Source: Candidatus Cloacimonadota bacterium
GTDB taxonomy: Bacteria > Cloacimonadota > Cloacimonadia > Cloacimonadales > JAQVBK01
Assembly: GCA_028690365.1 (NCBI GenBank)
Contig: JAQVBK010000002.1
Coordinates: 1-41,769 of the forward strand
DNA: 41,769 bases
Direction: 5' to 3'
Shown here: positions 1 to 41,769 of the stretch, piece by piece
Numbering within the stretch: position 1 is the first letter of the stretch
How the letters are laid out: every line of letters starts with the position of its first letter
The notes under the pieces: generated by a model
The model's database searches: none
What the model was told of the DNA's origin: nothing
What the model saw: the letters and a program-made list of their open reading frames with translations, nothing else
Made by a program: the position numbers and the translations under genes

Positions 1-613
1 GAACTGTTTCTTCAGAACCAAGTACATAATCGCAGTAAGAATGTACCTCGGTAATGTTTTCTATTGTCATCATATTGCAGGCATCAAAAATTACCATATC
101 CGGTCTGTAGTTCATCTCAGAGAAGGCTCTTCTCAAATCACCATTAGCAACAGATATAGAGGAATTAGATTCAACATCCGAACAAATCCATCTTTGGTCG
201 TTATTCTCTTTGTACCAGCTGTTGCCGTGAGACCAGATTATTAGAGCTTTCTTCGATGAAGGGTAATTTGAAAACCCCCAGTTGGCAAAGTTTTTTAGTG
301 TTATCCAACTACCACTGTCAATTTCACCAATATCTGAAATGAGATGTGAAGAAATTGTCTCAGGATTATCATCAGAACTTATTTTATACCTTCTGGCAGT
401 AGATATTGGCTGAGTTTCAGAATAATCAACCTGTACTATTACATTAAGATTATCATCAATTTCTGCTGCTTCCATTTCATTGATATCTTTAACTGCATTT
501 AAACACAATCCATTATCTGCAGCCATATAAACAAGAATAGTCCAGTTTTCTCCGTTAAGTAACAACGGTAAAAATAATGAAATCAATATAATGACTATCT
601 TTGTTCGTAACAT
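1..613 (-). CDS. Clostripain-like (peptidase family C11) secreted cysteine protease, N-terminal part, truncated by window edge
   Basis: Manual translation from ATG (complement of 611..613): MLRTKIVIILISLFLPLLLNGENWTILVYMAADNGL...KKALIIWSHGNSW...PDMVIFDACNMMTIEN...; signal peptide plus the SHG and DACNM catalytic His/Cys motifs of C11. Open to position 1, so absent from the ORF track. Confidence 0.85.
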   Translation of the reverse strand, partial: MLRTKIVIILISLFLPLLLNGENWTILVYMAADNGLCLNAVKDINEMEAAEIDDNLNVIVQVDYSETQPISTARRYKISSDDNPETISSHLISDIGEIDSGSWITLKNFANWGFSNYPSSKKALIIWSHGNSWYKENNDQRWICSDVESNSSISVANGDLRRAFSEMNYRPDMVIFDACNMMTIENITEVHSYCDYVLGSEETV

Positions 614-654
614 AGCTGCTCCACTGGAAAGAAGGTTGGTAATCCAACCTTCTG

Positions 655-1727
655 TTAATAAACGTTTTCCTGATCGATTCCTTTCAGAACTCTGACTGCG
701 CCCTGGGTCAAAGCTTCCATTTCATTTTCACCCGGATAAACATAAATCGGTGCAATGTAAGCAACGGATTCTTTTATGTAATCAACAACATATTTTCCGT
801 AGGCCAATCCACCGGTCAGGAAAATTGCATCAACTTTACCTTTTAGAACTGAAGCACAAGCACCTATTTCTTTGCAGACCTGATAAAGCATTGCATCAAA
901 ATATTTTTTATATTTTTCGTTTCCTTCCATAATCTTTTCCTGAATTTCCTGTCCATTATCAGTGCCAAGATAAGCAATCAGTCCGGCTTTTTTTGAAAGA
1001 AGATCTGTGAGTTCTTTTTTTGTAAATTTTCCAGAATACGCCAGATCAATCAAATCACCAATCGGTAAGGCACCAGCTCTCTGTGGAGAAAAAGGTCCCA
1101 TTCCTAAAAGTGCGTTATTTACATCAACCATAAGTCCGTTTTTTATTGCTGCAACTGAAATACCACCGCCCATATGAACAGCAATCATATTAGATTTAGA
1201 AAAATCTCTTTTTAGTTCATCAGCGACTTTTCTGGCTGTGTATCTAATATTAAGGGCGTGAAGCAGAGATTTCCTTTCGATTTGAGGAATTCCTGAAATT
1301 CTTGCAATATCGTCAAACTCGTCAACAGTAACAGGATCGACGATATAAGCAGGAATTTTGAACTGTTTGGAAATGGAGTCTGCAATAAATGCTCCCAGAT
1401 TGGAAGCGTGTATTCTTCCCCAGATAGAAGGGTCTTTAAGGTCTTTCAGCATTTTCTCGTTAACGTTAAAAGTGCCTCCTTTTACTGGATGCACTAATCC
1501 ACCCCTACCTACAACCGCTTCCAGAGTTGATGGATCGACTCCGTTTTCTTTCATTGCTTCCAGAACAAGGTTTTTTCGAAATTCATACTGTTCAATAATT
1601 CCACCAAATTTCTCTAATTCTTCCGGATCATGCCTGAGCGTTTTTACAAAGACCGAATTTGGTCATCAAAGACGGCAATTTTTGTGGATGTAGACCCCGG
1701 ATTAATGGATAAGACTCTGTATTTCAT
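655..1727 (-). pseudogene. buk: Butyrate kinase (acetokinase family), interrupted by an apparent -1 frameshift near 1656..1662
   Basis: Residues downstream (VGRGGLVHPVKGGTFNV..., HMGGGISVAAIKNG...) are butyrate-kinase-like. True start is ATG at 1727..1725 after GGAGG, giving MKYRVLSINPGSTSTKIAVFDDQ, which then goes out of frame; the other frame resumes with SVFVKTLRHDPEELEKFGGIIEQYEFRKNLVLEAMKENGVD. Confidence 0.85.
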
Positions 1728-1808
1728 ATTACCTCCGATTATTTTTCCCAAAAATGGGATTTGATTTCAAGTGGTCAAGGAATAATAACTATGATAGATT
1801 AGCAAAAA

Positions 1809-2447
1809 CTAATTATCGTCCAAAATAATTTTGGTAACCTTTCTTCCTTGAAAATCTCCTATTTTATTTTCCAGATCAGTCAATTGTGATTCCAGATATA
1901 TAAGGTCTTTATCATTGTACAAAATTATATCTGATCGGTTCATTTTATCTTGATCTGACATTTGAGACGCAATCCTTAAGATTGCTTCTTTTTTAGTATA
2001 ATTGTTTCTTTTCATCAATCTCTTGATTCTTATCATTTCTGGACAAAAAATATAAATAATGCAATCAAAGTATCTTTCAATATTAATTTCAAAAAGCAAC
2101 GGGATTTCCAGAAATATTATTTTTTCGGGAGAGTTAGTAATCCTGTTGTTAATTTCATCAATAATCACGGGGTGCATAATTTTATTAAGTTTCATGAGAT
2201 TATTTTTATCAGTAAAAACAATATCTGCCAGTTTCCTTCTGTCTACACAGCCGTTTTTCTGTAGAATGTTATCTCCAAAAGAGAACCGTAAATGATGAAT
2301 CAAGTCTTTATTGTTGAGTAGTTCATGGCTGATTTTGTCGGCAAAAATTACCAGATAACCTTTTCTTTTGAACCAATCAGAAACAACGCTTTTCCCGGAA
2401 GCAATACCCCCTGTAATTCCAATCAAAACTTTAGTATTGTTTTCCAT
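1809..2447 (-). CDS. coaE: Dephospho-CoA kinase
   Basis: IGITGGIASGKSVVSDWFKRKGYLVIFADKISHELL: P-loop and CoaE signature; 212 aa. Confidence 0.93.
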   Translation of the reverse strand: MENNTKVLIGITGGIASGKSVVSDWFKRKGYLVIFADKISHELLNNKDLIHHLRFSFGDNILQKNGCVDRRKLADIVFTDKNNLMKLNKIMHPVIIDEINNRITNSPEKIIFLEIPLLFEINIERYFDCIIYIFCPEMIRIKRLMKRNNYTKKEAILRIASQMSDQDKMNRSDIILYNDKDLIYLESQLTDLENKIGDFQGRKVTKIILDDN

Positions 2448-2455
2448 ATTCAGAA

Positions 2456-3226
2456 CTATCTATCAATTCTACTGAATCTTGCGTCAGAAGCATCACGTAG
2501 TTTTTGCTGCAATTCTTCAGCTGAAAGATTAGGGTAAATCACCCCTTCTTTGGCAAATGAGATTCTGCCGGTCTCTTCTGAAACAATTATTACAAAGGCA
2601 TCAGTCTGTTCGGTTAACCCTATTCCTGCGAGATGTCTGGTGCCAAACTGATGAATATACTCAACGTTATTAGACAATGGCAAAACTACTTTAACGGCAT
2701 GAATACGTCCCTTTCTTATGATAACTGCTCCATCATGAAGAGCTGTTGCAGTATTAAAAATCATCAGTAACAATTTATGAGAAAGTGCTGCATCAATTGT
2801 TTCTCCGTTATTTATAAATTCATCCAATCCATTGTTTTTTTCAAATACAATCAAAGCTCCTCTTTTGAGAAATGATAAAGCTGATACTGAATGATAAATA
2901 GTTTGGAAAAAGTACTCTTTTTCGGTTTTGAATATTTCCTTTATTCCACTACCCTGTCCAAGTTTTGCCAGAGTATTTCTAATCTCGGTCTGAAACAACA
3001 CAATAAAAAGAACTAGCCAAAAGTCTTTGATTGACCTAAAGACAGAGCTCACCATCTTCAGATTTGTGAAAGTTGCGAAGATATATAGAAAAATTGTCAG
3101 ACTTATTCCAAGAAGAATAGGCAGACCACCTGCTTTTTTAATAATTAGCTGAATGATAAAATAAATGAGGACAGACATTATTATCACATCTAATATGTCT
3201 GTAACATGGGGAAGTAAGAAGCTCAT
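2456..3226 (-). CDS. cdaA: Membrane diadenylate cyclase (CdaA/DacA type, DisA_N domain)
   Basis: N-terminal hydrophobic helices, FQTEIRNTLAKLG, ATALHDGAVII (DGA motif), GTRHLAGIGLTEQTDAFVIIVSEETGRIS; overlaps folP by 4 nt. Confidence 0.9.
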   Translation of the reverse strand: MSFLLPHVTDILDVIIMSVLIYFIIQLIIKKAGGLPILLGISLTIFLYIFATFTNLKMVSSVFRSIKDFWLVLFIVLFQTEIRNTLAKLGQGSGIKEIFKTEKEYFFQTIYHSVSALSFLKRGALIVFEKNNGLDEFINNGETIDAALSHKLLLMIFNTATALHDGAVIIRKGRIHAVKVVLPLSNNVEYIHQFGTRHLAGIGLTEQTDAFVIIVSEETGRISFAKEGVIYPNLSAEELQQKLRDASDARFSRIDR

Positions 3227-4425
3227 ATAATTTCCTTGATAGCCATAAGTGTTTTTAGGAGTCTGCAGTTTTCTTTTACATCGTGAACCCTGATAAAATC
3301 GATTTTCTTTTCAAATGCCAGAGCAGAGGTGGCAAGTGTTCCTGCTAATCGGTCACTGACAGAAGATGGATATATTTTTCCTATAAAACTTTTGCGTGAA
3401 GCTCCCAGAACAACAGGGAAACCCAATGATCTAAATGCTTCGAGATTATTCAGAATTTTTAGATTATCTTCGTGTCTTTTACCAAAACCAATCCCGGGGT
3501 CAATAATTATTCTGTTTTCTTTTATTCCTTTTTTCAAGCATGTTTCTATTCTTTCTGAGAAGAATTGCAAGATTTCTTTTATAACATCAATATAAGTGGG
3601 ATTAATTTGCATATTTTTGGGATTACCCAGCATGTGCATCAATATTATCGGAATATTTTCATGTTCAACCAGCAATTCTATCATTTTTTTATCAAATCTG
3701 AGTGCGCTTATATCGTTAATTATGTCTGCGCCGGCTTCCACGGCTTTTCTGGCTGTAGAAGCTTTATAGGTGTCTACTGAAACCGGTATTCCAATAGATG
3801 ATTTAATCTCATTAATGATTGGGCAGATTCTCTTAATTTCTTCATCACTAGAAACATTTTCAGCTCCCGGTCTGGTGGATTCACCGCCAATATCAATTAA
3901 TTCTGCTCCATCGTTTTTCATCTTCAGGGCATGAGCAACCGCATTTTCAATTGTTTCGAAATTGCCTCCATCAGAAAAAGAATCCGGAGTAATATTTAAG
4001 ATACCGATAATTTTGGTTGAGTCCAGAGTCAGTTCGGAATTAGTCATGGTCAATTTTTTGGGAATGCTGGTATCTAATTGTTCTGAAAGCCTCTTTAGTT
4101 CGAATTGAATTTGCTGGAGACCGAAAATTGAGTAATTATTCAGCTTAGTAATTAGTTTATAAATTTTGTCTGCATTGCCGAGAAGAAGAACATCAGTTTT
4201 TTCTTTTTTCCCTTCTACTATTCCACTGGCAAGAGCTGCATCTCCACCCAATGCAAGCATCTCCTGTTTGAGAATATTTGCAGCGCCAGTATTTACATCT
4301 TCAAGCTTAATTATTGAATTTATAGCCTTTAGAGCCATTGCTTCGATGCCTTGGGAAGATACACCAATTTTTAATAATTCTGCCTTTGTTTGTTTTTTGT
4401 CTTTTATATCAATGATGTAATTCAT
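3223..4425 (-). CDS. folP: Dihydropteroate synthase with N-terminal extension
   Basis: IIGILNITPDSFSDGGNF, IDIGGESTRPGAENV, DPGIGFGKRHEDN, GASRKSFIG; about 130 aa precede the DHPS core. Confidence 0.93.
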   Translation of the reverse strand: MNYIIDIKDKKQTKAELLKIGVSSQGIEAMALKAINSIIKLEDVNTGAANILKQEMLALGGDAALASGIVEGKKEKTDVLLLGNADKIYKLITKLNNYSIFGLQQIQFELKRLSEQLDTSIPKKLTMTNSELTLDSTKIIGILNITPDSFSDGGNFETIENAVAHALKMKNDGAELIDIGGESTRPGAENVSSDEEIKRICPIINEIKSSIGIPVSVDTYKASTARKAVEAGADIINDISALRFDKKMIELLVEHENIPIILMHMLGNPKNMQINPTYIDVIKEILQFFSERIETCLKKGIKENRIIIDPGIGFGKRHEDNLKILNNLEAFRSLGFPVVLGASRKSFIGKIYPSSVSDRLAGTLATSALAFEKKIDFIRVHDVKENCRLLKTLMAIKEII

Positions 4426-4558
4426 ACTGTTGCTCCCGATACATTATTTTTCTTTCCTTAACCTCTAAGAACAATAATCAGAGTAGTATAAAATTTTGAA
4501 AGACAATAAAGGTGCAAGTTTTTTTTCATATTATAACATCTCAGCTAATTTTTAGGCA

Positions 4559-4593
4559 TAAAAAAAACCTGTAGATTAATCTACAGGCTTTTG
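4559..4593 (-). terminator. Rho-independent terminator downstream of gdh
   Basis: Perfect palindrome CCTGTAGATTAATCTACAGG (4568..4587) followed on the minus strand by a T run (complement of A run at 4561..4567). Confidence 0.8.
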
Positions 4594-4651
4594 TAATACA
4601 CTTAGGATTGGTTTTGAAGTTATCCTTTCACTGGAAAGGTACGTGCCCGGC

Positions 4652-5938
4652 TTATACCCAACCTCTGTCTTTGCAAGCCTGAGCAACTCTGTTTATTGCG
4701 ATAATATATGCAGCATCTCTCATATAAAGATTCTTTTTCTTAGCAAGGTCGCTAACTGCATGGAAAGCAGAAGTCATCTTCAGGTCGAGTTTAGCTAATA
4801 CTTCATCTTTTTCCCAGAAATAATTCATGTTACACTGAACCTGTTCAAAGTAACTACAAGTTACTCCACCTGCGTTTGCCAGGAAGTCAGGGATAACAAA
4901 TACTCCTCTTTCGCGTAAAACTTTGTCAGCTTCAGGAGTGGTAGGACCATTTGCTCCTTCAGCGATAAATCTAACTTTTTTGCTGATAGATTGTACGTTT
5001 GCACCGGTGATCTGGTTTTCCAAAGCTGCCGGGATAAGGATATCTACATCTTGAATGAGCCAGTCTTCGCCAGGAAGAACTTCGTAACCCATCTGCATTG
5101 CCTTAGGTCTGTTGATTCCGCCGTATCTATCGGTAACTGATAATAATTCATCAATATCAACACCAGTAGCTTTCTTGTAAGAAAAACTCTTCTGTTCACC
5201 TTGATCCCAGGAAGAAACGGCTATTACTTTTCCACCCATTTGATTATATAATCTGATAGCGTATTGAGCAACTTTTCCAAAGCCCTGTACACTTGCAGTT
5301 GTATTTTTAGGATCTACTCCATGATTTTTTAAAGCTTCTCTGAGAGTGTATATTACACCGTATCCGGTAGCTTCTGTTCTGCCTAATGAACCGCCCATTC
5401 CAACTGGTTTACCGGTAATCATTCCCGGAAATTTTGCGCCCATAATGGTCTCATATTCATCCAACATCCATAACATGTGTTGCGCATTAGTCATTACGTC
5501 TGGAGCAGGAACATCTCTGAGAGGTCCAACGTCATGAGCAAGTTGTCTGACAAAACCGCGACAAAGTTGTTCCTGTTCTCTTTGGCTAAGGTTGTGAGGA
5601 TCACAAATAACGCCACCCTTACTTCCACCAAGAGGAATATCAACAACTGCACATTTCCAGGTCATCCAGGTTGACAAAGCTTTCACTGTATCGATTGTCT
5701 CGTGAGGATGAAAACGGATACCGCCTTTTGCGGGACCTCTGGAATCATTGTGCTGAACTCTGAATCCACGGAAAACTTTCACTGTACCATCATCCATTTT
5801 AACAGGAATGCTTACGTGATATTCTCTGAGAGGATTTCTGAGAAGTTCACGGGTTGCTTCATCAAGCTCAAGAATATCAGCGACTTTGTCAAACTGTTCT
5901 TGTGCCATTTTGAATGGGTTAAATGCTTTGTCTGCCAT
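4652..5938 (-). CDS. gdhA: Glu/Leu/Phe/Val dehydrogenase, glutamate dehydrogenase type
   Basis: FRGFRVQHNDSRGPAKGGIRFHP, WKCAVVDIPLGGSKGGVICDP, RTEATGYGV, VQGFGKVAQYA, EGANGPTTPEAD. Confidence 0.92.
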   Translation of the reverse strand: MADKAFNPFKMAQEQFDKVADILELDEATRELLRNPLREYHVSIPVKMDDGTVKVFRGFRVQHNDSRGPAKGGIRFHPHETIDTVKALSTWMTWKCAVVDIPLGGSKGGVICDPHNLSQREQEQLCRGFVRQLAHDVGPLRDVPAPDVMTNAQHMLWMLDEYETIMGAKFPGMITGKPVGMGGSLGRTEATGYGVIYTLREALKNHGVDPKNTTASVQGFGKVAQYAIRLYNQMGGKVIAVSSWDQGEQKSFSYKKATGVDIDELLSVTDRYGGINRPKAMQMGYEVLPGEDWLIQDVDILIPAALENQITGANVQSISKKVRFIAEGANGPTTPEADKVLRERGVFVIPDFLANAGGVTCSYFEQVQCNMNYFWEKDEVLAKLDLKMTSAFHAVSDLAKKKNLYMRDAAYIIAINRVAQACKDRGWV

Positions 5939-6227
5939 AAAAAACTCCTTTAAGTTATTTTCCCTGTTCTAAAGCAGATGTTGTGCCATTGAACTCTTTC
6001 TGATATCATTATTTTCTTTTCAAAACAACAGTTTTGTAATGATGATTGTTAACTGAATTTATAAGAATGGAATAGAAACTTTCAGATATGAACCATTCCT
6101 GTTTATTTTTATTTTCTGAAGAGGTTTTTCCTGAAAGGTAATAGACAATGATTAGAAATTTATAAACTATATTGGGGAGAAATTACCCAAAGGAGAATTT
6201 TGTTTCAATGAGAAGATATGGGAGAGT

Positions 6228-6686
6228 TTAAATATAATCAGGTTTACCGTAGGGGAATAGTCCCATTATTAGAGCATCTTCGACGGGATAATTGTAGTAT
6301 CTTTTTCTTTTTCCGATTGTTTCAAAACCAAATTTATGATATAAATGTATTGCTTTGAAATTACTTTCCCTAACCTCGAGGAAAAAGTATCTGAAGCCTT
6401 TTTCCATTTTACTTGAGATAAGTTCAAACAGTAATTGTGACGCAAAGCCTTTTCGCTGAAATGATTGTTTAACTCCAATATTTGTTATGTGAAATTCTTC
6501 TCCAACTTCCCATCCGCAAATGTATCCTGCTACAACTTCTTCAATCTCCATAACATATGAATCATGTAATTCAATTTCCTGGAGAAACATCTCCTGATTC
6601 CAGGGAGATGTAAATAAAACTTTCTCGATTTCCAATACAAGCGACAAATCTTCTTGATTCATCTTTCTGATTGAACAGTTATCCAT
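6228..6686 (-). CDS. rimI: Ribosomal protein S18-alanine N-acetyltransferase (GNAT)
   Basis: FTSPWNQEMFLQEIE, ITNIGVKQSFQRKGFASQLL, FLEVRESNFKAIHLYHKFGFETIGKRKRYYNYPVEDALIMGL. Confidence 0.85.
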   Translation of the reverse strand: MDNCSIRKMNQEDLSLVLEIEKVLFTSPWNQEMFLQEIELHDSYVMEIEEVVAGYICGWEVGEEFHITNIGVKQSFQRKGFASQLLFELISSKMEKGFRYFFLEVRESNFKAIHLYHKFGFETIGKRKRYYNYPVEDALIMGLFPYGKPDYI

Positions 6687-6687
6687 C

Positions 6688-8217
6688 TTAATAACTAAGT
6701 TTTTGTCCCGGGTAGATAATGACTATTTTCTGACCATTTATTGTTTTAGTTTTCAGATTGTTCAAAGAAATCAGATTTTTTGTGCTTACATTAAGTCTGT
6801 CGGCGATTTTACTGACGGAATCACCCTTTTTTACTGTATAAACATTGTCTCCATGATAGTTAGAGATTGATGAAGAAACAGAAAAATTTTCATTACCCAA
6901 AAGTTTTAGTTTCTGACCTGGACGAATAGTAGTTGAAGTCAAATTGTTCAATTTCTGAATTTTAGCTACAGTAGTGTGGTATTTTCTGGCAATTCCATAC
7001 AAAGTGTCCCCGTATTTTACAGTATGATAATTAAAGAAACCGTTATTCTTTTCCAGAAGCTTCTGATTGATCACTAAAAGAGCATTTTCATCTGATACTG
7101 AATTGTAGGGGAGAAGGATCTCAAATTCACCCGGAGGAAGAACTACGTCATTGACTGAAGAATATTTGCGCCTTTCCGTTTGGTATATTTTGATCCAAGG
7201 ATTCAATTCCCACACTTTACTGACAACAGTTCCCTGTGCCTGAGCCCAATCATCAATTTTATGATATCCATCTAATTTAATAGCAACAGTTTTAGTCATT
7301 TCAAAAAGTGAAGCTTCTCTTGAGAATTTTTTACCGAAGATCTCTTCTTCACTCATGAATATCAGTTTTATTGCCATTGCTCTCCATACATACCGATTTG
7401 TTTCATCTACGCGCATAATCAGGTCTCTGAAAGTTCTACCGCCCTGAGCATCGATTATTTTATAGATACTTCCCAATCCTGCGTTATATGAACACATCGC
7501 CAACAACCAGTCCTGAGATTTTTTTCTTTCCGACAATTGCGTATAGCTATTTTTTAGATATTTATATGCTGCGTCAGTAGCTTTGAAAATGTTTCTTCTT
7601 TCGTCGACGAAAGAATCTATTTTGAGATTATATCCCTTTGCTGTTGATTTCATGAATTGCCATACTCCTACTGCACCAACATGAGAAGAAGCCATAGAAT
7701 TCAATTCGCTTTCAGCTACAGCCAGATATTTTACATCAGAAGGGATGTCATATTTTTTCAGAAGTGAATCAAAGACGGGGAAATAATAGCCGCTTCTAGG
7801 AATATAGCGGGGAGCATTCTTCAATTCTATATCAAATATTTCCTTAAACTTGGCTGCGATTCTTTCATTCTTCAAATCTATCATGGTTTCGGCAAATTCC
7901 AGAGACTCTGGAATACAGAATTCTTGATTGATTGCGACTCTGCTGTTAGCTAATTCCAATTCCTGAGTCAACAGGTCTATCTGATATTGAAGTTCATCAA
8001 TAACCACCTGCAAAGAATCAACAAGATAGTTAAATTTATCCGATTCGGAGGAACAACTGTCAGATATCGAGGACTCTGCAGATGATGTATTTTGCGAAAT
8101 ATTTGTTGATGTCTGTTCTTCTTTGAGAATGTTTAGCATGCAACCGGTAAGTAAAAAGATCAATAGAAGTATTAGTAAGCCATTTCTCATCATATATTTA
8201 CCATTATCTTTCTTCAT
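6688..8217 (-). CDS. mltD: Membrane-bound lytic murein transglycosylase D-like protein (SLT domain plus two LysM)
   Basis: Lipoprotein leader LLTGCMLN; LAVAESELNSMASSHVGAVGVWQFMKSTAKGYNL (SLT catalytic region); two LysM repeats (YHTVKYGDTLYGIARKYHTT, YTVKKGDSVSKIADRLNVS). Confidence 0.88.
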   Translation of the reverse strand: MKKDNGKYMMRNGLLILLLIFLLTGCMLNILKEEQTSTNISQNTSSAESSISDSCSSESDKFNYLVDSLQVVIDELQYQIDLLTQELELANSRVAINQEFCIPESLEFAETMIDLKNERIAAKFKEIFDIELKNAPRYIPRSGYYFPVFDSLLKKYDIPSDVKYLAVAESELNSMASSHVGAVGVWQFMKSTAKGYNLKIDSFVDERRNIFKATDAAYKYLKNSYTQLSERKKSQDWLLAMCSYNAGLGSIYKIIDAQGGRTFRDLIMRVDETNRYVWRAMAIKLIFMSEEEIFGKKFSREASLFEMTKTVAIKLDGYHKIDDWAQAQGTVVSKVWELNPWIKIYQTERRKYSSVNDVVLPPGEFEILLPYNSVSDENALLVINQKLLEKNNGFFNYHTVKYGDTLYGIARKYHTTVAKIQKLNNLTSTTIRPGQKLKLLGNENFSVSSSISNYHGDNVYTVKKGDSVSKIADRLNVSTKNLISLNNLKTKTINGQKIVIIYPGQKLSY

Positions 8218-9220
8218 ACATTTGCTTGTAATAGTTTACATAATCACCCTTAACAATTTCTTCTATCCATTCTGAATGGGAAAGATACCAGTCTATGGTA
8301 CTTTTCAGTCCGTCTGAAAACTCTATTTGTGGTTTCCAACCTAAATCTTTTTGAATCTTGGATGAATCGATTGCATATCTGAGATCATGACCTGGTCTGT
8401 CGGTGACAAATCTGATCAATGACTCGGGTTTATTCATGTGTCTGAGAATAGTTTTTACTATCTCAATATTTTTCCATTCATTGTCAGCACCAATATTATA
8501 AACTGAACCGGGAACGCCTTCATGGAGAACAAGATCAATTGCGCTGCAATGGTCTTCTACATGAATCCAATCTCTTACATTGGTACCATTTCCGTAAACA
8601 GGTAATTCTTTGTTGTTATTGGCATTATTTATCATGAGAGGGATGAGTTTTTCAGGGAATTGCAGAGGACCATAATTGTTTGAACATCTGGTTATATTAA
8701 CATTTAGACCGTATGTTTTCCAGGCAGCTCTTACCAGTAAATCAGATGAGGCTTTACTGGCTGAATAAGGACTATTGGGCTTGATGGGGGAATTTTCGTT
8801 AAAAGTTCCTTCCTGACCTAAACTCCCATAAACTTCATCAGTTGATATGTGAACAAATTTCTTTATCTGATTGGTCCTGGCAGAATCCAGTAACAGCTGA
8901 GTGCCGACTACATTTGTCATAATAAAAGCGGTTGAATCCATGATGCTTCTGTCCACATGAGTTTCTGCGGCAAAATTAACTACATAATCGGGAGAAAATT
9001 CTTCAAAGATACTTTTAACATCCTTTTCTGAAGCAATATCACCTTTCACAAAATAGTAATTAGGATTGTTTTCTGCAGAAGAAAGATTTCGCAAGTTCCC
9101 AGCATAAGTAAGTTTATCAAAATTTATGATTTTGTAATCCTGATATTTATTCAGCATAAATTTGATGAAATTTGAACCAATGAAACCTGCACCACCAGTA
9201 ACCATAATTATTTTATTCAT
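8204..9220 (-). CDS. rfbB: dTDP-glucose 4,6-dehydratase
   Basis: VTGGAGFIGSNFI, STDEVYGSL, YSASKASSDLLVRA, TRCSNNYGPLQFPEKLIPLMI, RPGHDLRYAID. Confidence 0.93.
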   Translation of the reverse strand: MNKIIMVTGGAGFIGSNFIKFMLNKYQDYKIINFDKLTYAGNLRNLSSAENNPNYYFVKGDIASEKDVKSIFEEFSPDYVVNFAAETHVDRSIMDSTAFIMTNVVGTQLLLDSARTNQIKKFVHISTDEVYGSLGQEGTFNENSPIKPNSPYSASKASSDLLVRAAWKTYGLNVNITRCSNNYGPLQFPEKLIPLMINNANNNKELPVYGNGTNVRDWIHVEDHCSAIDLVLHEGVPGSVYNIGADNEWKNIEIVKTILRHMNKPESLIRFVTDRPGHDLRYAIDSSKIQKDLGWKPQIEFSDGLKSTIDWYLSHSEWIEEIVKGDYVNYYKQMYEER

Positions 9221-9232
9221 TTTTACTCCTGT

Positions 9233-9964
9233 TTATTCTGATTGAAGTTTGTCTGAATTTTTAAAAGCAAGATCGTTTGCTAAATAATATGAAGGAAATG
9301 TTCCAGCGTCAGTCCACCATCCTTTTAAAACATCAAAAGTCATTTCACCAGTTTGGACATATTTATTATTAACATCCGTTATTTCAAGTTCGCCCCGTCC
9401 CGAAGGTTTTAGTGTCTTTATGTATTCAAATACTTTGTAATCATACATATAAATGCCTGTAACACACATATTGCTTTTGGGTTTCTGAGGTTTTTCTTCT
9501 ATAGATATTATTTTTGAGTTGCTCAATTCTGCAACACCATATCGTTGGGGATCGGTTACTTCTTTTAGGAGAATCTTTGACCCGATTTTTTGTTTTTTGA
9601 AATTACTGATATATTCTCCAATTTCGTCTTCAAAAATATTATCTCCCAAAATCACAGTGCACATGTTGTTTCCGACAAAGCTTTCAGCTAATCCCAAGGC
9701 CTGAGCAATTCCGCCTGGCTCATCTTGAACCCGATAAGTAAATTGGCAACCAAATTCCTTTCCGCTCCCTAGCAGGTTAACAACTGCTCCCATATGTTCA
9801 ATTCCTGTAATAATCATTATTTCATCGATTCCGGCAACAAGAAGTTTTTGAATCGGGTGAAAAATCATGGGTTTATCACCTACAGGTAAAAGATGTTTAT
9901 TAGTTACTTTAGTTAAAGGAAACAAACGGCTTCCCATGCCACCTGCCAGAATAACTCCCTTCAT
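9233..9964 (-). CDS. rfbA: Glucose-1-phosphate thymidylyltransferase (short form)
   Basis: MKGVILAGGMGSRLFPLTKVTNKHLLPVGDKPMIFHPI; YRVQDEPGGIAQALGLAE; ILGDNIFED; 243 aa. Confidence 0.9.
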   Translation of the reverse strand: MKGVILAGGMGSRLFPLTKVTNKHLLPVGDKPMIFHPIQKLLVAGIDEIMIITGIEHMGAVVNLLGSGKEFGCQFTYRVQDEPGGIAQALGLAESFVGNNMCTVILGDNIFEDEIGEYISNFKKQKIGSKILLKEVTDPQRYGVAELSNSKIISIEEKPQKPKSNMCVTGIYMYDYKVFEYIKTLKPSGRGELEITDVNNKYVQTGEMTFDVLKGWWTDAGTFPSYYLANDLAFKNSDKLQSE

Positions 9965-10162
9965 GATTCCTCCTAAAATTTTCTTAACTCAAATTTTTTA
10001 AAACTGATTTTTTGTCAAACAAGTTAAAGAAGAACTATTAAATAGTTGCCCTGAGTATAAGCATCAACTTGTTTTAAAACACTGACAATCTGGATTTTCG
10101 TAGACAAATTTCTATTGACAGAAATTCTCTGCTACAAAATTTGTATCAAAAAGGAGATGCAA

Positions 10163-10510
10163 ATGATAAAAATACCATTACCGGGAAGTCCGGTCAGAGG
10201 CTCACATACGGGGAAACCTGTTATGGCATTGTTCGATTTATTGTGCAGAAGATGGGCAATGGGAATAATTTGGAACTTAGGTGAGAGACCTTTCAATTTC
10301 AGGGAGCTACAAAGTAAGTGTGAGACAATATCGCCTACAATTCTCAATACCAGATTGAAAGAATTGAAAATGGCAGGTTTGGTACAAAATAGCTCAGAAG
10401 GATATGAACTGACTCCAAATGGTGTAGAATTGCTTCAGTTATTGAAACCGTTTAAAAAATATGCCCACGATTGGGCAGAATACATAAAAAAGGAGCAAGG
10501 AAATGAGTAA
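10163..10510 (+). CDS. HxlR-family winged-helix transcriptional regulator
   Basis: MALFDLLCRRWAMGIIWNLGERPFNFRELQSKCETISPTILNTRLKELKMAGLVQ...YELTPNGVELLQLL. Start refined from 10115 to ATG at 10163 after AAGGAG (10151..10156). Confidence 0.9.
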   Translation: MIKIPLPGSPVRGSHTGKPVMALFDLLCRRWAMGIIWNLGERPFNFRELQSKCETISPTILNTRLKELKMAGLVQNSSEGYELTPNGVELLQLLKPFKKYAHDWAEYIKKEQGNE

Positions 10511-10721
10511 AAAATACTTTGAAAAAGAGAATGGAAATTGGGTCAGAGATGACCTGAATGGAAAACAGAAAGAGTTTTGTATGTGTTGGGATTGCAGCAA
10601 ATTTAAACCGGAACTTGAAAATAAGGGCTGCAGTATAATTGCAGAAGTTTTAAATCTGGCTGCACAGAAAGAAATAGTTTTACCTGTATGGGAATGTAAT
10701 AACTTCTCTGCTAAGAAATAA
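10503..10721 (+). CDS. Small cysteine-rich conserved hypothetical protein (CxCxxC plus two further Cys)
   Basis: KEFCMCWDCSKFKPELENKGCSIIAEVLNLAAQKEIVLPVWECNNF; ATG overlaps the hxlR-like 3' end (10503..10510), preceded by AAGGA. Confidence 0.8.
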   Translation: MSKKYFEKENGNWVRDDLNGKQKEFCMCWDCSKFKPELENKGCSIIAEVLNLAAQKEIVLPVWECNNFSAKK

Positions 10722-10734
10722 TTCCGAGGTTCAG

Positions 10735-11460
10735 ATGAATTTTGAATTGTGTTTGAACTGCATTAGTGAAGAATATTTAACTAATGCTCTAATGATCACA
10801 GCTTTACATGACGTTGACAGCATTGAATTGTGTTCGGATATGGATGCTGGCGGATTAACTCCCTCTGCTCAGATGATCAGAATAGCCAGAGATATACTTG
10901 GTCATTATAATGGATTAATGGTTATGATGAGATCTCGTCCCGGCAATTTTGTATATACTAATAAAGAAGTTGATAACTTGATTGAACAGATAGAAATTGC
11001 TGCAGATAATGGAGCTGACGGAATTGTTTTCGGATGTCTCGATGATAACATGAACATTAATACCGATCAATTAAACAGAATTACGGCGGTAGCCGATAAG
11101 CACTATATGGATACAACTTTTCATATGGCGTTTGATTGTATCTCCAATAAAAATAATGCAATTAGAGTATTGAAAGATTGTGAAATTGATCGTATTCTAA
11201 CGGCCGGACAACCATGGGGAATTACAATTCCCTGGAATGAACGAATTTTGAACCTAAGTAAAACTATTGAACTTACAGATGATAAAATTGAGATTGTGAT
11301 TGGATGCGGTATTAATGAAGAGAAAATCAATCTAATCGGAAAAAACCTGAATTATGATTTTCTGGCAGTTCATGCTTATTCATCTACTCTTTTACAGGGT
11401 AAACCTGATAATGAAAAGATTAAGAAAATGATCCAGACGGCACATAGTTTTAGAGTATAA
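10735..11460 (+). CDS. cutC: CutC-family protein (copper homeostasis annotation)
   Basis: VDSIELCSDMDAGGLTPSAQMI, VMMRSRPGNFVYTNKEVD, ADGIVFGCLDDNMNINTDQL, TFHMAFDCISN, IDRILTAGQPWG; TIM-barrel CutC motifs. Confidence 0.85.
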   Translation: MNFELCLNCISEEYLTNALMITALHDVDSIELCSDMDAGGLTPSAQMIRIARDILGHYNGLMVMMRSRPGNFVYTNKEVDNLIEQIEIAADNGADGIVFGCLDDNMNINTDQLNRITAVADKHYMDTTFHMAFDCISNKNNAIRVLKDCEIDRILTAGQPWGITIPWNERILNLSKTIELTDDKIEIVIGCGINEEKINLIGKNLNYDFLAVHAYSSTLLQGKPDNEKIKKMIQTAHSFRV

Positions 11461-11560
11461 AACAGTTGTTAGATTTTGTTTATGACAGTGGATCTTTGAT
11501 AACTTGAATAGTCTGTGCAGATTGCTTTGTTTAGAATTTAACTTAGGAGATTTCTTATTA

Positions 11561-11603
11561 AAAGAAAATGAGGTAAGAGTTAAACTCTTACCTCATATTT
11601 TCA
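11561..11603. terminator. Bidirectional terminator between convergent cutC and the selenoprotein candidate
   Basis: Long palindrome ATGAGGTAAGAGTT-A-AACTCTTACCTCAT (11568..11596), flanked by A-rich on the left and T-rich on the right. Confidence 0.75.
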
Positions 11604-11617
11604 TCTAAATGCAATTG

Positions 11618-14185
11618 TTATTTCAGCAATACCATTTTCTTGGTTGAAGTATATTTTCCGGTTTGCATACTGAACAGATATATGCCGCTTGATACTTTGT
11701 TATCATTTGAATCAGTACCATTCCATTCAATAGTGTATTCGTTTGCTTCTTTAAATTCATCGACCAGAGTTGTAACTTTTTGTCCTCTGAGGTTATAAAC
11801 TTCAATTTTTACGTGTCCGTTTTCTTTCATTCTGTAACTGATTTTTGTCTTAGGGTTAAACGGATTTGGATAGTTTCCTACCAGTTCAGTAGCAGCAGGT
11901 GTTGGGTTGTTGTTTGTAGTAGAAGTAGGAACTTCAATTTCTACAACATTAGAAGGAATCGATTCATAATCACCTTCATAGAGGGCTGTTACCCAGTAAT
12001 TATATATTCCTGCAGGCAGATTGGTATCCAGAAAGCTGTAAGTAGTAGATTCAACAGTTTGAATTGGTTCTACCTGATCATCTCTGTAAATGTTGAATCC
12101 GATAAGGCTTCGATTATTTCTTTGAATATCAAGTCTGTTCTTTGCAGTCTGATTGAATTTAGTAACAGAAATTTGCTGATAGTCGTTGATTTTGCGATGA
12201 TCTTTGCAAATCAGTGGGATTGCTTCTGCCAGACTATTTCTGGAAGCGGAAGCTGTGGCAGAAATGCACCAGTTATAGGTTAAAGCAGCATTGAGAGTCG
12301 TTAGGGTTGACCACGAACCGCCTAGATTTATCAGGTTTCCAAAACCTTCTACATTTGGTCCTGCATCAGTTCCGGCGGGATGACCTCCCTGTGTATTGGA
12401 ACGATAACCAATCCACAGTTCTTGGCTGGCATCAATTAAAACAGGAGTTTCTAAAGAAACAGTATTCCATTCACCCAGAGCTATATTGGTGACTAATTGA
12501 TCTACCACCATGGTTCCGGCATTGTAAGCTGCACCAGCTGTGCCTCCGGTCCAAACTCTGATTGAATATTCACATTGTTCGTAAGCAGGGACGAATGATA
12601 CTTCATTCAGATAAAGTCCACTAACGCCAGCTAATTCTTCGGATGTGAATCTTGCAGCTACATCAAAGTCTACAGCACTATTTGTTCCGATGCTGTTATC
12701 AGAAAATTCTCCACACCACTGGAGTGTGCCGTTTTGTCCGGCAGGTTCTTCCCAGTTCAGGAGTACATTGTTGTTCTGAAGCTCAGCAGTTAAATTTGTG
12801 GGCGGATTGTTTGCCCCACCGATAACTAAAGCAAAATCAAGTGTGGTAGTTTCATCTGTTGTAATTACTACATTATTAGCAGTTTGAGTTGCATATCCGG
12901 CAGCCATACATGTTACGGTATATGTCCCTGAAGAAACATTCGGAATGGAATATATACCTGAAGCATCTGATGTTCCGGTTAGGCTACCAATTGTAATAGT
13001 TGCATCCTGAATTGGGTCATTTGTGTCAGATGAAGTGATAGTGCCGGTCAATGTTCCATAACTGGGTGCTCCACCTACATAAGTAAATATTGCTGAGAAA
13101 TTAGATACTTGATGACCACCATCTCCGTAACTGTCAACAAGATAGAATATCCATGAACCTGCCATATCACTGCCAACAACATCATCGATAATTAGATTGA
13201 GTTGAGTTGCTCCCGTGGAACTAGCTGAATAAATCTCGTAATCCTGTCCGGTTGGAGTTTGAACCCAGAAACTACCCTCGCTAGCATAATCAACACTATT
13301 CCAGGTGCACTGGACGTTTATAGAAACTACTACACCGGGCTCAGATACTTCAACTTCAGTCCAGCCTAAATCTGTATATGAATTTTCGTAAGGATTTGTG
13401 TTGTTAGGATATGCCTGTTGAAGTGGGCTATTGGGAGCTGTGTAAGTAACTTCAGCAGTGTTTGGGTCAAGTACAACAACATTGAAAGAATGATCACAGC
13501 TTAATTCACCTCCGACTGCGAGCAAGGTGATTGTACTTGTGCCCATTGTTTGTCCTGCCAGTAGAGTCAATGTATTACCTGTGATTGTTGCATCAACTAT
13601 TGCAGGATCCGAGTTATCTTCAACAGTAACTGTAATTGGTTCATTATCAGGATGAGCAAAAACATCTGTTAAATCAACTGTAGTTTGTTCATTATAATCC
13701 AAAGTGATGGTATTGATTGGGTTTACTACACCCATACTATTGAAAGAATCCAGAGCTGCCGGGATGATAGCTTGCGAATTAGCATAAATATTATCGGCAT
13801 ACATAAGAACATTGTATGCTCCAATTACAGCAAAGAAAGGTACATAACCATTACCAAAATCACCATAATATCCATTAACCTGAGAACCGTATGGCAAAGA
13901 ATAATTTGTCCAGTTGTAAGCACAAATAAGATAAATCTCATCGTGATTGGCAGTATTATTCCACCAAGTATTTAAAAGCGGCGCCGCCGCTGCACATCCA
14001 TCTCAGCCTGCAGTTCCCCAAAAAATGTAAACTACTTTACCAGCTGCGGTTAACTCGTGAATCGAATGAGCTTCTCCGCTATTATCTGTCCAGGAATAAT
14101 CTTGAGATATTACCTCTCCGACTTCCCATTGAGCAAATAGCGAAAAAGCAGCTAAAAGCATGATTAATAAAAACAACTTTCTCAT
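11618..14185 (-). CDS. Probable selenocysteine-containing secreted protein: signal peptide, thioredoxin-like domain with UxxC, Ig/CUB-like modules, CarboxypepD_reg-like module, C-terminal FlgD/Por-type sorting module
   Basis: The two track ORFs (14003..14185 and 11618..13897) share a frame. Joined translation: MRKLFLLIMLLAAFSLFAQWEV...GKVVYIFWGTAG-[UGA 14005..14003]-DGCAAAAPLLNTWWNN...DEIYLICAYNW...YVPFFAVIGAYN...; C-term YPNPFNPKTKISYRMKENGHVKIEVYNLRGQKVTTLV...SSGIYLFSMQTGKYTSTKKMVLLK. 856 codons with a single internal UGA at the first position of a CxxC-like motif. Confidence 0.75.
13978..13990 (-). promoter_or_regulatory. Candidate bacterial SECIS hairpin
   Basis: Minus-strand RNA UGA-GAUGGAUGUGCA-GCGGC-GGC-GCCGC: 5-bp all-GC stem, loop starting with G at nt 18 after UGA, in an AT-rich gene. 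Confidence 0.65.
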
Positions 14186-14206
14186 TTTTCCTCCTTTTTA
14201 TCAATA

Positions 14207-14224
14207 ATTATCGGATCCGATAAT
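14207..14224. promoter_or_regulatory. Perfect 18-nt palindrome upstream of the selenoprotein candidate start (operator or 5' UTR hairpin)
   Basis: ATTATCGGATCCGATAAT, about 21 nt upstream of the ATG at 14185. Confidence 0.5.
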
Positions 14225-14740
14225 CATTATTTTTTCTCTTATTGGTAACAACATATTTTATTTGTAACCAATGTGGCAACAGAATTAATCGAATTTTTGA
14301 CGTCAATACTTTTTTGACATTTTCACAATTAAAAAGAAACTGTTTAATAATTCGACAATGCAACTCGTTGTAAGATAAATAAATAGTTTGCAAAATTTTT
14401 TAATAGAAAAAGAACTCAAAAATCTGATAAAACAGGGTTAGATGAAAAATTTCATGTAAAAGGAATTGATCTGATTGATGAAATATAAAGGAGAAGAGAA
14501 GTAAGGTATGGTACAAATCATTGATTTTCTTTGTCGAATTTTGGAACATTCCTTGAGAGTTTCAGATGCTATTCAAAAATCTGCCGATGAGAATTTACGG
14601 TCTGGAGTCATAAAAATCCACAAACTTCATTATTATATTTGACAGAAAATAAGCCTTAAAAGGTTTTTCCAAAATAGCTGAGAATTCAGTAATTTCTTTT
14701 CAAAAAAACAAACAGATATTTTTTGACTTCAGGAGAATAC

Positions 14741-16168
14741 ATGAGAAGAGAAAATGTAACAGTTTATTTCATTATCGTCCTGCTGCTTATGGGCTGCAGT
14801 CAAATAACTCATCATCAAAAAATATATCATGTTGCTAATGATTACTATTTTTCTCCTCATATTATGCCGGGGGTGAAACCTGACATGTTATCTCCCGGAT
14901 TCTGGGTTGACCTATTACAGTATCCGGATGAGATTTTACTTAATGATGCCGAAATTGACTCACTGAACAGCTACATCAGATCAAAAAAATATGTGTTGGA
15001 TTTGACTAAAATTGTAGATAACGATGATGTAAAGCTGGCGTATAAAATTAATGCAATCAATAATATCAAACGAAAGATGAATTATTTGAAAACAGCTAAA
15101 CTGTATAAATCTGATGGTGAGAAATTACAGGAAGCCGATTTCTATTCTTTTCTCGAAAACTTCCCTCAGGATTCTCTGGATTTCGATAATTTGTATATCG
15201 GTAAGTTGGCATTAACCACCGGATTTACAAATGAAAGGATGCTTCCCGGAGATCAATTCCTTTCCCAAAAACCGTTTGATGATGAATTTGATTTTATGCA
15301 AAACAATGGACTGGATATGGGAGAAATGACCTATGCACTTTTCAGAAGTAGAGATCATAAGTGGATTTTTCAAACTAACCGTTTTTCTTATGGTTGGGTA
15401 AAGAAGGATAATCTTTTTCTTTTAGAGAATCTGCAGACATTAGACAAATTCTCTGAGGGTATTATCCAGAATGCATATACAGAATACTTTGAAAATCCTG
15501 ACAAAACTGGATTTCTTGGCAGAATTCGCATGGGAAGCAGAATTTTCGTAGATACTACTTATACTGATACTGCAATGTGCCGTATTCTGAAGCCGGACTA
15601 TAAATCACTTGGTTATGCCTATATAAACAGGGATGAAATTATCATAAAACCAAAGAAAATTACTTCAAGAAATCTGATTTATGATGCCTTTAAATGGTTA
15701 AATAATCCTTATGGATGGGGAGATACAAATCAGTTTGTTGATTGTTCAAAATTTATCCAGAATTTATATGCACTTTATGGGATTCTGCTCCCACGTAATG
15801 GACTGGCTCAGGGAAATTCGTGGGGGAATCTCTATGATCCTCAGGTTGATTCTGCAGATATAGTAATTTCTCAAAATGCAATTCCTGGGATGACTCTGAT
15901 CAGATTTCCCGGACACATAATGCTCTATATCGGACAAATTGAGGGGAAACCTTATGTTATTCATAGTATTTATCGTTATGTTCAGGAAGACTACGGTATT
16001 GTTACCAGCAGAGTCACAAACAGAGTTGTTGTGTCAGATTTATCGTTAATGAAAGGGCAAGAAAGAAGAACAATTTTTGATAGAATTACACAAATAGTTA
16101 ATCCGGGCAGGGCTAACCGGAGTTTAAATAAAACTAAAATTGAGGAGAATCATGAGAAAACTAATTAA
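14741..16168 (+). CDS. NlpC/P60 (C40) peptidase lipoprotein with SH3b-type N-terminal region
   Basis: Lipobox LLLMGCSQ; WLNNPYGWGDTNQFVDCSKFIQNLYALYGILLPRNGLAQ (catalytic Cys), PGHIMLYIGQIEGKPYVIHSI (catalytic His). ATG at 14741 after AGGAG. Confidence 0.85.
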   Translation: MRRENVTVYFIIVLLLMGCSQITHHQKIYHVANDYYFSPHIMPGVKPDMLSPGFWVDLLQYPDEILLNDAEIDSLNSYIRSKKYVLDLTKIVDNDDVKLAYKINAINNIKRKMNYLKTAKLYKSDGEKLQEADFYSFLENFPQDSLDFDNLYIGKLALTTGFTNERMLPGDQFLSQKPFDDEFDFMQNNGLDMGEMTYALFRSRDHKWIFQTNRFSYGWVKKDNLFLLENLQTLDKFSEGIIQNAYTEYFENPDKTGFLGRIRMGSRIFVDTTYTDTAMCRILKPDYKSLGYAYINRDEIIIKPKKITSRNLIYDAFKWLNNPYGWGDTNQFVDCSKFIQNLYALYGILLPRNGLAQGNSWGNLYDPQVDSADIVISQNAIPGMTLIRFPGHIMLYIGQIEGKPYVIHSIYRYVQEDYGIVTSRVTNRVVVSDLSLMKGQERRTIFDRITQIVNPGRANRSLNKTKIEENHEKTN

Positions 16169-17333
16169 AAAGTTCGTCGTTACTATTATTTTTACATGTT
16201 CATTAACTTTATTTTTTGCAGAATTGAAAGCTGAAAAATGTATTGCAGAGTTTGAGTCTGGTGAATTGTTTCGTTCTGGAAAGGTGAATGTGCTTTCCCT
16301 TCATGGTAATTATCATCAAATGGGAAGACAGTACGGATTTCTTCTGAAAGAAGAATTACAGGATCTTTATCAGTCTGCTATTGTAGAGTATTTTCAAGAG
16401 ACTAAAAGTGTTTCTTCTGAACTTATGATTGAAATGGCTATGTCATTTTATGAGCTATATCCGCAAAGGTTCAAAGAAATTTTCCTTGGTATGGCTGAAA
16501 CCTCTGGACTAACTCTGGAAGAACATATGATGTTGAATTCTTTGGAACGTTATGGTTCTTTGTCTGGCTGTTCGGGTATTATTGCCTGGGATGATTACGC
16601 AGGAGTCAATCCACTGATTATCGGAAGAAATTATGATTGGTTCGATAAATATACAGAATTCGCTCAAACACTCACTGTGACTGTATTTAATCCTGATTCG
16701 GGAATTTCCAATGCCATAGTAACATTTGCAGGAATTATTTATCTTACTACAGGAATGAATGAAGACGGAATTTTTATGGAATTGAATAATGGATTGCCTT
16801 CAGGTGGAACATTAAGCTATCATAATCGAATTCCAGCTATTGTGAGTCTGTTTTCTTTTCTGAATGATTATAGCTCGATTGAACAGATTGATGCTGCCTT
16901 TAACACTACAAGGAACAATTTTGCCTTCATTATCAATGTTGCTGATAAAAAACAGGGTCGTTCTTACGAGTGGGCACCTTTTGAACATCGCAGACGTAAT
17001 GGAGACAATGATGGATTACTGGTTGCTACAAATCATTTTGCGGATCCCTCATGGGGAATAATTTTACAGGATACTGCCGGATTCAAAACAGAGTCGCGAA
17101 GAGAGAATTTGTTACTTTTGGGGGAAAAGAATAAAGGTAAAATTGATACAGAAGTAATGAAAATAATAATGGATACTCCATTGGAAGAGGGTGGCGCAAC
17201 TTGGCCTGACAGTGGTTCAATTAGAACAGTCTATCAAATTATTACTATTCCGGAATTACTTCAGATCTGGGTAAAAGTTCCTGGTTATCAGAATTGGACT
17301 AAAGTCGACTTAGATAAATACTTCACTGAATAG
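16152..17333 (+). CDS. Secreted Ntn-hydrolase, acyl-CoA:6-APA acyltransferase-like (C45 family)
   Basis: Signal peptide MRKLIKKFVVTIIFTCSLTLFFAELKA; MLNSLERYGSLSGCSGIIAWDD, PLIIGRNYDWFDKY, TGMNEDGIFMELNNG. ATG at 16152 after GAGGAG; overlaps the upstream gene by 17 nt. Confidence 0.78.
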   Translation: MRKLIKKFVVTIIFTCSLTLFFAELKAEKCIAEFESGELFRSGKVNVLSLHGNYHQMGRQYGFLLKEELQDLYQSAIVEYFQETKSVSSELMIEMAMSFYELYPQRFKEIFLGMAETSGLTLEEHMMLNSLERYGSLSGCSGIIAWDDYAGVNPLIIGRNYDWFDKYTEFAQTLTVTVFNPDSGISNAIVTFAGIIYLTTGMNEDGIFMELNNGLPSGGTLSYHNRIPAIVSLFSFLNDYSSIEQIDAAFNTTRNNFAFIINVADKKQGRSYEWAPFEHRRRNGDNDGLLVATNHFADPSWGIILQDTAGFKTESRRENLLLLGEKNKGKIDTEVMKIIMDTPLEEGGATWPDSGSIRTVYQIITIPELLQIWVKVPGYQNWTKVDLDKYFTE

Positions 17334-17347
17334 TATCAAAAAGCCGA

Positions 17348-18157
17348 ATGTTTTATAAAATTATCAAACCTTCGGGTTTTCTTGCACAATTTATTAAGCA
17401 CTACTGGGTATTGGAGATCAATTCCTCAGAGGGAGAGATATCTGAGAGAGTTATTCCTACAGGGGACATAGAGCTCATGTTCCATTATAAAAGACCTTTT
17501 GAAGTGCTTTGTGAGAAAAAATCGCACACTCAATATCGTTCCTTTATAAGTGGCATAAATAGCAAATTCTCAGATATTTCTGCGAAGGGAGATTCAGGAG
17601 TAATTGTTGTAACTTTTTATCCTCATGGGGCTTGTAATTTTTTCAGATTTCCGTTACATGAAATTGAGGATTCTTCAACTGACTTAAATGAAATTCATCC
17701 TTCATCTGTCAGGTTTATAGAAGAGAGTATTTCAACATTGACTTCGATTGATAAGAAAATTTCCCTGATTGAAGATTTCCTGAAAAAAAGCTTCAAACAA
17801 GTTTTAATTTCAAATCTCTCTCTAATCCAAAATGGAGTTGATCTGATTAATCAGAAAAAAGGAAATGTAAAAGTATCACAACTTGCATCTGAATTGTTTA
17901 CAACTGAAAGAACTCTGGAACGAAAATTTAAGGCATTTTTGGGAAAATCACCCAAACAGTATGTGAGAATTGCAAGATTCAAAAATGTATTGCACAATCT
18001 ATACAATACGGGCTTTAAATCACTCACTGATTTTAGTTACGAATACAGTTTTTGTGATCAGGCACACTTTACCAAAGATTTTAAATCTATGACCGGATAC
18101 ACGCCCGGAGAATTTTTGTTACAATATCCTGATTGTTCAGATTATTTCATTGAGTAA
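17348..18157 (+). CDS. AraC-family transcriptional regulator
   Basis: Effector domain SGFLAQFIKHYWVLEIN...; C-terminal HTH VSQLASELFTTERTLERKFKAFLGKSPKQYVRIARFKNVL...FSYEYSFCDQAHFTKDFKSMTGYTPGEFL. Confidence 0.93.
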   Translation: MFYKIIKPSGFLAQFIKHYWVLEINSSEGEISERVIPTGDIELMFHYKRPFEVLCEKKSHTQYRSFISGINSKFSDISAKGDSGVIVVTFYPHGACNFFRFPLHEIEDSSTDLNEIHPSSVRFIEESISTLTSIDKKISLIEDFLKKSFKQVLISNLSLIQNGVDLINQKKGNVKVSQLASELFTTERTLERKFKAFLGKSPKQYVRIARFKNVLHNLYNTGFKSLTDFSYEYSFCDQAHFTKDFKSMTGYTPGEFLLQYPDCSDYFIE

Positions 18158-18238
18158 AAATGATTATTTTGTCGGATTTTTACAATTTCTAAACAAAAAA
18201 AAAGATATTCTATCCAAATCAAATTTCAGGAGAAGAAT

Positions 18239-19450
18239 ATGAAAAAAATTACAGAAAAAGCAGATTTCTACTTGAAAAAAATGTGTGTGGACATTACAGA
18301 ACGTTGTGTTGGAAGCGAAGGAAACAGGGAAGCAACTTCTTTCTTTGCTGAGAAGTTAAAAGAATTTGGCTGGGAAACTGAAACAGACAGGTTTGAAGCA
18401 ATTGATTGGGTTGAAGAAGGAGCTTCTCTAGAATATGAAAGGATATTTTTTAAAGTATTGCCAAGTCCTTATTCTTTGGGATGTAACGTGACAGCTGAGG
18501 CAATAGGAGTGAGCACCGTTAAAGAGTTAGAACTGATTTCTGCGAAAGGGAAAATCATCTTTTTACATGATGAGATAGCCAAAGAACAAATAATGCCGAA
18601 AAATTTCGTTTTTTACAATCCTGAGGAACATCAGAAAATTGTTTCTCTTTTAGAAAACAGCGGGGCACTCGCTTTGGTTTGTGCGACCGGAAGAAATCCT
18701 TCTCTAGCTGGGGGTGTTTATCCATTTCCACTATTTGAAGACGGAGATTTTGATATTCCTTCTGTTTATATGACTGAAGAAGAAGGTGAAAAATTTAACA
18801 ATTTTATAGGTAGAGAAGTTAGTCTTTTATCACGTTCACAAAGGATTAATTCTTATGGCTTCAATGTTATTGGTCGACGGGGAAAATCAAACAATGGTAA
18901 AATTGTGATTACAGCCCACATAGATGCTAAAAAGGGAACACCCGGTGCAATTGATAATGCTACCGGAGTAGTTTTTTTGTTGCTGTTGGCAGAAATGTTA
19001 AAAGATTATACAGATCAGCCTCAAATTGAATTGGTGGCTTTTAACGGAGAAGACTATTATGCAGTTTCGGGTCAAATGAGTTACATAGCCCGTTTTAGTG
19101 AGAGTTTCTCTGACATTATCTTCAATATCAATATCGATGGACTTGGGTTGAAAGAAGGGAAAACGGCTTTTTCTTTCTTTAATCTGCCGGATCACATTCT
19201 TGCAACCATTAAATCTTCTTTGGAGAATAAACCGGATTTTGTGGAAGGTATTCAATGGTTTCAGGGAGACCACAGTATTTTTTTACAATATGGCAGACCG
19301 GCAGTAGCTATATCCTCTGAAAAATTTATCAACAATATGGATTCACAGGACATTACACATACAGCAAAAGATAAACCTGAAATAGTGGATGTCAAAAAGG
19401 TAGTGGAGAGTGCTAAATTGATTGCAGAAGCAATAAGAGAGATAAGATAA
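18239..19450 (+). CDS. M28-family metallopeptidase
   Basis: IVITAHIDAKKGTPGAIDNATGVVFLLLLAEML, VAFNGEDYYAVSGQMSYI, INIDGLG, GDHSIFLQYGRPAVAISS: M28 zinc-ligand pattern. Confidence 0.85.
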   Translation: MKKITEKADFYLKKMCVDITERCVGSEGNREATSFFAEKLKEFGWETETDRFEAIDWVEEGASLEYERIFFKVLPSPYSLGCNVTAEAIGVSTVKELELISAKGKIIFLHDEIAKEQIMPKNFVFYNPEEHQKIVSLLENSGALALVCATGRNPSLAGGVYPFPLFEDGDFDIPSVYMTEEEGEKFNNFIGREVSLLSRSQRINSYGFNVIGRRGKSNNGKIVITAHIDAKKGTPGAIDNATGVVFLLLLAEMLKDYTDQPQIELVAFNGEDYYAVSGQMSYIARFSESFSDIIFNINIDGLGLKEGKTAFSFFNLPDHILATIKSSLENKPDFVEGIQWFQGDHSIFLQYGRPAVAISSEKFINNMDSQDITHTAKDKPEIVDVKKVVESAKLIAEAIREIR

Positions 19451-19457
19451 TTATATT

Positions 19458-19490
19458 AACCCCATTCCTAGAGGATTGGGGTTTTCTTTG
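19458..19490 (+). terminator. Rho-independent terminator after the M28 peptidase gene
   Basis: AACCCCATTCC-TAGA-GGATTGGGGTT then TTCTTT; one mismatch in the stem. Confidence 0.75.
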
Positions 19491-19588
19491 TGTAGTTTCT
19501 TACAAATGAAATTTCTAAGCATCATTACTCTTGACAGATTTCAATAGTCGTCACTTTTAGCTAACAATTTTAATATGAAGGGGTCAAG

Positions 19589-21928
19589 ATGATGTTTTAC
19601 AAATATTTAACTATTTTAATTCTGCTCTTTTTCTTTGTTTTTTCAGAGGCAGCTAACATTAGCGGATATGTCTCCAGTAAAGAGAGCGGTGAACCTTTAG
19701 CCTATACAACCATTTATGTTAAAGGAACAAATCTTGGAGCGTATTCCAATAAAAAGGGATATTTTGTAATTAATTCTATTCCGGAAGGAGAATGTGAATT
19801 AATAGCACAATTAATTGGTTACCATACATTTCAGCAGAAGGTTACAATCAGTGATCCCAGACAGTCAGAGTTCGTAAAAATTGAACTGAAAAGGGCTTCA
19901 ATTGAATTGCAGGGTATAACCGTTGAAGATAGCAAATATTATGATGTGATTGATTTCAATGCGAAAGAAATCAGGGTAGGAAACATTCGCCAATCCACCG
20001 AAAATATTCTTGACCTACCACAAGTTGCTGATGCGGATGTTTTTCGCTCATTACAGAATCTCCCTGGAATATCTTCTATTGCCGATTTTTCGAGCGGATT
20101 GTATGTCAGAGGTGGTACTCAGGATCAAAATCTGATTCTTCTTGATGATGTTGATGTCTACAATCCTACCCATTTTGCAGGACTTTTCAGCACTTTCAAT
20201 GCAGATGCAATAGAGAATGTAGAATTACTAAAAGGTGGTTTCCCTGCAAAATTTGGTGGAAGACTTTCATCTGTTCTGGATATAACTAACAGAGAGGGTA
20301 ATAGAAAGAAATTTCATGGAATAGCCAGAACCAGTATTATTAGTTCAAATATGACACATGAAGGTCCCTGGAAAATAGGAAATCAAAGTGGATCATATAT
20401 GGGCTCTTTCAGACGCACCTATCTTGAATTGGTTAAGGATTTCTTTAATTTACCCGATTACTATTTCTATGATGGTCACATGAAAATAAATTGGGATATT
20501 TCTACCAAAGATAGAGTTACAAACAGTTTCTATTTTGGGAAGGACAGATTGTTTTTGGAGTTTGGAGATGAAATGGAAATCTGTTGGGGTAACGAAACTT
20601 TTTCTTCTCAATGGGTTCATGTTTTTAATCCTACACTTTTTTCACAGTTTATTGTAGCTGGAAGTCATTATGGCTCACTTTTTGAGATTACATCAGATGC
20701 AGATGTTGAGATGAAGAGAAAGAACGATGTGTATGATGTGTCAATGAAAGGGATGTTAAATTATAAACCAAATGAGAGTCACAAAGTTGATTTTGGATTT
20801 GAAACAAAGTACAATCAGATAAAATCCTCGTTTACATCGAAAAATGTTAATCTGGATTCTAATTCATTTCCTGATTTAACTACTCATTCAATCACTCAGG
20901 CTGTATATGCTCAGGATACCTGGGATATAAATCCATTTTGGACACTGCAGCCAGGTTTACGTGTTTCTCTGTTTCATTCAACTACTGATGACTTGAAAAA
21001 TGCTCCTGATGCAGATTATCTCAGATTTTCTCCAAGACTATCTCTGAGATATAAAGTAGGTTTGGTCAGCAGCATATATGCAAATTACGGCAGATACTAT
21101 CAGTTTCTAACCTCAGTTAATCTTGGCGTTAGTTCTCCGATAGATTTATGGTTCCCATTAGATGGTAACGTTGATCCGGGAATTTCCAACCATTATATCC
21201 TTGGTTTTAATAGTCAACTGAATAATTATTTGGCTTTTGAAGTAGAAGGTTATTACAAAGACTATAATAATCTGGTGGAATATCGAATTGAGACTGATTA
21301 TGAATGGGACAATGAAACAGGTTCTCTAAAAGATATTTATAATATGGGTAAAGGATTTTCATACGGGGGAGATGTATTACTGCGAAATAACTATAATGGA
21401 ATTGAAGGTTTTCTGGGATATTCTTTTGGTATAACTAAAAGGAAGATAGAGAATGTGAATGTTAATCCTGAGACAGACCAGAGTGAGTATTATTTCCCGA
21501 AATTTGATCGAACGCATCAAATCAACCTTGTCCAAACGGTCAATATATCAAGAGTTTTCAGCAAACTGTATTTAGGCTCTGAAATGAAGTTGGGGACAAG
21601 TTTTGCTTATTATACAGGACAACCTACCGGTAAGCCGGAGAAATATTACACTGATGGCAATAGTATACAAATTTTATACAGTTATTCTGATCGTGAGAGA
21701 CTTCCTGCCTATTCCAGATTAGATGTCAGTTTGAGAATGAAGTGGCAGATAGGACGTTTTGGATTAGAACCGTACATAGAGATAATTAATGTCCTTAACA
21801 ACAAAAATGTTTGGAGTGCTCAATATATACCCAGAATTAATTCTGAAGATAATCATATTGAATTAGAAGAAAAACATACCGGAATGTTTCCATTTCTACC
21901 ATTTATTGGTATTAATGTAGAATTTTAG
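19589..21928 (+). CDS. TonB-dependent receptor with N-terminal carboxypeptidase-regulatory-like domain
   Basis: Signal peptide; ISGYVSSKESGEPLAYTTIYVKGTNLGAYSNKKGYFVI; plug VFRSLQNLPGISSIADFSSGLYVRGGTQDQNLILLDDVDVYNPTHFAGLFSTFNADAIENVELLKGGFPAKFGGRLSSVLDI; C-term ending in F. Confidence 0.9.
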   Translation: MMFYKYLTILILLFFFVFSEAANISGYVSSKESGEPLAYTTIYVKGTNLGAYSNKKGYFVINSIPEGECELIAQLIGYHTFQQKVTISDPRQSEFVKIELKRASIELQGITVEDSKYYDVIDFNAKEIRVGNIRQSTENILDLPQVADADVFRSLQNLPGISSIADFSSGLYVRGGTQDQNLILLDDVDVYNPTHFAGLFSTFNADAIENVELLKGGFPAKFGGRLSSVLDITNREGNRKKFHGIARTSIISSNMTHEGPWKIGNQSGSYMGSFRRTYLELVKDFFNLPDYYFYDGHMKINWDISTKDRVTNSFYFGKDRLFLEFGDEMEICWGNETFSSQWVHVFNPTLFSQFIVAGSHYGSLFEITSDADVEMKRKNDVYDVSMKGMLNYKPNESHKVDFGFETKYNQIKSSFTSKNVNLDSNSFPDLTTHSITQAVYAQDTWDINPFWTLQPGLRVSLFHSTTDDLKNAPDADYLRFSPRLSLRYKVGLVSSIYANYGRYYQFLTSVNLGVSSPIDLWFPLDGNVDPGISNHYILGFNSQLNNYLAFEVEGYYKDYNNLVEYRIETDYEWDNETGSLKDIYNMGKGFSYGGDVLLRNNYNGIEGFLGYSFGITKRKIENVNVNPETDQSEYYFPKFDRTHQINLVQTVNISRVFSKLYLGSEMKLGTSFAYYTGQPTGKPEKYYTDGNSIQILYSYSDRERLPAYSRLDVSLRMKWQIGRFGLEPYIEIINVLNNKNVWSAQYIPRINSEDNHIELEEKHTGMFPFLPFIGINVEF

Positions 21929-21936
21929 GAGGATAA

Positions 21937-22899
21937 GTGAAATCATTAGCTACAACACTGAGTTTCGTTTTAATTTTGATATTAGCAGGATGTGATCTGG
22001 TAAGTCCGGAACGACATAAGAAGGATTTCTATTACATTATTGCCGGAGATCTTGAGGTTAATACTTCTTTGTCAAAAGACAGATGCATTTTCATTGGCAA
22101 GACAATTAACCTTAACGAAAGTTTAAACGAAATGTTTTTTTATAATGAAGAGATGAGCGTAAAACTGCAGAAAATTGATAATAATGAGAATGTAGTAGAT
22201 GAATCTACCCTTCAGTTGAATATAAATTTCACTAATTTTGATTCGCTTGGCTATTATGATCCATCGGCAATGATTATAGAACCCAAAACCAAATATAGAT
22301 TAGTAGTTATAGTACCGGACTCTAACAATAATACATTAGATACACTATGGGCTGAGACTATAACGCCTTCAATCATTGAATTTTCAGAGAATCCTGCTTT
22401 TACAAATACAGAGCCGCTTAACAATGAAGATTTCCCGATATTAGTCTATGATACGGCAAATATTGATCACCCTCTGATTATCAGAACCGAGAATGCTAAT
22501 ACCATAAATTTGAAGTACAAATATTACTGCATGGAAGAATTAGCTGATGCTTATTATATTCATGAGTATCCGTTATCAGATGACGACCAGCCTGCCGAGG
22601 AGGAAGACTACGAAGATCCGGTATATGGTTCCCCACGTAAAATAGAATGGTTTATGGAATATAAACCTGAAATTGGTAACGATGGAAGTTACTATGTTAC
22701 TGACAGAGCATATAAAAGTAGTTTTGTTTTCTGGGGTAGATACTGTATTACACTTTCATCAATAGACACCAATTATTACAAGTATCTATATTCTTATGAA
22801 GGGTATAAAAAGGGAGGAATCAGAAGTTCCGCTAACAATGCTTATGGATATTTTGGTTCATCCAGTTCAATTAAATTATACACAAAAGTAGTTGAATAA
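21937..22899 (+). CDS. DUF4249-like lipoprotein partner of the TonB receptor (GTG start)
   Basis: LILAGCDLVSPE lipobox; beta-rich domain; GTG at 21937 after AGGAGG, 8 nt after the receptor stop. Confidence 0.65.
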   Translation: MKSLATTLSFVLILILAGCDLVSPERHKKDFYYIIAGDLEVNTSLSKDRCIFIGKTINLNESLNEMFFYNEEMSVKLQKIDNNENVVDESTLQLNINFTNFDSLGYYDPSAMIIEPKTKYRLVVIVPDSNNNTLDTLWAETITPSIIEFSENPAFTNTEPLNNEDFPILVYDTANIDHPLIIRTENANTINLKYKYYCMEELADAYYIHEYPLSDDDQPAEEEDYEDPVYGSPRKIEWFMEYKPEIGNDGSYYVTDRAYKSSFVFWGRYCITLSSIDTNYYKYLYSYEGYKKGGIRSSANNAYGYFGSSSSIKLYTKVVE

Positions 22900-22928
22900 A
22901 AAAGGGCAGATATCTGCCCTTTTTTTTA
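22898..22928. terminator. Bidirectional terminator between convergent genes
   Basis: AAAAAAGGGCAGATATCTGCCCTTTTTTTT perfect palindrome. Confidence 0.88.
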
Positions 22929-23717
22929 TTAGTGAAATGACTTTTTTATCTCGTCAGTTAATGTAGTTATCTGCTTAACTTTCTCAAGCGAGTAAATACT
23001 ATTTTCCCCCGAGTAGATTATCTCTTTGATTTTAGTCAGATTGGTTGTGGAGATGGTATAATAACTCATCTTTTTCAATTCAGGATTTTTTACATTTTTT
23101 AGGTTATTTATCAACTGATTAAGAATACCTTTTTCATCAATTATTGCAGTCTTTTCAGCTTTATAGTTCAGACTAAGAAGAAAGCAAGTTTTATTGAGAC
23201 CTTCAACCCATCCACCTAATTGTAGTAGAGTAAACAGGTCGTATTCCTGAGAATCATAGAGAGAGAGCTCAACTTTCGATTTATATTTATCGAGTGCATT
23301 TTCAAGTTTATCCCATTCATCTGCTTTAATCAGGCTTTGCAATTCATCTGCCAACATAAGAACATCTTCATCGATTGCAATCAACTTTGAATATTCAATC
23401 ATAGCTTGTGATATTGCAGCAAGTTTGGTTTTGTTTCTGGCTTTGGTCAGAACAACTGCATCTGCTGATAAAACACCTAAAGCAAACGCAGATTTTAATA
23501 CATCCTGTTCAACTTTATAGTTCTCAGACGATACGGCAGAGTCAAATTCAGTGGTTTCAATGTAATCAAGTTTAGAAAACAGTTTGGCAAAAGGTGGTAG
23601 CGGCGCAAAATAGAATTCGATTTTTGCAGTTGGTGTAGCTTCTGCTTTCTTTTCTTTACCACCACATCCTACTAAAAGCAAAGCTATCAGTAATAAGACG
23701 ATTATTTTTTTGATCAT
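22929..23717 (-). CDS. Hypothetical lipoprotein
   Basis: MIKKIIVLLLIALLLVGCGGKEKKAEA; start refined to ATG at 23717 after GGAGG. Confidence 0.75.
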   Translation of the reverse strand: MIKKIIVLLLIALLLVGCGGKEKKAEATPTAKIEFYFAPLPPFAKLFSKLDYIETTEFDSAVSSENYKVEQDVLKSAFALGVLSADAVVLTKARNKTKLAAISQAMIEYSKLIAIDEDVLMLADELQSLIKADEWDKLENALDKYKSKVELSLYDSQEYDLFTLLQLGGWVEGLNKTCFLLSLNYKAEKTAIIDEKGILNQLINNLKNVKNPELKKMSYYTISTTNLTKIKEIIYSGENSIYSLEKVKQITTLTDEIKKSFH

Positions 23718-23787
23718 GATTCCTCCTATATTCTCTTTTATACACAAAAAATATGATTAATCCTTTCTGTAAAGCTTTTTTTAACAA

Positions 23788-23820
23788 TAAAAAATGGGCT
23801 GAATAAACAGCCCATTTATA
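23788..23820 (-). terminator. Rho-independent terminator downstream of the FGE-domain lipoprotein
   Basis: ATGGGCTG-AATAAA-CAGCCCAT stem; T run on the minus strand. Confidence 0.75.
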
Positions 23821-23835
23821 AATTATTATCATTGA

Positions 23836-26800
23836 TTATAATTTGATTATTCTGAATCCAACGAATTTATCTGCCTTTAAACCTTGAAAATTCCAGTTCA
23901 TATAGGAACGATTTGTAGTGGTAATAACTTGTTCCGGTTGTGCCCAGGAACCGCCTCTTATTACTTTTGAAGAATTTGGGGTGCTACTGTTTGGACCGGC
24001 GGGATTAGTTTCCGGATCAGTAGAGTACTCAGCTTTATACCAATCATTACACCATTCCCACACGTTACCTGATAAGTCTGATATACCTAATGAATTATTA
24101 CCCGAAGCATAATTTCCGACAGGTGTTGTATGAGAAACGATATTATCAAAGTTTACGAGACTTTCATTGGGAGTACTATCTCCCCATGGGTAAAGTCTGT
24201 TGTCATTATATCTGGCTGTGTATTCCCATTCAGCCTCAGTAGGAAGTCTGTAACCTGAAGTACCATAAAGAGTAGCGGCGTCACTATCATTGTATAATGG
24301 TTCATAACCTTCTATCTGACCAAACCAATTCAGGAATTTTGCAGCTCCTTTAAATTTGACATGAGACATTGGTCTGTTGGTCTCATAACCTTCTTTTACT
24401 ACAAATTTCTTAAGTTCGTTACTAAACATGATAGGGCAATCTTCATCATCGGTAAGAACCAAAGTTGTGATATCTCTAGGAGTAACTATTCCTTGTACTT
24501 GTGAAGTTGGATCATATTCTAGACTAATTCTAATCATTCCTTTGCCTAAAGCCCAATTATAAATCTCGAGAAACTGCTCGATTGTAACTTCATACTTACC
24601 CATTTCAAAAGAGTTGTCTAGAGTAACCTGATGAACATTCTGTTCATCTGTTTCTCCATCCAAATTCCCCATATTGAAGCTTCCAGACTGGACAGTAATT
24701 GTCTCAATTACAGGTGCAGTAAATGATTCTACAGAGACAGGCTCGGTTTGAACAGCTGGAGAAGTTCTCTCACCAATATAAGACCGTATCTCAAATACAT
24801 AGTCGACATTTGGTTGTAGATTAAAAATGGGGCATGAATTTATTGTACGAGACGTTACAAGAATAGGATCAATTGAAGAATTTTGAACTGATATTTCATA
24901 TCCTACTATATCTGCGTTACTTAAAATAGTCCAGTTCAGATCTACTTTGAAGTAAGATATAGATGATACACTAAAACCACTGACAAGACCAGAAATCGTT
25001 GTAAAATTAGCTGATCCTTCAAATGATTTACCCTTGGTCGAGTATAACTGCCAAGTATACTGTTCATTAAAATACAACAAATTGTTATCTGGTATCTTAT
25101 AGTAGTTTGTCGTAACAATCTCATCTACTAAAACTTCATTAACACTATTCCTTACTGTTATCCAGTAATGTGTATTGTCCGAGTTTCCTGAATAACTCCA
25201 TCTAAACATAGGACCTTTTATAGTAATTCCTTCAGATCCATTTGATGGGTCAGAAATATCTACGGCATGTGTATAGGATGTATCAACAGTGGTAAAATGA
25301 TTAGCTTCTTCCCAATCAGTAGAATTACTTTTTACTTTCCAGTAATAAGTTCTGTTATATTCAAGAGTTTCTCTGAATACTCCTACTGTATCTGTAAAAG
25401 TTGCTTCCACATAATCTGTGAAGTCCTGACTCTCTGAATATCTGACAGTATAACTTGTAGCATATTCTATCGGAGTCCATTCAAAATATGGCAATATACC
25501 AATTCCTTCATCATTCTCAAGAGGATACAAAGGAGATAATGATGCAGAAGTTGTAAATGACCAGATCAATGAAAAATCTTCTGCATTGTTTGCTTTTACT
25601 CTCCAATAATATGTAGAGTTCAAATCCAAATTACTAACTGTGCATCTAATCTGCGGAGAACTCATTTCAACTAAAGTATCTACAAGAGTTTGGCTAAAAT
25701 TATCATCAGAAGATATTTGTAATTGATAATCATCAGCATCTTCAAATCTCCACCATTTGAATGTATGAGTAGATGAAACCTGATCGGAAGTATTACTGGG
25801 CGATAAAAGCGCAACGTTAGTGTTAGTGTAGAAAGTACGAATTGAGCTAGTTTCAGTAGCTATATCTGAATTTACATTCCATGAGTATCTCTGGTTTGCT
25901 TCCAAATTAGCTGTATACGTATTACTTGTAAGTTGGTCGCTATCAAAAACGAAAACCGAATCGGAATCTGTTATATATTTCCAAATTTTCAAGGTATAGA
26001 AAGAAGTGCTAGGAATATCCTGCCATTCCAATTGTACTTCTGTATTCAATTGTAGAGCATTGTTTGCTGGAGAAATTAAAACTACTTTTTTGTCTGTACT
26101 AAATTTTCCAAGATTCTTGAAATCTTTGTCATCTTTGCCATGAAAGTATTGCCAATTACAAAGGTCGCTCTTAACTCTGAAACGATAATCATTATCGGCT
26201 ACTAGCATTTGTTGTAAAGCATAAGTAGTATCACTTCCGACATACTCTTCAATAATATCTGATTCGGTAAAGGTTTCATTCGAACAAAGTTGAAAATGAT
26301 ATTCGCTGGCAATTTGATTTCCGCTTCTGAAAGAATTCCATACAAAAACAGGCTTTAAAGAACTGGAACTTCCATAAGCTGGAGAGATAATATTAACCTC
26401 AAATTCTGTATAAACTGCTATAACTGAACTCCATGCTCCGTCATTAGGTTTTATCCTTAGATAATAATTATGATTATTAAGCAAAGTATTGCCGTCTGAA
26501 TTAAACTCATACTCAGGAGCTGTTGTAGATATATTTCCAGTATATAGAACCTCATTGATAATATCTGTGAAGTCCGGATTAGAAGAAATTTGAATTAAAT
26601 AATTTGCAGTATTCTCAGAATATTTTGGGAAATCAATCACAATTGTGTAGTCTCTTATGACTTCTCCAGAGAGTGGATTTGTAAATGAGATTGAAGGTGT
26701 AAATCCTGATTTGTAGAGTAGCAATATCTCAGAGAAATCATCAGGTTCTGATATCAAAGTAGCTTCCGGAGTTGTTTCTGCTTTCAACCATAATTTGCCT

Positions 26801-27246
26801 TCATCAGAGTTTATGAAATAATCATAGAGATAATTAACAGAGTCATCATTGTTATTCATTATTCCAATCTGACCATCCAAGGCAAAAAATGTCTCATCTG
26901 CATTATTCACAAACTTAAACTGTTGATACATTGAATCTGTTTTTGTGTAGGTCAATAATGTGTCTTTGTATACTCTGAATTGTATACCTTCAACTATTTC
27001 AGGATAATATCCACGGTTGTTTTGTTCATCGTTTTTAGTAAACAGTCTTGATAAATTATGATTTGGATGATTTCTGGTTTCCTCATCCTCAACGATTTCA
27101 TACAAATTCCAGAAACCCAAAATCAATGGGTCTATATTTGATGATTCTGTTATCTCAATTTCTTGTTTGCTACTACTTTTGCTGCAGGAAATAAACATCA
27201 TTGAAAACAGTACCGTTATAATTAATATGATATTTGTATATTTCAT
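23836..27246 (-). CDS. Large lipoprotein with repeated fibronectin-III/Ig-like modules and C-terminal formylglycine-generating-enzyme (SUMF1-type) domain
   Basis: Lipobox MFISCSKSS; repeated SP.N...F.W...A..Y.L.IS modules; C-term SGSFNMGNLDGETDEQNVHQVTLDNSFEMGKYEVTIEQFLE...YRLPTEAEWEYTARYNDNRLYPWGDSTPN...GISDLSGNVWEWCNDWY...VIRGGSW...GFRIIKL. Confidence 0.87.
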   Translation of the reverse strand: MKYTNIILIITVLFSMMFISCSKSSSKQEIEITESSNIDPLILGFWNLYEIVEDEETRNHPNHNLSRLFTKNDEQNNRGYYPEIVEGIQFRVYKDTLLTYTKTDSMYQQFKFVNNADETFFALDGQIGIMNNNDDSVNYLYDYFINSDEGKLWLKAETTPEATLISEPDDFSEILLLYKSGFTPSISFTNPLSGEVIRDYTIVIDFPKYSENTANYLIQISSNPDFTDIINEVLYTGNISTTAPEYEFNSDGNTLLNNHNYYLRIKPNDGAWSSVIAVYTEFEVNIISPAYGSSSSLKPVFVWNSFRSGNQIASEYHFQLCSNETFTESDIIEEYVGSDTTYALQQMLVADNDYRFRVKSDLCNWQYFHGKDDKDFKNLGKFSTDKKVVLISPANNALQLNTEVQLEWQDIPSTSFYTLKIWKYITDSDSVFVFDSDQLTSNTYTANLEANQRYSWNVNSDIATETSSIRTFYTNTNVALLSPSNTSDQVSSTHTFKWWRFEDADDYQLQISSDDNFSQTLVDTLVEMSSPQIRCTVSNLDLNSTYYWRVKANNAEDFSLIWSFTTSASLSPLYPLENDEGIGILPYFEWTPIEYATSYTVRYSESQDFTDYVEATFTDTVGVFRETLEYNRTYYWKVKSNSTDWEEANHFTTVDTSYTHAVDISDPSNGSEGITIKGPMFRWSYSGNSDNTHYWITVRNSVNEVLVDEIVTTNYYKIPDNNLLYFNEQYTWQLYSTKGKSFEGSANFTTISGLVSGFSVSSISYFKVDLNWTILSNADIVGYEISVQNSSIDPILVTSRTINSCPIFNLQPNVDYVFEIRSYIGERTSPAVQTEPVSVESFTAPVIETITVQSGSFNMGNLDGETDEQNVHQVTLDNSFEMGKYEVTIEQFLEIYNWALGKGMIRISLEYDPTSQVQGIVTPRDITTLVLTDDEDCPIMFSNELKKFVVKEGYETNRPMSHVKFKGAAKFLNWFGQIEGYEPLYNDSDAATLYGTSGYRLPTEAEWEYTARYNDNRLYPWGDSTPNESLVNFDNIVSHTTPVGNYASGNNSLGISDLSGNVWEWCNDWYKAEYSTDPETNPAGPNSSTPNSSKVIRGGSWAQPEQVITTTNRSYMNWNFQGLKADKFVGFRIIKL

Positions 27247-27255
27247 TATATCCTC

Positions 27256-29658
27256 CTATAATTCATTGATTATGGTCTCTATGAGTTGATTAACTTCAGA
27301 GATATCCATATATGCAAATGGGAATGTGAAAGAATAGACTTTATTGCCATACTGATTAGTGGATTTTAGACCTACTACTTTTGTTTCCCAAAATTCTTTC
27401 TCGAATTGTGAAGGAAGATATGGTAAATCACCAGGGTCTTTACAACCAAAGTTATAAATAATTTCAGCATTAGGATATAATCTGTCGGGTTGTATATATG
27501 AAATAGGACCGAGACCTTGTGTAAAAGCTAATGTAGGATGACTTTCCAGATTTAGGTTAAGCTGAGGATAAGTATTTGAGTATGGGATAGCATCAATAAA
27601 GTAAGTAGTAGAATTTGGAAAACTGCCAAAATTTGGGCTATATTCCATTAAAGATTCTTCTGATAATTCGAAACCTAGTAAGAAATCAAATCCGGCGGAC
27701 ATTACATCAGCTTGATTATTTGACCAATCCAAGAAAACATTTTTTCCATAATTATATAAAACATTTCCACCATTCAATATATACAAATGCATTGGAATAC
27801 TTTCTTTGAAAATATTGTCTGTATCTGACAATTCCTGTGAGTCATATATCACAAACTTATATTTTAAAAGATCGGAAAGTGACAGTTTATGATAAATTGT
27901 TGAGTTCATCAAATATGTATCATAATCTAAAGACGCTCGATCAACAATATCAAAACTCATGTCGGGGAAAATAGTGTTTATGTGATTCTGTAATGAATCA
28001 AGGTATGCTGAATGCGTGGGAACATTCAAGTAATTATTGGAGCCGTTTACATATAAAATACCTTCACGCTGATCTATAGGAGTAGGTGCAACGACCTTAA
28101 AATGCAAAATTGCAGGAGTACGATCTTCTTCACCAGCTAAATCAACTGCTCTAACTTCAAAAACGTAATCACCTGGGGTTAGATTAGCCAAAGTAGCTTT
28201 GTTGCTTATTGGACTGCTTACAGGGACTCTCAACCATTCTTTACCTTCTTTATCAATGATGTTAAATATATCGGAGGGTAATCCCGGATAAACGTATGGC
28301 TGACCATTTATTCTTAAATCATAAAATGTTATTGCTGATTTATAATCAGTGTCTGTTCTTTCATCATAAACTATACTTTCATACGGAAGGGTAGTCTGAG
28401 GATTGTCTGCTTTGCCAAACTCACCATGATAGCCCCAATGCATAAATCCACGAAGAGAATTATCATTTGTAACAGCTACAAGATTTCCGTCAAAATCTGT
28501 AAAGAGAGGCATTTGATATCTGAAGCCTTGAGAAGAAACAAAAGGTTCAAGACGGGTTCTTATGTGTGCCATTTGTATAGTTGAAAAATGCATATTTCCA
28601 TAAAACAAACAATCATCAAAATAAATACGGGTATCAGGATAAAAACCCGGTTTAACTCTGAAATAAACGGAAGAAGGTTCAGATTCTACTCCAGCTTCGT
28701 TTACTACAACAGCAGTTACTTTTGTAATGCTTATAAGTGCTCCAGATTCATTGTAGTCTAAAGTAAATCGGGGAGACATATTTGTTTCTTCTTCATTAAG
28801 ACTAAGAAATACAGCGTTAATATTATTGGTATTCTGAGTTGAATATACTTGTACAGGGTTACCGATAAGTTGTTCAGTATATGGATCTATTTTTTCTACC
28901 TTGTATTTATAGTAATACGCATGGTCATCAATGTAAGGTATATCTACATCTCCAGCCATATAAAATTGTAATATTATAGCTGTACCGACTTCTGAAGTCT
29001 TATCATCTTTAAAAGTGCCAGATAAAGAAGAAATGCTTACTCTATGAGCCATAGATGAGGTGGTATAATTTTTTGCCGCTGAAGTACTTTCAGTTCCTCT
29101 GTTGTCAATACACTTCACTTCAAAAGTAAACTTGCCTGCATACAATGCAGTCCAATCTGTGTCTACATATGTAATTTCTCCAGTTTCTTCATCTTCGACT
29201 TGTGTTGTCTGAATTGGTACAACTCCAACAGAATCAGGAGTGGGGAAATTTATGATTGCATAAGGTAGTTTGCTCCAGATAGATTTTAGTGCCATATTAC
29301 TACTCAAAGGAATTGATTGGTCAGCACCTTCTCTGTAGTGATATATCCAACCATTTTCATCTGTGGCTTCATTTCCGGGAGTTCCCAATACGGGCGTACC
29401 GTCCAGATTCTTTACTCTGTAGGCGTATCCTTCCACAGTTCCGTCAGGATCATAACCATTAAAGAATATTTTTTGTTTGAAAACTACGGTGTCGGCTGGG
29501 GTATCGGATGATTCCGGGTCCACACCTTCGTAGGATGTAATCTGTACAGTAGGCGGAATATTGGTGTTCAGACTGCCTCTTCTCTCACAGGATAAGGCAA
29601 ACATCAGTAAAACAGCCAAAAATAAGCCCAACAAAAGGTTACGATTAAACATCTTCAT
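27256..29658 (-). CDS. Large lipoprotein of unknown function
   Basis: Leader LLLGLFLAVLLMFALSCERR; Ig-like region IPPTVQITSYEG...VFKQKIFFNGYDPDGTVEGYAYRV; 800 aa; SD and gene order suggest co-transcription with 23836..27246. Confidence 0.75.
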   Translation of the reverse strand: MKMFNRNLLLGLFLAVLLMFALSCERRGSLNTNIPPTVQITSYEGVDPESSDTPADTVVFKQKIFFNGYDPDGTVEGYAYRVKNLDGTPVLGTPGNEATDENGWIYHYREGADQSIPLSSNMALKSIWSKLPYAIINFPTPDSVGVVPIQTTQVEDEETGEITYVDTDWTALYAGKFTFEVKCIDNRGTESTSAAKNYTTSSMAHRVSISSLSGTFKDDKTSEVGTAIILQFYMAGDVDIPYIDDHAYYYKYKVEKIDPYTEQLIGNPVQVYSTQNTNNINAVFLSLNEEETNMSPRFTLDYNESGALISITKVTAVVVNEAGVESEPSSVYFRVKPGFYPDTRIYFDDCLFYGNMHFSTIQMAHIRTRLEPFVSSQGFRYQMPLFTDFDGNLVAVTNDNSLRGFMHWGYHGEFGKADNPQTTLPYESIVYDERTDTDYKSAITFYDLRINGQPYVYPGLPSDIFNIIDKEGKEWLRVPVSSPISNKATLANLTPGDYVFEVRAVDLAGEEDRTPAILHFKVVAPTPIDQREGILYVNGSNNYLNVPTHSAYLDSLQNHINTIFPDMSFDIVDRASLDYDTYLMNSTIYHKLSLSDLLKYKFVIYDSQELSDTDNIFKESIPMHLYILNGGNVLYNYGKNVFLDWSNNQADVMSAGFDFLLGFELSEESLMEYSPNFGSFPNSTTYFIDAIPYSNTYPQLNLNLESHPTLAFTQGLGPISYIQPDRLYPNAEIIYNFGCKDPGDLPYLPSQFEKEFWETKVVGLKSTNQYGNKVYSFTFPFAYMDISEVNQLIETIINEL

Positions 29659-29725
29659 AAGTCCTCCAATTTATATTATTAACAAAATCAATTTTTTACA
29701 AAATTGTTAATTTACGCAATTTAAG

Positions 29726-30598
29726 TCAATCAAAAATATCAACTTTATTTTGAATATTAACAGCTTTTATAACATTTTTCAAAAGCATGGCAGTTGTAAC
29801 AGTACCAATTCCGCCGGGAACGGGGGTGATAGATTGGGCAATTTTTGAGCAGGAATTAAAATCAACATCTCCAACGTAAGAGGTTTTCCCATTGCGAACG
29901 ATTTGGTTTATGCCTACATCAATCACTATAGAATTTGATTTCAACATATCTTTGTTAACAAATTCAGCTTTTCCTGTTGCTGCAATTAATATGTCTGCTT
30001 CTTTTGTAATATCAGAGAGTTTTTCGCTGCGACTATGGCAAATTGTAACAGTTGCGTCTCCAAAAAGGTCTTTATACAACAATAGACCCGCTAGTGGTTT
30101 TCCAACAATATTACTTCTACCAATAATGACAACTCTTTTTCCTCTGGTGGTGATATTATAATGCCGAAGAGTTTCTATTACCGCTAATGGGGTACAAGGT
30201 TTTAAACCATCTTTTTCGAGTAGCAATTTACCCATATTGACTGGATGAAATCCATCTACATCTTTATCAGGATCTATTGCACCTGTGAGGATGTCTTCAT
30301 TGAATCCACCAGGAAGAGGTTTTTGAATCATAATTGCATTAACATTTCTGTCATCGTTAAACCTGCGAATAAGTTGTAACACATCCTTTTCATCAGTGTC
30401 CAGAGGCATATTAATTACATCTACATTTATTCCGATTTTTTCACCCTTCTTAACAAGATTTGTTACATAGTACTCTGAAGCAGGATCGTTATTTATTCGG
30501 ATAATGTTGAGTCTAGGGGCAAATGATAAATTGCTGATAAAGGAGAGGATTTCTTGATTGATTGTTTTAATGACAGGTTTTGCAGTAAGTTCTATCAT
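29726..30598 (-). CDS. folD: Bifunctional methylenetetrahydrofolate dehydrogenase/cyclohydrolase
   Basis: IMIQKPLPGGFNEDILTGAIDPDKDVDGFHPVNMGKL, CTPLAVIETL, VVIIGRSNIVGKPLAGLL, TPVPGGIGTVTTAML. Confidence 0.95.
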   Translation of the reverse strand: MIELTAKPVIKTINQEILSFISNLSFAPRLNIIRINNDPASEYYVTNLVKKGEKIGINVDVINMPLDTDEKDVLQLIRRFNDDRNVNAIMIQKPLPGGFNEDILTGAIDPDKDVDGFHPVNMGKLLLEKDGLKPCTPLAVIETLRHYNITTRGKRVVIIGRSNIVGKPLAGLLLYKDLFGDATVTICHSRSEKLSDITKEADILIAATGKAEFVNKDMLKSNSIVIDVGINQIVRNGKTSYVGDVDFNSCSKIAQSITPVPGGIGTVTTAMLLKNVIKAVNIQNKVDIFD

Positions 30599-30605
30599 TC
30601 AAACC

Positions 30606-31388
30606 TCATTTAATCAGATTTTCTCTGATTCTGGTTATTTTGAATGCTTTTCCAGTTTCAATGTTTATTTCGACTTTAACTGCATTTAGCTGTAGTCCGG
30701 TCTCGGCAATCTCATAATTTATAGGCATACCAGTTATCATTTTTTTGAAGATAATTTCCTTCTTTACGCCAATCACCGAATCATGTGGACCGGTCATGCC
30801 GGTATCAGTTATATACGCTGTTCCGCCTGGCAGAATTTCTTCATCAGCAGTTTGAATGTGGGTATGTGTTCCCAGTATTGCAGTTACCTGTCCATCAAAG
30901 TACTGACCTATTGCTCTCTTCTCAGCAGTTGATTCTGCATGAAAATCAACTATGATAATATTTGTTTTTAATACAACTTCTTCTAAAACTTTGCGGAGCG
31001 ATAATATCGGTGATTCACAGGGTGGCATAAAAGACTGACCTGTCATGCTCAATACAGCAACAATAGAGTTCTCAAAATTTACATATCCCACCAGATTACC
31101 AATAGAATCTGGTGGATAATTGAGCGGCTTTACAACTCTTTCGTCATTTGCTATGAATTCGTATCCTTCTTTTCTGTCCCAAAGATGGTTACCACCGGTT
31201 AGTATGTCCACTCCTGAATTGAATAATTCATTAGCCGTTCCGGTAGTTACACCTTTACCGGATGCAAGATTTTCACAATTTGCTATAACAATGTCGATAT
31301 TGTGCAGATTCTTTAATTGAGGCAGCTTTCTTTTGATGACTTCTCTTCCGGGTTTTCCGAAAACGTCTCCGATAAATAATAAGTTCAT
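30606..31388 (-). CDS. ymdB: YmdB-family metallophosphoesterase (TIGR00282 type)
   Basis: LLFIGDVFGKPGREVI, ANCENLASGKGVT, TGGNHLWDRKEG, VDFHAESTAEKRAIGQYFDGQVTAILGTHTHIQTADEEILPGGTAYITDTGMTGPHDSVIG. TGA stop. Confidence 0.93.
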   Translation of the reverse strand: MNLLFIGDVFGKPGREVIKRKLPQLKNLHNIDIVIANCENLASGKGVTTGTANELFNSGVDILTGGNHLWDRKEGYEFIANDERVVKPLNYPPDSIGNLVGYVNFENSIVAVLSMTGQSFMPPCESPILSLRKVLEEVVLKTNIIIVDFHAESTAEKRAIGQYFDGQVTAILGTHTHIQTADEEILPGGTAYITDTGMTGPHDSVIGVKKEIIFKKMITGMPINYEIAETGLQLNAVKVEINIETGKAFKITRIRENLIK

Positions 31389-32953
31389 TATTTAGCTACC
31401 GCCATTTGTCTTGTTTCTCTGATAACCGTTACCTTGATTTGTCCAGGATATTGCATTTCTTTTTCAATTGTTTCAGCAATATCATTTGCAATATAAACTG
31501 TTTGATTATCATCAACAAGAACAGGATCTACAATTATTCTAATTTCTCTACCGGCCTGAATTGCATAAGTTTTGCTAACACCTTCGATTGAATTAGCGAT
31601 TTCTTCGAGTTTTTCCAGACGTTGCATATAAGTTTCCAGCATTTCCCGTCGTGCTCCCGGTCTTGAACCGGAGATAGCATCAGAAGCCTGAGCCAGAGCG
31701 GCATAAACTGATTCTGGTTGTACTTCTTCATGATGGGCAGCTATTGCGTTAACTATTATTTGGCTTTCACCGTTTTTCTTGGCAATATTTGCGCCAAGGG
31801 CTGCATGTGAACCATCAAATTCATGATCTACTGCTTTACCTAAATCGTGTAGTAATCCTGCACGTCTGGCAATTTCCTGATCAATTCCAATTTCAGCGGC
31901 CATTATTCCACATATCCAGGCAGTTTCTATGCTGTGTTGTAGAACATTCTGACCATAACTTGTACGATAATGCAATCTGCCCAGTAATTTAATAATGTTT
32001 GGAGAGATGTTGTGGATGTTTGTGTCAAGACAAGCTTGTTCTCCAATTTTTACCAAGGTTTCATCCATTTCTTTTTTAGTTCTTATTACAACTTCTTCAA
32101 TTCTACCCGGATGAATTCTGCCATCGAGAATAAGTTTCTCCAAAGATAATCTGGCTATCTCTCTTCTAACCGGATCGAAACAAGAAAGGACCACTGCTTC
32201 TGGTGTGTCGTCAACAATTAAATCAACCCCTGAAGCTTTTTCAAAGGCTCTAATATTTCTTCCTTCGCGACCGATAATTCTTCCTTTCATCTCATCACTT
32301 TGCAGTGATACAACTGAAACAGTTGATTCTGAACTGTGATCAACAGCCATTCTTTGGATTGCAGTGGATAGAATAGAAGCAACTTTCTTTGTGGCATCTG
32401 ACTTAGCTTGTTCCACAATTTGTCGAACATCATTGGCTGCTCTGTTTCTGGCAGTTTCCTTTAGTTCAGTCATCATTATATTGACGGCTTCTTCCTGGGT
32501 TAATCTGGCAATTTCGGCTAGCTTGTCTTTTTGATTTTTTATTAGAACGTCAACTTCAGTTCGCATTTTTTCGATTCGTTTTTCATTATCTTTGTTGTTC
32601 TTATCCATTTCCTGTAAGATTGATTCTTTCTTGTCAAGAGAGTCTAATCTTTTATCGAGATTGCTTAAGCGTTCAGTAAACTTCTTTTCTTGTGCTCTGA
32701 GTTCATTTTTGCGTTCGTTGATTTCTTTCTCACTCTGCTTTTTTGTCTTATACCATTCTTCCTTTGCTTCCAAAAGAAATTCTTTCTTTATAGATTCAGC
32801 TTCTTTCTTTGAATGGGTGATAATGTCATCAGCTTCTTTTTGAGAATTTTTTAGCAGGTGATTGATTTTTTTTAGTTTGAAATTTACGTAGGTAATTGTG
32901 ATTACGATACCAACAATTATTCCAATTATGGCAGTTAGTAGTATATATGTCAT
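31388..32953 (-). CDS. rny: Ribonuclease Y
   Basis: N-terminal TM and coiled coil; KH motif MKGRIIGREGRNIRAFEKASGVDLIVDDTP; HD domain RAGLLHDLGKAVDHEFDGSHA; C-term VTVIRETRQMAVAK. Confidence 0.96.
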   Translation of the reverse strand: MTYILLTAIIGIIVGIVITITYVNFKLKKINHLLKNSQKEADDIITHSKKEAESIKKEFLLEAKEEWYKTKKQSEKEINERKNELRAQEKKFTERLSNLDKRLDSLDKKESILQEMDKNNKDNEKRIEKMRTEVDVLIKNQKDKLAEIARLTQEEAVNIMMTELKETARNRAANDVRQIVEQAKSDATKKVASILSTAIQRMAVDHSSESTVSVVSLQSDEMKGRIIGREGRNIRAFEKASGVDLIVDDTPEAVVLSCFDPVRREIARLSLEKLILDGRIHPGRIEEVVIRTKKEMDETLVKIGEQACLDTNIHNISPNIIKLLGRLHYRTSYGQNVLQHSIETAWICGIMAAEIGIDQEIARRAGLLHDLGKAVDHEFDGSHAALGANIAKKNGESQIIVNAIAAHHEEVQPESVYAALAQASDAISGSRPGARREMLETYMQRLEKLEEIANSIEGVSKTYAIQAGREIRIIVDPVLVDDNQTVYIANDIAETIEKEMQYPGQIKVTVIRETRQMAVAK

Positions 32954-32971
32954 TTTGCTCCTTTAGTCAAG

Positions 32972-33131
32972 AACCCGCGATACCGTTAATTGATTGCAAG
33001 TCAGAACCAATACTAAGTGGGTGCGTTCCATGTTGCTCGCATTATTCTATAAGGATGCTTCACAACCGGTCCAGTTCCCGATTCTAACTTCGGTTCAAAT
33101 GCAATGAATTTATAAACGAATACCGCAGGCT
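32972..33131 (-). ncRNA. ssrS: 6S RNA candidate
   Basis: Between zapA and rny. Closing stem CCUGCGGUAU(U)CGUU / AACGGUAUCGCGGG, then AUUGCA/UGCAAU and GAACC/GGUUC stacked helices around a central region, apical GUUGU..GCAU/AUGC..GCAAC; segment CGGUUGUGAAGCAU resembles CGGUUGGUGAGCAU of E. coli 6S. Confidence 0.72.
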
Positions 33132-33408
33132 AAGATTTTTCTGTGATAATTTTTTCAATCAATGCATTGCCTTTTTCCAACTTCTCTTTCATTATTTGAA
33201 GTTCATATTGAACTTTAAATAATTCATCAACAAGTGAAAAAGTAGCAAGTACAAATAATTTATTTTGTTCTATTATGTCAAATTTTGAATTTATCTCATC
33301 AAATTTATTGTTGAGATAAGTTTCTATTTTTTTTATATATTCGGGATCTTCACCTCTTATACGGTAATGATTTCCCAAAACAGAGACGTCAGTTCCACTT
33401 TTTGACAT
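33130..33408 (-). CDS. zapA: Cell division protein ZapA
   Basis: VSVLGNHYRIRGEDPEYIKKIETYLNNKFDEI...FVLATFSLVDELFKVQYELQ; 92 aa. Confidence 0.85.
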   Translation of the reverse strand: MSKSGTDVSVLGNHYRIRGEDPEYIKKIETYLNNKFDEINSKFDIIEQNKLFVLATFSLVDELFKVQYELQIMKEKLEKGNALIEKIITEKS

Positions 33409-33416
33409 ATTAACGT

Positions 33417-33656
33417 TTATAATTCATTCAATTTGTTTAGAATATCATCTATCATGGAACCTGCAGCGTTTTTTGATTCTTCAAATTTTGAAACTCTGGC
33501 TTCTAGATGTGATATCTTCTCTGACATTTCATTGATTGTCATTTCTTTTTCTGATATTGTCTGTTTCAGAGATGAGTTTTCTGCTTTTAATTCAGTGAAA
33601 GCTTCAATTAACTTTTGAAGTTTAACTTCAAATGTATCTGTTTTATCTTCGAACAT
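33417..33656 (-). CDS. Small coiled-coil protein, ZapB-like
   Basis: 79 aa heptad-rich: LQKLIEAFTELKAENSSLKQTISEKEMTINEMSEKISHLEARVSKFEE; directly upstream of zapA. Confidence 0.6.
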   Translation of the reverse strand: MFEDKTDTFEVKLQKLIEAFTELKAENSSLKQTISEKEMTINEMSEKISHLEARVSKFEESKNAAGSMIDDILNKLNEL

Positions 33657-33667
33657 TTTTCCTCCAA

Positions 33668-36058
33668 TTATCGTTTTTCAATAGCAAAATCCTGAGTCAA
33701 TTTTGCAAAAATTTTGTCAATCGTTTTATTGCAGATCTCATCAGTTAAAGTGTTATTGTCTGAAGAAAGAGTAAGGCTAATGGATAATGATCTACATCCT
33801 TCATTAATTCCCTTTCCTTTATATTCATCGAAAAGCACAACATTACTGATAAGCTTGGGAGAAACCGAAATTATGGAATTTCTAATTTCGCTATAATGAA
33901 AGTCTTTTGAGACTATGAATGAAATATCTCTCTGAACATCAGGATATTTAGGCATCTTTATAAAATCTTTTGTTTTAACTATATCATGATTGATGATTCT
34001 TTCCAAATTTATGTCAAAATAAAAGAATTCCTGTTCAATTCCAAAATCTTCAAGGACTTTTGCGTCAAGTTTGCCGAACTCTCCAAAACAATCTTCATCA
34101 ATGCTAAGAGATACTGCTAGTCCGGGATGATAATAACTCCTACTAATTGGAGACATGACAAAATTGTAGATTCCGCAGAATTCAAGTAAATCTTCTGACA
34201 ATCCTTTAAGGTCGAAGAAATCCAGCATTGATTCTTTTTCACGCCAGAAGGTATTTTGCAAGTTGCCTGTCATAACGAAAGAGAGATGATACTCTTCAGT
34301 AGCCAGAGTATTTGATTTGTCCAGATAGACCTTAGTCAATTCAAATAGACGAAAACTCTTAACTCCATGATTAATATTGTGCAGAGAATTCTTTAGGAGA
34401 TTTGGCAACAGTGACGTCTGCATAATTGAGAATCTTGTTCCGAGTGGATTTTTTAAAAAAATACATTTTTTTCTATCATCTTCACCTGATAATTTCAAGC
34501 GATCAAGATCTTCAGGATCTGAAAATGGCCAGTTGACAACTTCAAAAAATCCTCTCTGAATAAGAAAATCCTGTAAATTTCTTCGCAGATAGAATTTTTT
34601 ACGATTCATGATTTTCTGGGGGAAAGTTTTTTGTCCTACTTTATTATAACCATGCAACCTAATAATTTCCTCTATTAAGTCTATTTCACGTTCAAGATCT
34701 TTTCTGAAATGTGGTATCAGGAAAGTGATAATCTCTTCAGATGATTCAGTTACTACGAGTCCAAGTGGAATTAAAAAGCTTATGATTGTGTCAGCAGATA
34801 AATCAAGAGACAATAATTTGTTAGCTCTTTCAATTCTTAAAACTATAGAAGTTTGAGAATTTGGGCTTGGATAAGAATCCAGGCTACCTTCTGCTAATTC
34901 TCCTCCAGCTAGAGCTAATATCAATTCTGCAGCTCTGACACTGGCGATAACTGCGTTCTCATCAGACATATTTCTTTCGAAACGGTACGATGAGTCTGTG
35001 TTTATTTTTAATCTTGAAGCGGTTTTTCTTACAGTAGAGTATTTGAAATTTGCTGACTCAATAACAATGTTTACAGTTTCATTAGTGATATGAGAGTTGC
35101 TTCCACCGATGATTCCAGCCAAAGCAATAGGTTTTTTAGTATCTGCTATGACCAAATCAGAGGAAATTAGCTCATAATCAAAGTTATCCAGGGCAGAAAT
35201 ATTCTCTCCTGCCTGAGCATTTCTCACAACAATCTTTCGGTCTATAATTTTGTCATAATCAAAAGCATGAAGTGGGTGTCCGTACTCCATCATGACGTAA
35301 TTACTAACGTCAACTATATTGTTAATTGGTTTAATCCCAACAGCTCTGAGAGTATTTTGTAACCACATGGGTGATTCTCTAACAGTAACACCTTTGATAA
35401 CTCTTGCTAAGTATCTTGTACATTCAGACGAATTTCTGTTTTCCAATTCTAAAAGATCAGTAATTCTTTCTTTGCCTTCAGAAAGCTTTGGATTAGGATA
35501 ATTTACAGTGAGATTGAGTTTTGCGGCAATGTCTCTGGCAACTCCTATCATTCCCAAAAGGTCTGGTCGGTTAGGAGTAATTTCTACATCATAGACGACA
35601 TCTTTAATCTCAAAGAAATCAGCTAGCGAAGTTCCTTCAACGGCAGAGTCAGGCAGAACCAAGATTCCGTCATGATTATTGGTGAGACCGAGTTCTTTTT
35701 CTGAACATAACATTCCACAGGATTCTACTCCTCGGATTTTTGTTTTCTTGATTTTAAAAGAGCCTAAATCTGTACCAACCGGCGCTAATGCCACTTTCTG
35801 ATTTGTTGCACAATTGGGAGCTCCGCATACAATATTGATATTTTGGATACCATCAAAAACTGTACAAATTGAGAGTTTGTCTGCATCAGGATGTTTTTGT
35901 TTGTTTACTATTTTTGCAACTTTTATTTGCTGAAGAAACTTGCCAATTTCTTCAATTGCTTCAACTTCAATTCCAATAAAAGTTAACAGATCAGTCAAAT
36001 CTTCTGCAGACGTAGATAACCCGATATATTTTTTTAACCAATTATAACTAATTTTCAT
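33668..36058 (-). CDS. pheT: Phenylalanine--tRNA ligase subunit beta
   Basis: MKISYNWLKKYIGLSTSAEDLTDLLTFIGIEVEAIEE...; tRNA-binding and B3/B4/B5/FDX regions. Start refined from 36106 to ATG at 36058. Confidence 0.95.
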   Translation of the reverse strand: MKISYNWLKKYIGLSTSAEDLTDLLTFIGIEVEAIEEIGKFLQQIKVAKIVNKQKHPDADKLSICTVFDGIQNINIVCGAPNCATNQKVALAPVGTDLGSFKIKKTKIRGVESCGMLCSEKELGLTNNHDGILVLPDSAVEGTSLADFFEIKDVVYDVEITPNRPDLLGMIGVARDIAAKLNLTVNYPNPKLSEGKERITDLLELENRNSSECTRYLARVIKGVTVRESPMWLQNTLRAVGIKPINNIVDVSNYVMMEYGHPLHAFDYDKIIDRKIVVRNAQAGENISALDNFDYELISSDLVIADTKKPIALAGIIGGSNSHITNETVNIVIESANFKYSTVRKTASRLKINTDSSYRFERNMSDENAVIASVRAAELILALAGGELAEGSLDSYPSPNSQTSIVLRIERANKLLSLDLSADTIISFLIPLGLVVTESSEEIITFLIPHFRKDLEREIDLIEEIIRLHGYNKVGQKTFPQKIMNRKKFYLRRNLQDFLIQRGFFEVVNWPFSDPEDLDRLKLSGEDDRKKCIFLKNPLGTRFSIMQTSLLPNLLKNSLHNINHGVKSFRLFELTKVYLDKSNTLATEEYHLSFVMTGNLQNTFWREKESMLDFFDLKGLSEDLLEFCGIYNFVMSPISRSYYHPGLAVSLSIDEDCFGEFGKLDAKVLEDFGIEQEFFYFDINLERIINHDIVKTKDFIKMPKYPDVQRDISFIVSKDFHYSEIRNSIISVSPKLISNVVLFDEYKGKGINEGCRSLSISLTLSSDNNTLTDEICNKTIDKIFAKLTQDFAIEKR

Positions 36059-36068
36059 AGCACACCAC

Positions 36069-37088
36069 TTAGACGAATTGTCTGAGGAAGCGAATGTCAT
36101 TTTCAAAAAGCAGTCGCATATCCGGAATTTTATATTTTAACATAGCTACCCGATCAATTCCTAAACCAAAAGCATATCCAGAATAGATTTCAGAATCAAT
36201 TTTTAATCCTTCCAGGACATTAGGATCTACCATTCCAGCTCCGCCCATTTCCAGCCATCCTGATCCTTTGCAAACATTGCAACCAGTGCCCTTACACTTG
36301 ACACATACAATATCGATTTCAGCACTTGGTTCGGTGAAAGGGAAAAAATGAGGTCTGATTCTTGAGCTAATGTCATCACCGAACATCTTTTTCACAAAAA
36401 TATTCAGCATATCTTTTAAGTCGGCAAAATCAATATTTTTATCAACGACAAGTGCTTCTACCTGATGAAATGCCGGAGAATGTGAGGCATCATTATCGTT
36501 TCTGTAACACCTTCCGGGGGAAATGATCTTGATAGGTGGCTCATTATTCTCCATCACTCTTATTTGTACGGTAGAAGTCTGTGTCCTTAATAAGACATCA
36601 TCGTTTACGTAAAAAGTATCGGATAGATTTCTGGCAGGATGATCCTGAGGAGTATTAAGAGCATCAAAATTATGATATTCGTCTTCTATGTCAGGTCCTT
36701 CGGCAACTTCGAATCCCATTCCGATAAAAATATCTTCAATTTCACGCCAGGCACGAGTAATTGGATGAAGACCGCCTCTCATCATTTTTCTTCCAGGCAT
36801 AGAAATATCAAGTTTATTTTCAAGCAGAGATTTTCGATAGATTTCTTCTTTGATAATCTCTTCCTGTTTGTTCAAAAGTTCAATGACCCTTTCTTTAGCA
36901 ATATTTACTTTTTGTCCAAAAGCGGGTCTTTCTGGTTTTGGCAGTGCAACCAATTGTTGCATGAATGCCATTATTTCACTTTTTTTCCCTGTGTACCTTG
37001 ATTTAAGCAGCATCAATTCATGAAGAGACTTACAGGCGGTGATTTCATTCTCAGCTGCTTTAACTAATTGGGATAATTTAGTTTCCAC
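36069..37088 (-). CDS. pheS: Phenylalanine--tRNA ligase subunit alpha
   Basis: HPITRAWREIEDIFIGMGFEVAEGPDIEDEYHNFDALNTPQDHPARNLSDTFYV, GSGWLEMGGAGMVDPNVLE, AFGLGIDRVAMLKY. Confidence 0.97.
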   Translation of the reverse strand: METKLSQLVKAAENEITACKSLHELMLLKSRYTGKKSEIMAFMQQLVALPKPERPAFGQKVNIAKERVIELLNKQEEIIKEEIYRKSLLENKLDISMPGRKMMRGGLHPITRAWREIEDIFIGMGFEVAEGPDIEDEYHNFDALNTPQDHPARNLSDTFYVNDDVLLRTQTSTVQIRVMENNEPPIKIISPGRCYRNDNDASHSPAFHQVEALVVDKNIDFADLKDMLNIFVKKMFGDDISSRIRPHFFPFTEPSAEIDIVCVKCKGTGCNVCKGSGWLEMGGAGMVDPNVLEGLKIDSEIYSGYAFGLGIDRVAMLKYKIPDMRLLFENDIRFLRQFV

Positions 37089-37102
37089 TTTAGTTCCTGT
37101 GT

Positions 37103-37462
37103 TTAAAGATTAATATGTTCCTTTACTTTATCGCAGATCTGTGCAAATGCTTCCAAGTCAGTAAAGGCAAGATGAGCTAAAGCTTTTCTGTCGATTTCAA
37201 TCTGAGCAAGTTGCAGACCATGAATCATTTGACTGTAAGTAAGACCATTTAATCTGGCTGCGGCATTTATACGGATAATCCACAATCTCCTAAAATCTCT
37301 CTTTTTTGCTTTTCTGTCACGATATGCATATAACCAGCCTTTTTCAACTGCTTCTCTGGCTGTTTTATATAATTTGCTTCTACCGCCAAAGTATCCTTTA
37401 GCAGCTTTCATAATCTTATTTTTTCTTTGTTTTGCAGCAACATTATTTACTGAACGCGTCAT
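37103..37462 (-). CDS. rplT: 50S ribosomal protein L20
   Basis: MTRSVNNVAAKQRKNKIMKAAKGYFGGRSKLYKTAREAVEKGWLYAYRDRKAKKRDFRRLWIIRINAAARLNGLTYS. Confidence 0.97.
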   Translation of the reverse strand: MTRSVNNVAAKQRKNKIMKAAKGYFGGRSKLYKTAREAVEKGWLYAYRDRKAKKRDFRRLWIIRINAAARLNGLTYSQMIHGLQLAQIEIDRKALAHLAFTDLEAFAQICDKVKEHINL

Positions 37463-37493
37463 TTTTTTTCTCCTTGTTTATGCGAATTTCTGC

Positions 37494-37688
37494 TTAGCAT
37501 CCAATCATTTTCATGACTCTGGGAACGTCAACACTTGCTACAGTAGCAACATGGCTGAGATTTCTTTTTCTCTTCGGACTCTTTTTAGTCAGAATATGTG
37601 CTGCGAAAGCTTTATGTCGTTTTATTTTACCTTTACCGGTTAAACTGAACCTTTTTGCAGCTGCTCTTCTTGTTTTAATCTTAGGCAT
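37494..37688 (-). CDS. rpmI: 50S ribosomal protein L35
   Basis: [46 protein letters not shown]. Confidence 0.96.
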
Positions 37689-37707
37689 AAATCCTCCTAT
37701 TTATTTT

Positions 37708-38328
37708 CTATTCTTCATTTTCTTCAGAAATATTGTCTTCAATTATGATGTTTGAATCAATAAGTTTTTCAATATCCTTTTTAGGTGCAACAATCATCGA
37801 TATCTGATTTTTTTCAGGAACTGGATTACTATCGATGTCCACAAAATCTTTGAGATCTTCTTTCAGTCTCTCCAGCAAATCGAAGCCTCTGTCTTTGTGT
37901 GCCATTTGTCTGCCCTTGAAACGAACTGTGAATTTGACTTTATTGTGTTGCTTAAGAAACTTCAAGGCATTGTTTTTCTTGAAATTAAAGTCGTGTTCTT
38001 CAGTGTTAGGACCAAACTTGATTTCCTTCACAAGCACGATATGTTGTTTCTTTTTAGCTTCACGGTTTTTTCTTTCTTTTTGGTAGTAGTACTTGCCAAA
38101 TTCCATGATTCTACAGACCGGAGGTTCTGCCTTCGGAGAAATCTCCACCAGATCCAATCCTTCTTCACGAGCCATATTGAGAGCTTCTTTAATCCCAACT
38201 ACTCCTACCTGACTTCCATCCGCGCCAATCAGCCTGACTTCAGAAACGTCATTAATCTGCTGATTAATTCTCTCTTTGGGTACAACAGCTTTTGTTTTAG
38301 CTTTGCCTCTTCTAATTCTAATAGTAAT
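37708..38328 (-). CDS. infC: Translation initiation factor IF-3, probable AUU start
   Basis: The track ORF begins at an internal Met (38175). In-frame upstream sequence encodes (M)TIRIRRGKAKTKAVVPKERINQQINDVSEVRLIGADGSQVGVVGIKEALN, a typical IF3 N-domain. No ATG/GTG/TTG between the TAG at 38340..38338 and 38175; SD AGGAGG at 38339..38334, ATT at 38328..38326. Confidence 0.9.
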   Translation of the reverse strand: MTIRIRRGKAKTKAVVPKERINQQINDVSEVRLIGADGSQVGVVGIKEALNMAREEGLDLVEISPKAEPPVCRIMEFGKYYYQKERKNREAKKKQHIVLVKEIKFGPNTEEHDFNFKKNNALKFLKQHNKVKFTVRFKGRQMAHKDRGFDLLERLKEDLKDFVDIDSNPVPEKNQISMIVAPKKDIEKLIDSNIIIEDNISEENEE

Positions 38329-38342
38329 AATTTCCTCCTAAT

Positions 38343-38366
38343 AAAAAAGGGTGGATAAATCCACCC
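38343..38366 (-). terminator. Leader terminator (attenuator) directly upstream of the infC SD
   Basis: GGGUGGAU-UU-AUCCACCC followed by UUUUUU on the minus strand, ending about 4 nt before AGGAGG. Confidence 0.75.
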
Positions 38367-38555
38367 GCCTATTAAAGTTAAATACTTTAAAAAATGACAA
38401 AATCATTTACTTCAGAAATCTTAACTTATTCATAAACCTGCAATTAAAATAACTACGAGGTAGAGACGGGTAGCCTCTTTCACAATTTCTTGTACGCAAT
38501 TTTTTTTTGGTGGAAAATTGGTCAAGTACTTTGTTATTTAATGTGATGTCTGCTC

Positions 38556-40838
38556 TTACGTCAGGAAATATTTCTCAATTAGCTTATATAATTTTCCTTT
38601 CAAAACAGGTTTACTGATGTAATCTGAACATCCGGCATTCAAGGCTTTTTCTTTATCTCCTACTAGTGCATATGCAGTTTGGGCAATTATTGGAGTCTTC
38701 TTATTAAATTTCCTGATTTCTTTTGCTGCTTCATATCCATCCATGATGGGCATTCTGATGTCCAGAAATATCAAGGCAATATCTGGATTTTCCCTACACA
38801 TCTCAATTGCTTCAACTCCATTCTCTGCTCTGATTGTTTGATAATTTAATGAGTCAAGCAGGATACTCAGATAATTATAGCTCAAATCATCATCTTCAGC
38901 TATAAGAATTAGTCTGGAATTGCTTGTGTTAGATCCTATGGAGAGCTGCTCTTTTGTATCTTGCATTTCCTCTGTAACTAACCCAGACGGAAAGATCAGG
39001 CTGAATTTGCTTCCTTTACCAGTCTCAGAATCTGTTTTTATTTCTAAACCTATCCTATTGGCATACGCACTGGCAATACTCAATCCGATTCCCAAACCTT
39101 CAAAATTTCTGCTTGGACTAAGATCTTCCTGAACAAATTTATTGAAAATTGCGTGAAGCCTTTCTCGGGAAATTCCTCTTCCCGTGTCAGATACGCTTAT
39201 GTTCAACAATCCTTCATTGTAGAAACAATTAATGTCAATTTGACCTTCATCGGTAAATTTTAATGAATTTTTAAGTAAGTGAAGCAATATGACCTCCAGT
39301 TTCCCAGAGTCAGTATTTAAAAAAATGTTTTTATCATGGACCTGATTATTTAGATTAAATGCTAGCCCCTTGTTCTCAAAATCGGCATGCGTGTTGTCCA
39401 AAATTCTGTTTAGAAAACTATTTAGAGAAAAGATGTCGTTTGTCATGGTGAATTCGCCGGATTCAATTCTGGAGAGCTCAACAATGTCATCAATAGTTTG
39501 CATCAAGCGATTGCCACTTTCCTCTACTATTTTTATATAATCTTTTTTTCTGCTGTACGCCAATTCGGGGTCTTTCAAAAGATCAAGAAAGCCCAGTATA
39601 CTATTCATAGGCGTTCTTATTTCATGGCTGATATTGGCAAGGAAGGCAGATTTGAGTTTGTCGCTTTCTTCAGCTTTTTCTTTGGCTTTGATCAGTTCTT
39701 CCATCATTTTTTTCTTTTCAGTGATATTTTCCTTGATACTGACAAAATGAGTGATCTCCCCTTTAGCATCGATTATTGGAGAAATGATAGCTGAAACCCA
39801 GTAATAGATTCCTTCTTTATTTACGTTTCTAAATTCACCGGACCAGGTTTCTCCGGAAGTTATTGTTTGCCACATCTTTTGATAAAAAGTTGCTGATTGA
39901 TGACCGGATTTTAGGATTCTGTGATTTTTTCCTATAATTTCTGATTCAGAATAACCTGAAATTTTTGAGAAGAAAGGATTTACGTATTCTATTGTACCTT
40001 CTTTATTGGTTATTGCCACACTAACCGGACTTTGAACAATTGCCTGTTTGAAGAGTCCAATTTTTCTTTCTGCATTTTTTTTCTCATTAACGTCATGAAT
40101 TATTGAATGTAGATAATCTTTTCCTTTGATTACTATTCTGCTCCGAAATTCCTCCACATAACATTTCTGACCATCTGATTTTATATGAACATCTTCAAAA
40201 TGATAGTTTTTCTTCGACCTACTAGTTTCCATTTCCTTGCTAATCTCATCAGTTGAGAGGGTGCTAATTTGGCAAATGTTCATAGTTTTTAGTTTTTCTA
40301 TTGACCAGCCATAGAAATCAGCTGCAGAATTATTTGCATCTACAATATTTCCATTTGCAGGATCAATCAGGACTTTTATAGCAGAATGACTGTGGAAGAG
40401 ATTTGTGAGTTCTTCTTCGCTTTCCAGCAATTGGTTTCGAATTTTACTTTTTTGCAGATTGCTTTCTTTTAATTTCAAAGCATTGATGATTGCATAACCA
40501 ATCCTTTTAATGTGTTCCTTTATTACATAATCTGCAGCTCCTGCTTTTATACATTCCAAAGCAGAAGATTCGTTTTGCGAATTGGTGAGAATTATTACAG
40601 GCAGATGAGGATTGGTGTAAATAACGGCTTTGAGAGCAGAAAGACCATCGAATGCAGGAAGTTTAAATTCAGATATTACAATATCTGGCATCCATTCATT
40701 TAGTGCTCTGATAAAATCATTTCTGTTATCAACTAGTTTAATCTCATAAATATCTATAACTTTTTTTATTTCATCTTCCGCTAAAATTGCATCAGAGGGG
40801 ATATTTTCCATGAGTAGAATTTTTACAGGGTTATTCAT
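38556..40838 (-). CDS. Hybrid sensor histidine kinase (REC-PAS-PAS-HisKA-HATPase-REC)
   Basis: N-term receiver-like (PDIVISEFKLPAFDGLSAL...VIILTNS); PAS YVNPFFSKISGYSESEIIGKNHRILKSGHQ; FLANISHEIRTPMNSILGF H-box; SDTGRGISRERLHAIFNKFVQ; C-term IFLDIRMPIMDGYEAAKEIRK. Confidence 0.92.
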   Translation of the reverse strand: MNNPVKILLMENIPSDAILAEDEIKKVIDIYEIKLVDNRNDFIRALNEWMPDIVISEFKLPAFDGLSALKAVIYTNPHLPVIILTNSQNESSALECIKAGAADYVIKEHIKRIGYAIINALKLKESNLQKSKIRNQLLESEEELTNLFHSHSAIKVLIDPANGNIVDANNSAADFYGWSIEKLKTMNICQISTLSTDEISKEMETSRSKKNYHFEDVHIKSDGQKCYVEEFRSRIVIKGKDYLHSIIHDVNEKKNAERKIGLFKQAIVQSPVSVAITNKEGTIEYVNPFFSKISGYSESEIIGKNHRILKSGHQSATFYQKMWQTITSGETWSGEFRNVNKEGIYYWVSAIISPIIDAKGEITHFVSIKENITEKKKMMEELIKAKEKAEESDKLKSAFLANISHEIRTPMNSILGFLDLLKDPELAYSRKKDYIKIVEESGNRLMQTIDDIVELSRIESGEFTMTNDIFSLNSFLNRILDNTHADFENKGLAFNLNNQVHDKNIFLNTDSGKLEVILLHLLKNSLKFTDEGQIDINCFYNEGLLNISVSDTGRGISRERLHAIFNKFVQEDLSPSRNFEGLGIGLSIASAYANRIGLEIKTDSETGKGSKFSLIFPSGLVTEEMQDTKEQLSIGSNTSNSRLILIAEDDDLSYNYLSILLDSLNYQTIRAENGVEAIEMCRENPDIALIFLDIRMPIMDGYEAAKEIRKFNKKTPIIAQTAYALVGDKEKALNAGCSDYISKPVLKGKLYKLIEKYFLT

Positions 40839-40846
40839 GGACTCTC

Positions 40847-41769
40847 CTAATTTTTCCGTGTATTGAATAATTGACTAATTTTCAAACTGAGCTCTTTCAT
40901 TGAAAAAGGTTTTTGCAGGAAAACAATTCCTTCCTGAAGGATTCCATGATGTGCAATAACATTGGCTGTATATCCTGACATATAAATAACTTTCAGTTCA
41001 GGATTGAATTTCTCTAATTCATCATATAGTCGTTTGCCGTTCATCCCTGGGAGGACTACATCTGTTAGTAAAATATTGATACTTTCTTTGTGTTCTTTTA
41101 TGATTTCTATGGCTTCATCCGGGTCAGAAGCTGGAACCGCAACGAAACCCAGCTCTTCAAGCATTTTGACTCCAATCTTTCTTATAGCGGATTCATCTTC
41201 CACTAAGAGTACCTTTTGACCGTGTCCACGTTGGATTGAATCAGATTGATCAGTTCTCTTAATTGTGTTTTTGTCGTAACTGCAAGGGAAATATATCCTG
41301 AAGGTAGTTCCTTCACCCGGTTCACTGTAAACATTAATGAAACCATTGTTCTGCTTAACTATACCATAAGTAGTGGCGAGTCCCAATCCGGTACCCTGTC
41401 CTTTTTCTTTGGTTGTAAAGAAAGGTTCAAATATGTGTTCCAAAGTTGCTTTGTCCATTCCAGAACCATCATCGCTAACTGCAAGTAAGATATATTCTCC
41501 GGGCTTGTAACCTGCATTTTGTTCACAGTATTCCTTATCAATTGAGATGTTTGCCGTTTCGATTGTAATTCTGCCTACATCTGATATAGCGTCTCGTGAA
41601 TTAACGCATAAATTTGCCAAAATTTGATCGACTTGTCCGGGATCAATTTTTACATTATGCAGTTCTTTCCCTGGAATCCAGTCAAGGCAAATATCTTCAC
41701 CGATTAAACGAGTCAGCATTTTCAGGATAGACTCAACAACATCATTGAGGTTAGTTACAACCGGACTGA
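40847..41769 (-). CDS. Hybrid histidine kinase C-terminal part (HATPase plus receiver), truncated by window edge
   Basis: PGQVDQILANLCVNSRDAI, SDDGSGMDKATLEHIFEPFFTTKEKGQGTGLGLATTYGIVKQ, LLTDVVLPGMNGKRLYDEL; frame remains open to 41769 (SPVVTNLNDVVESILKML). Confidence 0.9.
   Translation of the reverse strand, partial: SPVVTNLNDVVESILKMLTRLIGEDICLDWIPGKELHNVKIDPGQVDQILANLCVNSRDAISDVGRITIETANISIDKEYCEQNAGYKPGEYILLAVSDDGSGMDKATLEHIFEPFFTTKEKGQGTGLGLATTYGIVKQNNGFINVYSEPGEGTTFRIYFPCSYDKNTIKRTDQSDSIQRGHGQKVLLVEDESAIRKIGVKMLEELGFVAVPASDPDEAIEIIKEHKESINILLTDVVLPGMNGKRLYDELEKFNPELKVIYMSGYTANVIAHHGILQEGIVFLQKPFSMKELSLKISQLFNTRKN

Follow-up and report, generated by a model that had tools for sequence, protein, structure and literature searches.

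The window analysed here, a 41,769-nucleotide stretch of DNA, carries a gene in which an in-frame UGA almost certainly encodes selenocysteine (Sec). Taken as a whole, the evidence is best explained by a Sec-containing thiol oxidoreductase that is very probably exported through the T9SS and displayed on the cell surface or secreted. The window gene is one member of a single large group rather than an isolated oddity.

The window (GC content 35.5%) is contig C271 of G000, the genome of an uncultured member of the Cloacimonadota, which comprises 3.6 Mb in 449 contigs. As set out in the preliminary description, two minus-strand open reading frames share a frame and are separated by a single UGA at 14005..14003; the joined frame runs from the ATG at 14185 to the stop at 11618. 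This read-through frame is 855 residues long, contains no other in-frame UGA than that at residue 61, and is preceded by a strong Shine-Dalgarno sequence (AAGGAGG). The UGA takes the first position of a UxxC motif (GTAG-U-DGC-AAAAPLL) within a domain of ~130 residues that lies behind the signal peptide and also includes the segment NGYVPFFAVIG. The features of the locus are as follows.

11618..14185, minus strand: predicted selenoprotein gene, 855 aa with UGA 61 as Sec (sequence and family comparison).
14190..14196, minus strand: Shine-Dalgarno sequence AAGGAGG (sequence reading).
14126..14185, minus strand: predicted signal peptide, ~aa 1-20 (MRKLFLLIMLLAAFSLFAQW), assigned by eye; the model has a helix at 2-14.
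13736..14125, minus strand: predicted TlpA/ResA-like thioredoxin-fold domain, ~aa 21-150, with U61, C64 and the invariant P116 (model, alignment and profiles).
14003..14005, minus strand: in-frame UGA, probable Sec codon 61 (sequence and family comparison).
13977..13991, minus strand: SECIS-like hairpin AGCGGC-GGC-GCCGCT, whose apical loop follows after 17 nt from the UGA.
12827..13054, minus strand: carboxypeptidase-regulatory-like domain, aa 378-453 (PF13620, 58.4 bits).
11630..11872, minus strand: T9SS type A C-terminal sorting domain, aa 772-852 (PF18962, TIGR04183).
11568..11596: terminator-like palindrome of 13 bp in the interval between the selenoprotein gene and the convergent CutC gene (consensus match only).

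UGA is otherwise a normal stop codon in this window, as had been proposed from the initial reading: it ends three further long open reading frames (at 3223, 29726 and 30606), in each of which the next stop lies 9-12 codons further on. These three genes speak against the idea that this lineage has reassigned UGA genome-wide to a different amino acid, a reading in favour of which we found nothing and which is hardly credible, the sole UCA-anticodon tRNA among the loci scanned being tRNA-Sec and the context of the UGA being typical of Sec. The same three genes could be taken to suggest that UGA 61 is likewise a true stop, or a site of low-level read-through, and that the two open reading frames represent a gene that has decayed or been split, for whose read-through product there is no proteomic evidence here. 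The homologues strongly contradict this account, which we regard as very improbable. UGA is retained in all family members read save two, one of which has Cys; neither TAA nor TAG occurs at this column among the copies read, in dozens of homologues. Coding conservation upstream of the UGA is strong, dN is lower than dS to either side of the codon in the near homologue pairs tested, synonymous sites beyond it are frozen, and the genome holds Sec machinery. A pseudogene and a plain stop were both rejected given the UGA-only column and the purifying selection on either side. Since the same UGA recurs in the same column in dozens of independent genomes, sequencing error and chance were also excluded. 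The earlier proposals that UGA 61 is a Sec codon and that global reassignment is unlikely are thus both upheld, the former by the conserved UGA, the Cys homologue and complete Sec machinery.

A query with the N-terminal domain gave single-TGA matches in 24 of the 99 genomes of the order, along with one extra paralogue without a stop, and a profile search of 125 Cloacimonadota genomes brought up 37 single-TGA copies, spread over 32 of them. Delongbacteria contributed matches in 10 of 13 genomes, with ~35 single-TGA matches, several of them in tandem. U at the first UxxC position was confirmed for the copies read; the weak matches from Delongbacteria were only partly read. The tandem arrays in this phylum hold two to four UGA paralogues each (L168 on G125:C74; L169 and L170 in G126, whose array contigs are C355 and C334; L171 on G136:C50; L172 on G127:C51). 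When 84,980 species were scanned, the family was found in Cloacimonadota and Delongbacteria only, barring one record titled Armatimonadetes, the contig of which belongs to the Cloacimonadota set; because the scan was pattern-based, the actual range may be wider. A phage origin was rejected, there being no match among phage records or viral contigs. The Sec/Cys pairing sought across the UGA was found in L173, a protein from Delongbacteria with a T9SS tail in which the motif reads CVPC and TGT stands in place of the UGA; it is the sole Cys homologue read. The other exception, L071 (2384-4400 on G097:C160), has SPSS in place of UxxC, with the Ala-Ala-Ala run written GCA GCT GCA; it stands beside a UxxC copy in the same genome and may be a non-catalytic derivative.

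The machinery for Sec insertion, a search for which had been suggested at the outset, is complete in the G000 genome. SelA scored 538.6 bits, SelB 326.3 bits and tRNA-Sec, with anticodon UCA, 58.5 bits versus a gathering score of 47. SelD scored 248.6 bits and is cut by the end of its contig (L077 on G000:C432, minus strand, 3..686). The selD gene has an in-frame UGA of its own (AAGUAAKLGP), at the position that Sec occupies in many SelD proteins, and folds a hairpin just past it (z -2.48). Across the order, 21 of the 24 carriers of the UGA family had a tRNA-Sec match, versus 27 of the 75 non-carriers (Fisher p ~1e-5, a value that ignores the relatedness of the genomes), and the 42 genomes of family f10 gave a match to neither the UGA family nor tRNA-Sec. 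Of the three carriers without a tRNA-Sec match, G093 is 61% complete, and G085 is 67% complete with SelB present. The third, G049 (92% complete), gave no SelB or tRNA-Sec match, though its UGA gene and hairpin are kept. As tRNA-Sec adjoins SelB in many relatives (e.g. G061:C58), one missing stretch could explain this genome. An unusual Cloacimonetes-type tRNA-Sec is on record (PMC5330540).

Immediately past the UGA, codons +5 to +8 nearly always read xCG GCG GCG CCG across 38 loci (xCG in 35/38, GCG in 36/38, GCG in 38/38 and CCG in 35/38, respectively). Elsewhere in the same genes, 83 of the 1350 Ala codons are GCG and 141 of the 897 Pro codons are CCG. Pairwise synonymous agreement at these four codons was 0.93, 0.95, 1.00 and 0.85, versus 0.28-0.34 expected, and no other codons from -18 to +28 had a comparable synonymous run. 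These codons write the family hairpin CGGC-GGC-GCCG, which is often extended further; its GGC loop begins after 17 nt from the UGA. The published bSECIS model specifies a loop of 3-9 nt with G in the first two loop positions, a spacing of 16-37 nt and an MFE of -7.5 kcal/mol or lower (PMC13188914); the window hairpin falls within these bounds (loop GGC, spacing 17 nt, -9.3 kcal/mol). When compared with shuffles and synonymous controls its MFE was not unusual for its composition (z -0.35), and so the case for the hairpin was built on conservation, without using energy. Covariation among 38 sequences exceeded nearly all shuffles by most measures, the shuffles being blind to relatedness. In 49 sequences the stem contained 19 double-changed cells; these include, at pair 17-27, five A-U and one U-A that replace C-G and, at pair 19-25, one A-U that replaces G-C. 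The numbers of paired cells and double changes in this set were reached by 0 of 2000 shuffles, again blind to relatedness; one stem pair is broken in two or three homologues. The hairpin is absent from both L173 (CxxC) and L071 (SPSS), having been lost along with the UGA.

The N-terminal domain is confidently predicted to adopt a TlpA/ResA-like thioredoxin fold. AlphaFold2, run on an alignment of 28 members, returned a model with a mean pLDDT of 91.2 in which U61 and C64 start a helix (62-77). The top Foldseek matches to this model are oxidoreductases of the TlpA/ResA type (3kcm and 4nmu; E ~2e-7, 12-19% identity). Weak agreement comes from sequence profiles: 3hcz was matched at E 1e-5, and the NCBIfam ResA model by 17 of the 28 members (best E 2.9e-6). 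The sequence by itself remains below the curated family cut-off (Redoxin, 13.1 bits of 26.6). U61, C64 and P116 are invariant in the 28 members, P116 corresponding in position only to the site of the cis-Pro in thioredoxins. Thiol oxidoreductase activity is likely. An alternative is that Sec serves as the peroxidatic residue of a redoxin/AhpC-like surface peroxidase rather than in a disulfide oxidoreductase, which would accord with weak hits to the Pfam families Redoxin and AhpC-TSA and with the peroxiredoxins found among the Foldseek matches. We consider this improbable, as UxxC is the feature that does not vary, structures of the TlpA/ResA type head the matches, and position -3 relative to U differs among members (T, G or E), so that the peroxiredoxin motif PxxxTxxU is not kept; an assignment by this motif was rejected.

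At the other end of the protein, the C-terminal sorting module noted in the preliminary description proved to be a Por_Secre_tail/T9SS type A domain, with 37 bits to TIGR04183 (cut-off 23) and 35.9 bits to PF18962 (cut-off 27). Of the domain layout proposed there, the signal peptide and sorting tail stood, and the Ig/CUB-like middle was refined to the PF13620 domain and a putative proprotein-convertase P-like domain, the latter by analogy with a homologue (L058) that scores just below the cut-off. The family as a whole has a constant head with variable, beta-rich modules behind it, including carboxypeptidase-regulatory, P-domain-like, Cleaved_Adhesin, fn3 and MAM-like modules and PKD with beta-helix. 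Most family members end in a T9SS tail. A dockerin-like end takes its place in two proteins that keep the UGA (L060:8770-9993 on G044:C32 and L061:7076-8263 on G019:C62).

The T9SS translocon protein SprA was matched in 91 of the 99 genomes, in 90 of which, G000 included, the score exceeded the cut-off. Together with the signal peptide and the type A tail, this supports the initial suggestion of an exported or surface-located Sec redox protein, and export to the surface or outside of the cell is highly likely. The selenoprotein could instead stay in the periplasm or at the inner face of the outer membrane, beside DsbD and TlpA, with the tail having a structural role. Such a location would fit the additional match of the tail to FlgD_ig, the two dockerin-ended homologues, and the DsbD and TlpA neighbours, which are periplasmic or membrane-bound. 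It is nevertheless unlikely, given that the TIGR04183 score exceeds its cut-off, that SprA is found in 91 of 99 genomes with G000 among them, and that the adhesin-like modular middles are typical of surface proteins.

The window gene, predicted to encode an exported protein, has no obvious operon; genes for an HxlR-like regulator and CutC are convergent to it and an NlpC/P60 gene is divergent. Between the regulator and CutC lies an open reading frame for a 72-residue Cys-rich product (FCMCWDCSKFKPELENKGCSIIAEV; 10503..10721, plus strand) with no Pfam match. In ~10 other genomes the selenoprotein gene lies no more than 5 genes, on the same strand, from those for DsbD, a CxxC lipoprotein, TlpA, DUF6029 and a small T9SS protein that bears two paired Cys. 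Conserved clusters of DsbD, CxxC lipoprotein, TlpA, DUF6029 and the small T9SS protein (L065:58-5605; L056:5307-10831; L153 on G000:C444) are widespread in Cloacimonadota, and in many cases the selenoprotein gene is their neighbour. That of G000 is cut at both contig ends, and the selenoprotein gene is absent from its visible part. As DUF6029 occurs in 87 of 99 genomes, the cluster is commoner than the selenoprotein gene. The tie between the two is no more than suggestive, and an electron relay from DsbD/TlpA to the selenoprotein is conceivable at somewhat below even odds. The small Cys-pair protein (CNDxGxCYMPN) lies upstream of many homologues. A conjectured kinship with the DsbD N-terminal domain is not put forward, hhalign having aligned a 13-residue motif only, with 10.7% probability. 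In L063, a gene for a 798-residue product beginning MKKISIIFIFFLIFSIQLFSAQRFVVGEVLSATWCGYCPTA precedes the selenoprotein gene by 8 bp and is apparently co-transcribed with it; this large, exported product has an N-terminal CxxC thioredoxin-like motif of its own.

We propose the following mechanism. SelB bound to the hairpin past the UGA would bring Sec-tRNA-Sec to the ribosome so that UGA 61 is read as selenocysteine, a step for which the comparative evidence is strong. The general Sec translocon would most likely carry the protein over the inner membrane and the T9SS over the outer membrane, to be displayed or released outside. There, the Sec61-x-x-Cys64 site may alternate between its selenolate/thiol form and a selenenylsulfide, and in doing so reduce or reshuffle disulfide bonds in proteins that are secreted or surface-bound. 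Judging from gene order only, in lineages where the cluster of DsbD, CxxC lipoprotein, TlpA and DUF6029 lies nearby, it probably gives reducing power or shares substrates. Electrons would then come from the DsbD/TlpA side, and no electron route to the cell surface is known; alternatively to their crossing the outer membrane, the protein might act as an isomerase or arrive reduced.

The family occurs widely in two phyla that for the most part remain uncultured. Because gene callers split such genes at the UGA, selenoprotein families of this kind go unseen in the annotation of MAGs. The occurrence at times of three or four tandem copies implies a heavy selenium outlay on exported redox chemistry, which raises the question of why costly Sec is placed on the cell surface and what its substrate is. 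The hairpin, in which synonymous sites are frozen and stem changes compensate one another, also offers ready material for studying SECIS recognition by SelB of other phyla.

A 2022 review counts 87 selenoprotein families or subfamilies (PMC9312934) and a 2026 review has a longer table, in which UxxC redoxin- and TlpA-like selenoproteins are included (PMC13188914). TlpA-like, redoxin and GOS_C UxxC selenoproteins appear in these two sources, and none is described like the window family. The NCBIfam selenoprotein models (June 2026) matched neither the window protein nor any of the 28 members. The open-licence literature searched yielded no T9SS selenoprotein and, for selenoproteins with T9SS or Cloacimonadota, nothing relevant except the Cloacimonetes-type tRNA-Sec. 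Exported selenoproteins have been predicted before, e.g. secreted trypsin-like and MucD-like proteases (PMC2398784) and a selenobacteriocin and TonB-dependent receptor (PMC13188914), so that exported proteins with Sec are not new in themselves; those proteins have other folds and other export routes, and by description are not T9SS cargo. GOS_C (PMC2398784; NF045500) is likewise a predicted bacterial selenoprotein with a thioredoxin-like fold and UxxC, but no member of the window family matches NF045500, and no T9SS fusion is described for GOS_C in the text consulted. With TlpA/ResA-like oxidoreductases and the listed UxxC selenoproteins the window family shares a thioredoxin fold, an active site at the start of a helix and export, and with the listed redoxin/TlpA-like selenoproteins (PMC13188914) the UxxC itself. 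It differs from TlpA/ResA-like oxidoreductases in having 12-19% identity to the nearest solved structures and in that its domain forms the head of a large protein built of several modules and ending in a sorting tail. Judged by the open-licence literature, the T9SS sorting, modular fusion, two-phylum spread and tandem arrays appear to be new. We give an even chance to the broader proposal of a hitherto undescribed family of selenoproteins exported as T9SS cargo, with a constant UxxC thioredoxin head and interchangeable surface modules, tandem-amplified in Delongbacteria and fed by DsbD-TlpA-DUF6029 in some lineages, that would constitute an extracellular selenium redox system of anaerobes. Like known T9SS type A cargo, the window family combines a signal peptide, a modular surface protein and a YPNPF...K C-terminal sorting domain with a genomic SprA; it is set apart from that cargo by its Sec codon and by its occurrence in Cloacimonadota and Delongbacteria.
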